From Gemmatimonadota bacterium (lineage in GTDB: Bacteria > Gemmatimonadota > Gemmatimonadetes > Gemmatimonadales > Gemmatimonadaceae), in contig JARIFA010000002.1 of the NCBI GenBank assembly GCA_031127075.1, forward strand, positions 1 through 64,000: a stretch of 64,000 nucleotides of DNA. Reading direction: 5' to 3'. Numbering within the stretch: the first letter of the stretch is position 1; each line of letters opens with the position of its first letter. The notes beneath the pieces were generated by a model, which made no database searches, was not told the DNA's origin, and saw only the letters and a list, made by a program, of their open reading frames with translations. Of the stretch, positions 1-64,000 are shown piece by piece. A program made the translations under genes and the position numbers.

Positions 1-877
1 CGCGAATGATGTGGAACCCGTACACCGTCTCGACGAGCGGGCTGATGCGGTTCACCGGGAGCGCGAACATCATCCGTTCGAACTCGGGCACCATGACGCC
101 GCGCCGCTGCCAGTCGAGATCCCCCCCGCGCTCCGCCGAGCCGCGGTCCGTCGAGTAGCGCCGCGCGAGGGAATCGAAGTCGGCGCCCCCCTCGAGCAGA
201 CCGCGGAGGGAATCCGCGAGCGCGCGGGCGGAGTCGACGCTCGCCGCCCGCGCCTTCGGGGCGACGACGACCTGCCGGAAGGCGACGGTCGCCGGCCGCG
301 GCGGGAGCTCCCGCTTGAGTCGGTCGAAGGCCTCGGCGACCTCGCGCTCGGTCACGTTGGCCGGCGCGAGGCGCCCCTTCGCCTTGAGCGAATCGATCGC
401 CTTCCGCTGCAGCTCGTCACGGATGGCGGATTCGACGGCCTTCTTCCGGTACTCCTCAGGCGTGCCGAACCCCTCGCGGCTGAGCGCCTCCCGGAACTGC
501 TGGTCGGTCTGGAAGTTCGAGCGGACGCCATCGAGCTGTTGCTCCACCTGCGCGGCGACGTCGGTCTCGCCCACCTCGATCTTATACTCTTTGGCGATCG
601 CGATCAGGACTTCCTTATCGACGATCTGTCCCAGGAAGTCCCGGGCGAGGGCGAGCTGCCCCGCGCTGTCCGCGGGGACCTGCAGGCCGCGCGACCGCGC
701 GAAGTTGATCGCCTCGAGGACCTCGCTGAAGAGAACCGGGTGCGTCCCAACGACGGCGACGATCCGATCGACCTCGATGTCCTTGAGGGGACGCGCCTGC
801 GCCCCCGCCGTCCGCCCGAAGGCGAGGACGACGAGGGCGCCGACGACTCGCGACGCGCGGAGCGCGAGGCGGGTCAC
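1..877 (-). CDS. SurA-like peptidylprolyl isomerase (3' end cut by window)
   Basis: Periplasmic chaperone and prolyl isomerase that would assist folding of outer-membrane proteins. This gene is missing from the ORF track because it starts with GTG and runs off the window. I read about 292 codons on the minus strand: a signal peptide ending near GRTAGAQA, a SurA-type N-terminal helical region (EVDRIVAVVGTHPVLFSEV) and the start of a parvulin domain with the typical AERGGDLDW and VPEFERMMF stretches and YGFHII near the edge. The GTG start shares a GTGA overlap with the stop of the preceding isomerase gene, so the two are probably translationally coupled. The C-terminus is outside the window. 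The family call is firm; SurA orthology itself is less certain because several paralogues are usual. Confidence 0.85.
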   Translation of the reverse strand, partial: MTRLALRASRVVGALVVLAFGRTAGAQARPLKDIEVDRIVAVVGTHPVLFSEVLEAINFARSRGLQVPADSAGQLALARDFLGQIVDKEVLIAIAKEYKIEVGETDVAAQVEQQLDGVRSNFQTDQQFREALSREGFGTPEEYRKKAVESAIRDELQRKAIDSLKAKGRLAPANVTEREVAEAFDRLKRELPPRPATVAFRQVVVAPKARAASVDSARALADSLRGLLEGGADFDSLARRYSTDRGSAERGGDLDWQRRGVMVPEFERMMFALPVNRISPLVETVYGFHIIR

Positions 878-2316
878 TGCTGCGGCGGGATCGGCGCGCC
901 CGGGAGCGGCACGGCCGAAGGCGGCTGCGTCGCGGCGCGGGCCGAGTCGGCCGCGGCGCGGAGCTTCGTCGCCGCGGCGAGGGCGCGGTCGAGCCCGGCC
1001 GGGGTCACCCGGTTGTCGTAGCGGGCCCGGAGCACGCTGGCCACCTGGTCCGGGACCTCGACGTACTGCACCTCGTTCCGGACCACCTGCGCGAAGAACG
1101 CGTTGGCGCGGCGCGCCGCGACCGCGGCACGACCCTTCGCATCCGGCGCGCTGTCCGCGAGCGCCTTCGGCGTCACACCGATCGCCTCCATCACGCCGGT
1201 GACGCCCCCGAAGAAGGCGGTGCGGATCTGTGCGAGCTCGGCCGAATCCGGTTCCACCTTGAGCGAGTCGGCGACACGGAGGAGGAACTCGTTGCGGATG
1301 ACGTTCTGCACGAAGATCGGGATCTGCGAATCGGGCGCCTGCAGCACCTGGGCGCGCACGCGGGACTGCGGCGGGAAGGCCGCCATCCACCGCGCGAGCT
1401 TGCCGGCAGAGAGGTCGGCGAGACGCGACGTCGCGACGGCCTCACGGCTGTCGCGGTAGGCGTCCGGATCCTCGGCGATCGCCTTCACGAGCTTCGGCGC
1501 GCTCTCCTTGACCTGCACCTGGGCCGTGCTGTCCATCGCCGCGAAGTAGAGGCTCTCCGCGCGCTGGGCCGCGACGCCGCGATACGCGTCGGCGAACTCG
1601 TCCTTGATCTCCGCGTAGGTGTGCCGGCGGATGATGTGATAGCCGAACTGCGTCTCGACGACGCCGGTGATGCCGCCCGGCGGGACGGAGCGGATTCCCG
1701 CATCGAACTCCGGCACCATCTGGCCGGCCGGGAAGACGCCGTAGTCGCCGCCGCGCTCCTTCGAGCCCGGATCATCGGAGCGACGCTTCGCCACGTCGGC
1801 GAAAGTCGCGCTGGTCACCGTCGCCGCGATCCGCTCGGCCTCCGCCTTGATGGCGGCGTTGGCGGCCTCGGAGCCCGGCTCGGTCTTCTTGGAGAGGAGG
1901 ATGTGCGCCGCACCGAGGAGCGCGCCGTCGGTGTACGCCTGCTCGAAAGTGCTGGAATCGACCTGGCTCCAGTCCTTGCTGATGACGTCGAACACCTTCC
2001 GGAAGCGGAGCTGCGCGATCGCGGCCCACATCCCCTCGTCGGCGTCCTTCGTCGTGCCGAGCGTATCGCCTTCGGCGGCGGCGGCGGCCAGGAGCTGGTA
2101 GTTCACCCAGAGCTGGGCGACGGCGCGGATCGCATCCGGGCGCAGCGGGACGTCGGTGGCGCCGAGGAGCGCGGCGACGGAGTCGACGTGGAGCTCCTGG
2201 GAGCCGGCGCGCGCGACGACGTCGACGTGCGCGGTCATCGCGTCCTTCAGGGCCGCACACGAGGAAAGGCCCAGCAGGGCGACGAGAGAGACCAGGGCGA
2301 GACGAAGGCGAGTCAT
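874..2316 (-). CDS. parvulin-type peptidylprolyl isomerase lipoprotein
   Basis: Predicted periplasmic, membrane-anchored foldase of 480 aa. The N-terminus has a lipoprotein signal with lipobox LSSC at about residue 20. A parvulin domain spans roughly residues 130-240, shown by GAAHILLSKK, a KERGGDYGVF turn, MVPEFDAGI and the terminal FGYHIIRRH. The remaining halves are helical and Ala-rich, as in PrsA/SurA-like proteins, and the C-terminus is Pro-rich. It lies 24 bases downstream of mfd and overlaps the next isomerase by four bases, so it is the fourth gene of the DUF58-BatA-mfd operon. No Shine-Dalgarno sequence is visible: the bases before ATG are C/T-rich. Confidence 0.85.
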   Translation of the reverse strand: MTRLRLALVSLVALLGLSSCAALKDAMTAHVDVVARAGSQELHVDSVAALLGATDVPLRPDAIRAVAQLWVNYQLLAAAAAEGDTLGTTKDADEGMWAAIAQLRFRKVFDVISKDWSQVDSSTFEQAYTDGALLGAAHILLSKKTEPGSEAANAAIKAEAERIAATVTSATFADVAKRRSDDPGSKERGGDYGVFPAGQMVPEFDAGIRSVPPGGITGVVETQFGYHIIRRHTYAEIKDEFADAYRGVAAQRAESLYFAAMDSTAQVQVKESAPKLVKAIAEDPDAYRDSREAVATSRLADLSAGKLARWMAAFPPQSRVRAQVLQAPDSQIPIFVQNVIRNEFLLRVADSLKVEPDSAELAQIRTAFFGGVTGVMEAIGVTPKALADSAPDAKGRAAVAARRANAFFAQVVRNEVQYVEVPDQVASVLRARYDNRVTPAGLDRALAAATKLRAAADSARAATQPPSAVPLPGAPIPPQQ

Positions 2317-2340
2317 GGGAGGGAGGAGAGAGGGAACGGC

Positions 2341-5300
2341 TCAGGCCGCGTCAGATGGAGCGATGGTGCGCAGCGCGCGAGCGAGCCCTTCCAGCAGGGT
2401 CGCCCCGCCGAGCCGCGTGAGTTTGAGCGACAGGGGGTGGACCCGGCGGACGTCCACTTGGAACTGGACGTCCCGGAAGGCCGCCGCGAGCGGCTTGAGA
2501 CGCGGAACCGCGTCGGCTCGGAAGCTAACACGGGCCTCCGCGCCATGCACGAGGATCCCCTCGACGCCGAGGGGGGCGCCGAGCCGGCGCAGCCGCGCGA
2601 TGCCCAGGTAGGCGACGGCCGGTTCCGGCAGGGGACCGAACCGGTCGCGCAGTTCGTCCCGGATCGCGTCTACCTGCTCGGCATCCCGCGCGGCGCCGAG
2701 GCGCCGGTAGAGGTCGAGCTTCACCTCGGCCGAGGCGATGTACTCGTCCGGGAGATAGGCCGGCAGATCGAGCGTGACCTCCGTCGGCGGCGGGGGCGGC
2801 GCCTCGTCCCCGCGCTGGAGCCGCGTGACGGTCTCCTCGAGCAGGCGGAGGTAGAGGTCGAACCCGACGGCGTGCACGAACCCCGACTGCTCGGGCCCGA
2901 GGAGGTTCCCCGCCCCGCGGAGCTCCATATCCCGCAGCGCGACTCGGTACCCCGACCCGAGCTCGGTGTGGTGCTCGAGCACGCGGAGGCGCCGCTCGGC
3001 GTCCTCGTCGCAGTGCTCCGGCACGATGAGAAAACAGTAGGCGCGACGATGCGATCGGCCCACGCGGCCGCGGAGCTGGTAGAGCTGCGCCAACCCGAGT
3101 CGGTCGGCGCGGTCGATGAACATCGTATTCGCGTTCGGCACGTCGAGCCCACTCTCGACGATGAGCGTCGAGACGAGGACGTCGACCTCCCCGGCCACGA
3201 AGCGCCGCATCACCGCCTCGAGCTCGCGCTCGGGCATCTGCCCGTGCCCGACCGCGATGCGCGCCCGCGGCACGAGCCGCTGCAGATGATCGGCCACGGC
3301 GAGGATCGTCTCGACGCGGTTGTGCACGAAGTAGACCTGCCCGCCCCGATCGAGCTCGCGAGCGATCCCCTCCTCGAGGAGGCCGTCATCCCAGGGCTCG
3401 AGCGAGGTGAGCACCGGCGAGCGATCGCGCGGCGGCGTCTGCATCAACGTGAGGTCGCGGAGCCCGGCGAGCGATTGATGGAGCGTCCGCGGGATCGGCG
3501 TCGCCGTGAGGGTGAGCACGTCGGTCTCGAGGCGGAGCTGCTTGAGCCGCTCCTTGTGCTTCACCCCGAACCGGTGCTCCTCGTCGACGACGACGAGGCC
3601 GAGTTGCTTGAAGGTGACGTCCGGGCTCAAGAGCCGATGCGTCCCGATGACGATGTCGACCGCCCCCGCCGCGACCTCGGCGAGCGCCGCGGCCTGCGCC
3701 TTCGGCGTCTGGAAGCGGCTCAGCACCGCGACGCGCACCGGGAAATCCGCGAAGCGGTCACCGAAGGTGCGCGCGTGCTGCTCGGCCAGGATCGTCGTCG
3801 GGACGAGGACCGCCACCTGCCGCCCCCCCTGCACCGCCTTGAAGGCGGCACGCACCGCGATCTCCGTCTTGCCGTAGCCGACGTCGCCGACGAGGAGACG
3901 GTCCATCGGCCGTTCGCCCTCCATATCCTGCTTCACCTCCGACGTCGCCTTGCGCTGATCGGGCGTGTCCTCGAAGAGGAAGGCGCTCTCGAGCTGCTTC
4001 TGCCACGCGCCGTCGGGGTGGTGTGGCGGGCGGGCGGTGACGCGGCGCCGCGCGTAGAGGTCGAGCAGCTCCGCCGTCATCTCCTGGATGGCCGCCCGCG
4101 TCTTGTCGCGCTGCGCCGCCCAGCGGCGCCCACCGAGCTTGTGCAGCCGCGGCGGCGGCGTGTCGTCGTCGATCTCGCCGGCGGCGCGGTAGCGCTCCAC
4201 CTGATCGAGCCGATAGAGGGGCACGTTCAGCCGATCGCCGCCCTCGTACTCCACCACCGCGACTTCGATGGTCGACTCGCCGTGGAAGACGGTCGTCATC
4301 CCGCGATAGATGCCGATGCCGTGCTCGAGGTGCACGACGTAGTCGCCCGGCTTGAGGGCGGTGACCTGCTCGAGCGCCGCGCCGGTGACATACCGCCGCG
4401 CCCGGCGGATCCGCCGCTCGCGGCGGAAGATCTCGTGGTCGGTGAGCACGCGGAGCCCATCCGGACCGCCGCGCGGCGGGAGGAGGAACCCGCCCGCGAG
4501 AACGCCGAGGGCGAGCGCGACCGGCGCGCGATCCCTGCCGCGCGCTTCGAGCAGCTCCTCCAACCGCTCGGCCTGCCCCGCGTTGTCGCAGAGGATCACC
4601 GTCGGCGTGCCGTCCCGCACGAGTGCGCCGAGGCGCCCGAGGTCGCGCTCCACCTTCTCGGGGGGGCGGATCGGGAAGGTCACGGTGCGCGCGTCACCCG
4701 CCTCCACGGCGACGAGCGCGAGCGAGGGGAAGGCGCCGAGCTGGCGGGCCACCGCATCGGGCGGGAGGAGGAGCGCGTCCCGCGCCGGGACCTCCTCGCC
4801 GCGGCGACGTGCGACGTCGAGGTGATGGGCCGCCTCCTCCCAGGTGCGCTGCCACTCCGGCTTGAGACTCACCCCGGAGGGGAGCAGCAACAGCGTCCCG
4901 GCCGGGAAGAGCTCGCCGAGCGCGACGCGGGCGTACGGCACCTCGTCGTCGTCACCGCGGACCTCGACGGGGAGGATCACCGCCTGCTCGAGGGGCGCCG
5001 TCATCCGTTGCGTCGCTACATCGAACCCGCGGAGCGCCTCGAGCTGATCGCCCCAGAACTCGAGGCGGACCGGTTCACGCATGCCGAAGCCGTAGATATC
5101 GATGATGCCGCCGCGGACGCTGTACTCCGCGACATCCTCGACGACGGGGACGCGCGTGAAGCCGACGCGATCGAGGTGCGCGGTGAGGTCCTCCAGGCGC
5201 CAGTTGTCGCCGCGCCGGAGCGCGAGGCGCGCCTCCGCGAGGGCGCCCGGGAGGCGCGTGCGCTCCTGCAACGCCCGGACCGTCGTGAGCAGCACGCGCA

Positions 5301-5646
5301 CCCCGCCCCGCGCGAGCGCCTCGAGCGTCTCCACCCGCTCGCCCGCCACCTCCGCGTGCGGCTCCACCTCACCGAGGCCCTCACGGGGCGGGTAGAGCGC
5401 GACCCCATCGCCCCCGAGGACCGATTGGAGGTCCGCGAGCCATCGTTCCGCCTCCGCCACCTGGTCCGCGACGACGACGAAGAGCCGGTTCGGCTCCCGG
5501 GCGGCGAGCGCCGCGAGGAGGACCGCGTCCGACGATCCCGCGAGGCCGCTCACCTCCAGCCGGCCGTTCACCGAGGGGAGCGCGCCGGTGAGACTGCGGA
5601 AGGCGGGGAGCGCGGCGAGGCGCTCGATCAACTGCGGGAGCGCCAT
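2341..5646 (-). CDS. mfd: transcription-repair coupling factor Mfd
   Basis: DNA translocase of 1101 aa that removes RNA polymerase stalled at lesions and recruits UvrA. The order is normal: UvrB-like N-terminal region, CarD-like RNAP-interaction domain near residue 450-520 (LKPGDYVVHLEHGIGIYRG), helicase lobe 1 with Walker A GDVGYGKTE and the DEEH box (VVVDEEHRFG), lobe 2 with QLRGRVGRS, and the C-terminal TRCF domain. The ORF track gives a longer start at 6273, but that part is antisense-like and lies inside the upstream gene. The start MALPQLIERL at 5646 overlaps the upstream stop by one base (TGATG). It shares an operon with DUF58/BatA-type genes and isomerases. uvrA, its partner, is elsewhere in this window. 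Confidence 0.97.
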   Translation of the reverse strand: MALPQLIERLAALPAFRSLTGALPSVNGRLEVSGLAGSSDAVLLAALAAREPNRLFVVVADQVAEAERWLADLQSVLGGDGVALYPPREGLGEVEPHAEVAGERVETLEALARGGVRVLLTTVRALQERTRLPGALAEARLALRRGDNWRLEDLTAHLDRVGFTRVPVVEDVAEYSVRGGIIDIYGFGMREPVRLEFWGDQLEALRGFDVATQRMTAPLEQAVILPVEVRGDDDEVPYARVALGELFPAGTLLLLPSGVSLKPEWQRTWEEAAHHLDVARRRGEEVPARDALLLPPDAVARQLGAFPSLALVAVEAGDARTVTFPIRPPEKVERDLGRLGALVRDGTPTVILCDNAGQAERLEELLEARGRDRAPVALALGVLAGGFLLPPRGGPDGLRVLTDHEIFRRERRIRRARRYVTGAALEQVTALKPGDYVVHLEHGIGIYRGMTTVFHGESTIEVAVVEYEGGDRLNVPLYRLDQVERYRAAGEIDDDTPPPRLHKLGGRRWAAQRDKTRAAIQEMTAELLDLYARRRVTARPPHHPDGAWQKQLESAFLFEDTPDQRKATSEVKQDMEGERPMDRLLVGDVGYGKTEIAVRAAFKAVQGGRQVAVLVPTTILAEQHARTFGDRFADFPVRVAVLSRFQTPKAQAAALAEVAAGAVDIVIGTHRLLSPDVTFKQLGLVVVDEEHRFGVKHKERLKQLRLETDVLTLTATPIPRTLHQSLAGLRDLTLMQTPPRDRSPVLTSLEPWDDGLLEEGIARELDRGGQVYFVHNRVETILAVADHLQRLVPRARIAVGHGQMPERELEAVMRRFVAGEVDVLVSTLIVESGLDVPNANTMFIDRADRLGLAQLYQLRGRVGRSHRRAYCFLIVPEHCDEDAERRLRVLEHHTELGSGYRVALRDMELRGAGNLLGPEQSGFVHAVGFDLYLRLLEETVTRLQRGDEAPPPPPTEVTLDLPAYLPDEYIASAEVKLDLYRRLGAARDAEQVDAIRDELRDRFGPLPEPAVAYLGIARLRRLGAPLGVEGILVHGAEARVSFRADAVPRLKPLAAAFRDVQFQVDVRRVHPLSLKLTRLGGATLLEGLARALRTIAPSDAA

Positions 5647-7478
5647 CAGCGCTCCACCGGAGTGCGGCGCCCGAAACCGCGACCGGCGACGAGCCACTCC
5701 GACGCGAGCAGGAGCAGCGCGAGGATGAGCAGCGCGCGGCTCCACGACCGTGCACCGCCCGCGGCGAAGACGGCGCGGCCGAGGCCGTCGGGCGCCGCGT
5801 CGACCGTGCGCGCCCCGAGACGCGTGGCGAGCGTGTCGACGGTGACCCGTCCCGTGTCCGACTCCGACGGTTCGGCGTTCACCACGAGCGCGCCGACGCG
5901 TGTCGCGCCGCGACGCCAGAAGGCGACCCCCGCGGCCCACGGCGCCGAGATCGCCTCCTCGGCGGCGACGGGTCGCACCGGTCCCGAGGCGAGTTCGAGC
6001 CCATCGACGCCTGCGGGCACCCGGACCATCGCACCCGGTACCGCGGTTGACACCCCCGTGCTGCCATCGACGAGCCGCTGCGAGACGAGGCGATCGATCC
6101 ACGGCACGAATGCCGCCCGCACCGGGAGGTCGGTGGCCTCGTCGGTCGCCGGGGAGGCGACCAGGACGTAGCCGTCGCCGGCGACCGCCCAGGGGGCGCC
6201 CCCGACCGTCGCCACGGTGTCTCGGCGTGCAGCCGCGTCCCCGGCCGCGGTGGCCGACTCGAGCGCATACCACTCACGCGCCATCGCCCCCGCGACGCCC
6301 TCCCCGGTCAGGGGGGCGGCGCCCGTGCGCCGCGCGCCGAGTCGCCACGGAATCCCCGCCCGCTCGAGCGCGCGGTTGGCATCGGCGACGCGGATCGGGT
6401 CGGACGGCGCGAAGAGCAGTCCGGGCCGACGCGCCTGGTCCATCGTCGCGACCGTGATCCCGCCGCCGACGCGTGCTCGCCCCCCGGCCACGAGTGCGCC
6501 GACCGCACCGGCGAGGAAGGGGCCGGCGCCCGAGGCGACCTGCACCGCAGGGGGCTCCCCCACGTGGACGGCGAAGTGGCGCCGGTCATCGCCCCGCAAC
6601 TCGTCAGGCGCGAGCTCGACGACGCCGGCCTGCCAGCCGGTGCCCGTGAGCTGCGCGCGCGCGAGGATCGTCGCACCGGGGAGCGCCGTCCCGCGCGCGA
6701 GGGTGCGGCCGTCGACCACCACGCGCCAGCTCGCGGAGTCGGGGGCGACGACCGTCGCCCGGACCGCGCCGCGCGGATCCCAATGGAGCGGCTCGGCGGC
6801 GACGGCGGTGACCGCGCGGTTCACGATCGCACCCGGAGTGACGACGGCCAGGTCGGCGGCCGCGCCCCCGAGCGCCGAGGGATCGATTGCCCCCCAACTC
6901 GTGGCCTGGGCGTCGGTGAGGACGACGACACGGCCGGAGGGGAGGCCGCTACCGCGGACGAGCGCGGCGGCGCGACGCACCGCGTCACCGGCATCGCCCG
7001 CCCCGTCGAGCGGGCGCACCGCCGCGAGCGCGGCGTCGAGCGTCGGCCGGTCGCCCCCGACGACGACGCCATCCATCGTCACCACCCAGAGCCGATCCGC
7101 CGCGGTGGCGGCGCCGACGACGCCACGAGCCGCCGCCGCGAGGCGCGCGAGGACCGGCCCCTCGGGACCCGCCGCCTGCGCGGAGAGCGAGTTGTCGAGC
7201 ACGATCGCGACCGCGGTCGGCGCGTGGCCGATGCCGGGCGCCCGCGCCACCGGGCGTGCGATCGCCGCGGCGAGGACGACGATGATCGCGCACCGGAGGA
7301 GCATCAGCAGCAGGTTCTGCACCTGCACCTCACGCGCGTGCTCGCGCTCCATCCGCAGCAGATACCGCACGGCGGGGAATTCGACGCGCGCCTGCGCGCG
7401 ACGACGCCAGAGATGCAGAACGAGCGGGACGGCGATGGCAGCGGCGAGACCCCATCCCCACGGCGCGAGGAAGGTCAT
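5646..7478 (-). CDS. BatA-like membrane protein with vWA domain
   Basis: Membrane protein of 610 aa. It begins with the BatA N-terminal double-transmembrane domain (LAPWGWGLAAAIAVPLVLHLW, then a second segment near residue 60-80). A von Willebrand A-like domain follows with a MIDAS-type DNSLS motif. A large Ala/Gly/Val-rich periplasmic part and a C-terminal hydrophobic helix (LLILALLLLASEWLV) complete it. Such proteins are normally encoded with DUF58 proteins and MoxR ATPases and are thought to act in envelope stress or metal/cofactor insertion. Here DUF58 is directly upstream (4-base overlap), but no MoxR gene is in the window. The track start at 7586 is rejected because MTFLAPWG at 7478 overlaps the upstream stop as ATGA. 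Confidence 0.85.
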   Translation of the reverse strand: MTFLAPWGWGLAAAIAVPLVLHLWRRRAQARVEFPAVRYLLRMEREHAREVQVQNLLLMLLRCAIIVVLAAAIARPVARAPGIGHAPTAVAIVLDNSLSAQAAGPEGPVLARLAAAARGVVGAATAADRLWVVTMDGVVVGGDRPTLDAALAAVRPLDGAGDAGDAVRRAAALVRGSGLPSGRVVVLTDAQATSWGAIDPSALGGAAADLAVVTPGAIVNRAVTAVAAEPLHWDPRGAVRATVVAPDSASWRVVVDGRTLARGTALPGATILARAQLTGTGWQAGVVELAPDELRGDDRRHFAVHVGEPPAVQVASGAGPFLAGAVGALVAGGRARVGGGITVATMDQARRPGLLFAPSDPIRVADANRALERAGIPWRLGARRTGAAPLTGEGVAGAMAREWYALESATAAGDAAARRDTVATVGGAPWAVAGDGYVLVASPATDEATDLPVRAAFVPWIDRLVSQRLVDGSTGVSTAVPGAMVRVPAGVDGLELASGPVRPVAAEEAISAPWAAGVAFWRRGATRVGALVVNAEPSESDTGRVTVDTLATRLGARTVDAAPDGLGRAVFAAGGARSWSRALLILALLLLASEWLVAGRGFGRRTPVER

Positions 7479-8392
7479 CCGAGGCGCTGGCGGCGGGCGA
7501 AGGCGCGCCGCAACGGCACGCCGAACGGCTGGTCGGTGAGGATCGGCTCGTAGAAGGCGCCCGCCGAGGCGAAGTGGTCGCGCCATTCGGCGAGCGCGTC
7601 GCCGACGGTGGAGGCGTACAGGTCGCGGACGTCGGCGGGGGTCGCGATCGATTCCGTCCCGCGCTCGGGGTCGACGAAGGTCGCCTCACCCGAGGCGACC
7701 TCGAAGCGACGCTCCGCGGGATCGAGGACGTGCAGACAGGTGACATCGTGCCCCTGACCGCGCAGCCCCTGCACGGTGTCGCGGATCTCCTCGGGTTCGA
7801 GGAGCAGGTCGGAGATCAGGATCACCATCCCGCGTCGCGCGATCAGCTTCCCAGCCTGGGCGAGCGCCCCGGCGAGGTCGGAGCCCTGACCGGCACCGGC
7901 ATCATCGAACGCCGCGAGCATCTTCCCGAACTGCGACTGCCCCGACCGCGGCGGGACGACGGAGCGGATGCCATCGTCGAATCGGATGAGCCCCACCGCA
8001 TCGCGCTGGCGGAGCAGGAGCAGCGCGAGCGCCGCGGCGAGCCGCTCCGCATAGTCGAGCTTCGTGAGCCGGCCCGGCGCCCCGCGCCATGCCATCGAGC
8101 GGCTCACGTCGAGGACGATCGTCGCGCGGACGTTCGTCTCCTCCTCGAACTGCTTGATGAGCCACCGGTCCGCGCGCGCGACGACCTTCCAGTCCATGAA
8201 CCGGAGGTCGTCGCCCGGCTGGTACTGCCGGTGCTCGGCGAACTCGACGCTGAATCCCTTCTTTGGGGAGCGGTGGAGCCCCGCGAGGAGTCCATCCACC
8301 AGCCAACGCGACACGACCTCGAGGCGACCGAGCGCCGCGAGGGTAGCGGGATCCATGAGGTCGGCCCGGACGGCGGGCGCTGACGCGGACAT
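7475..8392 (-). CDS. DUF58 domain protein
   Basis: Cytoplasmic protein of 305 aa of the DUF58 family. The family core is evident: the [14 protein letters not shown] stretch near residue 75 and a vWA-like MIDAS segment [10 protein letters not shown] near residue 115. DUF58 genes usually travel with moxR AAA ATPase and bat genes, and a BatA-like gene follows here with ATGA overlap. The precise role of this class is not established. It is the first gene of a five-gene operon running into mfd and two isomerase genes. A TTGGTC-17-TAGGTT promoter lies just upstream, and its hexamer ends nine bases before the ATG. Confidence 0.88.
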
Positions 8393-8401
8393 GCGACCGG
8401 G

Positions 8402-8430
8402 AACCTACCGGCGCCGGGGAGAGTGACCAA
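8402..8430 (-). promoter_or_regulatory. promoter of the DUF58-bat-mfd operon
   Basis: On the minus strand, TTGGTC (8430-8425) and TAGGTT (8407-8402) are separated by exactly 17 bases. The start codon of the DUF58 gene follows nine bases later, so the 5' leader would be only a few bases. The promoter is back to back with that of lepA in a 110-base divergent intergenic region. This is a motif reading only. Confidence 0.55.
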
Positions 8431-8441
8431 GGGGGCGCCCG

Positions 8442-8470
8442 TTGGAGCGGCCCCCACGCCCGGCTAGCTT
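8442..8470 (+). promoter_or_regulatory. lepA promoter
   Basis: TTGGAG, 17 bases, then TAGCTT. The GTG start of lepA is 32 bases after the -10 hexamer, giving a leader of about 25 bases. The hexamers resemble those of the divergent operon and of the tRNA-Asn promoter in this window. Confidence 0.55.
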
Positions 8471-8502
8471 TCCGGTTTCCCATCGCCCCCGCACCCGCGC
8501 CC

Positions 8503-10302
<1,800 letters not shown>

Positions 10303-10306
10303 CCGA

Positions 10307-10345
10307 ACGGGGGGGGTGAGGACCACGCGGTCCTCACCCCCCCGT
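10307..10345. terminator. bidirectional hairpin terminator after lepA
   Basis: A long near-perfect inverted repeat (ACGGGGGGG..TGAGGACC / GGTCCTCACCCCCCCGT) with an ACGC loop starts five bases after the lepA stop and lies before the convergent PPC-domain gene. There is no T-tract on the plus side, so it may act as an intrinsic terminator of the GC-only type or as a 3'-end protector. Confidence 0.7.
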
Positions 10346-10368
10346 CGTGCGCCGCCTCCGATGCGTCG

Positions 10369-11190
10369 TCAGTCGCGCGGCCGTTCCGTCTCGGGCGCCG
10401 ATGCCACCGCGATGATGAACCCCCCGTGGTCGCGCGGGTCCACCGCCCGGACATAGATCCGGAAGGTCCCATCCGCGACGAACGTGGCCTCGGCGTCGGT
10501 CCCACCGCCGGCGTCATCGTCTGAGGTGACGAGCGTCTCGCCGCGCGGTCCCACGCGGAGCACCCGCACCATCGCGTCGAACGCGCCGCTCCGCACCGTG
10601 ACGCGCACGCGCTCCCCACGGCCGGTCAGCGTGTACGCCGCGTACACGACCGTCTCCTCCCCGTCGTCCATCTCCGGCCCCTCGGTGAGGAGCGCGCCCT
10701 CGCGCGGCTGGCCCACCACGAGCGGCGTGCCGGAGACCGGGGCGGGCGGCGGGACCGATTCGACCACCAGCGTATACGCCCCCGTCTCGTCGGCGTCGAG
10801 CGACTGCGCGACGATCAGGTAGGTCCCGGCACGCGACGGACGGAAGAGGAGTTGGGCATCGGTGTCGCCACCGCCGTCATCGTCGCTCGCCACCTGGTCG
10901 GTGAGCCCGCCGACGTGTTCGGCGACCCAGACGTAGGCGTCGACGTCCGCGGACCGCATCGTGACGCGATAGCGCCCGCCCGCGACGGCCTCGAAGCGGT
11001 AGGCGTGGAAGGCGCCGCGCCCCATCACGACCGGGTCGGTACGACCGAGCCGGCCCTCGACCGTCGCGCCGACGGCGATGGTCCGCGCCGATTCCTGTGC
11101 GCCGACCGCGGGCCCCGCGGCGAGCAACAGGCCGAGTCCCACCCACGCGGCGCGATGGCGAGCGAGGCCCCCTCCCTGCAGCGGTCTCAT
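10369..11190 (-). CDS. secreted protein with two PPC-like domains
   Basis: Exported protein of 273 aa with a signal peptide (WVGLGLLLAAGPAVGA). Two tandem copies of a bacterial pre-peptidase C-terminal (PPC) beta-sandwich follow, each with a V..G....G.L, F..Y.F..., DAYVWV/DAMVRVL, DDDGGGDTDA/DDDAGGGTDA and TYLIVAQS/TFRIYVRA pattern. No protease domain is present, so this is a stand-alone binding or adhesive protein rather than an enzyme. The start MRPLQGG at 11190 overlaps the upstream methyltransferase stop (ATGA); the longer track ORF is rejected. Last gene of a three-gene minus-strand operon. Confidence 0.75.
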   Translation of the reverse strand: MRPLQGGGLARHRAAWVGLGLLLAAGPAVGAQESARTIAVGATVEGRLGRTDPVVMGRGAFHAYRFEAVAGGRYRVTMRSADVDAYVWVAEHVGGLTDQVASDDDGGGDTDAQLLFRPSRAGTYLIVAQSLDADETGAYTLVVESVPPPAPVSGTPLVVGQPREGALLTEGPEMDDGEETVVYAAYTLTGRGERVRVTVRSGAFDAMVRVLRVGPRGETLVTSDDDAGGGTDAEATFVADGTFRIYVRAVDPRDHGGFIIAVASAPETERPRD

Positions 11191-11897
11191 GCGAACATCC
11201 CCCCGAGGCCCGAGTAGAACGTCCACAGACGACGGTGGCCTGCCGCGTCGATGAGCGTCGCCGGGTCGCGGTCGACGCTGCCGATCCATACCCCACCCGC
11301 CGGTTTGCGTCGCGCAGCGCGTCGGTCGCGGAAGAGCAGTTGCTGCGGGTACCGCGCGGTGGGGCCGAGGTACGCGTCCCGATTAGCGTCGTGCAGGACC
11401 ACCACGCCGCCCGGGGCGAGGAGCCCGAGCGCCCGCGTGAGGGCGGCCGCGCGCGCGCGGCCATCGATGAAGATGAAGTCGTAGGGCGCGCCCGCGTCGG
11501 CCGCCTCGAGGTACCGCGCGAACGAGACCGCGTCCCCGTCCCCGTCGAACGTCCGGTCGTCCGGTGGGACCTGACGCACCGTGGTCCCGGGACGCGTGAC
11601 CATCCCGGCGAGGGTGCGCGCCCACCCGGCATCGTGTTCGATCGCCGTCCAGGTCGCATCGGCCGGCAGCAACGCGGGGAACTGTACCGTGCTCAACCCG
11701 CCGCCCCACTCCAGACACCGCCGCGGCTGCAGCGCCGTCAGGAGATCGCGGAGCAGGTCCTCCTCCGCCGGCCGCATCCAGGGCGTGTCGCGATAGGTGC
11801 GCAGCCGGCGGACGAGCCGGGTGCGGTTCCGACGCACCACCTGCTGCAGGAGCGTCGGAAGGAACGGACGGGAGACGACGTGCGACACGAGGTTCAC
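11187..11897 (-). CDS. class I SAM-dependent methyltransferase-like protein
   Basis: Predicted 236-aa Rossmann-fold methyltransferase. Motif I is atypical but recognisable (CLEWGGGLSTVQF), followed by an acidic residue in AIEHDAGWA, DFIFIDGRAR as the motif II/III strand and GGVVVLHDANR. This pattern fits the Methyltransf_24-like group often found among polysaccharide or glycan-modification genes. Substrate unknown. It sits between a family 2 glycosyltransferase and a secreted PPC protein with 4-base overlaps on both sides, which suggests joint synthesis or modification of a surface glycan or glycoprotein. Confidence 0.7.
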   Translation of the reverse strand: MNLVSHVVSRPFLPTLLQQVVRRNRTRLVRRLRTYRDTPWMRPAEEDLLRDLLTALQPRRCLEWGGGLSTVQFPALLPADATWTAIEHDAGWARTLAGMVTRPGTTVRQVPPDDRTFDGDGDAVSFARYLEAADAGAPYDFIFIDGRARAAALTRALGLLAPGGVVVLHDANRDAYLGPTARYPQQLLFRDRRAARRKPAGGVWIGSVDRDPATLIDAAGHRRLWTFYSGLGGMFA

Positions 11898-12739
11898 TCC
11901 GGCGGTGCGCTGGCGCCCGCGGTGACGAGATGACGGTCCAGCCCCGTCGGCGTCCGGGCGAGGCGCTTGGCGGCGACCTCGTCCCGGATGGCGCGGTTCC
12001 GCGCGATCGCCTCAGGGCGCTTGTAGCCGCGGCCGTGGTCGAGATGCACCACCAGCGCCCGGTGACGGACCTGATGGCCCCGCACGCCCGCGTGTGCGAG
12101 CCGCTCACCGAGTTCCCGGTCGAGGCCACCCCACTCGAGGCGCTCGTCGAATCCGTTCACGCGAATCAGGTCGTCCCGCCACGCCGAGCTGTTGTGCCCG
12201 TTGAACGTCGCGCCCGTCGGGGTGAGGCGATCGAGCCATGCCGAGACGCGCGGGCCCCAGGCGAGCCGCTGGAGACGGCGCGACCAGGGCGTCCCGTGCG
12301 CGCGGAGCCAGGCGGGGTCGGTCGCGTGGCCGGCACGGATGTCCTCGGGCGTGATCGCCTGGCTCGTCGCCATCGGGAGCTTCAGGTACCCCCCCGACAG
12401 GAACCGGCCGGGCCGCGCCTCGGCCACATGGACCGCGAGCAGGTCGGCGCGGGGGATGCAATCGCCGTCGGTGAAGACGCAGTAGGGATGCGCGGCCCTC
12501 GCGATGGCCGCATTCAGAATCGTGCACTTCCGGAACCCCTGCTTCGGGTGCCAGACGTGCTGCAGCGGGAACGCCAGCTGCGGGCGGAGCGCGTCGAGGC
12601 GCTCGCGCGTCCGCTCGTCGGAGCCGTCGTCGGCCACGAGGACCTCGAACGCCCGATGGGTCTGGGCCGCGTAGCCCCAGAGCACCTTCTCGAGCCAGTC
12701 GGGGCTGTTATACGTCGTGATGATGACGGACAGGTGCAT
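11894..12739 (-). CDS. family 2 glycosyltransferase
   Basis: Cytoplasmic GT-A glycosyltransferase of 281 aa. It opens with the canonical SVIITTYNSPDWLEKVL, then VLVADDGSDERT, and has a DxD-type nucleotide-sugar/metal site in FTDGDCIPR. The C-terminal part (FNGHNSSAWRDDLIRVNGFDE, then WGGLDRELGERL) matches the galactosyltransferase-like extension of chondroitin/N-glycan type GT2 enzymes. First gene of a three-gene operon with a methyltransferase and a PPC-domain protein. It is divergent from the ROK kinase, with 60 bases between the two start codons. Confidence 0.85.
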   Translation of the reverse strand: MHLSVIITTYNSPDWLEKVLWGYAAQTHRAFEVLVADDGSDERTRERLDALRPQLAFPLQHVWHPKQGFRKCTILNAAIARAAHPYCVFTDGDCIPRADLLAVHVAEARPGRFLSGGYLKLPMATSQAITPEDIRAGHATDPAWLRAHGTPWSRRLQRLAWGPRVSAWLDRLTPTGATFNGHNSSAWRDDLIRVNGFDERLEWGGLDRELGERLAHAGVRGHQVRHRALVVHLDHGRGYKRPEAIARNRAIRDEVAAKRLARTPTGLDRHLVTAGASAPPE

Positions 12740-12790
12740 CAGGGCGCGTTACCTTTCAGGGTCCGTGACGACTGCGGACGTACCCAAGGA
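12727..12790 (+). promoter_or_regulatory. promoter and RBS of the ROK kinase to nfo operon
   Basis: CGGACA (12727-12732), a 17-base spacer and TACCTT (12750-12755) form a plausible promoter that overlaps the start of the divergent glycosyltransferase gene. A Shine-Dalgarno-like AAGGA (12786-12790) stands nine bases before the ATG at 12800, which supports that start. This is the only obvious promoter before the ten-gene run ending at 21575. Confidence 0.45.
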
Positions 12791-12799
12791 TAGCCGGCG

Positions 12800-13828
12800 A
12801 TGGAGGCCGGCGACACGGCGACGGCGGAGGCACCGGTGGGCGAGCGAGCGCGATACATCCTCGGCGTAGACCTCGGGGGGACGAACATCGTCGTGGGCGC
12901 GATGCGCGCCGACGGGGCCACACAGCACGCGATGCACTCGGTGCCGACGCGCGCCGAGCTCGGCGCCGACGCGGTCGTGGCGCGTATCGCCGAGGCGCTC
13001 GAGCGCAGCATCGCCGAGACCTGTGCCGCCACCGGGGCCACCCGCGCCGACTTCCTCGGCGTCGGCATCGGGTCGCCGGGCCCGCTCGACCGAAAGACGG
13101 GCCTCGTGATCTTCACGCCCAACCTCGGCTGGCGTGACTTCCCCCTCCGCGACCGGGTGAGCGCCGCGGTCGGGCTCCCCGCCACACTCGACAACGACGC
13201 CAACTGCGCGACCTTCGGCGAGTGGTGGATCGGCGCCGCCAAGGGCGCGCGGCACGTGATAGGGCTGACCATCGGCACCGGGATCGGCGGGGGCATCATC
13301 CTCGACGGGACGTTGTTCCATGGCGCGAGCGACGTCGCCGGCGAGCTGGGCCACATCACCATCGATTCGACCGGCCGGCGCTGCGGGTGCGGCAACTATG
13401 GCTGTCTCGAGGCGTACGCCTCCGGCCCCGCCATCGCGGAGCGCGCCCGTGAGGCGCTCGCGGGCGGGGAGCCCTCGATCCTCCCCGAGCTCGTCGCGGG
13501 CGACCTGTCGCGGATTACCGCCGCCACCGTCTACGACGCCGCGCACCGTGGCGACGAGGTGGCGGGGCACGTGGTGCGTGACACGGCGAAGTTCCTTGGC
13601 ATCGGCGTCGCCAACTTCCTGAACATCTTCAACCCCGAGGTCGTCGTGCTCGCCGGCGGGGTGACGCAGGCCGGGGACGCGCTCTTCGAGCCGCTCCGTG
13701 CGGAGGTGCGTCGGCGCGCCTTCGCCCCGGCGGTCGAGGCCTGCCGCATCGTGCCCGGCATCCTCGACGGTAACGCCGGCGTGATCGGCGCGATCGCGAC
13801 CTTCGCCCAGCAGCACGGGCTCGCGTGA
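12800..13828 (+). CDS. ROK family sugar kinase (glucokinase-like)
   Basis: Cytoplasmic ATP-dependent sugar kinase of 342 aa. The phosphate-binding VDLGGTNIVVG lies near residue 20. The catalytic region has LDNDANCATFGEWW, GTGIGGGIIL and ELGHITI, then the ROK zinc motif CGCGNYGCLE. This spacing is typical of glucokinase or N-acetylmannosamine/allose kinase members; the sequence alone does not fix the sugar. The stop overlaps the GTG of a PfkB kinase by four bases, so two different sugar kinases are made together at the head of the long operon. Confidence 0.9.
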   Translation: MEAGDTATAEAPVGERARYILGVDLGGTNIVVGAMRADGATQHAMHSVPTRAELGADAVVARIAEALERSIAETCAATGATRADFLGVGIGSPGPLDRKTGLVIFTPNLGWRDFPLRDRVSAAVGLPATLDNDANCATFGEWWIGAAKGARHVIGLTIGTGIGGGIILDGTLFHGASDVAGELGHITIDSTGRRCGCGNYGCLEAYASGPAIAERAREALAGGEPSILPELVAGDLSRITAATVYDAAHRGDEVAGHVVRDTAKFLGIGVANFLNIFNPEVVVLAGGVTQAGDALFEPLRAEVRRRAFAPAVEACRIVPGILDGNAGVIGAIATFAQQHGLA

Positions 13829-14811
13829 CGGGCGGGGCGCGACGCCCGAAGCGGTTGGGCGTCATCGGCAACTTCGTCTGGGATGTGATCCAGGGCCGGG
13901 ACGTGCGCACCGCGCCCATCTCGGAGTGGGGGGGCATCACCTACGCCTTGAGCGCGCTCGACGCGGCGCTCCCCGACGACTGGGAAATCGTCCCGCTCGC
14001 GAAGGTGGGCCGTGACCTCGCGGCCGAGGCGCGGCGATTCCTCGGGGGCCTCCGGCACATCGCCGCGGACGCCGCGCCGATCGCGGTCGACGCGCCGAAC
14101 AACCGCGTCGAGCTCATCTATTACTCCGATGAGCGCCGCACCGAGCGGGTGACGGGGGGCGTCCCCCCGTGGACGTGGGCCGGGCTGCAGCCGTTGCTGC
14201 GCGACCTCGACGCGCTGCACATCAACCTGATCAGCGGCACCGAGCTCGACCTTCCGACGGCGCAGCTCGTCCGCCAGCACTTCGCGGGGCCGATCTACTG
14301 CGACCTGCACTCGCTGGTGCTCGCGCGGGCAGCGGACGGCGGGCTGACGTATCGGCCGTTGCCGGAGGTGGCGGCGTGGTGCGCCTGCGTCGACATCCTG
14401 CAGGTCAACGAGGATGAGCTCGCGATGCTCGCGCCCGACGGGCTCGCACTGGCCGCCACCGCGATGGCGGCCGGCGTGCGGAACCTCGTGGTGACGCTCG
14501 GGAAACGCGGCGTGGTGTACTTCGCCGATCCCGGCTTCACGCGGCTCGCCGACCTCGCGGCGCCGGCACGCCCGGGGGCCGGCCCGCTCCGGACCGCGCT
14601 CGTGCCGGCGACGCCGCTCCGCGGGTCCGGCCCCGGGGACCCGACCGGCTGCGGCGATGTCTGGGGCGCGACCTATTTCTCGCGCCTCCTCGCGGGTGAT
14701 ATCTTGCCCGAGGCGCTGCGACGGGCCTGCGACGCCGCCGCGCGGAACGTCGAACACCGGGGCGCCACCGGGCTGGCCCACCACCTGCGGGGAGAACTGC
14801 ACGCGCCGTGA
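13825..14811 (+). CDS. PfkB family carbohydrate kinase
   Basis: Ribokinase-fold kinase of 328 aa. The C-terminal PfkB signature is clear (GSGPGDPTGCGDVW), with the catalytic-base Asp in GCGD and the anion hole. The N-terminal substrate region includes VIGNFVWDVI and SEWGGITYALSAL. NEDELAML and LVVTLGKRGVVYF are the usual nucleotide-side elements. Substrate unknown (sugar, nucleoside or similar). Translationally coupled on both sides by GTGA overlaps, downstream to a STAS/GHKL regulator, which is an unusual partner for a sugar kinase. Confidence 0.85.
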   Translation: MTGGARRPKRLGVIGNFVWDVIQGRDVRTAPISEWGGITYALSALDAALPDDWEIVPLAKVGRDLAAEARRFLGGLRHIAADAAPIAVDAPNNRVELIYYSDERRTERVTGGVPPWTWAGLQPLLRDLDALHINLISGTELDLPTAQLVRQHFAGPIYCDLHSLVLARAADGGLTYRPLPEVAAWCACVDILQVNEDELAMLAPDGLALAATAMAAGVRNLVVTLGKRGVVYFADPGFTRLADLAAPARPGAGPLRTALVPATPLRGSGPGDPTGCGDVWGATYFSRLLAGDILPEALRRACDAAARNVEHRGATGLAHHLRGELHAP

Positions 14812-15698
14812 CCGCCGTCATCACCGTCCCCGCGTCCCTCGACGAACCGCAGTTCGAGCAGGTCATCGACCAGCTCGCCGCCGTGCCGGCCGACGCGAAG
14901 CTCCTCGTCGATGCGCGGCACTGCCGCTTCGCGACCCCGTACGGGCTGACCGGGCTCCTCTGCCTGGCGCAGGCGCGCGCGGCGCGCCCCGATTTCGTCC
15001 CGCCCGACGATGACGACGTCCGCAGCTACTGGGCGCGCTCGCAGTTCTTCACGCACGCCGACGGGCTCTACACCCTGCTGGGCAACGTCCCGCGGCGGCA
15101 GGGCGGCAACTCCGACGTGCTGCTCGAGGTGACGCCGGTCCGCGACTCCGCGGATGTGCAGACGGTGGTGGCGCGCATCCAGGAGCAGGCGGCGCACATC
15201 CTCACGCGCACGCTCGACCTCGAACCGCGCGCGACGATGCTCTTCTCGATGACCCTCTCCGAGGCGGCGTCGAACGTGATCGAGCACGCGGGCGGCGGCG
15301 GGTGGGTGATGGTGCAGCGCTACGACTGGTCGAAGCGGCGCGTCGGGCGTGAGGTGGTGCAGATCTCCGTCGCGGATGCGGGGATGGGCTTCCGGCGCTC
15401 GCTCGAAGGGAGCCGCGCGCGCGCCGTCGCCGACCGCTGGGACGATGCGGTCGCCCTCGAGACCGGCGTCGTGCAGGGGATCAGCCGCTTCGGCGACCCG
15501 GGCCGCGGCCAAGGGTTCAAGGGGATCCGCGGCTACGCGAGCAAGGTCGACGGCAAGCTCACCGTGCGCAGCGGCACCGCGCGCATCGCGCCGATCATCC
15601 CGCCGTGGGACGACGACCGCGCCCTCCGATCGGGGCTTACCCCCTTCCCCGGTGCGCAGATGAACCTCGTGATCCCGCGCCGGCTCGCCGCGCCGTGA
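14808..15698 (+). CDS. STAS-like plus GHKL ATPase regulator
   Basis: Protein of 296 aa that looks like a fused anti-sigma-type switch. The N-terminal ~100 residues (KLLVDARHCRFATPYGLTGLL) read as a STAS-like fold. From about residue 125 there is a histidine-kinase-like ATPase domain with an N box (SEAASNVIEHAGG), a G1-type VADAGMGF and a G2-like GQGFKGI segment. No His phosphoacceptor or transmembrane region is present, so it would be a cytoplasmic serine kinase or ATP-dependent switch of the RsbW/SpoIIAB kind. The next gene encodes a DUF4325/STAS-like protein, a natural partner. GTG start, four-base overlaps with both neighbours. Confidence 0.7.
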   Translation: MTAVITVPASLDEPQFEQVIDQLAAVPADAKLLVDARHCRFATPYGLTGLLCLAQARAARPDFVPPDDDDVRSYWARSQFFTHADGLYTLLGNVPRRQGGNSDVLLEVTPVRDSADVQTVVARIQEQAAHILTRTLDLEPRATMLFSMTLSEAASNVIEHAGGGGWVMVQRYDWSKRRVGREVVQISVADAGMGFRRSLEGSRARAVADRWDDAVALETGVVQGISRFGDPGRGQGFKGIRGYASKVDGKLTVRSGTARIAPIIPPWDDDRALRSGLTPFPGAQMNLVIPRRLAAP

Positions 15699-16246
15699 CG
15701 ACCGTCGATCTCGCCTCCGCCCTCGCCGCCTCCGCCGGCGCGCCGCAGCCCCATCTCGTGACGCGCCCCGTCGGCGCGGCGATCCGGGTGCTCGTCGAGC
15801 GCCAGCTCGATGCGCTCGCCGCGGGGACCGTCGCGGTGCTCGACTTCTCCGGGATCGGCGTCCTCGACCGCTCGTGCGCCGACGAGTTCGTCGCGAAGCT
15901 GATGCTCCCGCGCGAGGGACCGGCGCCCACGCGCGAGGGCTACGTGATGCTGCGGGGGCTGCACGACGGGCACCTCGACGCGATCGAGGCGGTGCTCGAG
16001 ACCCATGGCCTCGCCCTCGTGGTCCAGCTCCCCGATGGCGCGACGCGTCTCGTCGGCGCCGTCAGCGCGACGGAACGGCGGCTCTGGGAGCAGGTGATGG
16101 TAGGCGCCGCGGCCATCGAGGAGCTCGCCGCCGCCGTCGGCTTGGCGGCCGAGGAGGTCCACGCGCAGCTCGAGGCGCTCGTGAGCCGCCGCCTGCTCCG
16201 GCGCGCGGGCGGCGGGGTCGCGCCACTCGGGGCACACGCCGCCTGA
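15695..16246 (+). CDS. DUF4325/STAS-like protein with C-terminal winged-helix-like region
   Basis: Protein of 183 aa starting at GTG 15695 (GTGA overlap with the upstream stop); the earlier track start lies in the previous gene. VAVLDFSGIGVLDRSCADEFVA is the hallmark strand-helix of DUF4325, a STAS-like fold in which the Ser can be a phosphorylation site. The last ~65 residues (LWEQVMVGAAAIEELAAAVG, then VHAQLEALVSRRLL) read as a helix-turn-helix or winged-helix segment. It may be the substrate or antagonist of the GHKL ATPase encoded before it, with output through DNA binding or a further partner. Function is inference. Confidence 0.65.
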   Translation: MTTVDLASALAASAGAPQPHLVTRPVGAAIRVLVERQLDALAAGTVAVLDFSGIGVLDRSCADEFVAKLMLPREGPAPTREGYVMLRGLHDGHLDAIEAVLETHGLALVVQLPDGATRLVGAVSATERRLWEQVMVGAAAIEELAAAVGLAAEEVHAQLEALVSRRLLRRAGGGVAPLGAHAA

Positions 16247-16551
16247 TGGCCCGCGACTTCGCCCCGCTCCTCGTCGTCGGCTTCGTCGGCACCCGCCGCG
16301 GCGACGCCGACCGCGGCCCGCTCATCCGGATCCGCCCCGACGACGCCGCCGCGCGCCTCATCGCCGAGGGCGACCTCGTCTGGATCTACGGGCCGCGACG
16401 CCACGAGCTCGCGCCGGTCGTCCTCGACGAGACGCTCCCGCGCGGCGGCGTGGTGCTGCGCGATATCGCGGGGATCGCCATCTCGGAGATCGTCCGGCTC
16501 GTGACGCGCGATGCGGCGCAGCGCCCGGTCCTCACCTCCCGCCTCACCTGA
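16246..16551 (+). CDS. small double-psi-barrel-like protein
   Basis: Protein of 101 aa; its ATG overlaps the previous stop by one base (TGATG). The stretch IRIRPDDAAARLIAEGDLVW and the later VVLDETLPRGGVVLRDIAG resemble the aspartate-decarboxylase-like / molybdopterin-dinucleotide-binding barrel (HPDDAA..G..DGD..V..R), but no enzyme domain accompanies it. I know of no assigned function for such a stand-alone protein. By position it is the third member of the STAS/GHKL and DUF4325 cassette and precedes the PLP enzyme by six bases. Confidence 0.55.
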   Translation: MARDFAPLLVVGFVGTRRGDADRGPLIRIRPDDAAARLIAEGDLVWIYGPRRHELAPVVLDETLPRGGVVLRDIAGIAISEIVRLVTRDAAQRPVLTSRLT

Positions 16552-16557
16552 CACGCG

Positions 16558-17727
16558 ATGCCTGCGCGCGCCCCCCGTCGTCCCCTCGCCAGCGCCACCC
16601 TCGCCCTGCACGGCGCGCGCGGCGCCCATCGTGCCGGCGACCCGGTCGTCGAACCGCTCGTCCAGTCCGTGATGCATCGGCAGCCCGTCGGCACCACCGA
16701 GGGGCTCCTCTACACGCGGTATGGCAACACCCCGACCGCGGAGCGCGTGCAACGGCGCCTCGCGCTCCTCGAGGGTGCCGAGCGCGCGCTGCTCCTCTCG
16801 AGCGGGATGGGCGCGACCGCCTGCGCGCTCACGGCCCTCGTCGGCCCCGGCGACCATCTGCTCACCTCCTGCTACATCTACGGCGGGACGCACCGGCTCT
16901 TCTTCGAGGAGCTCCCGGCGATGGGGGTGACGATCACCACCTTCGATCCCTTCGTCCCGGGCGCGCTCGCGGCCGCCCTGCGCCCCGAGACCCGCGCCGT
17001 CTTCGTCGAATCGCCGGTGAACCCGACGACGCGCGTGCTCGACCTCGCCCCGATCGCGCGCCTCACGCGCCGCCGCGGGATCACGCTCGTCGTGGATTCG
17101 ACCTTCGCGAGCCCGATCAACTTCCGCGCCCTCGAGCACGGCGCCGACGTCGTCATCGAGTCGGCGACGAAGTTCCTCAACGGGCACCACGACGTGCTCA
17201 TGGGGATGGTGGCGGGGTCGGCGGCGTACATCGAGCGCGTGCTCCAGAAGGAGATGCTCTGGGGACAGACCCCGGACCCCTTCGCCGTCTGGCTCCTCGA
17301 GCGCGGACTCAAGACCCTCGGCATCCGCGTGGAGCGTGCGAACCAGAACGCCCTGGCGATCGCGCGGTGGGCCGAACGGCAGCGCGCCGTGCGACGCGTG
17401 CACTACCCCGGGCTCCGCTCCCACCCGGACCACCGCGTCGCGCGCCGGACGCTGGACGGCTTCGGCGGGATGCTCGCGCTGGAACTCGCCGGCGGCGCCC
17501 GGGCCGCGACGCGCGCCCTGCGGCGCTTCGAGGTGATCACGCACGCCACGAGCCTCGGCGGGGTCGAGTCCCTCGTCTGCGAGCCGCGCTTCACCTCGCA
17601 CGCCAAGATGACGTCACGCGAGCGCGCCCGCCTCGGCATCCCCGACGGCTTCCTCCGTTTCAGCATCGGCGTCGAGGCCATCGACGACCTCCTCGCCGAC
17701 CTCGCCCAGGCCATCGGTCCCGCATGA
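16558..17727 (+). CDS. Cys/Met metabolism PLP-dependent enzyme
   Basis: Trans-sulfuration family enzyme of 389 aa (cystathionine gamma-synthase/lyase or methionine gamma-lyase type), cytoplasmic and normally tetrameric. YTRYGNTPTAERVQRRLALLEG, SSGMGATA, the PLP-phosphate and ring contacts (VVDSTFASPINF) and the Schiff-base lysine in SATKFLNGHHDV are all present, as is THATSLGGVESL near the C-terminus. Sequence alone does not separate the synthase from the lyases. It is inside the long operon, 6 bases after the barrel protein and overlapping ftsE by four bases. Confidence 0.88.
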   Translation: MPARAPRRPLASATLALHGARGAHRAGDPVVEPLVQSVMHRQPVGTTEGLLYTRYGNTPTAERVQRRLALLEGAERALLLSSGMGATACALTALVGPGDHLLTSCYIYGGTHRLFFEELPAMGVTITTFDPFVPGALAAALRPETRAVFVESPVNPTTRVLDLAPIARLTRRRGITLVVDSTFASPINFRALEHGADVVIESATKFLNGHHDVLMGMVAGSAAYIERVLQKEMLWGQTPDPFAVWLLERGLKTLGIRVERANQNALAIARWAERQRAVRRVHYPGLRSHPDHRVARRTLDGFGGMLALELAGGARAATRALRRFEVITHATSLGGVESLVCEPRFTSHAKMTSRERARLGIPDGFLRFSIGVEAIDDLLADLAQAIGPA

Positions 17728-18431
17728 TCCGCTTCACCCGCGTCGCCAAGACCTACGCCAGCGGCCTCCCCGCCATCGAGGACGTCTCCTTCCACCTCAC
17801 CCGCGGCGAGTTCGCCTTCCTCACCGGGCCCTCGGGCGCCGGCAAGAGCACCGTGCTCAAGCTCTGCTACGTCGAAGAGCGGCCGAGCGGCGGCGAGGTC
17901 CGCCTCCTCGGGCAGAGCAGCGTGCTGCTCACGGCGCGGAAGATCCCCACGCTGCGCCGTCGGCTCGGCATCGTCTTCCAGGACTTCCGCCTCCTCCCCG
18001 ACCGGACCGCGGCGGAGAACGTCGCGTTCGCGCTCGAGGTCACCGGGGCATCCGCGGCGACGATCGGGCCGAAGGTCCTCCGCGTGCTCGACAAGGTCGG
18101 ATTGAAGGCGAAGGCCGACTCCCGCCCGCACGAGCTCTCGGGCGGCGAGCAGCAGCGCGTCGCGATCGCGCGCGCGCTGGTCAACGACCCGCTCCTCATC
18201 CTCGCGGACGAACCCACCGGCAACCTCGACGAGCGCTCGACCCGCGGCGTCTTCGACCTGCTGCAGCAGATCAACGCCGGCGGGACGACCGTCCTGATGG
18301 CGACGCACGACCTGCAGCTCGTGCGCGCGTCGGGGCTCCGCACGCTCGAGATGCAACGCGGGCGACTCGTCTTCGACTCGGGGGCGGGCCGCGCGGGCAC
18401 GCCGGCCGCCGGGACCGAGGAGCTCGCATGA
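17724..18431 (+). CDS. ftsE: cell division ATP-binding protein FtsE
   Basis: ABC ATPase of 235 aa that with FtsX forms the septal complex controlling cell-wall hydrolases. Walker [10 protein letters not shown] near residue 40, the Q-loop in FQDFRLLPD, signature LSGGEQQR and Walker [14 protein letters not shown] are present; [16 protein letters not shown] is typical of FtsE. The start [11 protein letters not shown] overlaps the preceding stop by four bases. ftsX follows with ATGA overlap. Confidence 0.95.
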
Positions 18432-19279
18432 ACCTCGCCGTGCGGGAAGGCCTCCTCTCGTTCCGCCGCGCGCCCACGCTCAGCGCGCTCAGCGTCACCA
18501 CCATCGCGTTCTCCCTCTTCGCGTTCGGACTCTTCGGCCTCGTCGCACTGAACCTGCGGCAGGCGCTCGACCAGGTGGGGGACCGCGTCGAGATCCGCGG
18601 CTTCATCGCCGACGGCACCGCCCCGGAGGCGATGAGCGTCGCCGTCGAGGACATCCAGCAGTTCCCGGAGGTCGCGGGGGTCACCCTCGTGACGCAGGCG
18701 CAAGCGCTCGAGCGGGCCCGACGCGAACTCGGGGAGTTCGAGGACGTGTTCGAGCCGGGGCTCCTGCCCGCCTCGATCGAGGTGCGACTCGGCGAAGGAG
18801 CGCGCTCCCCGGCCGCGGTACGCGCGGTCGCCACGCGCCTCGCGGCCTACGACTTCATCGACGATATCCGGTATGGCGAAGAATGGGTCGCGAAGCTCTA
18901 CCGCCTCCGCACCATCGCCACCGCCGTCGGTCTGGCGCTCGGGCTCACCTTCGCGCTCGTCTCGATGATCATCATCGGATCGACGATCCGGATGGCGGTG
19001 CTCGCCCGCGCGAAGGAGATCCAGATCATGCGGCTCGTCGGGGCGACCGACGGCTTCATCCGCGCCCCCTTCCTGATCGAGGGGGGGGTGAAGGGCCTGC
19101 TGGGCGGCGTGGTCGCCCTCGCGCTCACCGGTGCCACCTATCTCGCTATCGGCCGCTTCGTCGTGCAGGCGGCCTTCTTCGGCCCGCTGCTGGCCATCGC
19201 GGGCATCCTCGCCGGCGGGGCCCTCGGCGTGCTCGCGAGCGCCATCGCGGTGGGCCGCCACCTGCGCGAGGTCCGATGA
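18428..19279 (+). CDS. ftsX: cell division permease FtsX
   Basis: Membrane partner of FtsE, 283 aa. Four transmembrane segments are visible: near residue 20-45 ([18 protein letters not shown]), 165-185 ([17 protein letters not shown]), 215-235 and 245-275. A periplasmic loop of ~110 residues lies between the first two and carries the usual extracytoplasmic domain ([18 protein letters not shown]). The [18 protein letters not shown] cytoplasmic coupling helix is characteristic. ATGA overlaps join it to ftsE and to the EnvC-like gene, so all three parts of the hydrolase-activating machine are co-expressed. Confidence 0.95.
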
Positions 19280-20490
19280 TCCGACGGGCGGTGCTGGCCG
19301 CGACGCTCGCGGTCGGCGCGGCGACCGGGCTCGCCGCGCAAGTGCGCCCCTCGACCCTGCCGCCGTCGGCGCAGCAGGGGGTCGAGCGACTGCGAGAGGA
19401 GCAGGCGCAGCTCGACCGGCTCCGCCAAGAACGCGCCGATCTCGAGGAGCGGATGCAACGCCTGCGGAGCAGCGCGCGCGACGTGACCGCCGAGCGGCTC
19501 AATCTCGAGCGACAGGCGATGGCCACGGCGCGCCTCGTGCGCTCCCTCGAGCGGCAGCTCGGGACGCTGCAGGACGAGGTGCTGAACGTGAACTCCTCGC
19601 TCGCGCGGACGCAGGATGAGCTCCGCATCAAGCAGGCCGCGCTCCGCTACCGCGTGCAGGAGATCTACAAGCGTGGGGCGCTGCACGAGGTCGAGGCGCT
19701 GCTCTCCGCCGAGTCGTTCGGCGCCCTCGTCGCGCGGTACAAGTATCTGCACCTCGCCGCGCGCCGCGACCGCGCCCTCGTGGGGCGCGTCACCGTCCTC
19801 TCCGACCAGATCGCCTCGCAACGCACCGTGCTCGAGCGCCTGCGCTCGCAGATCGAGGGGAACCGGCGCGACAAGGAGGAGGAGGAACAGCGCCTGCGAC
19901 GGTTGCAGGGTCAGCGGACCCGGGCGCTCGCGCAGATCGAGGCCGAGACGCAGCGGGCGCAGACGCGCGTGCGGCAGATTCAGCGTGACGAGCAGCGGCT
20001 CTCGAGCGTGATCGCCGCCCTCGAGGCCACACGGCGTCGCGCCGAGGCGCGACCGAACGCCGCGCCGGTCACCAGCTCCCTGACGACCGCCGACCTCGGT
20101 CGCCTCGACTGGCCGGTGGACGGCACGATCGTGTACCGCTTCGGACGGCAGGTGAACCCGGACAACACGTCGATCCGCTGGAACGGCATCGGCATCGGTG
20201 CCGCGGTCGGGACGCCGGTGAAGGCGGTGGAGGCGGGCGAGGTGGTCTTCGCCGAGCCCTCGGGCACCTACGGGCTCACCGTCCTGATCCAGCACGGCGG
20301 CGGCGCGTACTCGCTCTATGCCTCGCTCCAGAACGCGCGCGTGCGGCGCGGCGCGAAGATCGCGAAGGGTGACGTCGTCGGCACCGTTGGGCAGGCCGAC
20401 CCCGACCTCCCACCGCGACTCCATTTCGAGATGCGACCGCGTGACGGCGTCGCGGTCGACCCGCTGGAGTGGCTGAGAGGCCGCCGATGA
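19276..20490 (+). CDS. EnvC-like murein hydrolase activator (degenerate M23)
   Basis: Exported protein of 404 aa: signal peptide, then about 240 residues of coiled coil rich in Arg/Glu/Leu, then a C-terminal LytM/M23 domain from about residue 280. EnvC activates amidases at the septum under control of FtsEX, and the gene directly follows ftsX here. In the M23 domain the first metal site (normally HxGxD) reads NGIGIGA and the YxHL motif reads LYASL, while HFEMR is kept. As in E. coli EnvC, the domain should therefore be non-catalytic and act as an activator. The start at 19276 gives a proper signal peptide and ATGA overlap; the longer track ORF is out. Confidence 0.88.
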
Positions 20491-21575
20491 GCGAGCGTGC
20501 GGGCGCGAAGAAGGGCGCGAAGAAGGGCACGCAGAAGGGCACGCAGAAGGGCACGAAGAAGGGCACGAAGAAGGGCACGCAGAAGGGCACGAAGAAGGGC
20601 ACGAAGAAGGGCACGAAGAAGGGCACGAAGAAGGTTGCGCCGAAGGTCGCCACCGCAGTCGTCACGCAGGCGACGAGGCAGCCGACCGCGAGGCCCACGT
20701 CGGCGGCGAACCCGAAGGCGGAGGTCGGCGGCCTGCTCGGCGCCCACGTCTCCAGCGCAGGCGGCCCGGCACTCACCCCGGGGCGCGGCGACGAGATCGG
20801 CGCCACCGCCATCCAGCTCTTCACCAAGACGCCGAACCAGTGGCGCGAGCCCGAGATCGACACTGAGACGGCCGCTGCGTTCCGTACGGCGCTCGCCGCG
20901 AGTGGCGTACGCTTCACGACGTCACACGACTCCTACCTGATCAACCTCGCCTCCCCCGACGCCACGCTGCGCGCCCGGTCGCTCGACAGCTTCATCCGCG
21001 AGCTGCACCGCTGCCACGCGCTCGGCCTCGACGCGTTGGTGTCGCATCCGGGCAATTTCATCGATGACCGCGCGAGCGGGCTCGCCCGGAACGCCGACGC
21101 CATCACCGAGGCGCTCGAGGCCGCGCCCGGCCCGACGCGGCTCTGCATGGAGCTGACCGCCGGCCAGGGCACCGTCCTCGGCTCGACCTTCGAGGAGATG
21201 GCCGCGCTCCTCGCGCGCGTCCCGGCACGCCTGCAGCACCGACTCGGCGTCTGCCTCGACACCGCGCACGTCTTCGCCGCAGGCTACGACCTGATCGCGG
21301 AGTACGACGGCGTCTGGATGCGCTTCGCCGACGTCATCGGGCTCGAGCGGCTGGGCGTACTGCACCTCAACGACTCCGCCGTGCCGTTCCACTCGCGCAA
21401 GGACCGCCACGCCTTGATCGGCGAGGGACACATCGGCGATGCCCCGTTCCAGCGCATCATGACCGACCCGCGACTCCGCGATGTCCCGAAGATCCTCGAG
21501 ACGCCGAAGGGTGACGATATGGTGACGAACGACCGCCGGATGCTGGCGAAGCTCCGAGGGTTCGCCGCCGCGTGA
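20487..21575 (+). CDS. nfo: deoxyribonuclease IV with Lys-rich repeat N-terminus
   Basis: AP endonuclease of base-excision repair, 362 aa. The TIM-barrel metal-site motifs are intact: GAHVSSAGG, HDSYLINLASP, LVSHPGNF, MELTAGQG, LDTAHVFAAGYD, LHLNDSAVPFHSRKDRHALIGEG. Compared with the usual ~280 residues, there is an extra ~80-residue N-terminal tail made of ten KKGT/QKGT tetrapeptides followed by an Ala/Pro/Thr linker. The tail is strongly basic and probably binds DNA non-specifically. The ATG at 20487 overlaps the EnvC stop (ATGA). A GTG at 20469 in the same frame would add six residues. Last gene of the long operon; a hairpin follows. Confidence 0.95.
   Translation: MSERAGAKKGAKKGTQKGTQKGTKKGTKKGTQKGTKKGTKKGTKKGTKKVAPKVATAVVTQATRQPTARPTSAANPKAEVGGLLGAHVSSAGGPALTPGRGDEIGATAIQLFTKTPNQWREPEIDTETAAAFRTALAASGVRFTTSHDSYLINLASPDATLRARSLDSFIRELHRCHALGLDALVSHPGNFIDDRASGLARNADAITEALEAAPGPTRLCMELTAGQGTVLGSTFEEMAALLARVPARLQHRLGVCLDTAHVFAAGYDLIAEYDGVWMRFADVIGLERLGVLHLNDSAVPFHSRKDRHALIGEGHIGDAPFQRIMTDPRLRDVPKILETPKGDDMVTNDRRMLAKLRGFAAA
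20508..20627 (+). repeat. 12-bp tandem repeat in nfo (10 units)
   Basis: Ten in-frame copies of AAGAAGGGCACG (variants CAGAAGGGCACG and AAGAAGGGCGCG) encode KKGT/QKGT units. The unit is a multiple of three, so gain or loss of copies changes tail length without a frameshift. The near-identical DNA suggests recent slippage expansion. Confidence 0.95.
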
Positions 21576-21582
21576 ACGCGAT

Positions 21583-21616
21583 GGGGGCGGCGATGGCCGA
21601 AGCCACCGCCGCCCCC
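21583..21616. terminator. hairpin between nfo and the convergent lipoprotein gene
   Basis: GGGGGCGGCGATGGC, a CGAA tetraloop and GCCACCGCCGCCCCC form a 15-bp stem with one mismatch, seven bases after the nfo stop. It fits a bidirectional terminator for the ten-gene plus-strand operon and the minus-strand TonB module. Confidence 0.7.
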
Positions 21617-21666
21617 ACCCACCGCAGCGCCCGTATCCCGAGAGGCGCCAACGGTCGGACCGCGAC

Positions 21667-22140
21667 TCAGTTCGCGCCGCCGGTCACCGACACGTTGACC
21701 GTGAACGGGCCGAAGTCGACGTGATTCTCCTCGATGTGCAGGAGACCGAACTGCACCGCGACGCTGCCCGTGGTCCCGCCGGCGGTCAGCGTCCCGGTGA
21801 ACGGGGCTGTACGCGAGAAGGTCACGCCGGTCGCCGGCGTTACCGCGAGCTGGAACACATCGGCGGTCACGTGGTCGTCCGGCTGCCCCTCGGCGTTGAG
21901 GAACTCCGCGGCGACGGTGCGTGACCCGCCAGCCGGGAGGCTGACGGTACCCGTGACGGCGCCGGTCGACGAGATGGTGACGACCGAGGTGACGACCGAT
22001 CCACTGGAGAATGTCAGGCGGATTGACTCAACCTCGGGCTCGACCTCATCAAGGCCGGTGGAATCCGTGCAGGCACCGGCCGCTCCGACGAGGGCGAGCG
22101 CAACGATGAGAGAGGACGTACGGCGAAGGCGAGCAAACAT
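21667..22140 (-). CDS. hypothetical lipoprotein linked to a TonB receptor
   Basis: Protein of 157 aa with a lipoprotein signal (LALVGAAGAC). The mature part is Thr/Val/Gly-rich beta structure and contains a His/Glu patch (HIEENHVDFG) that might bind metal. No family recognised. It is 73 bases downstream of a TonB-dependent receptor on the same strand, so it is probably the surface or periplasmic accessory of that receptor. Function is inference from position. Confidence 0.65.
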   Translation of the reverse strand: MFARLRRTSSLIVALALVGAAGACTDSTGLDEVEPEVESIRLTFSSGSVVTSVVTISSTGAVTGTVSLPAGGSRTVAAEFLNAEGQPDDHVTADVFQLAVTPATGVTFSRTAPFTGTLTAGGTTGSVAVQFGLLHIEENHVDFGPFTVNVSVTGGAN

Positions 22141-22213
22141 CCGTATCTCCGAAGGAAAGAAGGAAGAGGAAAGGGTGAGTGGATACGCATCGCATGCCGT
22201 GCGGACCGACCGG

Positions 22214-24475
22214 TCAGAACTGCACGCGGTACAACAGGGCCACGTTCCGGCCCATATCAGGGATGATCAGCTTGGTGCGGGAGAGGTGATCCCGGATCTC
22301 CGCATCGAGCGCGTTGTCGATCCGCAGCGTGAGCGCGTGGAGCCGCCCGCCGACGAGGAACCGGCGGCCGAACGAGAGGTCGAGCGCGGCGAACCCGGCG
22401 GTCCGCGTCTCGAAATCGCCGAGGCGGTCCTGAGCCGCGGCCCAGCGCACCGCGCCACCCGCTGACCACGCCGCGGTCTCATGCCGGAGGCCGACGCGAC
22501 CATTCAGGGGCGGGATGAACGGGAGATCTCGCGACTCGATCCGCTCCGGCTCTGCCCCGACGCCAGGGATCGTGTCGCGGTCCCCGGAAATCGTCCCGCG
22601 CACCATCGACGCCGTCGCCTCGACGACCAGATGCTCGCGCAGGGTCCACGAGAGGTCCGCTTCGGCGCCGGAGAGCCGCGCGTCCTCGTTGACGTACTGG
22701 AACTTCCAGCGCTCGCCCTGCCGACCGAGCTCACCGACGTTCCGCGCGAAGATGTAGCCTCGCATCCCGTTGCTGAAGACGGCCACCTCAGCGCGGACCC
22801 GTTCACGCTCCAGCCGGAGGAACGCCTCGGCGCCCAGCCCGACTTCCTGATCCAAGCGCGGATTCCCGACATCGTAGGAGTACGCGGCGAGGTGCGGGCC
22901 GTCGGAGTAGAGCTCGTTGAAGTCCGGCGTCCGGAAGGAGCGGCTCACATTCGATCCGATCCGGACGCCGCCCCCGAGCTCGCGAAGGAGGCCGACCGAC
23001 GCCGAGAGCGAGCCGAACGTCCGCGGCGCCGCCGGGACCGCGACGCCACCCACCGTCACGTCCGCCGACTCGAGCGGGATGAAGCGGCCGAGGTCGTAGC
23101 GCACCCCGGCCTGCGCGTGCGTCCGGCCGACCTGTAGCTCCTCGACGGCGAAGAGCCCGGCCGACCAGTCCGCGGTCGACGGCGTGCGCAACGCGCCCGA
23201 GAGATTCACGTCTCGATACTGCAGACGGAGGCCCCACGCGCCGGTCACCCCACCCGCCACCGGCCGATGCCGAGCGACCGCCTCGCCGACGGTCATCTGC
23301 TGCGCGAAACGCGTCGAGACGGAGCCGCTCCCCGTGACCTCGTCGTGCAGGTAGTCGGTGAAGGTCATCGTCGCCCGCGCGGACTCGATGAGCCCCGTCG
23401 CGCCGTGCCAATCCGCCTCGGCGCGCACCGTGTGACGGCGCATCGCGATGTCCACCCCGCCGGGATGGGCACCGACGAAGCCACCCGGCAGCCCGTACTC
23501 ATTGTCGTAGAGGCGATAGGCGACGCCGGCATACCCCCACGGCCGCACGAGCGATGCCGCCACGCCGCCGTTGACCGCGGAGGCACCCGTGTTGGCGAGT
23601 ACCCCGACCGGGGTCCGCACATCCCCGTCCCGTCGCCAGGTCCCCTCCGCGCGGACGGCGAGCGGACCGAGCGGCGCCTCGAACACCCCGCCCGCCGTCG
23701 CGCCGGTGTTCCCCGAGCTGAGCTGGGTGAGCACCGAGCCGTGCAGGTGGTCCACCGCTGCCGTCGGAATCTCCTCACGAATCAGGTTCACCACGCCGCC
23801 GAGAGCGCTGGAGCCGTAGAGGAGCGACATCGGACCGCGCACAACCTCCACGCGCTCCGCGGTCAGCGCCTCGACGGCGACCGCGTGATCCATCGAGGTG
23901 GCGGAGAGGTCACCAGGGCGCATTCCGTCCTCAAGGATGAGCACACGGTCGCCCCCCATCCCCCGCACCACCGGCCGCGCGGTGGCGGGCCCCATGCGAC
24001 CCACCGAGACCCCCGGGAGCCCCGCGACGGTCGCGCCGAGCGTCCCATCGAGCCGCCGGTCGAGCGCGGCGTCGGCGAGCACGCTCGTGGTGGACAGCGC
24101 ATCGGCCGCCCCGCGCTCGCTGATCTGGCCGGTCACGACCGTCGCCGCCATCTGCATCGGGGCCTCGACGAGCGAGAAGGTCAGGGTCAGCGGTATGGCC
24201 TCGACCCGGACCGCCCGCCGCAGCGCCCGGTACCCGATACGCTGTACCACGAGTTCGTGCGTCCCCGCGGGGACGAGCCCGAGCTCGAAGTGTCCATCTT
24301 CGTGCGTGCGCACCTCGCGATGGAGCGCGACGAGGCGCACGACCGCGGCGGCCAAGGGAGTGCCCGAGGCCGAATCACGGACGATGCCGCGCACCGGGAC
24401 CGCGACAGCCTGAGCGCGGAGCGGTACGGACGCGACGCAGAGGGCCATGAGGCCCACGAACGCACGGAACGCCAT
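22214..24475 (-). CDS. TonB-dependent receptor (ZnuD-like)
   Basis: Outer-membrane receptor of 753 aa. A signal peptide is followed by a carboxypeptidase-D regulatory-like domain (about residues 27-105), a plug domain from about 115 (LSTTSVLADAALDRRLDGTL, VVRGMGGDRVLILEDGMR, EVVRGPMSLLYGSSALGGVV) and a 22-strand-type barrel ending in the expected terminal Phe (LYRVQF). The plug's GGDRVLILEDG..GDLSATS..HA pattern is close to that of zinc-type (ZnuD-like) receptors. The small proteins on both sides, with His/Cys patches, fit metal uptake. The exact ligand is uncertain. Confidence 0.88.
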   Translation of the reverse strand: MAFRAFVGLMALCVASVPLRAQAVAVPVRGIVRDSASGTPLAAAVVRLVALHREVRTHEDGHFELGLVPAGTHELVVQRIGYRALRRAVRVEAIPLTLTFSLVEAPMQMAATVVTGQISERGAADALSTTSVLADAALDRRLDGTLGATVAGLPGVSVGRMGPATARPVVRGMGGDRVLILEDGMRPGDLSATSMDHAVAVEALTAERVEVVRGPMSLLYGSSALGGVVNLIREEIPTAAVDHLHGSVLTQLSSGNTGATAGGVFEAPLGPLAVRAEGTWRRDGDVRTPVGVLANTGASAVNGGVAASLVRPWGYAGVAYRLYDNEYGLPGGFVGAHPGGVDIAMRRHTVRAEADWHGATGLIESARATMTFTDYLHDEVTGSGSVSTRFAQQMTVGEAVARHRPVAGGVTGAWGLRLQYRDVNLSGALRTPSTADWSAGLFAVEELQVGRTHAQAGVRYDLGRFIPLESADVTVGGVAVPAAPRTFGSLSASVGLLRELGGGVRIGSNVSRSFRTPDFNELYSDGPHLAAYSYDVGNPRLDQEVGLGAEAFLRLERERVRAEVAVFSNGMRGYIFARNVGELGRQGERWKFQYVNEDARLSGAEADLSWTLREHLVVEATASMVRGTISGDRDTIPGVGAEPERIESRDLPFIPPLNGRVGLRHETAAWSAGGAVRWAAAQDRLGDFETRTAGFAALDLSFGRRFLVGGRLHALTLRIDNALDAEIRDHLSRTKLIIPDMGRNVALLYRVQF

Positions 24476-24567
24476 GGTGGCGTCTCCTGCCGGAGGGATG
24501 TGGACGGACGGGGTCGGAGACCGACGGCCTCGACGACGGCGTGCCCCGTCAGGGCACGCAGGACGGC

Positions 24568-24951
24568 TCAGGCCTGCGGCGGGCCCGTCGCGGGCGGGAT
24601 CCGCCGATTGGTCGAGCGGCGCGCCACGCCGTCACCGGTCGGTCCCCCCTCGTCGACGACCGACGCGGCCGCGACCAGCAGCGGACGCACCGACGGCGGC
24701 AGCGCCGACGCCGTGAGCGACTTCACGACGAGGCAGTCGCCCTCGGCGTGCTGCGGTGGGCAGTGTCGCTCGGACTCACCGTCCCAGTGCGCCACGACCG
24801 CGCCCCCGTGGGGCCCGGTGGCGTCCAGCACCGGGAGCACCACCCCCACCGCCTGCAGCAGCAGGAGGAGGGCCGCGAGGACGCGTGCCGCCGTGTCCAG
24901 CCGCCGACGGCGGGGGACGAACGAGTGGAGGGTGGACGGGACGGGGAACAT
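24568..24951 (-). CDS. small membrane/exported Cys-His protein upstream of the TonB receptor
   Basis: Protein of 127 aa. An N-terminal hydrophobic segment (ARVLAALLLLLQAVGVVLPV) is followed by a short Cys/His cluster (HWDGESERHCPPQHAEGDC) and a Pro-rich tail. I do not recognise a named family; it recalls the small DUF2946-like proteins that sit beside copper- or zinc-related receptors. It is 92 bases upstream of the ZnuD-like receptor on the same strand. A second protein of similar design is at 47628-48110. Confidence 0.6.
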   Translation of the reverse strand: MFPVPSTLHSFVPRRRRLDTAARVLAALLLLLQAVGVVLPVLDATGPHGGAVVAHWDGESERHCPPQHAEGDCLVVKSLTASALPPSVRPLLVAAASVVDEGGPTGDGVARRSTNRRIPPATGPPQA

Positions 24952-25024
24952 CGGGAGGAAGAAGTAGTCGACGGGGGAAGAGGACGGAAGGGGGGCGCGG
25001 CTCTTCCTATCTCGTTAGCCGGGC

Positions 25025-25030
25025 TAGATT
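25025..25030 (+). promoter_or_regulatory. -10 hexamer of a leaderless maeB promoter
   Basis: TAGATT ends six bases before the maeB ATG, so the transcript should begin at or within a base of the A of the start codon. No TTGNNN box is visible at the 17-base position. Confidence 0.5.
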
Positions 25031-25036
25031 TGGGGG

Positions 25037-27310
<2,274 letters not shown>

Positions 27311-27367
27311 AGGCGGGCGCGGCTCCGACCGCCGCCCATGCCCCACCTCTCTCCGTCACCGTACCAC

Positions 27368-28966
27368 ATGACCCAGTCCCGCCAGAGCACCATCGGACTC
27401 GACACCCTCGGCCTCGCCCCGACCGGCACCGTTCACTGGAACCTCGAGGCCCCCGACCTCATCCAGGCGGCCGTGCGCCGCGGCGAGGGGCAGCTCGCCC
27501 ATATGGGCCCGTTCGTGGCCGTCACCTCGCCGCACACCGGCCGGTCCCCCAACGACAAGTTCGTGGTCCGGGAGCCGTCCTCGGAGGCCGACGTCGACTG
27601 GGGCAAGGTCAATCAGCCGATCAGCGAGGCGCATTTCGAGGCGCTGCTCGCGGATGTGCGCGGCTACCTGGACGGCCTCCCCGAGCTCTTCGTCGAGGAT
27701 CTCTTCTGCGGCGCCGATCCGGCGTATCGGCTCAGCTGCCGCTATGTCACGCCGAACGCGTGGCACGCGAACTTCGTCCGGAACATGTTCATCCGGCCGG
27801 CGATCGAGTCGCTCGCGACCTTCGCGCCGAACTTCACGATTCTGCACGCCCCAGAGTTCCAGGCGGACCCGGCACGCCACGGCACCCGCACGTCGACGTT
27901 CATCATCCTGAACCTCGCGCGTCGCACGATTCTCATCGGCGGGACGCGCTACGCCGGCGAGCTCAAGAAGTCGATGTTCACGGTGATGAACTATCTGCTG
28001 CCGAAGCAGGGCGTCCTCTCGATGCACTGCTCGGCGAACATCGGGCCGGCGGGCGACACCGCCCTCTTCTTCGGCCTCTCCGGCACCGGGAAGACGACGC
28101 TCTCCGCCGACCCGGAGCGCGGCCTGATCGGCGACGACGAGCACGGCTGGAGCGATGACGGCGTCTTCAACTTCGAGGGGGGCTGCTACGCGAAGGTCAT
28201 CAACCTCTCGCGCGAGCAGGAACCCGACATCTTCGCCACGACCGAGATGTTCGGGACGATCCTCGAGAACGTCGTCCTCGAGCCGGGGACCCGGCGGGTC
28301 GACTTCGCCAATCAATCCATCACCGAGAACACCCGCGCCTCCTACCCGCTGCATTACATCCGGAACCACGTGCCAAGCGGGCGCGGCGGGCATCCGAAGC
28401 ACGTCGTCTTCCTGACCGCCGATGCGTTCGGCGTCCTGCCACCGATCGCGAAGCTCACCCGCGAGCAGGCGATGTACTACTTCCTCTCCGGGTACACCGC
28501 GAAGCTCGCCGGCACGGAGCGTGGCGTCACCGAGCCGCAGGCGACCTTCTCGGCCTGCTTTGGCGCCGTCTTTCTCGTCTGGCACCCGACGAAGTACGCC
28601 GAGATGCTGGGACACCTCCTCGACCGGCACGGCGCGCAGGTCTGGCTGGTGAACACCGGGTGGAGCGGCGGGAAGTACGGTGTCGGGGCGCGGATGAAAC
28701 TCGGCCACACGCGAGCGATGGTCCGCGCCGCCCTCGCCGGCCAGCTCGACGGTGTGGCGACCGTGACGGATCCGATCTTCGGGCTCCATCTCCCCAGCGC
28801 AGTCCCCGGTGTCCCGTCCGAGGTGCTGCAGCCGCGGAATACGTGGACGGACGGCGCCGCCTACGACGCACAGGCGAAGACCCTCGCGGGGATGTTCGCC
28901 GAGAACATCAAGAAGTTCGGCGCGGCGGTGAGCCCGGCCATCCTCGGCGCGGGCCCGCAGGGATAA
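27368..28966 (+). CDS. pckA: phosphoenolpyruvate carboxykinase (ATP)
   Basis: Gluconeogenic enzyme converting oxaloacetate and ATP to PEP, 532 aa from this start. The P-loop FFGLSGTGKTTLSAD, the metal site GDDEHGWSDDGVFNFEGGCYAK and the Arg-containing substrate loop TGRSPNDKF are intact. The track ORF begins ten codons earlier (27338); MTQSRQSTIG at 27368 matches better the short N-terminus before the TVHWNL region, but neither start has a clear ribosome site. It is 57 bases after maeB and 1 base before an HD-domain gene. Confidence 0.96.
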   Translation: MTQSRQSTIGLDTLGLAPTGTVHWNLEAPDLIQAAVRRGEGQLAHMGPFVAVTSPHTGRSPNDKFVVREPSSEADVDWGKVNQPISEAHFEALLADVRGYLDGLPELFVEDLFCGADPAYRLSCRYVTPNAWHANFVRNMFIRPAIESLATFAPNFTILHAPEFQADPARHGTRTSTFIILNLARRTILIGGTRYAGELKKSMFTVMNYLLPKQGVLSMHCSANIGPAGDTALFFGLSGTGKTTLSADPERGLIGDDEHGWSDDGVFNFEGGCYAKVINLSREQEPDIFATTEMFGTILENVVLEPGTRRVDFANQSITENTRASYPLHYIRNHVPSGRGGHPKHVVFLTADAFGVLPPIAKLTREQAMYYFLSGYTAKLAGTERGVTEPQATFSACFGAVFLVWHPTKYAEMLGHLLDRHGAQVWLVNTGWSGGKYGVGARMKLGHTRAMVRAALAGQLDGVATVTDPIFGLHLPSAVPGVPSEVLQPRNTWTDGAAYDAQAKTLAGMFAENIKKFGAAVSPAILGAGPQG

Positions 28967-28967
28967 C

Positions 28968-30191
28968 GTGGCGGTCCTCCGCGACCCGCTCTGGAACAAC
29001 ATCCGCGCCGACGGGCCCTATCTGCGGCTCGTTGACGCGGCGCCGTTCCAGCGGCTGCGGTATGTGCGCCAACTCGGGCTGGCACACCTCGTATATCCGG
29101 GCGCGACCCACTCGCGATTCGAGCATGCCCTCGGCGCCTATCACCTGACCGGGCTCACCGTCCGTGCGCTCGAGGACGATGGGCAGCTCGACGCGGTCCC
29201 GGAGCTCGATCGGCGTCTGGTGGTCGCCGCGGCGCTCCTGCACGACATCGGGCACTATCCGTTCTCCCACGCCCTCGAGGAGATCGGCGTCCCGCATCAC
29301 GAGGACGTCGCGGCCCCCCTGCTCTGCGAGGGCCCGGTCGCCGCGGTGCTGCGGGAGCACTTCGCCCCGGATGCCCCCGAGCGCGTCCTCGCCCTTGTCC
29401 GCGGGGCGAGCGACTCCCCGCTGCAGGGCCTCATCTCCGGCTCCATCGACCTCGACAAGACCGACTATCTCAAGCGCGACGCGATGATGTGCGGCGTCGC
29501 GTACGGCGAGATCGACGTCGAGCGACTGCGCCACGCCCTCACGGTCGTCCCCGATCCCGATACCGGACGCGCCGTCATCGGCATCCGCGAGAAGGGCCTC
29601 TCCGCGCTCGAGTCGCTGCTCTTCGCGAAGTACCAGATGTACCGGAACGTCTATTGGCAGCACGCGGTCCGGAGCGCCACCGCGATGTACAAGCGGCTGG
29701 TGGAGGACGCGCTCCGTGCCGGGACGATCGACGCCGCACGCCTGGCGGCGTACACCGACGAGGGGCTCCTCCACGACCTGGGCCGGTCCGGCGCGCCGCC
29801 CCTGCTGGCGGCGATCCAGGAGCGGCGCCTGTACAAGCGCGCTGTCGAGGCGCCCGCGGCGTCGCTGCGGGACCTCGACCTCGAATGGATCGCGGAGGAC
29901 CGGGCGCGCACCCGGGCCGCCGAGGACGCCCTCGCCGCCGCCCACGGGCTTCGCCCGGGCGAGCTGCTGCTGGACTACCCACGGAAGACCCGGATGCTCG
30001 GACTCGACCTCCCGCTCGTGATGCGGGATGGCGCGGTCGCGCGCCTCACGGACGACGGGATCGCCGGTGCGATCAACCTCCCCATCCTCGCCGACCAGCT
30101 CTATCGATCCGCCCGCTGGCTCCGGGTCTTCACGGCGTCGCGGGTCGACCTCCCGCGCGACGCCGTCCTCGACGCCCTACGCCGGGCCTGA
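28968..30191 (+). CDS. HD-domain phosphohydrolase (dNTPase-like)
   Basis: Cytoplasmic protein of 407 aa. The HD metal site is complete: H in RFEHALGAYHLTG, HD in LLHDIGHYPFSHALEE, and the distant Asp in SGSIDLDKTDYLKRD. These arrangements match the large family of HD hydrolases related to dGTPases (YwfO/SAMHD1-like). The nucleotide substrate cannot be read from sequence. GTG start one base after the pckA stop, so co-transcribed. The 3' end overlaps a convergent small gene by 15 bases. Confidence 0.85.
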   Translation: MAVLRDPLWNNIRADGPYLRLVDAAPFQRLRYVRQLGLAHLVYPGATHSRFEHALGAYHLTGLTVRALEDDGQLDAVPELDRRLVVAAALLHDIGHYPFSHALEEIGVPHHEDVAAPLLCEGPVAAVLREHFAPDAPERVLALVRGASDSPLQGLISGSIDLDKTDYLKRDAMMCGVAYGEIDVERLRHALTVVPDPDTGRAVIGIREKGLSALESLLFAKYQMYRNVYWQHAVRSATAMYKRLVEDALRAGTIDAARLAAYTDEGLLHDLGRSGAPPLLAAIQERRLYKRAVEAPAASLRDLDLEWIAEDRARTRAAEDALAAAHGLRPGELLLDYPRKTRMLGLDLPLVMRDGAVARLTDDGIAGAINLPILADQLYRSARWLRVFTASRVDLPRDAVLDALRRA

Positions 30192-30386
30192 CGCGTCGCT
30201 CTTCCGGGCACGCCCGTGCGCCTCGGCGAGCAGGCGCCCGATCCCACGATAGAACTGCGCGTCCGATGCCTTCCCCTCCTCCGCCATCGCGAGCGCGCAG
30301 CGCTCCAGCGCGTAGAGGATGTTGCCCAAGTAGAGCTCGGCGATCCCGGCGACCGACTCCGGCTGCTCAGCCACCCGCGGCCTCAC
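30177..30386 (-). CDS. small conserved-looking protein of unknown function
   Basis: Up to 69 aa from a GTG start at 30386, preceded by AGGTGG nine bases upstream; an alternative GTG is at 30374. It is almost entirely helical (GIAELYLGNILYALERCALAMAEEG, then a second helix). No family recognised. It overlaps the end of the PP2C phosphatase gene and runs in the same direction, suggesting coupling. It also overlaps the convergent HD gene by 15 bases. Its helical hairpin could be a small binding partner of the phosphatase; that is speculation. Confidence 0.5.
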   Translation of the reverse strand: MRPRVAEQPESVAGIAELYLGNILYALERCALAMAEEGKASDAQFYRGIGRLLAEAHGRARKSDASGPA

Positions 30387-31128
30387 CGATCGCGTCCACC
30401 TGCACGACGATCGCCGTGATGTTGTCGAGTCCGCCTTTGGCGTTCGCCTCCGCGATCAGCGCATCGACCACCCGACCGGGGCCGGTGCGGGCGAGGAGGA
30501 GCTGCTGCAGACGCCCGTCCTCCACCATCCCCGTCAGGCCGTCGGAGGCCACGAGGAAGACATCCCCCGCTTGGGGCTCGCCGGCGAAGAGGTCGACGTC
30601 GACATCCTCGCTCGAGCCGACACAGCGCGTGATGACGTTGCTGTAGGGATGGTTCCGCGCCTGCTCGGGGGTGAGGAGGCCCGCATCGACCTGCTCCTGC
30701 ACGTACGAGTGATCCTTCGTGAGTTGCACGAGAGCCCCGTCCCGGAGGAGGTAGATCCGCGAATCCCCAATCTGGCCGATCAGGAACCCGTGGTCGGAGA
30801 CCAGGAGCACCGAGGCCGTCGTCCCCATCCCCTGCTTGTCCGCCTCGGCGAGCATCCGATCGTAGATGGCGCGGTTCGCCGCCTTGAGCGAGGCCTCGAG
30901 CCGCTTGGGCGCCTCCGATTCCGTCGCGGAGCCGAGCGCACCGAGTCCCTGCGCGACGATCTGGACGGCCATCTCGCTGGCGACCTCGCCGGCGGCGTGC
31001 CCCCCCATGCCGTCGGCGACGATGAAGATGCCTCGCCGCTCATCCGCGTCGGCGAAGAAATTGTCCTCGTTGCCGGCACGGACCATGCCGACGTGGGAGC
31101 GCGCGCAGACGCGGAGCTGAAGGCTCAA
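30367..31128 (-). CDS. PP2C-type serine/threonine protein phosphatase
   Basis: Metal-dependent protein phosphatase of 253 aa that would reverse Ser/Thr kinase signalling in the cytoplasm. All PP2C metal motifs are seen: RAGNEDNFF, FIVADGMGGHAAGE, GDSRIYLLRD, ASDGLTG and LDNITAIVV. The start is TTG at 31128. That choice gives the normal N-terminal strand (LQLRVCARSHVGMVR) and overlaps the stop of a 13-codon upstream ORF as TTGA. No kinase gene is in the window. Downstream it overlaps a small helical protein. Confidence 0.93.
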   Translation of the reverse strand: MSLQLRVCARSHVGMVRAGNEDNFFADADERRGIFIVADGMGGHAAGEVASEMAVQIVAQGLGALGSATESEAPKRLEASLKAANRAIYDRMLAEADKQGMGTTASVLLVSDHGFLIGQIGDSRIYLLRDGALVQLTKDHSYVQEQVDAGLLTPEQARNHPYSNVITRCVGSSEDVDVDLFAGEPQAGDVFLVASDGLTGMVEDGRLQQLLLARTGPGRVVDALIAEANAKGGLDNITAIVVQVDAIGEAAGG

Positions 31129-31166
31129 CGGCGGGCCGGGTCGCGGAGAGGTAACGATGCCATCAC
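31125..31166 (-). CDS. possible leaderless 13-codon upstream ORF of the PP2C gene
   Basis: GTG ATG GCA ... CGC CGT TGA: a short frame beginning seven bases after a TAGCTT hexamer and ending in TGA that overlaps the TTG start of the phosphatase (TTGA). It could be translated from the 5' end of a leaderless mRNA and pass ribosomes to the weak TTG start. The peptide would be about 13 residues. The case rests on geometry alone. Confidence 0.35.
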   Translation of the reverse strand: MMASLPLRDPARR

Positions 31167-31173
31167 GACGGGG

Positions 31174-31179
31174 AAGCTA
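31174..31179 (-). promoter_or_regulatory. -10 hexamer upstream of the PP2C gene
   Basis: TAGCTT on the minus strand; its TAG is also the stop codon of the upstream ABC exporter. Transcription would begin about where the short upstream ORF (GTG at 31166) starts. Confidence 0.45.
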
Positions 31180-33060
31180 CGGGACGGCCCGGGGGGACGG
31201 CAAGCGTTCCGCCTGACCCTCCAGCTCCGTGTCCCCCGCTTGCAATCTGGAGAGACGCGCGTACAGACCTCCCGCCGCCAGGAGGGACCGATGCGTCCCG
31301 CGCTCACGGACCTCCCCGTGATGCAACACCAGGATCTCCGTCGCCCCGACGATCGTGCTGAGGCGATGTGCGACCGCGATGGTGGTCCTTCCCTGCATCA
31401 GGGTCGCGAGCCCCTGCTGGATGGCCGCCTCGACCTCACTGTCGACCGCCGATGTCGCTTCATCGAGCACGAGCAACGCCGGGTCGGCGGCAATCGCCCG
31501 CGCGAAGGAGAGGAGCTGCCGCTCGCCGACGCTCAGGCTCGCCCCGCGCTCACCGAGCCGATGTGCATAGCCGTCCGGGAGGCGCGCGACCACGCGATCG
31601 GCACCGACCCGCGACGCGGCGGCACGGACCGCCGCGTCGTCGAGCGGGGCGGCGAGCCGGATGTTCGCGGCCACGTCGCCCGCGAAGAGGAAGATGTCCT
31701 GCTGCACGTACCCCACGATCCGGCGGAGTCGCCGTGCGGGGAGGTCGCGGATGTCGACCCCATCAACGCGGATCCGACCGCGCTGCGGATCATAAAAGCG
31801 CAGCAGGAGACTGACGATCGTCGACTTCCCCGCGCCGGTGTGCCCCACCAGGGCGAGCGTCTCGCCGGGCCGCACCGTGAAGCTCACGCCGCGCAGCACC
31901 CAACTCGACGCCGTCGCCGGCTCGGCATACGAGAACCAGACATCCTCGAACGTCACCGTCACGCCACGCCAGCGATCGCGATCCGAGGACAACCCCGCCG
32001 GTGACGACACCACGGCGGCGTCCGCACCGACGATTGACGCGGCACTCACCGCGACCTCCTCCGCCGCCGGCGTGTCGAGTAGCCCGAAGATCCGCTCCGC
32101 GCTCGCCATCGCCTGCTGCAACGTGTTGTACTTGTCGGAGAGGTCCTGCAGCGGCTGATAGAACCGACGCGCGAGCTGCAGGAAGGCCGCCACGGTCCCG
32201 ACCGTGAGGACCCCGCCGCCGACCCGTGGGGCCGCCGCGATGACGAGGCTCGCGAGCGCCACCGTCGTGAGTAACTCGATGGCGGGGAAATAGAGCGCAT
32301 AGACCGTGACCGACCGGAGGTGCGCCTCGAGATGCGCGCGGTCGAGCGCGACGAACCGCGCCGTCTCGTCCCGCTCACGTCCGAACAGCTGCACGACGCG
32401 CATCGCCGTCAGCCGCTCCTGCAGGAAGGCGTTGATCCGCGCGAGCCGACCGCGGATGTCGCGGTACGCGCTCCGCACGCGGCGCCGGAAGACGGCCGAC
32501 ACCCAGAGGATCCCCGGCACGACGAGATACGCGGCCAGCGCGAGACGCCAATCCACGACGACCATCAGGACCGTGATTGCCACGAGGGTGAAGAGATCCC
32601 CGAGTCCGGCGACCACCCCCGAGGTGAAGAGCTCGTTCAGCGACTCCACATCCGAGGTGACGCGCGTCACGACCCGACCCACGGGCGTCGTATCGAAGAA
32701 GCGGACCGGGAGCCGCTGCAGATGCGCGAAGCACGCGCGCCGCAGGTCGTGCATCACGCGTTGGCCGAGCTCCCCGGTCAGCACCGCCTGCAGGTACGCG
32801 CAGGCCACCTGCAACAGGAGCGCCCCGCACAGGAGGAGGACGGCGGAGCGGAGCGCCCCCGCGTCACCGGCGGGCACAGCGACGTCGATGACGTGCCGCG
32901 TGAGCATCGGCGGGACCAGTTGGAGCGCCCCGGCGACCAACAGGACCAGCACCGCCCCGACCGTGAGGCCGCGGTAGGGACGCGCCGACGCGAGCAACCG
33001 CCGCGCGAGGCGACGGTCGAAGGCGCGGCCGACGCGCTCGTCGTCCGGCGTGACGCTCAC
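31177..33060 (-). CDS. ABC exporter, fused membrane and ATPase domains
   Basis: Type I (MsbA/BmrA-like) half-transporter of about 627 aa. Six transmembrane helices occupy the first ~330 residues, then an ATPase domain with Walker [10 protein letters not shown], signature LSVGERQLL and Walker [13 protein letters not shown], and the H-loop in IAVAHRLST. Being fused, it would homodimerise or pair with a second half-transporter not seen here. Substrate unknown (lipid, peptide or drug). I prefer the GTG at 33060 ([11 protein letters not shown]): the track start at 33150 adds a Pro/Arg/His-rich stretch unlike a transporter N-terminus and crowds the uvrA promoter. Confidence 0.88.
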
Positions 33061-33190
33061 CGCGGGGACGTGGCGGAGCGCCGCGCCGTGGCGGCGGACG
33101 AGGAGGAGCGGTGGGCGCGGCGGGCCATGGGGTGGATGCCGCAAACTCACCCGCCCACGGGGGCGACGCCACCCCTCCGGCGGGCCCCGC

Positions 33191-33196
33191 TAGCTT
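33191..33196 (+). promoter_or_regulatory. -10 hexamer of uvrA
   Basis: TAGCTT ten bases before the uvrA ATG; the predicted leader is about four bases. No LexA box was recognised in the short upstream region. Confidence 0.4.
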
Positions 33197-33206
33197 TCCC
33201 TTCCTG

Positions 33207-36065
33207 ATGAAGGACCGCATCACGATCCGAGGCGCCCGCCTCCACAACCTCAAGGACATCTCGGTCGACCTGCCGCGCGCGGCGGTCACCGTGGTGACCG
33301 GCCCGTCCGGCTCGGGGAAGTCGTCGCTCGCCTTCGACACGATCTACGCCGAGGGCCAGCGGCGCTACATCGAGTCGCTCTCGGCGTACGCCCGGCAGTT
33401 CCTCGAGCGGATGCCCAAGCCCGACGTCGACCTCATCGAGGGGCTCTCCCCCGCGGTCGCCATCGAGCAGAAGAACCCCACCCGGACCTCCCGCTCCACC
33501 GTGGGGACGGCGACGGAGATCTACGACTACCTCCGCCTCCTTTGGGCGCGGGTCGGCGACACGCATTGCCCGCACTGCGACCGCATCCTCCGCCCCGACA
33601 GCGCGGAGACCGTCGCCGACACCATCGCCGCCCTCCCGGCCGGCACGCGGCTCCACGTCACCTTCCCTTTCGCCCGCTCGGCGAAGCTCAAACACGCCGC
33701 GATCCTCGAGCACCTCCGCGCCAAGGGCTTCGTGCGTGCCGTGGTCGGGGGCGCGGTGCATCACCTCGACGACCTCACGAAGCCCAAGCCGAACCTCGGC
33801 ACGGCCAAGGAGGTCCTCGTCGTGACCGACCGGCTGGTGGTCGGCGACGGGGTCCGCTCGCGACTGACCGATGCGCTCGAGACCGCCTTCGCCGAGGGGG
33901 ACGGCGATGCCGTCATCGCGATCGGCGACGCCAGCGACACCGACGGCCTCACGCTGCGGCGCTTCACCACGCGATTCCGGTGCCCCGACGACGGACACGT
34001 CGCCCCGGCCCCCTCGCCGCAGCTCTTCTCCTTCAACAACCCGCGCGGCGCCTGCGGCACCTGCAACGGATTCGGCGCCACCCTCGAGTACGACGAAGCG
34101 CTGATTATCCCCTACCCAGATCGGTCGCTCCGTGACGGCGCGCTGCACCCGTGGACGATGCCGCGCTACGAAGGGAAGCGGCGCGCGCTCGCCGAGTTCG
34201 CCAAGCGCGAGGGGATTCCGATGGACCGCCCCTGGCAGACGCTCTCGGCGTCGCAGCGGAAGGCGCTGCTGCACGCGAAGACGAAGGGATACGTCGGGAT
34301 GTTGCCGTTCCTCGACGCCCTCGAACCCAAGAAGTACAAGCAGTACATCCGGGTCTTCCTGCGGCAGTACCAGGCGGCGCGCACCTGCGCCACCTGTGGC
34401 GGCACCAAGCTGCAGCCCGACGCGCTGCAGGTCCGAGTGGGGGGCACCCATATCGCCGCGGTGGCGGCGCTTCCCGTCGTCGAGCTGCGCGCTTGGGCGG
34501 ACGGACTCGCCCTCCGTCCCGCCGCGGCCGCCATCGCCGACCACATCCTGCGCGAGGCGCGCGACCGCATCGCCTTCCTCTGCGACGTCGGCCTCACCTA
34601 TCTCTCGCTCGACCGCGCGGCCCGCACCCTCTCCGGGGGCGAGGCACAGCGCATCGGACTCGCGAACGCACTCGGGGCCCGCCTCGTCGACACCTTGTAC
34701 GTTCTCGACGAGCCGAGCATCGGCCTGCACGCCCGCGACCTCGATCGTCTGCTCAGTCTCCTCGCGCGCCTCCGCGACGGCGGCAACACCGTCGTGATGG
34801 TGGAACACGACCTCGAGGCGATGCGGATGAGCGACTGGATGCTCGAGCTTGGCCCGGGCGCCGGGGCGCACGGCGGGCAGGTCGTCTTCAGCGGGCCGAT
34901 CGCCGACGCCGCCGACTCCCCGCTCACCGGCGGCTACCTGACCGGCACGCGAACGATCCCGCTCCCCGAGCGACGGCGGCGTGCCGGGCCGCAGTGGCTC
35001 ACCGTGACCGGGGCGCGCGCCCACACGCTGCAGGGCGTCACCGCGCGCATTCCGCTCGGCACGCTCACCTGCGTCACCGGCGTCTCGGGGTCCGGGAAGA
35101 GCACCTTGGTGCACGACGTGCTCTATCGCGCGCTCGAGCAGCGGCTGACCGGGGAGCACACGGCGCGGTTGCACCTCGGCGAACAGGTCGGAGCCTACGA
35201 CGACCTCGCCGGCTGGGAGGCCCTGTCGGAGGTCGTCCTCGTCGACCAAGAGCCGATCGGTCGGTCGCCGCGCTCGAATCCCGTGACCTATGTGAAGGCC
35301 TTCGACGAGATCCGCCGGATCTTCGCCGACGTGCCGCTCGCCCGGCAGCGGCGGTACACGGCCGGCACCTTCTCGTTCAATGTAGCCGGTGGCCGCTGCG
35401 ACGCCTGCGAGGGCGCCGGCGCCCTCGAAGTCGAGATGGTCTTCATGGCCGACGTCTTCGTGCCCTGCGAGACGTGCGGCGGGACGCGCTACAAGCCCGA
35501 GGTGCTCGACGTCACCTACTTCGGCAAACGCATCACCGACGTCCTCGAGATGACCATCGACGAGGCGATCCGCTTCTTCCCGCACGAAGAGAAGCTCGGG
35601 CAGGCGCTCTGGCAGGTGCAGCAGGTCGGCCTCGGCTACCTCCGGCTCGGCCAGCCCGCGACGACGCTCTCCGGCGGCGAGGCGCAGCGACTCAAAATCG
35701 CGCGCGAGCTGATCACCGCCGCGAAGTCGCGGGGACGGAAGCTCTATCTGCTCGACGAGCCGACGACGGGCCTCCATCCGCGCGACATCGAGGTGCTCTG
35801 TGGCGTGCTCGACCGGCTCGTGGACGCGGGGCATACGGTGGTGCTGATCGAGCACAACCTCGACGTGATCAAACGCGCCGACTGGATCGTGGACCTCGGC
35901 CCTGATGGCGGGAGCGGCGGAGGACAGGTGGTGGCGATGGGGCCCCCGGAGGCCATCGTCGGCGTCGCGGCGTCGCACACGGGACGGTTCCTGGCGCCGC
36001 TGCTCGGGAGCCCGTCCGAACCGCCCACCGCAGCTTCCCGGACCGCGCCGAAGCGGCGGCGCTGA
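33207..36065 (+). CDS. uvrA: excinuclease ABC subunit A
   Basis: Damage-recognition ATPase of nucleotide excision repair, 952 aa, the usual size. Both ABC modules are complete: Walker [12 protein letters not shown] and [11 protein letters not shown]; signatures [11 protein letters not shown] and [11 protein letters not shown]. The major zinc module (CDACEGAG ... CETCGG) is intact. The first zinc finger is altered: CPDDGH replaces the usual CxxC before [14 protein letters not shown] chose ATG 33207 ([18 protein letters not shown]), which matches the family; the longer track start is rejected. tRNA-Asn follows. Confidence 0.97.
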
Positions 36066-36111
36066 GGGCCGGCGCCCCGGGTGCGGGCGCGACCCGACTC
36101 GCTGGACAGGG

Positions 36112-36140
36112 TTGAAGCCCTCCGAGGCGCCGACTAGGTT
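36112..36140 (+). promoter_or_regulatory. tRNA-Asn promoter
   Basis: TTGAAG, a 17-base spacer and TAGGTT, ending ten bases before the first base of tRNA-Asn. This is the best-anchored promoter in the window because the RNA 5' end is known from structure. Confidence 0.7.
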
Positions 36141-36150
36141 TTTGGGTTCT

Positions 36151-36223
36151 GGCCGCGTAGCTCAGCTGGTAGAGCAGGTGACTGTTAATCACCGGGTCAC
36201 AGGTTCGAGTCCTGTCGCGGTCG
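36151..36223 (+). tRNA. tRNA-Asn (GTT)
   Basis: A complete cloverleaf of 73 bases. The acceptor stem GGCCGCG pairs with CGCGGTC, the D arm has GCTCAGCTGGTAGAGC, the anticodon loop is CTGTTAA with GTT at 36184-36186, and the T loop is GGTTCGAGTCC. CCA is not encoded. A strong hairpin follows. Confidence 0.98.
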
Positions 36224-36229
36224 CTCCAC

Positions 36230-36266
36230 GAAGGGCCTGACGCGCCACGCGCGCGTCGGGCCCTTC
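36230..36266 (+). terminator. hairpin after tRNA-Asn
   Basis: A 16-bp stem (GAAGGGCCTGACGCGC / GCGCGTCGGGCCCTTC, one G-T pair) with a five-base loop, six bases after the tRNA end. No T-run follows. It would separate the tRNA from the SDR gene. Confidence 0.7.
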
Positions 36267-36372
36267 GTCGTGACGGCGCCGTTTGGCCCTCGGTCGCACG
36301 TGGGCCAAGCCCGACGCCCCCGGCGATGCCCGACCGGCGGAACTCCCGCCCCGATTCGCTCGTTCCTCGCCC

Positions 36373-37128
36373 ATGTCCACTTCTTCGCTGCAACAGGCCG
36401 GCGCCTTCGTCATTCTCGGGGCGACCGGCGGCATCGGTTCCGCGATCGCGCGCACCCTCGCCGCTGACGGCGCCTCGCTCGTGCTCGCCGGCCGCTCGCT
36501 GGAACGCCTCCACCCGCTCGCCGAGGAGCTGCAGGCCACGGCCGAGCAGGTCGAGGCCTCCGACTTCGCCGCGGTCGAGACGCTGCTGAGCACCGCCCGC
36601 GAGCGCCACGGGCGCGTCGCCGGCGTCGTGAACGCCGTCGGCTCCATCCTCCTCAAGCCCGCGCACCTCACGAGTGAGGCGGAACTGGCTGAGACGCTCC
36701 GCCTCAACCTGCAGACCGCCTTCGCCGCCGTACGCGCCGCCGGCCGCGTGATGACCGACGGCGGGAGCGTCCTGCTCTTCTCGAGCGCGGCGGCCGAGGC
36801 GGGGCTCCCCAACCACGAGGCGATCGCCGCCGCGAAGGGGGCGGTCGCGGGACTCGTCCGGAGCGCGGCGGCGACGTATGCGCCACGAAAGCTTCGGGTG
36901 AACGCCCTCGCCCCGGGTCTCGTCGCGACCCCGCTGGCGGCGCGCATCACCGGGAATCCGGCTTCACTCGCTGCCTCGGTCGCGATGCACCCGGCGGGCC
37001 GCATCGGGTCACCGGAGGATCTCGTCGCGCCGGCTCGGTGGCTGCTCAATCCCGCGAGCGACTGGGTGACGGGTCAGGTGATTCCGGTGGACGGCGGGAT
37101 GGCACGACTGCGCACGCCGACGCGCTGA
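36373..37128 (+). CDS. short-chain dehydrogenase/reductase lacking the catalytic Tyr
   Basis: Rossmann-fold SDR of 251 aa. The cofactor motif GATGGIGSAIA and the NAVGS strand (NNAG equivalent) are present, and the catalytic-Ser strand reads LLFSSAAAEAG. The YxxxK motif reads IAAAK: the Tyr is replaced by Ile, while Lys is kept. The C-terminus RIGSPEDLVAPARWLL ... VIPVDGG is typical SDR. Either the protein is non-catalytic (binding or regulatory) or it uses another acid. Start at 36373 (MSTSSLQQAG); upstream codons of the track ORF lie in the tRNA-terminator region. Confidence 0.85.
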   Translation: MSTSSLQQAGAFVILGATGGIGSAIARTLAADGASLVLAGRSLERLHPLAEELQATAEQVEASDFAAVETLLSTARERHGRVAGVVNAVGSILLKPAHLTSEAELAETLRLNLQTAFAAVRAAGRVMTDGGSVLLFSSAAAEAGLPNHEAIAAAKGAVAGLVRSAAATYAPRKLRVNALAPGLVATPLAARITGNPASLAASVAMHPAGRIGSPEDLVAPARWLLNPASDWVTGQVIPVDGGMARLRTPTR

Positions 37129-37202
37129 CCCGCCGGCGACGCACCTGACGACACCTGGCGTGCCCCGCATGGTCGCCGCGACACCCCACCCCGGCGGCAA
37201 TC

Positions 37203-37208
37203 TATATT
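37203..37208 (+). promoter_or_regulatory. -10 hexamer of a leaderless purEK promoter
   Basis: TATATT followed by six bases and the ATG of purE. The predicted transcript start falls on the start codon. No PurR-like operator was recognised. Confidence 0.5.
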
Positions 37209-37214
37209 TCCCCT

Positions 37215-37709
37215 ATGACCGCCTCGCCCGCCCCGATCGTCGGCGTCATCATGGGCTCGAAGACCGACTACGAGACCCTCGCGCCCGCCTGCGAACTCCT
37301 CGCCGAGCTCGGCGTCCCGCACGAGGTGAAGGTCGTCTCGGCGCACCGGACCCCCGATGAGATGTTCGCCTACGCCGAGGCCGCCGAGGGCCGCGGGCTC
37401 CTCGTGATCATCGCCGGCGCGGGCGGGGCGGCGCACCTGCCAGGGATGGTAGCCTCCAAGACCCTCGTCCCCGTGCTGGGTGTGCCGGTGAACGTCACCG
37501 CGCTCAACGGGATCGACGCCCTCCTCTCGATCGTGCAGATGCCGGCCGGTGTCCCGGTCGGCACCCTCGCCATCGGGAAGCCCGGCGCGACGAACGCGGC
37601 CGTCCTCGCCGCGGAGATTGTCGGCGCGCACCATCCCGCGATCCGCGAGCGACTCCGCGCGTGGCGCATGGCCCGCGCCGACGCCGTCCGCGCCCAGACG
37701 CTGCCGTGA
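37215..37709 (+). CDS. purE: N5-carboxyaminoimidazole ribonucleotide mutase
   Basis: Class I PurE, 164 aa, purine biosynthesis step converting N5-CAIR to CAIR. The family signature is complete: [37 protein letters not shown] and the C-terminal [14 protein letters not shown]. It overlaps purK by four bases (GTGA), so the two steps are coupled. Confidence 0.97.
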
Positions 37710-38842
37710 CCGGCGCGCCCGTCCCACCGGGCGCGACCCTCGGATTCCTCGGGGGAGGCCAGCTCGGCCGCATGACCGCGATCGCGGCACGGACGATGGG
37801 GTACGACATCCGTGTCCTCGACCCCGAACGCGAGTGCCCCGCCCGCCCCGTCGCGGCCCACGTCATCACCGCCCCGTGGGCGGACGCCGCGGCCGCCGCA
37901 GAGCTCGCCCGGGGCTGCGCGGCCGTCACGCTCGAGATCGAGCAGATCCCCCGCCCCTCCCTCGAGGCGGTCGCCGCCATCGCGCCGCTCGCACCCGGCG
38001 TCGAGGCCGTCGTCACCATTCAGGAGCGCGCCCGCCAGAAGGAATGGCTGCGCGCGAACGACTTCCCCCTCGGCCCGTTCCACACCGTGCGAGACGCCGA
38101 CGCCACGGCGAGCGCCGTCTCGGCGCTGGGGCCGTCGATCGTGAAGAGCGCGATGGGAGGCTATGACGGGCGCGGCCAGGTGCGCGTCCGCACCGCCGAG
38201 GAAGGCGCCGCCGCCTTCACGCGCCTCGGCGCCCCGGTCTGCGTGGTCGAAGCCTTCCTCGACCTCGATCACGAAGTCAGCGTGCTCGTCGCCCGACGTG
38301 CCGATGGTCTCGCGGTCTCGTATCCGACGTCGCGCAATCACCACACCGATGGCGTCCTCACCTGGGCCGTGACCCCGTCCGGGGTCGACGCCAAGCGGGA
38401 GGCGGAGGCGCAGCAGCTCGCGCTCGCCATCGCCGATCGTCTCGACATCGTCGGACTCCTCGCGGTGGAGATGTTCGTCCTCCGCGACGGCACCTTGCTC
38501 GTGAACGAGCTCGCGCCGCGCCCGCACAACACCTTCCACCACTCGGAGCGCGCGCACCCGACGAGCCAGTTCGAACAGCTTGTGCGCGCCATCTGCGGGC
38601 TCCCGCTGGGCGCCACCGAGGTCGTGCGTCCCGCGGCGATCCACAACCTCCTCGGTGACCTCTGGTCCGACGGTGAACCGCCGTTCGCCGCAGCGATGCG
38701 GATCCCCGGCGTGCGGGTGCACCTCTACGGCAAGAAGGAGGCACGCCCGGGACGGAAGATGGGTCACCTCTCCGCCGACGGCAGCACGCCCGAGGAAGCG
38801 CTCGCCCGCGTCCTCGAGGCCTACCGCGCGCTGGCCCGCTGA
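37706..38842 (+). CDS. purK: N5-carboxyaminoimidazole ribonucleotide synthase
   Basis: ATP-grasp enzyme of 378 aa that carboxylates AIR using bicarbonate and ATP, feeding Pur[13 protein letters not shown] opens the preATP-grasp domain. VEIEQIP, the ATP-binding [11 protein letters not shown] and the metal/substrate segment [17 protein letters not shown] are present. GTG start overlapping the purE stop; the track start is upstream inside purE. A split-barrel gene follows after 14 bases. Confidence 0.96.
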
Positions 38843-38856
38843 CCGGGCACGCCCCG

Positions 38857-39306
38857 ATGCCGACGCCCACCCCGACCTTCCGTGAACTGACGCGCGACGA
38901 GTGCATCGCCCTGCTCGACCGGCATCAGGTGGGGCGACTCGCCTTCTCGCAACGCGAGCGGCTCGACGTCGAGCCCATCCACTACGTGCATCTCGACGGC
39001 TGGCTCTATGGCCGCACGCAGCCGGGCACCAAGCTCGAGGTCCTGCTGCACAACCGGTGGGTCGCGTTCGAGGTGGACGAGGTCGACGCCTTGTTCGACT
39101 GGCGATCGGTCGTGGTCCGGGGGGGGCTCTATCTCCTCCGTGCAGAAGGCAGCGATGTCGAGCGGGAGCGGTATGCCCAAGGCATCGCAGCGGTGCGCCG
39201 CCTCATCCCGGAGGCGTTCACCCCGCGCGATCCGACACCCGAGCGCGCCATCCTCTTCCGGATCCACGTGGATGAGATGAGCGGGCGCGCGGCCGCTACG
39301 GCCTGA
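38857..39306 (+). CDS. pyridoxamine 5'-phosphate oxidase-like flavin-binding protein
   Basis: Split-barrel protein of 149 aa (PNPOx-like / nitroimidazole-resistance type). The pattern HQVGRLAFSQRERLDVEPIHYVHLDGWLYGRT followed by LEVLLHNRWVAFEVDE is typical of single-domain FMN- or haem-binding barrels with unassigned substrates. It is probably cytoplasmic. It may be read through from purK. Its 3' end overlaps the convergent P1 peptidase by 11 bases. Confidence 0.8.
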   Translation: MPTPTPTFRELTRDECIALLDRHQVGRLAFSQRERLDVEPIHYVHLDGWLYGRTQPGTKLEVLLHNRWVAFEVDEVDALFDWRSVVVRGGLYLLRAEGSDVERERYAQGIAAVRRLIPEAFTPRDPTPERAILFRIHVDEMSGRAAATA

Positions 39307-40468
39307 TCCCCCGCCGCGCGAGCTCCTCGCGCACGCGATTCAGCGGGATCGCCTCCACCGTGCGTCCGTTCCCGGTCACGGACGTCGCCATGAAGAGGGA
39401 GTTGTACACCGCCTCCTCGACCGCCTCCACGGTCGCCTGGAACAGGGCGCTCATCTCCTCGTTCGCGAGCGCGGTGGTCGTGAGCCGCGTGGCGTCGGAC
39501 GCCCGGCGGACGGACGGGGCCGTCGAGAAGGCGAGGGCGTAGTCGCCGCTGCCGTTCGACGCCGAACTGCCGGTGCGCCCCAGGCCCATCATCGCGCGCG
39601 ACGCCACCCGACCGAGGTTGCGGTCGTCGAGCGGCGCGTCGGTCGCGATGACGATGATCACCGACCCGTCGCCACGGTCATCCGCCGGCCCGGGCACCTC
39701 GCGCTGGAAGGCGTAGCGCCCCAACGCCTGCCCCACGGGGGCACCCAGCACCTGTAGGACGCCCCCGAAGTTCGACTGCACGAGCACCCCGATGGTCCAT
39801 CCCCCGAGCGCCGTGGGGAGGACCCGCGAGGCGGTGCCGATGCCGCCTTTCCAGCCGAAGGCGATGGTGCCCGTCCCGGCGCCGACACTCCCCTCCTGCA
39901 CCTCGCCGGATCGCGCGCCCTCGAGGGCCGCGCGCACGACCGCCTCGGTGACCGGACGCGCCCGGATATCGTTCAGGCCGCCGTCGTTCGTCTCGCCGAC
40001 AACCGGGTTGATCGAGCGCACTCCCTCCATGCCGGGCTGGGCGAGCAGCCAGGCCGCCATCGCATCCGCCGCCTTCCAGACGCACAGCGTGCAGGTGAGG
40101 AGGATCGGCGTCTCGAGCTCCCCAAGCTCCGTCAGCTGCGTCGCCCCGATGAACTTGCCGAACCCGTTCCCGACGTGCAGCGCCGCCGGCACGCGCGAGC
40201 GATACGGGTTCTCGCCGTGCGGCAGGATTGCCGTGACGCCAGTCCGGATCGCCGCCCCCTCCACGACGGTGACCTGTCCGACGCGCACCCCCGCGACATC
40301 GGTGATCGCGTTGAGGGCGCCCGGCGCAAAGATCCCCGGCGCCACGCCGAGCGCCCGCGCGCGCGACCGAACCTCCTGCGCGTCGAGGGGTGCCCGCGGG
40401 ACGAAGGGGACGATGGCGAGGAGCATCGAGGTCAGGCGGGCTGTCCGCCACCACCGGGAGCGCGTCAT
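39296..40468 (-). CDS. P1 family peptidase (DmpA-like)
   Basis: Exported N-terminal-nucleophile hydrolase of 390 aa. A signal peptide (SMLLAIVPFVPRAPLDAQ) is followed by the DmpA fold: GVAPGIFAPGALNAITDVAGV, NPVVGETNDGGLND, then the autocleavage/nucleophile region AFGWKGGIGTASR. Family members are aminopeptidases of D- or beta-amino-acid peptides; they self-cleave into two chains. Substrate here unknown. The ATG at 40468 gives a clean signal peptide; the longer track start runs into divergent holB. Only 18 bases separate the two start codons. Confidence 0.9.
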   Translation of the reverse strand: MTRSRWWRTARLTSMLLAIVPFVPRAPLDAQEVRSRARALGVAPGIFAPGALNAITDVAGVRVGQVTVVEGAAIRTGVTAILPHGENPYRSRVPAALHVGNGFGKFIGATQLTELGELETPILLTCTLCVWKAADAMAAWLLAQPGMEGVRSINPVVGETNDGGLNDIRARPVTEAVVRAALEGARSGEVQEGSVGAGTGTIAFGWKGGIGTASRVLPTALGGWTIGVLVQSNFGGVLQVLGAPVGQALGRYAFQREVPGPADDRGDGSVIIVIATDAPLDDRNLGRVASRAMMGLGRTGSSASNGSGDYALAFSTAPSVRRASDATRLTTTALANEEMSALFQATVEAVEEAVYNSLFMATSVTGNGRTVEAIPLNRVREELARRGIRP

Positions 40469-40474
40469 GGGACG

Positions 40475-40481
40475 TATCTTA
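40475..40481. promoter_or_regulatory. bidirectional -10 element between P1 peptidase and holB
   Basis: TATCTTA contains a TANNNT hexamer on each strand: TATCTT on plus (six bases before the holB GTG) and TAAGAT on minus (seven bases before the peptidase ATG). Both genes would be leaderless from one symmetric element. No other promoter room exists in the 18-base gap. Confidence 0.55.
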
Positions 40482-40486
40482 CGCCT

Positions 40487-41542
40487 GTGCCGATCCTCCC
40501 GCTCCACGGACACGAGACCCTCCGCGCGCGCCTCGCCGACCTCGCGGGCGCGGGGACCCTCCCATCCACGATCCTGCTGCAGGGCCCGGCGGGCATTGGG
40601 AAGCAGCGGTTCGCCCTCTGGCTCGGCCAACTGCTCCTCTGTGAGGCCGCATCGCGTCCCTGCGGCACCTGCCAGCACTGCCGGCTCGCCCTCGACCTGC
40701 AGCATCCGGATCTGCGGTGGTTCTTCCCGCACGAGAAAATCAAAGGGGATGAGCCGTCGACGGAGGAGGTCGACGAGCGCTACCTCGGCGACGTCGCCGA
40801 GCGGCGCGAGGCCGCAGGGCTCTACACGCGCCCGGACGGCTCGATGGCGATCTACAAGTACACCGCGAAGCTCCTGACCGGGCTCGCCGCGAAATCGCCA
40901 GCACTCGCCAAGCGAAAGGTCTTCGTCATCGGCGACGCCGAACGGATGGCGCCGCAGGCCGCGAACCAGGAGATGTCGAACGCGGTGCTGAAGCTCCTCG
41001 AGGAGCCCGCGGCGAACACGACCTTCATCCTGACGTCGAGTGAACCAGGGGCCCTGCTCCCGACGATCCGCTCCCGCACCGTTTCCTTCCGTCTCTCGCC
41101 CGTGCCGGACGGGGCGATGCGCCCGCTGCTCGCAGAGCCCGCGGTCGCGGCCGCCGTGCCGAATGAACCGCCCGAGACGTTGCTCGCGATGGCGGGCGGC
41201 GCACTCGGGGCACTCATCGGGGGCGAGGGGCGTCGCGACGCGGTCGCGCGCGCACGACTGCTCCTCGCGGCCGCCGATGGGGGGCGCGAGTCGATGCTGA
41301 AGGCCGCCTTCGGTGCGGGATCGGCCAAGGCGCGCGGCGCCTTCCGCGAGACACTCGAGGCCCTCCTGGTGCTCCTGCGCGAACGCGCGCGGGCCGCAAC
41401 CACCTCCGGGGACGCCACCACTGCGATGCGCGCCCTCCGCGCCATCCCCGCGGTCGAGGAGGCGAAGATGGCGACCGAGGTGAACGCCATCCCGCAGCTC
41501 CTGGCGCTCGACGTGATGCGGGCCGTCGCCGGTGATCGCTGA
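40487..41542 (+). CDS. holB: DNA polymerase III clamp loader subunit delta'
   Basis: AAA+ clamp-loader subunit of 351 aa. It has a P-loop-like GPAGIGKQ, the zinc-binding Cys set (CEAASRPCGTCQHC), the sensor region NAVLKLLEEPAANTTFIL with TSSEPGALLPTIRSR, and a C-terminal helical collar. The start is GTG 40487 (VPILPLHGHE). Earlier track codons lie inside the divergent peptidase. moaC follows after a short TGACCCC-type repeat. Confidence 0.93.
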   Translation: MPILPLHGHETLRARLADLAGAGTLPSTILLQGPAGIGKQRFALWLGQLLLCEAASRPCGTCQHCRLALDLQHPDLRWFFPHEKIKGDEPSTEEVDERYLGDVAERREAAGLYTRPDGSMAIYKYTAKLLTGLAAKSPALAKRKVFVIGDAERMAPQAANQEMSNAVLKLLEEPAANTTFILTSSEPGALLPTIRSRTVSFRLSPVPDGAMRPLLAEPAVAAAVPNEPPETLLAMAGGALGALIGGEGRRDAVARARLLLAAADGGRESMLKAAFGAGSAKARGAFRETLEALLVLLRERARAATTSGDATTAMRALRAIPAVEEAKMATEVNAIPQLLALDVMRAVAGDR

Positions 41543-41543
41543 G

Positions 41544-41563
41544 TCCTGACCTCTGACCCCTGC
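41544..41563. repeat. short TGACCCC-type repeat after holB
   Basis: Two to three imperfect 7-bp units (CTGACCT, CTGACCC) start two bases after the holB stop and fill the gap before moaC. The same unit, longer, follows trmD on the opposite strand. Confidence 0.55.
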
Positions 41564-41567
41564 CTCG

Positions 41568-42047
41568 ATGTCCCTCTCTCATCTCGCCGTGGACGGTTCG
41601 GCCGCGATGGTCGACGTCTCCACCAAGCCGACCACTATCCGCCGCGCCATCGCGGAGGGACGGATCCGGATGCGGCCCGACGCGTTCATCGCCGTCCGTG
41701 ACGCCCAGATCGCCAAAGGCGATGTGCTTGGCGTCGCGCGCGTGGCCGGGGTGATGGCGGCCAAGCGCACCGCCGACCTCATCCCACTCTGCCACCCGAT
41801 CGCGCTGCACGATGTGCAGGTGCGCTTCACCCTCGACGAGGCCTCGCACACCATCCGCTGCGAAGGCGAGGCCGCCACGGCCGGCCCGACGGGTGTCGAG
41901 ATGGAGGCACTGACCGCGGTCAGCGTCGCGCTGCTCACCGTGTACGACATGGCCAAGAGCGCGGACAAGGGGATGCGGATCGAGGGCATCCGACTCCTCG
42001 AAAAGTCGGGAGGCCGCTCCGGCACCTGGCGCGCCGACGGGCCGTGA
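41568..42047 (+). CDS. moaC: cyclic pyranopterin monophosphate synthase
   Basis: Molybdenum-cofactor enzyme of 159 aa that makes cPMP from the MoaA product. The signature is complete: [51 protein letters not shown] and the catalytic lysine region KSADKGM. No other moa/moe genes lie in the window. Its stop overlaps the next gene's GTG by four bases. Confidence 0.97.
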
Positions 42048-43042
42048 TCACAATCCGACGCTCAATGGGTGACGGCGTCGCATCGCCGATGCGCCCACCG
42101 CGACGCGTGGGAACCGCCGTCCCTCGATTCCTGCGTCCAGGCGTCGCGGCGGCCGCGCTCCTCGGCGGCAGCATCGCCTGCGCGCCCGCGCCCGTCGCGC
42201 CGTCCCCTGAGCCGACGCCCACACTCGAGACTCGGTTCGCCCAGCGCATCGCTCAGGAACCGGGCGCCGAAGCCGCGATCTGGGTCGAGGACCTCGGCAC
42301 CGGGGCGACGTTTCGACTCGCCGATACGGTGCCGTACCACCCGGCCAGCACGATGAAGCTCCCGGTGATGGTCACGCTCGTCCGCGCAGCCGAGTCCGGC
42401 GCGTTCGCCCTTGACGACCGGATCCTCCTGCAGAATGTGTTTCGCTCGATCGTCGACGGGTCCCCCTACTCGCTCGTCCGGGAGGAGGACTCCGACCCCG
42501 CGCTCTACGATCGGGTCGGCGCGCCCATCAGCCTCCGCGAGCTCAACCACCGCATGATCGTGCGGTCGAGCAACCTCGCCACCAACGCGCTGATCGAGGC
42601 GCTCGGTGCCGATGCCATCACGCGCGTCGCCACCTCCCTCGGCGCGGACGGCGTGATCGTCCGACGCGGCGTGGAGGACGGGAAGGCCTTTGCCGCCGGC
42701 CGCAACAACGGCGCCACGGCGCGCGGCCTTGGCCGACTCCTCGCGGCCGTCGAGCGCGGCGATGCCGCCTCCGCGGCGGGCACGGCCCTGATGCGCGCCA
42801 CGCTACTCGCACAAGAGTTCAATGACGAGATCCCGGCCGGCGTGCCCGCGGGCACGCCCGTCGCACACAAGACGGGATGGATCACCGGGCAGACGCACGA
42901 CGCGGCGATCGTCTACCCGCCGGGCCGCGCTCCGTTCGTGCTCGTCGTCCTCACCCGAGGCATCGCCGATCGCGCCACGGCGCAGCGGCTCATCGCCGAC
43001 CTCGCGGCCCTCACCTGGTCGCAGCTCGTCGCGGGACGCTGA
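42044..43042 (+). CDS. class A beta-lactamase-like serine hydrolase (lipoprotein)
   Basis: Protein of 332 aa with a lipoprotein-type signal (LLGGSIAC). The penicillin-recognising motifs are SxxK in [11 protein letters not shown] in place of SDN (VRSSNLATN) and KTG in AHKTGWITG. The omega-loop ExxLN of true class A beta-lactamases is not recognisable ([10 protein letters not shown] instead). It is therefore more likely a cell-wall peptide hydrolase or related enzyme than a resistance gene. It is coupled to moaC by a GTGA overlap; alternative ATG starts are at 42065 and 42089. Confidence 0.8.
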
Positions 43043-43048
43043 GGCGAC

Positions 43049-44770
43049 TCAGTCCACGATGCGCAGCGTGAAGCGGAAGGTGCTCCCCGCTCCCTCGACC
43101 GACTCAGCCCAGAGCTTGCCGCCGAGCGCCTCGACGATGCCGCGTGCGATGGCGAGCCCGAGCCCGGTCCCACCCTTCGGCGCGTTGCCCCGCACCGTCC
43201 AGTACCGCTCGAAGATCAGCGGCAACGAGGCGGCGGGGATGCCGTGCCCCGTGTCCGACACCGCGACCTCCACGTCGTAGTCGAGGATCCGCGCCGATAG
43301 CGTGATCAGCCCGCCACTCGGGGTGTACTTCACCGCATTGGAAAGCAGATTCGAGAGCACCTGCACCAGCCGCTCGTCATCGCCCCACACCTGCGGCACG
43401 GGTGGCAACTCCCCCAAGCGGAGCGTGATCCCCTTCAGCTCCGCCTCCGGCGTGAACAGCCCAACGGCGCGATCGAGGAGCGGGACGATGGCCACGGGGC
43501 GCTCCTCGACCGAGAGGTGCCCCGTCTCGATGTTGGCGACGTCGAGGAGGTCGCGGATCATCCGCTGCGCCAGGTCCTGACTCGCCACGATGTTGGTGAG
43601 CAGCGCCCGACGCTCCGGGTCGTCCACGGGAATCGACGGAAGCAACGCCCGCGCGCTCATCCCGATCGCCGAGATGGGGTTCCGCAGATCGTGCGAGACG
43701 ACACCAAGGGCGTGGTCGCGGGCCACCGTGGCCTGACGCGCAGCGGTGAAGAGCCGCGCGTTGTCGATGGCGAAGGCCGCCCGCACCGAGAGCTCCGTTG
43801 CGGTCGAGCGCTCGCCGCCAGTGAACGGCGGCCGGCCCGCCTCGCGGTACAGCGTCAGCACGCCGAGCACGTGCTCGCGGGCGATGAGCGGGAGAAACAA
43901 GATCTCCTGCATCGCGAGCGCCTGCAGGCGCGCCAACTCGGCGTCATCGACGGCGTGGGCCTCGAGCCAGTCGTCGCTCACGACGGGCACGTGCTCCTCG
44001 CGCTCCCGCCGGATCACATCGACCACGGGCCAGGGGGCGTCGAGGTCGAGCAACCCCTTTGCGACCGCCGAGAGCGCCGCATCGCGTCGAGCGTCCCCCG
44101 AACGCGCCGCCAGCCGACGCACCTTCCCCGACGGCGTCAGGAGATCGAGCAACGCCCCGTCGGCGAGCCACGGGATCGGCAACTGGACGACCGAGCGTTC
44201 CGTCGGGTCGATGTCCAGCGTCTCACCGAGCACCGCGACCGCCCCGGCGAACCGCTGCTCCGACTGTTCATCGGACTTTCGTCCGCTGATGTCGCGGAGG
44301 AGGACGGTGAAGACCATCGACCCATCCGGCATCGCCAGCTTCGAGATTGAGGCCTCCGCGGGAAACTCCGCCCCATCGCGCCTGCGGCCGAAGATCTCGC
44401 GACGGTCGGCCATCTGGCGCGCGGGCTCCGGCGCCCCGGCGAAGCCGCGGACCATCCCGGCGTGACTGCCACGGAACCGCTCGGGGAGGAGCATCGCCAG
44501 CGGCTGCCCCACCGCCTCCGCCGCCGGGTAGCCGAAAATCCGCTCGGCGCCGTGGTTGAAGTGCAGGATCCGCTGCGCCGCGTCGATCGTGATGATGGCG
44601 TCCATCGCGATCTCGAGGATGCCCGAGAACTTCGCCTCGGAGGCGCGCAACTCCGCCGCGGTGCGCGACTCGGCGGCGAGGTCATCGCGCATCCGGACAT
44701 ACGCGAACCAGACCACGACGGCCGCGAGCAGAACGAGGAGCGCGAGAAGCCCCGCAGGTGGCGACGGCAT
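43049..44770 (-). CDS. PAS-GAF sensor histidine kinase
   Basis: Protein of 573 aa. One N-terminal transmembrane helix (LLALLVLLAAVVVWFAYV), a PAS domain at about 45-160 (ILEIAMDAIITIDAAQRILHFN), a GAF domain at about 180-340, then HisKA with the phospho-His in VVSHDLRNPISA and an ATPase domain with LLSNAVKYTPSGG, VSDTGHGIP and GGTGLGLAIA. PAS and GAF suggest sensing of a small ligand or redox state at the membrane. The cognate response regulator is directly upstream; a TAGCTT box in the 40-base gap would let the kinase be transcribed independently. Confidence 0.93.
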   Translation of the reverse strand: MPSPPAGLLALLVLLAAVVVWFAYVRMRDDLAAESRTAAELRASEAKFSGILEIAMDAIITIDAAQRILHFNHGAERIFGYPAAEAVGQPLAMLLPERFRGSHAGMVRGFAGAPEPARQMADRREIFGRRRDGAEFPAEASISKLAMPDGSMVFTVLLRDISGRKSDEQSEQRFAGAVAVLGETLDIDPTERSVVQLPIPWLADGALLDLLTPSGKVRRLAARSGDARRDAALSAVAKGLLDLDAPWPVVDVIRREREEHVPVVSDDWLEAHAVDDAELARLQALAMQEILFLPLIAREHVLGVLTLYREAGRPPFTGGERSTATELSVRAAFAIDNARLFTAARQATVARDHALGVVSHDLRNPISAIGMSARALLPSIPVDDPERRALLTNIVASQDLAQRMIRDLLDVANIETGHLSVEERPVAIVPLLDRAVGLFTPEAELKGITLRLGELPPVPQVWGDDERLVQVLSNLLSNAVKYTPSGGLITLSARILDYDVEVAVSDTGHGIPAASLPLIFERYWTVRGNAPKGGTGLGLAIARGIVEALGGKLWAESVEGAGSTFRFTLRIVD

Positions 44771-44776
44771 CAGGGG

Positions 44777-44782
44777 AAGCTA
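44777..44782 (-). promoter_or_regulatory. -10 hexamer of a leaderless histidine-kinase promoter
   Basis: TAGCTT on the minus strand, six bases before the kinase ATG, in the gap after the response-regulator stop. Confidence 0.45.
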
Positions 44783-44810
44783 CGCGGCCGTCTCAGACCC
44801 GGGCAGACGG

Positions 44811-45476
44811 TCAGGCTTGCAGCAGCCCGAGCCGGAGCGCGAACTGGACATACTCGTGCCGATGCGAGAGGCCGAGCTTGTCCTGAATCCGCTGCTTGTA
44901 CGTGTCGACCGTCTTCGGCGAGATGAAGAGCTGCGAGCCGATCTCGGGCGCCGAGTACCCGTGGGCGGTCAGCCGGAGCACGTCACGCTCGCGCTCAGTG
45001 AGGCGCTCGTAGCGCGATCGCTCCTCCTGCATCGGGTCCTTCCGCTGGTAGCCCTTGGCAAGGATACGAGCTGCCTGCGCCCGGACGAAGATGTCGCCGC
45101 GCGCCACCGCCCGGATCGCGTCGAGCAGTTCGGCGTCCGCCGCGGTCTTCGGGAGGAACCCTGAGGCCCCGGCCTCGAGCATCGGCACCAGGTACTCCTC
45201 CTCCGGATGCATCGTCAGGATGAGTACTCGCGTCGGGATCCCCTTTTCGATGAGCAGCTTGGTCGCCTGCCCTCCATCCACCTCACCGATGGAGAGATCC
45301 ATCACCACCACCGTCGGCTTCAGGCGCTCGGCCATCGCGACCGCCTCGGGACCGGAGGAGGCCTCGCCCACGACGAGCATGTCACGGGCATTGGCGATCA
45401 CGGCCTTGAGGCCAGCACGGACCACGGCATGGTCGTCGGCAAGGAGGACGCGGATGAGTTCGTCGCTAAGGGTCAT
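44811..45476 (-). CDS. NarL/FixJ-family response regulator
   Basis: Protein of 221 aa. The receiver domain has acidic pocket LLADDHAVVRAGL, phospho-Asp in VVVMDLSIGEVDGG, and the Lys in GFLPKTAAD. The C-terminal LuxR-type helix-turn-helix reads [25 protein letters not shown] ... SPKTVDTYKQRIQDKL. It would bind DNA as a phosphorylated dimer. Partner kinase is 40 bases downstream. Confidence 0.95.
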   Translation of the reverse strand: MTLSDELIRVLLADDHAVVRAGLKAVIANARDMLVVGEASSGPEAVAMAERLKPTVVVMDLSIGEVDGGQATKLLIEKGIPTRVLILTMHPEEEYLVPMLEAGASGFLPKTAADAELLDAIRAVARGDIFVRAQAARILAKGYQRKDPMQEERSRYERLTERERDVLRLTAHGYSAPEIGSQLFISPKTVDTYKQRIQDKLGLSHRHEYVQFALRLGLLQA

Positions 45477-45620
45477 GTCGGGGGGCGCGGAGGGTGGATT
45501 CGGCTCTCGCGAAGAAGGTGGTCTCCCTACAGAGGGGGGCCCAGACGGGAGGGACCTGAAATCCTTCAGGGAATCCCCGACTCGTCCAGCCCCCCCCCCC
45601 GGCCCCGACGCATCATGCCC
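45477..45620 (-). other. intergenic region with small inverted repeat and poly-C run
   Basis: 144 bases between the outer-membrane protein gene and the response regulator. It holds CCTGAA-ATCC-TTCAGG (45555-45570), a 6-bp inverted repeat that could be a hairpin or an operator. A run of about 11 C follows near 45590-45601, which would be G-rich in the minus-strand RNA and prone to length variation. No clear promoter was recognised. Confidence 0.4.
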
Positions 45621-47522
45621 TTACGGGTGGTGGTGGTGCTCCCCGTCGCGCGGGTTCCCGTCCCGGTCATACCGCATCACCATCCCGCGGGCCATGCCCG
45701 AGACCGGGAGCGCCGGCAGGAACCCGACGGCGGGGCCGCCCTGATTCTCGACGCCCATATCGAGGGACATCTTCCGCCACCCCGCGACCGTCATCACCTC
45801 GGTCGTGTCGTCACGGAACGCGTACGCGGCCTTGAGGATCAGCGCCCGCTTCTCGGCGCGCGGCACGGCGTCGTTCGCGAGGATGTCCGAGATGACGTCG
45901 TGCATCGAATGGAGGTTGTCGAAGATGATCGCGATCTCCGGCCAGCGCGTCGCGAAGGTCGGGGCGATCGCCGCCGTCATCGGCATCATCGGTGGATAGC
46001 CATCGGGCGCGCCGGGGATCATCTGCCGGAAGCGGGCGACCGTGGCCATCACCCCCGCCTGCCGCTCCGCCGACGTGCGCCCCACGACGAGCGGCTCGTA
46101 GAGTCCCACCTGCAGCCAGTGATACGCCCAGATGAGCCCGTTGAACTTCGGATAGGCCTGCCGGAACGCGAGCGAGTAGGGCTGCTCCTGCATCAGCGAC
46201 ATGTTCTTCGGCACGAGGCTGAAGGCGAGGTCCGGACGGGAGCGATAATACGTGAGGAGGCGACGCATCTCGGCGTCTTTCGCCGCGTCGTCGAGCCGCT
46301 CGTCCGCGAGGATATCGTAGACCTGCCGGTGCAGGAGATGCGCCCACTCGAACATCATCTTCGCCTCGGGGGCGAGGCGAGCGTAGCGCGGCTCGATGGC
46401 GTCCTCCACGAGCGGGAGCCGGGGCGGGGCGTCGAGCACCTGCGTGGTCAACCGGTCGTAGATCGCGCCCTCGAGCCGACGCTGCGCCTCGGACGGCTGC
46501 GACCAGAGCAGCTCGTAGAGGATGGCGTGGCCGTAATCGAAGGCGTTGAAGAGCCGATCCGCCGCGGGATACCGGCGACGGAACGTGAAGTTGTGCGGCG
46601 CCTGTAGGTAGAACTGCTCGTATGTCGTGATCCACGGGGAGGCCGCGGCACGGGCGGCGGCCTCTGGCGTGACACTCGACGCGGCGGACGCACCGGACGC
46701 GAGCGCCGCGTTCGGCGTCGGGGCCCGCCATCCACGCGCGAACGCGTAGGCGCCACCGAGGGTCAGCCCCCAGTTCGGACCCCCCGAAGCGAGTTGCCGC
46801 CGCAGCCCCGCATCGACCGCGAGCCGCGGCGAGAGCTGGTGGCGGACACCAATCCCCGCCTCCCACTGCGTCGGTGCACCCATCGTCATCGGCGCGCGTG
46901 CCACCACCTCGGCCCCCGCGAGCAACGAGCGGAAGAAGAAGGTGTGGTCCACGGCGAGCCCAGCCTCCCACCGCACCGCATCATCGGCCCCGGGATCCGT
47001 CGCCGCGAGCGCTTCGCCGAGGGTGTACGCGCCGTTCAGGTGCACCCGCCCCCAACCGAGGGTCCGTGTCGCCAGCGCGCGCACCGTGCCCAACGACCTC
47101 GTCGGCGCGAGCGCGCCGGTACCGAGGTGCACCCCGGCCCCGAGCGCGAAGGCTGGGAGCGACCGGGACTCGATGTTCAGTTGGTGGAGTGCTTCGACCT
47201 CGATCCCCGCGAGCCCCGTGGACGGGCCGGGTTGCGAGAGATCATCGCGCGATTCGAAGGGGAACCCGATCTCCAGCTGCGTCCGCGGCAGGAATCCCCA
47301 GGCGATCGAGGGGGCCACCCCGACGGTGGACACCCCACGGCCCGCGCGTGACGCGGTGAGCGGGACGGCTTGCAGTTCGATGGCACGTCGCTCGATGACG
47401 ACGGCATCCTCGGTGCGGAGCGGCCGCCCCCGATCGGTGTTGTAGAAGTCGGTCTGCGCGCCGATGGGGAGGGCGGACCAGAGGAACAAGAGCGCCCCGA
47501 GGGCGCGACGGAGGGCAGGCAT
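45621..47522 (-). CDS. two-domain outer-membrane protein with His-rich C-terminus
   Basis: Exported protein of 633 aa. After a signal peptide (LGALLFLWSALPIGAQ), residues ~20-280 look like a transporter-type beta-barrel with repeated G..A..L.. strands (WGFLPRTQLEIGFPF, GAGVHLGTGAL). The second half (~300-590) is mostly helical and rich in conserved-looking His, Trp and Tyr (YEQFYLQAPHNFTFRRRYP, WAHLLHRQVYDIL, LHSMHDVI). The protein ends GEHHHHP. I do not recognise the helical domain. A small His-rich exported protein is encoded just upstream, so metal binding is likely but unproved. Start MPALRRAL at 47522 gives the signal peptide. Confidence 0.6.
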   Translation of the reverse strand: MPALRRALGALLFLWSALPIGAQTDFYNTDRGRPLRTEDAVVIERRAIELQAVPLTASRAGRGVSTVGVAPSIAWGFLPRTQLEIGFPFESRDDLSQPGPSTGLAGIEVEALHQLNIESRSLPAFALGAGVHLGTGALAPTRSLGTVRALATRTLGWGRVHLNGAYTLGEALAATDPGADDAVRWEAGLAVDHTFFFRSLLAGAEVVARAPMTMGAPTQWEAGIGVRHQLSPRLAVDAGLRRQLASGGPNWGLTLGGAYAFARGWRAPTPNAALASGASAASSVTPEAAARAAASPWITTYEQFYLQAPHNFTFRRRYPAADRLFNAFDYGHAILYELLWSQPSEAQRRLEGAIYDRLTTQVLDAPPRLPLVEDAIEPRYARLAPEAKMMFEWAHLLHRQVYDILADERLDDAAKDAEMRRLLTYYRSRPDLAFSLVPKNMSLMQEQPYSLAFRQAYPKFNGLIWAYHWLQVGLYEPLVVGRTSAERQAGVMATVARFRQMIPGAPDGYPPMMPMTAAIAPTFATRWPEIAIIFDNLHSMHDVISDILANDAVPRAEKRALILKAAYAFRDDTTEVMTVAGWRKMSLDMGVENQGGPAVGFLPALPVSGMARGMVMRYDRDGNPRDGEHHHHP

Positions 47523-47627
47523 GGGATCGTCCGGGAGATGGCACCGGCGCGGCGGCTCAGGCGAGCCGTCGGCGGGCGGTGGCACGAATCGAAGGGGCAG
47601 GCCGCGGATCGACGCGGCCGCGGACGA

Positions 47628-48110
47628 TTAGGCGCGCGGAGGGGGCGGTTCGACCCCGACCACCGGCGCGGCCGGGGCATCCGCGATCACCAACCGCGGA
47701 GCGGTCGCGTCCGCACCGATGGGCGCACGCGTGACCAGCACCGTCGGCAGGGCGACGACGGCGCAGGAGGCGAGGTCATCGCAGGGCACCGGTGCCGGCG
47801 CCCCCGGCGAGGAGCGCTCCGCTCCCCCGTCGACCAGCATCGCGTGGCCGTGGTGCGCATTGTGCGCATCGAGCGGCGCAGGCTCACGCGGCACGAGGGG
47901 CTCGCCGTGCGCTGCGTGGCTGCCGTGACGCACAGGCCCGACACCGGTGGTGCCCGTGGTGCCCGTGGTGCCGGTTGCGACGGTCGCACCATCGCGCACC
48001 GCTCCGTCGGCACCCGACATCTCGCACGCGACCATCCCCCGCAGCGGCGCGACGAACAGCGCGACCGCGGCCAGCAGGGTGCCCGCACGATGGAGGAGAC
48101 GTCGACGCAT
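47628..48110 (-). CDS. small His-rich exported protein
   Basis: Protein of 160 aa with an N-terminal hydrophobic segment (GTLLAAVALFVAPLRGMV). A Gly/Thr repeat (TGTTGTTGTTG) is followed by His patches (RHGSHAAHGE, DAHNAHHGHA) and a CDDLASC pair. It resembles DUF2946-type small proteins near copper genes, though I cannot prove membership. The ATG lies only two bases after the 3' end of tRNA-Lys on the same strand. Upstream track codons are the tRNA itself. The His-tailed outer-membrane protein follows 105 bases later. Confidence 0.6.
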   Translation of the reverse strand: MRRRLLHRAGTLLAAVALFVAPLRGMVACEMSGADGAVRDGATVATGTTGTTGTTGVGPVRHGSHAAHGEPLVPREPAPLDAHNAHHGHAMLVDGGAERSSPGAPAPVPCDDLASCAVVALPTVLVTRAPIGADATAPRLVIADAPAAPVVGVEPPPPRA

Positions 48111-48112
48111 GA

Positions 48113-48185
48113 TGACCCGGGTGGGGCTCGAACCCACGACCTACGGCTTAAAAGGCCGCTGCTCTACCGGCTGAGCTACCGGGTC
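48113..48185 (-). tRNA. tRNA-Lys (TTT)
   Basis: A complete cloverleaf of 73 bases on the minus strand: acceptor GACCCGG / CCGGGTC, D arm GCTCAGCCGGTAGAGC, anticodon loop CTTTTAA, T arm GTGGGTTCGAGCCCCAC. CCA is not encoded. The next coding start follows after two bases, implying a shared transcript. Confidence 0.98.
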
Positions 48186-48216
48186 GGACCGGCGCCCCCC
48201 GCAGGGGACCGGTAGC

Positions 48217-48234
48217 AATCTAGCAGGGTATATT
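48217..48234. promoter_or_regulatory. divergent -10-like elements for tRNA-Lys and arsM
   Basis: Minus-strand TAGATT (48222-48217) lies 31 bases before tRNA-Lys, and plus-strand TATATT (48229-48234) lies 66 bases before arsM. The -35 regions are not convincing. The two promoters would overlap and may compete. Confidence 0.4.
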
Positions 48235-48266
48235 CTCCGGAGCCGCCGCACCCGCCGCCTGACCGG

Positions 48267-48293
48267 CCGGTGCGGAGCGCCGCCCCGCACCGG
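48267..48293 (+). promoter_or_regulatory. arsM 5' leader hairpin overlapping the ribosome site
   Basis: CCGGTGCGG and CCGCACCGG form a perfect 9-bp stem with a nine-base loop. The GGAG ribosome site (48292-48295), five bases before the ATG, begins inside the 3' arm, so the stem would partly hide it. Confidence 0.45.
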
Positions 48294-48300
48294 AGCCACC

Positions 48301-49170
48301 ATGCCCGAGACCACGCCCACCGATCTGACCGAGATCGTCCGCGAGAAGTATGGCGAGGCTGCCCGCCGCGTCCTCGCCGTCGCCGACGCTCCCGCCACCG
48401 ACGCCGCCGGCTGCTGCGGCCCCGTCAACGCCTGCTGTGGCGGTGCCGCCTTCAATGGCACCGTCGACCCGATCACGTCGAACCTCTACGTGAACGGCGA
48501 GACCGACGAGCTCCCATCGGCCGCCGTGCTCGCCTCCCTTGGCTGCGGCAACCCGACCGCCCTCGCCCAGCTGCACCCGGGCGACGTGGTCCTCGACCTC
48601 GGATCCGGCGGGGGCATCGATGTCATCCTCTCCGCCCGCCGCGTCGGGCCCACCGGGAAGGCCTACGGCCTCGATATGACCGACGACATGCTCGCGCTCG
48701 CGCGGAAGAACGCCGTCGAGGCCGGCATCACGAACGTCGAATTCATCAAGGGCCACATCGAGGCGATTCCGCTCCCCGATGCCTCCGTGGACGTCATCAT
48801 CTCCAACTGCGTCATCAATCTCTCCGCCGACAAGTCGCGCGTCCTTGCCGAAGCGTTCCGGGTGCTCAAGCCGGGCGGCCGCTTCGCCGTCAGCGACGTG
48901 GTCGTCCGCGGCGAGGTGCCGGCCGCGGTCCGGCGTAGCATGGAGCTCTGGATCGGATGCGTCGCCGGCGCGCTCGAGGAGTCGGAGTTCCGACGGCTGC
49001 TGAGCGGGGTTGGCTTCACCGACGTCGAGATTGAACCCACACGGATGTATCGGAGCGAGGACGCCCGCATCTTCCTCGGCGAGTCGGGGGTCGACGTGGA
49101 TGCGAACCTCGCGGAAATCGACGGGAAGTTCATGGCCGCCTTCGTCCGCGGGACGAAGCCCGCCGCGTGA
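48301..49170 (+). CDS. arsM: arsenite S-adenosylmethionine methyltransferase
   Basis: Cytoplasmic enzyme of 289 aa that methylates As(III). Motif I is [12 protein letters not shown]. The three arsenic-binding cysteines are in the expected contexts ([26 protein letters not shown]). An additional N-terminal Cys cluster ([12 protein letters not shown]) is common in bacterial ArsM and may trap arsenite. Methylated arsenicals leave by volatilisation or efflux. arsC follows after seven bases; no arsR repressor is in the window. Confidence 0.95.
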
Positions 49171-49177
49171 ACCCGCG

Positions 49178-49669
49178 ATGAGCACACCGTTCAAGGTCCT
49201 CGTCCTCTGCACCGGGAACTCCGCCCGGAGCCAGATCGGCGAGGCGCTCCTGCAGACCCGCGGTGCCTCCCGTGGCGCGGGCGTGGTGACGGGCGCGAGC
49301 GCCGGCTCCCGTCCCGCTCCCCGCGTGAACCCCTACGCCGTCGAGACGCTCGAGGCCCGTGGGATCGCGTGGCAGGGGCGCACACCGAAGTCGATCGACG
49401 ACGTGGCGGGCGAGGCGTACGACCTCGTGATCACCGTCTGCGACAACGCGCAGGACGCCTGCCCCTTCTTCCCCGGAGCGCGGGCGCAGGTCCACTGGGG
49501 CCTCCCCGATCCGGCCGATGAGACCGAGCCCGAAGCGGCGCGGGCGGCATTCGCGCGGACGTTCGAGGCGCTGGCCGGGCGCGTCGATGCGCTGCTCTCG
49601 CTCCCGCTCGAGCAGCTGACGCCCGCAGAGCTCGGTCAAGCGGCGCAGGCGATCCACGACGCGACGTGA
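49178..49669 (+). CDS. arsC: arsenate reductase (low-MW phosphatase type, thioredoxin-linked)
   Basis: Protein of 163 aa reducing arsenate to arsenite. The P-loop is CTGNSARS (CX5R). The shuttle cysteines of the thioredoxin-coupled class are seen as a pair seven residues apart (VCDNAQDACPFFPG), and the general acid loop is LPDPAD. The start MSTPFKVLVLCTG at 49178 matches the family. It produces the substrate of the upstream arsM, so the pair covers arsenate reduction and methylation. Confidence 0.94.
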   Translation: MSTPFKVLVLCTGNSARSQIGEALLQTRGASRGAGVVTGASAGSRPAPRVNPYAVETLEARGIAWQGRTPKSIDDVAGEAYDLVITVCDNAQDACPFFPGARAQVHWGLPDPADETEPEAARAAFARTFEALAGRVDALLSLPLEQLTPAELGQAAQAIHDAT

Positions 49670-49717
49670 TACGGTGACCCGGACCTAAACCGGGACCTCG
49701 ACTGGACCGTCGATCCA

Positions 49718-49738
49718 CCGGGGCCGACGCAACCCCGG
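49718..49738. terminator. weak hairpin between arsC and the convergent transporter
   Basis: CCGGGG and CCCCGG with a nine-base loop, in the 75-base convergent gap. A second 5-bp stem lies just before it. Terminator function is only plausible. Confidence 0.35.
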
Positions 49739-49744
49739 CGCCGG

Positions 49745-51238
49745 TCAGCGCATCGTCGCGCGGCGCTCCGACCGCCACAGCAGCGTACCGACGACGGCCA
49801 GCACCCCAGCCCCGACGACTACGACCCGGTCGGAACCAAGTGCCACGTACCCCGCGAGGAAGACCGACGACACCACCAGCGTGAACGCGGTCACACGCGC
49901 GCCCACCGCGGCGAACTCCGCGAACGAGATGCGGATCCCCTGCCGCTCCGCCATCCCGAGCGTCGTCACATTCGCGGATGCGCCGATCGGCGAACCGTTC
50001 CCGCCGAGGCAGGCCCCGAGGGAAAGTGCCCACCAGAGCACCGTCGCATCACCGGGCAGGGCGGCGACGAGCGACCCGATGATCGGGATGCTCACGGCCA
50101 CGAACGGGATGTTGTCCATCACGGCCGAGAGGACCCCCGCTACCCAGCAGACGAGCAGGGCGGCAAAGATCAACGTCCCACGCTCACCGAAGCCGAGCGC
50201 GGCACTGCCGTCGGTGATCGCCCGACGGAGCCCGCTCGCGAGCGTCTCGATCAGCCCCGTCCCGACCGCCGCGCCCACCAGGATGAAGAGGAACGCGAAG
50301 AAGGTCAGCGTCGGCCACTCGATCTCCTTCTCGAGCACGTGCAGGATCCCGTGCCGCCGCTCCTCGTGCGTGGGCCGCGCGGCGCGGAGATATCGCACAT
50401 CCTGAACGAGCAGGGCGGCCGTCGCCCCGAGCAGCGCAGGGACCGCGGCCGGCATATGCGTGATGCCGTGCGTCACGAACCCGATGAGCACGAAGAAGCT
50501 GATCCCGCCGAGCCATCGCAGCAGGCCGGGGTCGGTGATGCGCGGCCCGTAGCCCGGCTCATCGGCCTGCGCGGGCGCATCGGCCCGCGCACCCATCGCC
50601 GCGCGCAGCTGCCGCGCCCCCCACCAGTGCAGCCCGCACATCATCACCAGCACCGGGATGGTGAGCTCCTCGAGGAACTGCAGGAAGGTGAGCCCCGCCC
50701 CCGACCCGATCATGATGTTCGGCGGGTCACCGATCAGCGTCGCGGTGCCGCCGATATTGGCCGCCATGATCACCGGGAGCAGGACCTGGCGTATCGGCGC
50801 GCCGATCCGCTGCGCGGTGGCGAGCACGATCGGCGTCACGAAGATCACCGTCGTCACGTTGTCGAGGAACGCCGACGCGATCGCGGTGAACCACCAGAGG
50901 AGGGTGATCGCGCGGACCGGCTGTCCACCGAAGCGCTCGAGAATCCGCTCGACGGCCCAGGCGAAGACCCCCGTCTCCTTGAGCACCCCCACCAGCGCCA
51001 TCATCGCGGCCAGCAGGAGGAGCACGTTCACGTCGAGCGCCTGCGCCGTCGCCTCGAAGGTGAGGAGCTTGTAGGGAGTGAGATAGGTCACGGCCCACAT
51101 CACCGCCACCGCCGTCATCACGACGAGCACCCGGTGCGCCTTCTCCACGGCGAGCGTCGCAAAGAGCGCGACGAGCAGCGCGGCGACAATCGCCTGCGAG
51201 ATCGGGTCGGTGGTGCTGCCGAGGAGGGTCTCGTGCAT
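49745..51238 (-). CDS. ArsB/NhaD superfamily ion transporter
   Basis: Inner-membrane protein of 497 aa with about 11-12 hydrophobic helices. The re-entrant signature NIGGTATLIGDPPNIMIGS and the pseudo-repeat LSLGACLGGNGSPIGASANV in the second half are those of the ArsB/NhaD (ion transporter) superfamily. FLDNVTTVIFVTPIVLA is also typical. Either arsenite or Na+/H+ exchange is possible. Position next to arsM-arsC favours arsenite, but it is on the opposite strand, so they do not form one operon. Start MHETLLGS at 51238. Confidence 0.82.
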   Translation of the reverse strand: MHETLLGSTTDPISQAIVAALLVALFATLAVEKAHRVLVVMTAVAVMWAVTYLTPYKLLTFEATAQALDVNVLLLLAAMMALVGVLKETGVFAWAVERILERFGGQPVRAITLLWWFTAIASAFLDNVTTVIFVTPIVLATAQRIGAPIRQVLLPVIMAANIGGTATLIGDPPNIMIGSGAGLTFLQFLEELTIPVLVMMCGLHWWGARQLRAAMGARADAPAQADEPGYGPRITDPGLLRWLGGISFFVLIGFVTHGITHMPAAVPALLGATAALLVQDVRYLRAARPTHEERRHGILHVLEKEIEWPTLTFFAFLFILVGAAVGTGLIETLASGLRRAITDGSAALGFGERGTLIFAALLVCWVAGVLSAVMDNIPFVAVSIPIIGSLVAALPGDATVLWWALSLGACLGGNGSPIGASANVTTLGMAERQGIRISFAEFAAVGARVTAFTLVVSSVFLAGYVALGSDRVVVVGAGVLAVVGTLLWRSERRATMR

Positions 51239-51309
51239 CGGTCGGGGGTGGGGGGAGGACCGAAAGGTGGAACCGGGGCCGACGGGACGGCAGGGGGCCA
51301 CGGAGCGCC

Positions 51310-51341
51310 AGCGCCGCGCGGCACACGACCCGCGCGGCGCT
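51310..51341 (-). terminator. hairpin at the end of the rnhB operon
   Basis: AGCGCCGCGCGG and CCGCGCGGCGCT form a perfect 12-bp stem with an eight-base loop, touching the first base of the rnhB stop codon. It fits the end of the rplS-rnhB transcription unit. Confidence 0.65.
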
Positions 51342-51964
51342 CAGAGCTCCAGCTGTCCCCCGAGCGCGGTGCGACAGAACTGCACCCGATGATGCGCGGT
51401 GAGCCCGTGCGAGCGGAGCGCCGCGAGATGTACGGGGGTCCCGTACCCCGCGTTGGCCTGCCAGCCGTACGCTTGATGGCGCGCCGCGAGCCGCGCCATC
51501 AAGCGGTCACGCACCACTTTGGCCACGATGCTCGCACAGCCGATGGTGTAGCAGGCGGCATCGCCGCCCACGATGCCGCGGTGCGGGACGCCGAGGGTCT
51601 TCAACTCACGGCCATCCACCAGCACCTCGTCCGGCCGCACCGGAAGAGCGGCGAGCGCACGCGCCATCGCGCGGATCGTCGCCTGCAGGATGTTGTACCG
51701 CGCGATCTCCGCGACCGACGAGGCCCGAACCGCGATCGCGACGGCCTCCGCCTGGATGCGCGCGGAGAGCCGCTCGCGGTCCGCGGCACGCAGCTGTTTG
51801 GAATCGGTCACGCCCGGGATCGCACGACGATCCGCCGGCATGATCACCGCACAAACGACGACGGGGCCCGCGAGGGGGCCCCGTCCGACTTCATCGACAC
51901 CGGCGATGTGCGCGGCACCGGCCTTCCGGAGCGACCGCTCGAGCGCGCTCCAGCCGCCGGCCAC
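51341..51964 (-). CDS. rnhB: ribonuclease HII
   Basis: Cytoplasmic nuclease of 207 aa that removes single ribonucleotides and RNA from RNA-DNA hybrids. The catalytic set is present: GVDEVGRGPLAGPVV (DExG), the Asp in VLVDGRELK and the downstream ASIVAKVVRDRLM and NAGYGTPVHLAAL. GTG at 51964 is chosen (VAGGWSALERSL), seven bases after the rplS stop; earlier track codons are antisense-like sequence overlapping rplS. Position after rplS is the classical order. Confidence 0.95.
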   Translation of the reverse strand: MAGGWSALERSLRKAGAAHIAGVDEVGRGPLAGPVVVCAVIMPADRRAIPGVTDSKQLRAADRERLSARIQAEAVAIAVRASSVAEIARYNILQATIRAMARALAALPVRPDEVLVDGRELKTLGVPHRGIVGGDAACYTIGCASIVAKVVRDRLMARLAARHQAYGWQANAGYGTPVHLAALRSHGLTAHHRVQFCRTALGGQLEL

Positions 51965-51971
51965 GAACCGC

Positions 51972-52349
51972 TTACGCCTCGGTGGTCCCGGACGCGGGGA
52001 CCTGCACCCGCACCTTCCGCTCCGTGATCCGGGCGGCCTTGCCCGTGACGTCGCGGAGGTAGAAGAGCTTGGCGCGGCGCACGCGGCCCCGGCGCACAAC
52101 CTTGATCTCGGCGAGCATCGGGGAGTGGAGCGGGAAGATGCGCTCGACACCGACGCCGTTGGAGATCTTGCGGACGGTGAAGGTCGCACCGACCTCGGTG
52201 CCACGACGGGCGATGCAGACACCCTCAAAAGCCTGCAGACGCTCCTTCTCCCCTTCCTTCACGCGGACGTTCACGCGGAGGGTGTCACCGGCGCGGAAAT
52301 CGGGCACGGTCTTGAGGTAGGCCTTCTGGGTCTCAGAGAACGGATGCAT
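51972..52349 (-). CDS. rplS: 50S ribosomal protein L19
   Basis: Ribosomal protein of 125 aa at the 30S-50S interface. [31 protein letters not shown] and [32 protein letters not shown] are diagnostic. A GGAG ribosome site precedes the ATG. It has its own promoter and a 53-base leader, so it is uncoupled from trmD, from which a repeat also separates it. Confidence 0.98.
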
Positions 52350-52358
52350 GGCAGGCTC

Positions 52359-52377
52359 CGGACCGAACGATGGTCCG
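52359..52377 (-). promoter_or_regulatory. small hairpin in the rplS leader
   Basis: CGGACC-N7-GGTCCG in the 5' leader of rplS, ending ten bases before the ATG. A 6-bp stem next to the ribosome site might serve autogenous control of L19; evidence is weak. Confidence 0.3.
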
Positions 52378-52402
52378 ATGAAAGTGTCTGGTCGAGCCTT
52401 TC

Positions 52403-52431
52403 AAGCTATGACGGCTGCGAGGCTTGCGCAA
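52403..52431 (-). promoter_or_regulatory. rplS promoter
   Basis: On the minus strand TTGCGC (52431-52426), 17 bases and TAGCTT (52408-52403). Same architecture as the tRNA-Asn and lepA promoters. Confidence 0.6.
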
Positions 52432-52490
52432 CGGGGCGTGCTCCGCATCGCCGGGGTGCCCTGAAGCACCGCCCCCGATCTGTTCCCTCT

Positions 52491-52560
52491 GGCCCCTTAC
52501 CCCTGACCCCTGACCCCTGACCCCTCACCCCTGACCCCTGCCCCCTGACCCCTGAGCCCT
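52491..52560. repeat. 7-bp tandem repeat (about 10 units) at the 3' end of trmD
   Basis: Ten consecutive heptamers of consensus GACCCCT on plus, i.e. AGGGGTC on the transcribed minus strand. The trmD stop codon (52525-52527) lies inside the array, so the last codons of TrmD are encoded by it. Four-G runs recur every seven bases in the mRNA sense strand. Confidence 0.9.
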
Positions 52561-53205
52561 GCTGTTCGTGAGCCTCTCCCCCTCCTCCCGCCGCCACCGC
52601 TCGATCGCCGCGTGGTTCCCGCTCAGAAGGACCTCCGGGACCCCGTGCCCGCGATACTCCGCCGGCCGCGTGTAGCTCGGCGCCGAGATCCCCCGGTCGT
52701 AGAAGGAATCCGTTCGGGCGCTCTCGATGTCGCTCATCGCCCCAGGCAGCAGCCGGACGACCGCGTCGACGATAGCCAGCGCGGCCGGCTCCCCGCCCGA
52801 GAGGACGAAATCCCCAAGCGAGATCTCCTCGGTGGCGAGATGATCGGCGACCCGCTGGTCCACGTCCTTGTAATGCCCGCAGAGCAGCGTCAGCTCCGTC
52901 CCCTCGGCGAACCGGACCGCGTCGGCGTGACGGAAGACCTTGCCGCGTGGAGAGAGCAGGACAATCGGCCGCGTCGCCCCCACCGACTCGACCGCCTCGA
53001 AGAACGGCGCGGCCTTCATCACCATTCCCGGCCCGCCGCCGAAGGGCGCGTCATCCACCGTGTGGTGCCGGTCGTGCGCGAACGTCCGGAGGTCGATGCA
53101 CCGGTACGTCACGAGCCCCGCCTCCGCCGCGCGTTTGGGGATGCTCAATCCGAGCGGCCCCGAGAAGAAGTCGGGGAAGATCGAGACGATGTTGATGGTA
53201 AGCAT
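52525..53205 (-). CDS. trmD: tRNA (guanine-N1)-methyltransferase
   Basis: SPOUT methyltransferase of 226 aa that makes m1G37. PFGGGPGMVMK, the trefoil-knot segments LLCGHYKDVDQRV and ISLGDFVLSGGEPAALA and the C-terminal RPAEYRGHGVPEVLLSGNH are all family marks. The C-terminus is unusual: the last ~10 residues (AQGSGGRGQG) are encoded by a TGACCCC-type repeat, which suggests the original stop was lost and the frame extended into the repeat. Its ATG overlaps the rimM stop. Confidence 0.96.
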   Translation of the reverse strand: MLTINIVSIFPDFFSGPLGLSIPKRAAEAGLVTYRCIDLRTFAHDRHHTVDDAPFGGGPGMVMKAAPFFEAVESVGATRPIVLLSPRGKVFRHADAVRFAEGTELTLLCGHYKDVDQRVADHLATEEISLGDFVLSGGEPAALAIVDAVVRLLPGAMSDIESARTDSFYDRGISAPSYTRPAEYRGHGVPEVLLSGNHAAIERWRREEGERLTNSRAQGSGGRGQG

Positions 53206-53756
53206 CAGGTGTCCAGCAGCCCGTCGGGGAGCCGGACTCGGAGCGTGCGCCCCTCGCGGTCCATCGCGACGACGAACGTGTCGATGAACGGCAGCTGATG
53301 CACCCCGTGCGAGCCACGGAACTCGAGGAGGAGGCCCTGCGGCAGGTCGTACACCTCGATCACGTCACCGAGCGCGGCCGCCGACTCGTCGTCGATGACC
53401 GCCATCCCGATCAGCTCGTGCGTGAAGACCTCGTCCTCCGCGGGCGGGGTGAGTTCCTCGACCGGGACGAGGAGGTGTCGCCCGTGCCACCGCTCCGCTT
53501 CGGTACGATCCGTAAGCTCCGCGACGGTGAGGAGCCAGCCGTCCTTCGTCGGTCGCGCCTCGGTGACGTGCAGCGGGCGCGGGGCGCGCGTGGCGGGATC
53601 GAGCCAGAGCGTTCCGTCGATGGTGCCCTGGAAAAGACGACGGCCGGACGCGAGGATCGCGTCCGGCTCGTCGGTCAACGCCTCGACCGCGAGCGCTCCC
53701 CGGACGCCGTGGGCCCGTCGCACGCGGGCGACGGAAGCACAGTCGGGGAGCGCCAC
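53205..53756 (-). CDS. rimM: 16S rRNA processing protein RimM
   Basis: 30S maturation factor of 183 aa. The RimM N-terminal barrel (ASVARVRRAHGVRGALAVEAL) is followed by a PRC-barrel (DEVFTHELIGMAVIDDESAALG, YDLPQGLLLEF). GTG start five bases after the rpsP stop, with GGAG upstream. The order rpsP-rimM-trmD is the classical one and ties ribosome assembly to tRNA modification. Confidence 0.95.
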   Translation of the reverse strand: MALPDCASVARVRRAHGVRGALAVEALTDEPDAILASGRRLFQGTIDGTLWLDPATRAPRPLHVTEARPTKDGWLLTVAELTDRTEAERWHGRHLLVPVEELTPPAEDEVFTHELIGMAVIDDESAAALGDVIEVYDLPQGLLLEFRGSHGVHQLPFIDTFVVAMDREGRTLRVRLPDGLLDT

Positions 53757-53760
53757 GGGC

Positions 53761-54066
53761 TTACTCCTTCACCGGCACCGCACCCGCGGCGAGCTTGGCC
53801 GCGAGGCGCGACTCGTGACGCGCCTTGAGCACGCCCGCCTTGCGGAGCAGCGAGCGGACGGTGTCCGAGGGCTGCGCGCCGCAGTCGAGCCAGTAGTTCG
53901 CGCGCTCGGTGTTGAGCTGAAGGGCCTGGTCCCCCGACCGCGGGGCGTACTGCCCGAGGGTCTCGATGAAGCGGCCGTCGCGCGGCGACCGGCCGTCGGC
54001 GACGACGATACGATAGGTGGGCGCCTTGGTGCGGCCCTGACGACGGAGACGGATACGAACGGCCAT
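53761..54066 (-). CDS. rpsP: 30S ribosomal protein S16
   Basis: Ribosomal protein of 101 aa. VRIRLRRQGRTKAPTYRIVVADGRSPRDGRFIE is the S16 signature. An AGGA ribosome site lies upstream of the ATG. The 145-base gap after ffh has no clear promoter and ends in a different 7-bp repeat. No khpA gene, often found next to rpsP, is present. Confidence 0.98.
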   Translation of the reverse strand: MAVRIRLRRQGRTKAPTYRIVVADGRSPRDGRFIETLGQYAPRSGDQALQLNTERANYWLDCGAQPSDTVRSLLRKAGVLKARHESRLAAKLAAGAVPVKE

Positions 54067-54183
54067 GCGGAGATCCTCGTGAATCGGGGTGGGGTCCTGC
54101 CCCTCGGCTCATCGCGTGACCGGGAGTTCCGGCTCGCACCAAGGGTCCTGCCACTGCAGCGTCCATTCGCCTGATGCCAGCAA

Positions 54184-54211
54184 CCTGACACCCGACACCT
54201 GACACCTGTCT
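54184..54211. repeat. 7-bp repeat after ffh (CCTGACA, 4 units)
   Basis: CCTGACA, CCCGACA, CCTGACA, CCTGTCT directly abut the ffh stop codon (54212-54214) on its downstream side. Same period and similar core (TGAC) as the arrays after trmD and holB. Confidence 0.75.
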
Positions 54212-55522
54212 TCAGAAGGGCCTCCGCCCTCCGACGGCCATCTTCTTCATCATCTTCTGCATCTCGCGGAACTGCTCCAGGAAGCGATTCACCTCGTTCA
54301 CCGGACGCCCCGCCCCCTTCGCGACCCGCGCCCGACGCGAACCGTTGAGGATCGACGGGTCCCGCCGCTCCTCCGGGGTCATCGAGAGGACGATCGCCTC
54401 GGCGTGCTTGAGACGTCGTGGATCGGCCTGACTCGCCTGCGCCATCATCTTCGCGTTCACGCCCGGGAGCATCTTGAGGATGCTCTGCATCGACCCGAGC
54501 TTCTGCACCTGTTTCATCGCGCCGAGGAAGTCCTGCAGGTCCATCCCTTCCTTGCGCACCTTCTTCTCGAGCTTCTTCGCCTCGTCCGCGTCGAACGTGG
54601 CCTGCGCCTTCTCGACCAGCGTGAGGACGTCGCCCTGCTGGAGGATCCGCCCCGCCATCCGGTCGGGATGGAACGGCTCCAGCGCGTCCGGCTTCTCTCC
54701 CACGCCGATGAACTTGATCGGCTTCTTCGTGACCCCGTAGATCGAGAGCGCCGCGCCACCGCGCGCGTCGCCGTCCATCTTGGTGAGGATCACGCCGGTG
54801 ACGCCGAGGGCGTCGTTGAACCCCTGCGCGATCCGCACCGCGTCCTGACCGGTCATCCCGTCGGCTACGAGCAGGATCTCATCGGGCTGCACCGCCTCCT
54901 TCACGCGGCGCAGCTCGTCCATCATCGACTCGTCGATCTGGAGCCGACCCGCGGTGTCGAGGATGACCACCCGGTCCCGCTCCTTCCGCGCCTGCTCGAC
55001 ACCGGCCTTCACGATCCGCACCACGTCCGTCGTGGTGCGGTCGGCATAGACCGGGACGTCGAGGTCGCGTCCGAGGGTCTCGAGCTGATCGATCGCCGCC
55101 GGCCGATACACATCCGCCGCGACGAGCCGCGTCACCCGGCCCTCTCCCTTCAGCCGCCGCGCCAGCTTCGCCGCGGTGGTCGTCTTGCCGGAGCCCTGCA
55201 GCCCCACCATCAGGATCACGGTCGGCGGGAGGGTCGACATCTTGAGCCCTTCCGACCGCTCCCCCAACATCACGGTGAGCTCGTCGTAGACGATCTTCAC
55301 CAACTGCTGCGCCGGCTGGATCGTCTTGAGCTGCGCGACGCCGACCGCCCGCTTCTCCACCCGCTCCAGGAACTCCCGGGTCAACTGGAACGAGACGTCG
55401 GCCTCGAGCAGGACCCGACGCACCTCGCGCAGGCCCTCCTTGATGTCGGCGTCGCTCAGGACCCCGCGGCCGCGAAGGCGCGCGAAGGTCGCTTCCAGCT
55501 TCTCGGACAGCTCTTGGAACAT
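54212..55522 (-). CDS. ffh: signal recognition particle protein Ffh
   Basis: SRP GTPase of 436 aa that targets nascent membrane proteins. N domain, then G domain with GLQGSGKTTTAAKLA, VAADVYRPAAIDQL, LDTAGRLQID and TKMDGDARGGAALS. The methionine-rich M domain carries the RNA-binding turn SRRARVAKGAGRPVNEVN. I chose ATG 55522 (MFQELSEKLEATF). A second in-frame ATG at 55537 lies within the predicted -10 box, so it should not be in the RNA. The 4.5S RNA gene was not found nearby. Confidence 0.96.
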   Translation of the reverse strand: MFQELSEKLEATFARLRGRGVLSDADIKEGLREVRRVLLEADVSFQLTREFLERVEKRAVGVAQLKTIQPAQQLVKIVYDELTVMLGERSEGLKMSTLPPTVILMVGLQGSGKTTTAAKLARRLKGEGRVTRLVAADVYRPAAIDQLETLGRDLDVPVYADRTTTDVVRIVKAGVEQARKERDRVVILDTAGRLQIDESMMDELRRVKEAVQPDEILLVADGMTGQDAVRIAQGFNDALGVTGVILTKMDGDARGGAALSIYGVTKKPIKFIGVGEKPDALEPFHPDRMAGRILQQGDVLTLVEKAQATFDADEAKKLEKKVRKEGMDLQDFLGAMKQVQKLGSMQSILKMLPGVNAKMMAQASQADPRRLKHAEAIVLSMTPEERRDPSILNGSRRARVAKGAGRPVNEVNRFLEQFREMQKMMKKMAVGGRRPF

Positions 55523-55532
55523 AGAGCCTTGA

Positions 55533-55561
55533 AACATAGGGACTTGGCTGCGGCAGGCCAA
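55533..55561 (-). promoter_or_regulatory. ffh promoter
   Basis: On the minus strand TTGGCC (55561-55556), 17 bases and TATGTT (55538-55533), ten bases before the chosen ATG. The leader would be about four bases. Confidence 0.55.
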
Positions 55562-55655
55562 GCCCGAGCGCGCCCCGGGATGCCCACCCGCGGAACCCGG
55601 ACCGGCGCGGGCGATCGCAAGCGCCACCCACCGCGCGAACCCCTCCGTCCGCTGG

Positions 55656-55661
55656 TACATT
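55656..55661 (+). promoter_or_regulatory. -10 hexamer of a leaderless lon promoter
   Basis: TACATT ends six bases before the GTG of lon. No HrcA/CIRCE or HAIR-like operator was recognised in the 145-base divergent region. Confidence 0.5.
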
Positions 55662-55667
55662 CCCGCC

Positions 55668-58100
55668 GTGCGTGAGCCCGCTGACCCGTCCCTCGGGGAC
55701 ACCCCGACCCCGTCGTCCCCGCTCCTGCCGCTCCTCACGCTGCGGTCGACCGTCGTCTTCCCCGACGGGCGCATCGTGGTGCAGGTGGCCGGCGCCGAGA
55801 ACCGGGGCGTCGTCGAGGCGGTCGGACCTGATGGCGCAGAGGTCGTCGCCGCCCTCCTGACGGATGCCGGGGCCAGCCCGTTAGGGCGGATCGCGGTCCG
55901 GGCGCGGCTCTCCGGCCGACGGGACGCCGAGGGAGGCCTCCTCGAATGCACCCTCGAGGGCCGCGCGCGGGTGCGCATCACCGCCACACGACTCATCGCC
56001 GGCGTGCCACACGCGTCCACCGACGCCGTCGCAGAGGTCCGCCTCGATGCCGATGCGACCCCGGTGATGACGCGGGTGCTTGACGCGGCGGAGACGCTCG
56101 CCGAGTGCGACCCGACCTTCCCGGCCGAACTCCCGGGGCTACTGCGGCGCGAGCGCCGTCGCGCGGGGCGCGCTGCCGACCTCACCGCGGCGCGGGCACG
56201 GTTCCGCCCCGCGGAGAAGGACGCCGTGCTGCAGGAGCTCGATGTGGTCGCCCGCCTCGGTCGGGTCGCGGACCGACTTGAACGCGAAGTGGCGCGGCTC
56301 AGCGTCGAGGACGACGTGCGGGTCGAGACCGAACGGCGGATCGATCGGCACCAGCGCGAGTTCTTCCTGCGGCAGCAGCTCCAGGCGATCCGCACGGAGC
56401 TCGGCGAGACCGACCCCGCGGACGGCGAGCTCACCGAACTTCGCCGGAAGGTCGACGCCGCCGGCCTCCCCGACACCGTCGCCGCGGAGGCACGGCGCGA
56501 ACTCGATCGCCTCCGCCAGCTCACGCCCGCGTCGAGCGAGCACCAGGTGCTCCGCAATTACATGGACTGGGTGCTCGCCCTGCCGTGGCGCCGCCAGGAC
56601 TCGGCGTCCCCGATCACCCTCGATCGCGTGGAGGCGGCCCTCGACGGCCGCCACTACGGCCTCCGTGAGGCCAAGGATCGCATCCTCGAGTACCTCGCCG
56701 TCCGGCAGCTCCGCGGCGACCGCGGACGTGACCCGCAAGGCCCGATCCTCTGCTTCGTCGGCCCGCCAGGGACGGGCAAGACCTCGCTCGGCGAGGCGAT
56801 CGCCGCGAGCCTCGGCCGCGCCTTCTACCGCATCTCCGTGGGCGGTGTGCGTGACGAGGCGGAGATCCGCGGACATCGGCGGACCTACGTGGGCTCGCTC
56901 CCCGGCCTCCTCATCCAGGCGATGCGCCGGGTGCAGGTCGCCGACCCGGTGCTGATGATCGACGAGATCGACAAGATGGCCGCCGGTGCGGCGGGCGGGG
57001 ACCCGACCGCCGCGATGCTCGAGGTGCTCGACCCCGCGCAGAACCAAGGCTTCACCGACCACTACCTCAATCTCCCCTTCGACCTGTCGTCGGTGCTCTT
57101 CCTCTGCACCGCGAACAACCTCTTCGACATCCCGCCCGCCCTGCGCGATCGCCTCGAAGTGATCCGCATCGCCGGGTACACGATCGAAGAGAAGGTCGAG
57201 ATCGCCTGGCGCTATCTCCTGCCGCGGCTCTTCGACGAACACGGCATCAGCGAGCACGACCTCCAATTCACCGATGAAGCGCTCTCCTTCCTGGCGAACC
57301 GCTACGCGCGCGAGGCCGGACTCCGGGCGTTCGAGCGCCAACTCGCCGCCCTGATGCGTCGCCGCGCGCGACGCAAGGCGGAGGGAGAGCGCGGGGCGTG
57401 GGTCGTCGACGCGGCGCGGATGGAAGACGTACTCGGTCCGCCACGCTGGGCCGACGAACTCGCGGACCAAGCACCGGAGATCGGTACCGTCACCGGCCTC
57501 GCGTGGACCGCGAACGGTGGGGAATTGATGACGATCGAAGCGCTCCGGATGCCGGGGACGGGGCGACTCCTCGTCACCGGGCAACTCGGTGAGGTGATGC
57601 GCGAGTCGGTCGACGCCGCGAGTTCCTACGTGCGCTCGCGCGCCCGGGAGCTGCACCTCAGCGACCCCGAGCTCCGGGCGAGCGACCTGCACGTGCACTT
57701 CCCAGCGGGCGCCGTCCCGAAGGATGGCCCGAGCGCCGGCGTGGCGGTGACGCTCGCCATCGCGAGCGTGATGAGCCAGCGGGCGGTCCGTCGGGATGTC
57801 GCGGTGACGGGCGAGGTGACGTTGCGTGGGCGCGTCCTAGAGATCGGCGGCGTCAAGGAGAAGGTCCTCGCCGCGTACCGGGCCGGCCTACGCCGCGTCG
57901 TGCTCCCCGCGGCCAACGCGAAAGATCTGCGCGAGCTTCCGGCGGAGGTGCGCGGCGCCATCGAGTTCACCCTCGCCGCGACGATGGACGACGTCGTGGT
58001 CGCTGCGCTCCTCCCGAGGGATCACCGGTCGGTCGGGGCCGACCTCCCCGCGTTCGACGAGGTCGCGGCCCACGCCGTCGATCTCCCGTCGCCGGCCTGA
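55668..58100 (+). CDS. lon: ATP-dependent Lon protease
   Basis: Cytoplasmic AAA+ protease of 810 aa degrading damaged and regulatory proteins. An N-terminal substrate domain (LPLLTLRSTVVFPDG), a coiled linker (REFFLRQQLQAIRTELGE), AAA+ with Walker A GPPGTGKTSLGEA near residue 365 and Walker B VLMIDEIDKM, and a C-terminal protease domain with the catalytic Ser in PKDGPSAGVAV (about 689) and Lys in GGVKEKVLAAYRAG (about 731). GTG start. The N domain is somewhat divergent. A SET-domain gene follows after one base. Confidence 0.95.
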   Translation: MREPADPSLGDTPTPSSPLLPLLTLRSTVVFPDGRIVVQVAGAENRGVVEAVGPDGAEVVAALLTDAGASPLGRIAVRARLSGRRDAEGGLLECTLEGRARVRITATRLIAGVPHASTDAVAEVRLDADATPVMTRVLDAAETLAECDPTFPAELPGLLRRERRRAGRAADLTAARARFRPAEKDAVLQELDVVARLGRVADRLEREVARLSVEDDVRVETERRIDRHQREFFLRQQLQAIRTELGETDPADGELTELRRKVDAAGLPDTVAAEARRELDRLRQLTPASSEHQVLRNYMDWVLALPWRRQDSASPITLDRVEAALDGRHYGLREAKDRILEYLAVRQLRGDRGRDPQGPILCFVGPPGTGKTSLGEAIAASLGRAFYRISVGGVRDEAEIRGHRRTYVGSLPGLLIQAMRRVQVADPVLMIDEIDKMAAGAAGGDPTAAMLEVLDPAQNQGFTDHYLNLPFDLSSVLFLCTANNLFDIPPALRDRLEVIRIAGYTIEEKVEIAWRYLLPRLFDEHGISEHDLQFTDEALSFLANRYAREAGLRAFERQLAALMRRRARRKAEGERGAWVVDAARMEDVLGPPRWADELADQAPEIGTVTGLAWTANGGELMTIEALRMPGTGRLLVTGQLGEVMRESVDAASSYVRSRARELHLSDPELRASDLHVHFPAGAVPKDGPSAGVAVTLAIASVMSQRAVRRDVAVTGEVTLRGRVLEIGGVKEKVLAAYRAGLRRVVLPAANAKDLRELPAEVRGAIEFTLAATMDDVVVAALLPRDHRSVGADLPAFDEVAAHAVDLPSPA

Positions 58101-58101
58101 G

Positions 58102-58629
58102 ATGCCGCGCCGTCCCTGGGAGGTGCGCCGCTCACCCCGGCACGGCCGCGGCGTCTACGCCACGGCGCGGATCCCGGCCGGCACCCGCATCATCGAGTAC
58201 ACCGGCGAGCTGATCAGCGAGGCGGAGGGGGAACGTCGGTATCCGACGCCGCCGGATGGAAACGAAGAACCGGAACACACCTATCTGCTCACCCTGGACG
58301 CCAAGCGCGTGATCGATGCGAACGTCGGCGGGAACGCCGCGCGGTTCATCAATCACTCGTGCGAGCCGAATTGCGAGCCGATCGCGTTCGGTGACCACAT
58401 GTGGATCGTGGCGATCCGCGACATCCGCCCGGGCGAGGAGCTTGCGTATGATTACGCGATAGAGCTGGACGAGCGGCACACGCCGTCGCGGAAGCGACGC
58501 TTCCCGTGCCGCTGCGGCGCCCGCCGCTGTCGGGGATCGATCCTCAAGCCGAAGGGACAGCCCTTCCACCCGCTCGTACGGGCCGCGATCCGGCGATGGG
58601 GGCCAGCCTCGCCGTCACGGAAGCCGTAG
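58102..58629 (+). CDS. SET-domain protein lysine methyltransferase
   Basis: Protein of 175 aa with a compact, complete SET domain: GRGVYATARIPAGTRIIEYTGE, the SAM/lysine-channel NHSCEPN, GEELAYDYAI and a post-SET zinc cysteine set (CRCGARRCRG). These are hallmarks of eukaryotic-type histone lysine methyltransferases and their bacterial relatives. The target here is unknown; a ribosomal, nucleoid or protease-associated protein is possible. It starts one base after the lon stop, so the pair should be co-translated. Its end overlaps the convergent phytase-like gene by 15 bases. Confidence 0.88.
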   Translation: MPRRPWEVRRSPRHGRGVYATARIPAGTRIIEYTGELISEAEGERRYPTPPDGNEEPEHTYLLTLDAKRVIDANVGGNAARFINHSCEPNCEPIAFGDHMWIVAIRDIRPGEELAYDYAIELDERHTPSRKRRFPCRCGARRCRGSILKPKGQPFHPLVRAAIRRWGPASPSRKP

Positions 58630-59697
58630 CGCCTCGAGCACCTCGCCCCAGTCGAAGGCCGCCACCGCCGCATCATCATCGACGGCGAGGAGGACGCCAC
58701 GAGGAAAACCAGGGAGGGGTGAGGCATCGAGCCAGATCCCATCCGTGTTCGCCGTCCGACGCCCCTGGAAACTGCCCACGTGACGCCACGTCACCCGATC
58801 GAAGAGGTGAAACGTGGTCCGTGCCTTCCCTTGGTCGGAGATGACCCAGTACCCGGACCCATCGGGACGCGCGTCGAGCGCGATCCCCTCGACCTGATGC
58901 CGGAAGACGGCGTCCCCGACGGTCGCACCAGTGAAGCGTCCCTCACGGTCATAGACCTTCACGTTCATCCCGCGGGCGGTGTCCTCGTCGGCGATCAGGA
59001 GCGAGCCGCTGACCGAATCGGCCCACAGGCTCTCGACGATGTGCAGGACCCCTCGCCCGGCGGTGTCCCCGAACGCGCGCAGGGTGGTGGCGGTCACCGT
59101 CCCACCATCCGCTCGCACGTCGAACATCCAGACTCGGCGGGTCATCGCCAGCGTATCGCGGTGCTCCTCACCGCCTGCATCGTAGTTGTCGGTGACGAAG
59201 ACGCGGCGACGGCCAGCCTCAGCTGGCGCCACCCAGAGCCCGTACGGTTTCACGAGCACCTCCGCACCGAAGCTGCCGAGCGGACGGAACGTGGGGAGCG
59301 CGAGGACCTGCACGCGGTGGTTGTCGCGCTCCACCACCCACAGCAGGGAATCTCGGATGGCGATGCCGTTGGGACGATCGAAGGTCCCGGGTGCCATCCC
59401 CGGTCCCCCGACCACACCGACCACGTTACCGGTCGCGAGGGAAAACCGATGGACGCGATCGCCCTGCTTCGCAGTGACGAGGACCTCTGCCCCTTCACGC
59501 GCCCCGTCACGCCAGAGGACGGGTGAATCGAGGTCCTCCCCAGGCATCGCGATGGATGTCCAACGCTCGGACACCTCCATCACGCGGTGCTCACCCCCCG
59601 ACGCGGGTTCCCCCTCCCCGCAGCCGATCAGGGCCGCGAGGAGGGGGACGGCCCGGCGGACGACTCCAGCCGTCCGCCGGCCTGACTCAAAAATCAA
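58615..59697 (-). CDS. phytase-like beta-propeller lipoprotein
   Basis: Exported protein of about 360 aa. A TTG at 59697, overlapping the receptor stop, gives a lipoprotein signal (VPLLAALIGC). The rest is a six-bladed propeller: RPNGIAIRDSLLWVVERDNHR, VEGIALDARPDGSGYWVIS, DRVTWRHVGSFQG and NTDGIWLDASPLPGFPRGV match 3-phytase (BPP) pattern (EGIA..., SSQG..., TDGI..). It would release phosphate from phytate or related esters outside the inner membrane, with products or iron-phytate taken up by the receptor encoded just upstream. No classical ATG start exists in this frame close to the signal. Confidence 0.8.
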   Translation of the reverse strand: MIFESGRRTAGVVRRAVPLLAALIGCGEGEPASGGEHRVMEVSERWTSIAMPGEDLDSPVLWRDGAREGAEVLVTAKQGDRVHRFSLATGNVVGVVGGPGMAPGTFDRPNGIAIRDSLLWVVERDNHRVQVLALPTFRPLGSFGAEVLVKPYGLWVAPAEAGRRRVFVTDNYDAGGEEHRDTLAMTRRVWMFDVRADGGTVTATTLRAFGDTAGRGVLHIVESLWADSVSGSLLIADEDTARGMNVKVYDREGRFTGATVGDAVFRHQVEGIALDARPDGSGYWVISDQGKARTTFHLFDRVTWRHVGSFQGRRTANTDGIWLDASPLPGFPRGVLLAVDDDAAVAAFDWGEVLEALRLP

Positions 59698-62467
59698 ACT
59701 TGAAGCCCGTCTGCAGTCGGAACCCGTAGTACTCATCCTGCATGATGCGCGACGGATCGCCCTGATAGAACCGGAGCGGGCGGTTGGTGAGGTTGTTGGC
59801 CTCGAGGAAGAACCGCGCCTGCGGGGCGACGAGGAAGCTCGCGTTGACGTCGACATCGGTCCGGTCGGTGGCCCACCGGTCGTAGAAGGCCTCCTCGTTG
59901 TAGCCCCCCTCGGTGGCGTCCATCGCCTCCGACTGGAAGTTCACCGCGACGCGCACGGTCGCCTTCGGCGTGTCGTACGACAGGGAGAGATTCCCGCTGT
60001 GCTTCGAGGTACCCAGAAGGGGCAGAACCTCGTCCTCGCGGCTCGCGATGCCGAGCCCGGTCACGCGGGAATCATTGAACGTGTAATTCGTGTAGAGACC
60101 GAGGTTGCGGAGTCGCCCGGGCAGGAAGTCCAGCTGACGCTGGTAGGCGAACTCGACGCCGGTCAGCACCGCCGACGGGCCGTTCTGCGGTTGCGTGATC
60201 TGCAGGTAGGTCTGCCCCGTCGTGGCATCCACGGCGTTGAACCGGGTGAAGCTGTACACGAAGTCCCGGATCTGCTTGTGGAAGATGCCGGCGGAGACGA
60301 GCCCGACCGTCGGGAGATACCGCTCGATCGAGAGGTCGAGGTTCATCGCGCGGGTCGGCGCGAGATTCGGATTGCCGGTCTCGAGGATGCTGTCGCTCGG
60401 CACCACCGAGCGGTACGGCACGAGATCATAGTAATCGGGGCGCGCGATGCTGTTGGTCCACGCCGCGCGGACGACCGTGGTGGCATCCAGGTCCCACCGC
60501 ACGTTCACGCTCGGCAGGACGTCACCGTACGAGGTCGACACCGGGGCGGTGGCCGTCACCGAGTTCGCATCTTCGTTGTACTCGAATCCACTGTACTCCA
60601 CCTGCGTCCCCTCGTACCGCACGCCCGCGATGTACCGGAGCGCGCCTATCCGCCCCTCGTACTGCAGATAGCCTGCGCCGATCCGCTCCGTCGCGTCGAA
60701 GTTCGCTGCGCCATACTCCGCCGGCTGGTCCTGGATCGTGAACTGGGCGGTGTCGCGCACCCGGAGGCTGCCGAGGTAGCCCGGCGTCGAGAAGGTCCCG
60801 TACTCATACGGGCCGGCGTAGTTCGGGTCGAGCGTGAAGTCGCTGCTCCCCCGAAGGGAGAGGTACGCGAAATCGGGCGGCGTCCGCGGCACGGCGCGCA
60901 CGAAACTGTTGTCCCGGAGCTTCGACTTCTCCCGGAGGCGGAATCCGGCCTTCAGTCGCGTCTCGTTCGCGAGATCGCCGAGCGGCAAGGTGAAATCGAC
61001 CCGGCCGTTCCGGTCCTCGTCCTTGGTGTAGCTCTCGAGGAGCTCGATGCGGCGGAAGGTGAAGGCGGTGGGCGCCACCAACGCCGCGTTGGTCGCGGTG
61101 AAAGTCGGGTTCTCGGCATCGGCGTAGTCCGGCCGGAACGTGACGTTCGTCTTGCGCCACTCGATATAGCGTTCATCGGGGCGGGTCTCCGAGGCACGGG
61201 CGATGCTCGCCGACCACGTCACACCGAGGCGCCCAAGGAGGTGCTCGCCGGAGAGCTGGTGGCTCTGCGTCCGCTGATCCTCGAGGCGGGCATTCCGAAT
61301 GCGCGGGGAGTCTCCCCCGCCCTTCGTCTGCCGACGAACCTCGGCCTTCTGCAGCCCCGCCGTGTCGGGGGCCGTCAGCACAAGACGCGTGCGGAACCGG
61401 TTCTCCCAGTCGTCGCGGGAGTTGTAAATCGATCGGAACATGACGGAGTTCGTCTCGTTGAACCGCCAATCGAACGATCCGGAGACCGACCGCCGGCGGC
61501 GCTGCACGTCATACCGACGCACGTCGAACTGCTGCAGGTAGGCCTGGCCGGTGGCGGTCTTGTTCCAGACGCCTTCCTTGTTGTCCGAACCGTAGACCTG
61601 GTCGTAATACGAGGCGCTCACGATCGCGCCGAGCCGATCACCGAGAAACCGCCGGCCCGCTACGAGGCTGCCGATGTACAACGGCTTCTGCCGCACGGCG
61701 TTGTGCCCGGTGCCGATGGTCGTCGAGAACCGCGGGGTCGCCGGGGCGGCACGTGTCACGATGTTGACCGATCCACCGATCGCATCAGCGTCCATCTCGG
61801 CCGTCAGCGACTTGTTCACCTCGACGGCCTGCACCATGTCCGCGGGGATCAGATCGAGCTGCACCTCGCGCACCTCCGCCTCCGCTGACGGGACCCGCTC
61901 GCCGTTGACCATCACGGAGTTGAAGCGCGGCTCGGTGCCGCGGATGGAGCCAAAGCGCGCCTCCCCCTGGTCGAGCCCGATCGTGATGCCCGGAATGCGC
62001 TTCAGCGCGTCGCCGATGTTCGCGTCCGGGAAGCGGCCGATCTGGTCCGCGGCCACCACGTTCACGAGGTTGGCGGCGTTCTGCTGCTGCGCGAGCGCCG
62101 CCGCCTGACCGGCGCGCCCGACCACGAGGACGGCACCGAGGGTCGTCTCAGCCGCGCGGAGCGTGATCGTCACCGTCGCGGTCGCACCGGAGCGAACCTC
62201 CACCGGCGACGAGGCCGGCGCGTAGCCGAGGTAGCGCGTGCGCAGCGTGTGCGGACCCGCGGCGACAGCGGGGAGAACGAAGCGACCGGCTCGGTCGGTC
62301 AGCACCTCACGCCCCGTGGAGTCGAGGCGAACGGCGACGCCGGTCAGCGCCAGGCCAGAGACACCGGACACGACGGTACCGCTGATGGTGCCTTGTGCCG
62401 ACGCGATCAGCGGAGTGAGCAGGAGGGCGGCGACGAGGCCGGCCCGACGGGCGAGTGCCGAGAGCAT
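59687..62467 (-). CDS. TonB-dependent receptor linked to phytase
   Basis: Outer-membrane receptor of 926 aa from ATG 62467 (the track start at 62494 is a TTG). A signal peptide ends near TPLIASAQ, then a carboxypeptidase-regulatory-like domain (GTISGTVVSGVSGLALTGV), a plug (NLVNVVAADQIGRFPDANIG, RIPGITIGLDQGEARF, EVNKSLTAEMDADAIGGSVN) and a long barrel ending FKFDF. The PDANIGDALKRIPG pattern belongs to the large receptors for organic ligands and sugars. It overlaps the phytase-like gene by 11 bases, giving a receptor-enzyme operon. Confidence 0.9.
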   Translation of the reverse strand: MLSALARRAGLVAALLLTPLIASAQGTISGTVVSGVSGLALTGVAVRLDSTGREVLTDRAGRFVLPAVAAGPHTLRTRYLGYAPASSPVEVRSGATATVTITLRAAETTLGAVLVVGRAGQAAALAQQQNAANLVNVVAADQIGRFPDANIGDALKRIPGITIGLDQGEARFGSIRGTEPRFNSVMVNGERVPSAEAEVREVQLDLIPADMVQAVEVNKSLTAEMDADAIGGSVNIVTRAAPATPRFSTTIGTGHNAVRQKPLYIGSLVAGRRFLGDRLGAIVSASYYDQVYGSDNKEGVWNKTATGQAYLQQFDVRRYDVQRRRRSVSGSFDWRFNETNSVMFRSIYNSRDDWENRFRTRLVLTAPDTAGLQKAEVRRQTKGGGDSPRIRNARLEDQRTQSHQLSGEHLLGRLGVTWSASIARASETRPDERYIEWRKTNVTFRPDYADAENPTFTATNAALVAPTAFTFRRIELLESYTKDEDRNGRVDFTLPLGDLANETRLKAGFRLREKSKLRDNSFVRAVPRTPPDFAYLSLRGSSDFTLDPNYAGPYEYGTFSTPGYLGSLRVRDTAQFTIQDQPAEYGAANFDATERIGAGYLQYEGRIGALRYIAGVRYEGTQVEYSGFEYNEDANSVTATAPVSTSYGDVLPSVNVRWDLDATTVVRAAWTNSIARPDYYDLVPYRSVVPSDSILETGNPNLAPTRAMNLDLSIERYLPTVGLVSAGIFHKQIRDFVYSFTRFNAVDATTGQTYLQITQPQNGPSAVLTGVEFAYQRQLDFLPGRLRNLGLYTNYTFNDSRVTGLGIASREDEVLPLLGTSKHSGNLSLSYDTPKATVRVAVNFQSEAMDATEGGYNEEAFYDRWATDRTDVDVNASFLVAPQARFFLEANNLTNRPLRFYQGDPSRIMQDEYYGFRLQTGFKFDF

Positions 62468-62615
62468 GAGGCGAGAGCTGGGGGTGGAGAGCAAGGTGCG
62501 ACACGAACGCTTCGATGACGTCCGAGCAGGAGCTTCCCCCGCTCACGTCACTTTGGGCCCATCTGCGTGTCTCTAACTCGTAACGACGAAGCGCCGTCCC
62601 GCAGCCGCCGAAGGT
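62468..62615 (-). other. intergenic region upstream of the phytase-linked receptor
   Basis: 148 bases between the methyltransferase-like gene and the receptor gene, both on minus. It should hold the receptor promoter, but I could not recognise a TTGNNN-17-TANNNT pair, a Fur box or a Pho box. No ORF or RNA gene is seen. Confidence 0.3.
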
Positions 62616-63116
62616 CTACCTGACGTCCGCCCGGATACGCTGCCCGATCCGATCCTGCACCCACCGCGCGGGGCGAAACCGGACGAACGGCGGCAGGACG
62701 TCGTCGTGCCGCGTCCGCCACGTGAGAAAGACCACGCGATGCTCGAAGAGGTTCAGCGCGGCCCCCACGTCCCAGAGCGGTGGGACGAGCACCGTAACCC
62801 GGCGGCCGACTCGCCGCAGCTCCGCGAACATCGCCGCCGGATCGTCGACGTGCTCGAGCGTGTGGCTGCACAGGACCGTCTCGAACGCCCGGGTGGGATG
62901 CGGCAGGCGGTAGACGTCCGTCACGAGCTCGAAGCGCGGCAGATCGACGTGTCGCACGATATCGGCGTTGATGCCGCCGCCGTCGGTGGTGCCGCAGCAG
63001 ATGTTGTAGTCCCAGCGTCGCTCGCTGAGCACTCGCTGCTTGAGGACGCGGTAACTCAGATGATTGCAGGCTTTCAGGACCGCGACCACCACGACGACGA
63101 CCATCATCGGGATCAT
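62616..63116 (-). CDS. methyltransferase-like protein with N-terminal hydrophobic segment
   Basis: Protein of 166 aa. It begins with a short valine run (MIPMMVVVVVVAVLKA), then a partial class I methyltransferase-like fold: FELVTDVYRLPHPTRAFETVLCSHTLEHVDDPAAMFAELRRV is the motif-II/post-II segment of Methyltransf_11 proteins. The usual glycine-rich SAM motif I is replaced by CCGTTDGGGINADIV, so activity is doubtful. It starts seven bases after a glycosyltransferase and is probably part of the same glycan or lipid pathway. The track start at 63302 lies inside the upstream gene. Confidence 0.6.
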   Translation of the reverse strand: MIPMMVVVVVVAVLKACNHLSYRVLKQRVLSERRWDYNICCGTTDGGGINADIVRHVDLPRFELVTDVYRLPHPTRAFETVLCSHTLEHVDDPAAMFAELRRVGRRVTVLVPPLWDVGAALNLFEHRVVFLTWRTRHDDVLPPFVRFRPARWVQDRIGQRIRADVR

Positions 63117-63123
63117 ACCGACC

Positions 63124-64000
63124 TCACCGCACTGTGGGGGAATGTGCCGCGAGCACCTCGCGATAGCTCGCGTCCAACCGGTCGAGCTCGGCCCGCCACG
63201 ACATCCGTTCGGCCGTCTGACGCGCGCCACGCCGCAGGTCCGCTCGGAGCTCGTCTGCGGCGAGCACACGCTGCATCGCCGCGAGACACGCCGCCTCGTC
63301 ACCGGGAGTGAAGGCGAGGCCGTTCACCCCGTCGCGCAGATGGTCCGCGACGCCACCGGCGGGGGCGGCGATGACGGGGAGCCCGGACGCCATCGCTTCG
63401 AGCACGACCAATCCCAGGGTCTCGGTCTCGGAGGCAAAGAGAAACGCATCGGCCGCCGCGTACAACTCGGGGAGCTCCCGCTCCCGGTCGAGCGTACCAA
63501 GGAAGGTGACCCTGGGCGTGGCCATCGCGCGGAGGCGCGGCAGGCTCGGACCCGTCCCTGCCACGACCAGTCGCACGCGTCCCGGCGGCAGCGATGCCTC
63601 GAGCCCGGCGAACGCACGCAGCAGCAGCTCCACGTTCTTCTCGGGGGCGAGACGTCCCACGTGCAGGAACGTGAAGGCGGCGTCATCGCCGATGAACGTG
63701 CGCCGGCCGCGCTCGCGGCGACGGGGGTGAAAGACCTCGTCATCGACGCCCCGACCCCACACCTCGACATCCTGCAGACCGAGCCGTAGGAGATCCCCGC
63801 GCGCTGGCGCCGAGGGAGTGAAGGTCCGAGCGGCATCCGCGTGAAAGGCCCGGATCCACCGCGTGACGGGACCGCGGAGCCAGGGCAGTCCGTACGCCTC
63901 GGTGTAGCGGGCGAAGTCCGTGTGGTATGAAGTGCAGAAGGGAACGCCGAGTCGCCGCGCCACCCGCCGCCCGTGCCGGCCGATCACGAACTCCGTCGCC
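63124..64000 (-). CDS. family 4-type glycosyltransferase (5' end beyond window)
   Basis: GT-B glycosyltransferase, about 292 codons visible; the frame is open to the window end (ATEFVIGRHGRR), so the true start is outside. LGVPFCTSYHTDF belongs to the acceptor domain. FTFLHVGRLAPEKNVELLLRAF and the donor-site EX7E region ASETETLGLVVLEAMASGLPV are typical of mannosyl/glucosyl transferases that add sugars to lipids (PimB/MgtA-like). A methyltransferase-like gene follows after seven bases. Confidence 0.9.
   Translation of the reverse strand, partial: ATEFVIGRHGRRVARRLGVPFCTSYHTDFARYTEAYGLPWLRGPVTRWIRAFHADAARTFTPSAPARGDLLRLGLQDVEVWGRGVDDEVFHPRRRERGRRTFIGDDAAFTFLHVGRLAPEKNVELLLRAFAGLEASLPPGRVRLVVAGTGPSLPRLRAMATPRVTFLGTLDRERELPELYAAADAFLFASETETLGLVVLEAMASGLPVIAAPAGGVADHLRDGVNGLAFTPGDEAACLAAMQRVLAADELRADLRRGARQTAERMSWRAELDRLDASYREVLAAHSPTVR

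Follow-up and report, generated by a model that had tools for sequence, protein, structure and literature searches.

Two divergent genes separated by 18 bases

The window, i.e., the whole 64,000-nucleotide stretch of Gemmatimonadota DNA (family Gemmatimonadaceae) that was analysed, carries two divergent genes with an intergenic gap of 18 bases, GGGACGTATCTTACGCCT (40469..40486), from start codon to start codon. On the plus strand, holB (40487..41542) begins with GTG and codes for a DNA polymerase III delta' subunit of 351 aa that matches the profiles PF13177 (DNA_pol3_delta2; 3e-34) and TIGR00678 (holB; 2e-40), the latter below the full-model cut-off of TIGR00678. On the minus strand, a gene of peptidase family S58 (DmpA/“P1 family”; 39296..40468) begins with ATG and codes for 390 aa that match PF03576 (Peptidase_S58; 5e-112) and, as judged by eye, start with a signal-peptide-like stretch. 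These profile matches bear out the identities, P1 peptidase and holB, that a first-pass annotation had proposed for the two genes. At their 3′ ends, the S58 peptidase gene and a convergent pyridoxamine 5′-phosphate oxidase-like gene (38857..39306, plus strand; PF12900) overlap by 11 bases (39296-39306).

Wrongly assigned start codons were considered for both genes and rejected. Relatives share the N-terminus of the holB product, M-P-x-x-P-L-x-G-H, from residue 1 onwards, while the CAT of the peptidase start is invariant in place and the position of its ATG is conserved in 19 loci.

Two readings of one heptamer

From 40466 to 40489, the sequence reads CAT GGGACG TATCTTA CGCCT GTG. The first-pass annotation had placed TATCTT six bases before the holB GTG (40487) and TAAGAT seven bases before the peptidase ATG (40468), within a gap of 18 bases, and the sequence agrees with it on all three counts. 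The predicted -10 element of holB thus occupies 40475..40480 on the plus strand and that of the peptidase 40476..40481 on the minus strand, the first T of TANNNT lying at -12 for holB (offset 6) and at -13 for the peptidase (offset 7). The heptamer common to both (40475..40481; TANNNTA) had been described as symmetric, which holds for its TA...TA frame and not for the heptamer as a whole. TATCTTA is no true palindrome, and TA...TA symmetry is all that two TANNNT elements require. A holB RNA starting at G40487 would place -7 at T40480 and -11 at A40476. The same two base pairs form the -11 and -7 of the minus promoter, the canonical start of which is 40469 (C), one base upstream of the peptidase ATG. 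The implied spacing of the start sites is therefore 18 (40487/40469), or 19 if the minus RNA starts at the A of the ATG.

Neither a -35 element nor an extended -10 was recognized for the two readings. The best matches to TTGACA at a spacing of 15-19 reach 1-3 of 6 positions, no better than at random positions, and the TGn triplet of an extended -10 is absent upstream of both. Neither strand has a T at -18: the plus-strand base is G (as in 15/18 loci), and the minus-strand base is C because holB begins with GTG.

A genome-wide signal of leaderless genes

Leaderless genes preceded by TANNNT are known in many bacteria (Zheng et al., 2011, PMC3160421, in which Gemmatimonadetes are not mentioned), including M. 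tuberculosis (Cortes et al., 2013, PMC3898074). Genes were called in 1.03 Mb of the genome of the window and in 0.4 Mb of a congener (G016), expected TANNNT counts being taken from out-of-frame starts. Before in-frame starts of the former, TANNNT shows a sharp genome-wide peak at offset 6 (50 observed vs. 6.3 expected), with 14 and 25 occurrences at offsets 5 and 7 (3.8 expected at each); the peak of G016 likewise falls at offset 6 (24 vs. 2.6). About 89 of the 779 called genes have a leaderless-type TANNNT promoter. Position 5 of these hexamers is T in 71% and A in 15%, and the hexamer is directly followed by A in 8/89 cases, or in 3/41 in G016.

Given the peak at offset 6 and the enrichment at 5 and 7, both genes of the divergent pair fit leaderless promoters: the holB element stands about 12 bp (first T) before its start codon, a distance enriched genome-wide, and the peptidase element stands at offset 7, also enriched. 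The first-pass annotation had both transcripts leaderless, which accords with the offset-6 peak for holB; for the peptidase, with its canonical start at 40469, the prediction has to be widened to a leaderless mRNA or one with a 1-nt leader. The minus element has two weak points, namely A at position 5, where T is favoured, and an offset of 7 instead of 6. Since TATCTT, being TANNTT-like, is closer to the genome consensus than TAAGAT, the holB direction is probably the stronger.

Transcription-factor operators commonly take the form of a short, symmetric, conserved site in the space that separates divergent genes, and the heptamer fits this layout. That it is an operator and not a promoter core is nevertheless highly improbable, as TANNNT, including the identical TATCTT, precedes many unrelated genes by this same distance and peaks sharply in its position relative to start codons, and as the heptamer is the only conserved block of the gap in the aligned loci.

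Conservation of the fused gap

Orthologues of holB were gathered from contigs of the genus, the family and GTDB. Nineteen species share the arrangement CAT-N6-TA[T/A][C/T]TTA-N5-GTG, with a divergent S58 gene in all of them (one contig being truncated). The gap measures 18 bp in 18 of the 19 and 17 in the other (L022, N5 instead of N6), while the heptamer is TATTTTA in three, TAACTTA in one and TATCTTA in the others. In 19/19 loci, TANNNTA can thus be read as a -10 on either strand, the -7T of one reading pairing with the -11A of the other. On the holB tree, the columns T-12, A-11, T-8, T-7, and A-6, invariant in 18/18 aligned loci, have 0 changes; the two middle columns of the heptamer changed once each, and the eleven spacer columns 2-7 times each (mean 4.8). 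All 12 congeners found to have both genes side by side keep the arrangement, and in 179 genomes of the family, CAY-N6-TATCTTA-N5-RTG has 20 matches, 14 of them at this holB locus. When the 40-species clade of the holB tree is labelled for the fused form, five changes are needed, three of them forced by well-supported branches; few lineages gained or retained the form, which left 1-3 usable pairs for an independent-pair test.

Within a single genome, the layout does not stand out. TATCTTA occurs 7 times in the 2.2-Mb genome. Divergent layouts were found by direct scan; the gene caller had missed holB, preferring a longer, overlapping start of the peptidase. CAY-N-TA...TA-N-RTG between long divergent ORFs was found twice in 1.03 Mb, which equals the count for the control core AT...AT, and shared-element candidates were absent from the 0.4 Mb of G016. 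A genome-wide family of shared elements was accordingly rejected, and the shared element is taken to be locus-specific. Since these one-genome statistics are near chance, the weight comes from conservation across species, which, on comparison of the sequences, lifts the layout well beyond chance.

The second candidate of the scan, in the same genome (locus L224; G000:C48:6969-6993), reads CAC GGCGGG TAAATTA CGACGT ATG; its minus-strand neighbour is an ORF of 257 aa that matches no Pfam profile, and its plus-strand neighbour is a gene of the PAP2 family. Its TAAATTA satisfies TANNTT on both strands and is kept in G003 as TAAACTA.

The seventh base of the heptamer (A40481) bears on dual use, being needed by the minus-strand promoter and irrelevant to that of holB. 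It is A in 19/19 fused loci vs. 2/28 holB promoters with TANNNT in other layouts (Fisher 3e-11, shared ancestry ignored); corrected for ancestry, the pair test of this base comprises 1-3 independent pairs. The absence of any change at this column amid fast-changing neighbours is a fairer measure than the Fisher value. In five congener loci (L240, L241, L243, L244, L245), TAAACTA is kept at offset 7 before the PAP2-family gene, where a divergent start codon is absent at the matching distance. As the seventh A is also conserved in promoters of this kind, it is by itself no proof of dual use.

Separate elements in sister species

Six relatives (L029, L034, L036, L039, L065, L076) have the same divergent pair with a wider gap of 29-66 bp and two elements. 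In all six, the S58 ATG is preceded at a distance of exactly 6 bases by TATCTT or TATTTT, and holB has another TATCTT or TAACTT before it, which is never followed by A. The dedicated element of the peptidase means that use of a leaderless-type -10 by this gene is seen independently of the fused gap.

These relatives bear on whether, in the fused form, the element is used by holB alone, with the peptidase promoter elsewhere (e.g., within holB) and the near-symmetry incidental. Such an arrangement would agree with the poorer match of TAAGAT to the TANNTT consensus of the genome, with the control-level count of the layout in one genome and with the S58 frame, which has no stop codon through the gap and on into the antisense strand of holB. 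It would leave unexplained the fixed gap length, the leaderless-type -10 that the peptidase of sister species has of its own at offset 6, and the invariance of a seventh base that is of no use to holB and rarely A elsewhere. We therefore consider exclusive use by holB unlikely.

A proposed minimal bidirectional promoter

The reading that we favour, and consider likely on this comparative evidence, is that a minimal bidirectional promoter makes up the 18-base gap, with one heptamer serving two leaderless or near-leaderless mRNAs. The proposal of the first-pass annotation that one symmetric -10 serves both genes is, to this extent, supported in 19 species. A single TANNNTA would be recognized in either orientation by RNA polymerase with the housekeeping sigma factor, no part being played by a -35 element, and both strands would be transcribed. 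The -11A and -7T of one promoter would pair reciprocally with the -7T and -11A of the other, so that RNAs start 18 bp apart on opposite strands. The holB transcript is predicted to start at the G of GTG and to be leaderless; that of the peptidase would start at the A of ATG or one base before it, and the polymerase might be expected to favour the adjacent A40468 over C40469, which would yield a leaderless mRNA.

Both components of this proposal have precedents. Promoters with a symmetric -10, in which the -7 and -11 positions pair reciprocally and the starts are 18 bp from each other, were described in Salmonella and, by citation in the same paper, in E. coli and most bacteria (Middlemiss et al., 2023, PMC10268837; see also Warman et al., 2021, as cited there). 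Divergent starts of bidirectional promoters lie 7-25 bp apart, 18 bp being the commonest spacing (Middlemiss et al., 2023), and T at -18 of symmetric -10 promoters is frequent without being obligatory. The heptamer resembles these promoters in having one -10 on both strands, reciprocal -7 and -11 positions, an implied 18-bp spacing and divergent genes. It differs from them in being TANNNTA and not TATAAT-like, in lacking -18T, in the conservation of its layout across many species and in that both predicted mRNAs begin at start codons; with both products being mRNAs from their start codons, the promoter would fill the whole intergenic space. With the reported leaderless TANNNT genes, the locus has in common a TANNNT about 12 bp (first T) before the start codon, the absence of a -35 element and a high-GC genome; in those reports, each gene has a promoter to itself, whereas one element would here serve two. 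Two adjoining divergent genes that are both leaderless, as predicted here, are also exemplified in M. tuberculosis by prpD (Rv1130) and Rv1129c, according to Cortes et al. (2013).

What appears to be new is the combination of the two known kinds, symmetric bidirectional promoters and leaderless TANNNT genes. In the literature searched, coverage of which is incomplete, no report was found of one -10 shared by two genes whose transcripts both begin at the start codon, nor any start-site map for Gemmatimonadota. The locus thereby offers comparative evidence for leaderless expression in this phylum, and the gap, 18 bases between two start codons with a single -10 to serve both, looks like the lower size limit of a divergent bacterial intergenic region.

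Loss of the peptidase and the question of coupling

If both promoters are active, steric exclusion of the two orientations is, from the geometry, near certain, and the two would not be occupied simultaneously. The first-pass annotation went further and saw in mutual exclusion a coupling of a replication gene (holB) and an exported peptidase. A selected regulatory switch of this sort would draw on the complete overlap of the polymerase footprints expected in both orientations and on the retention of the arrangement in 12/12 congeners with adjoining genes. It is quite improbable nonetheless, considering that the elements are separate in sister species, that compaction alone accounts for the layout and that the peptidase is dispensable to some members of the genus. 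The S58 peptidase was not found in the genomes of G003, G004, G009, G011, and G014. Three of these congeners, G009 (L016/L050), G011 (L018/L052), and G014 (L023), retain holB, so that the coupling is not obligatory. Directly upstream of holB in G009 and G011 lies the pyridoxamine-oxidase-like gene, without TANNNT, as the sequence also indicates for G014, and holB simply follows this gene, which suggests a change from its own promoter to an operon. In G009, the stop codon of the upstream gene overlaps the holB start as TAGTG. In G003 and G004 (listed as 96-98% complete), no holB match was obtained with the P0001 query; each has a single PF13177 match, resembling the dnaX-type match of other genomes.

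From these comparisons, the shared form appears to be one state of an evolvable locus at which elements are shared, separate or lost. It is a doubtful, if conceivable, extension of the minimal bidirectional promoter favoured above that two mRNAs beginning at their start codons have no promoter but a 7-bp element, and that this is kept throughout a genus-level radiation as a competitive switch, the locus moving in evolution between shared and separate elements. Since close relatives differ in having a single shared element, a separate element for each gene or no element at all, the locus is well suited to asking whether sharing a -10 makes the genes compete, and also how shared and separate promoters interconvert. 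At four further loci (L095, L100, L108, L120), CATATTCGAATG-ATG or CATAATTGAATG-ATG lies upstream of holB, and a possible CAT of the peptidase start, the position of which is uncertain there, falls within the presumed -10 of holB; at these loci, the two promoters may be interlocked instead of sharing an element.
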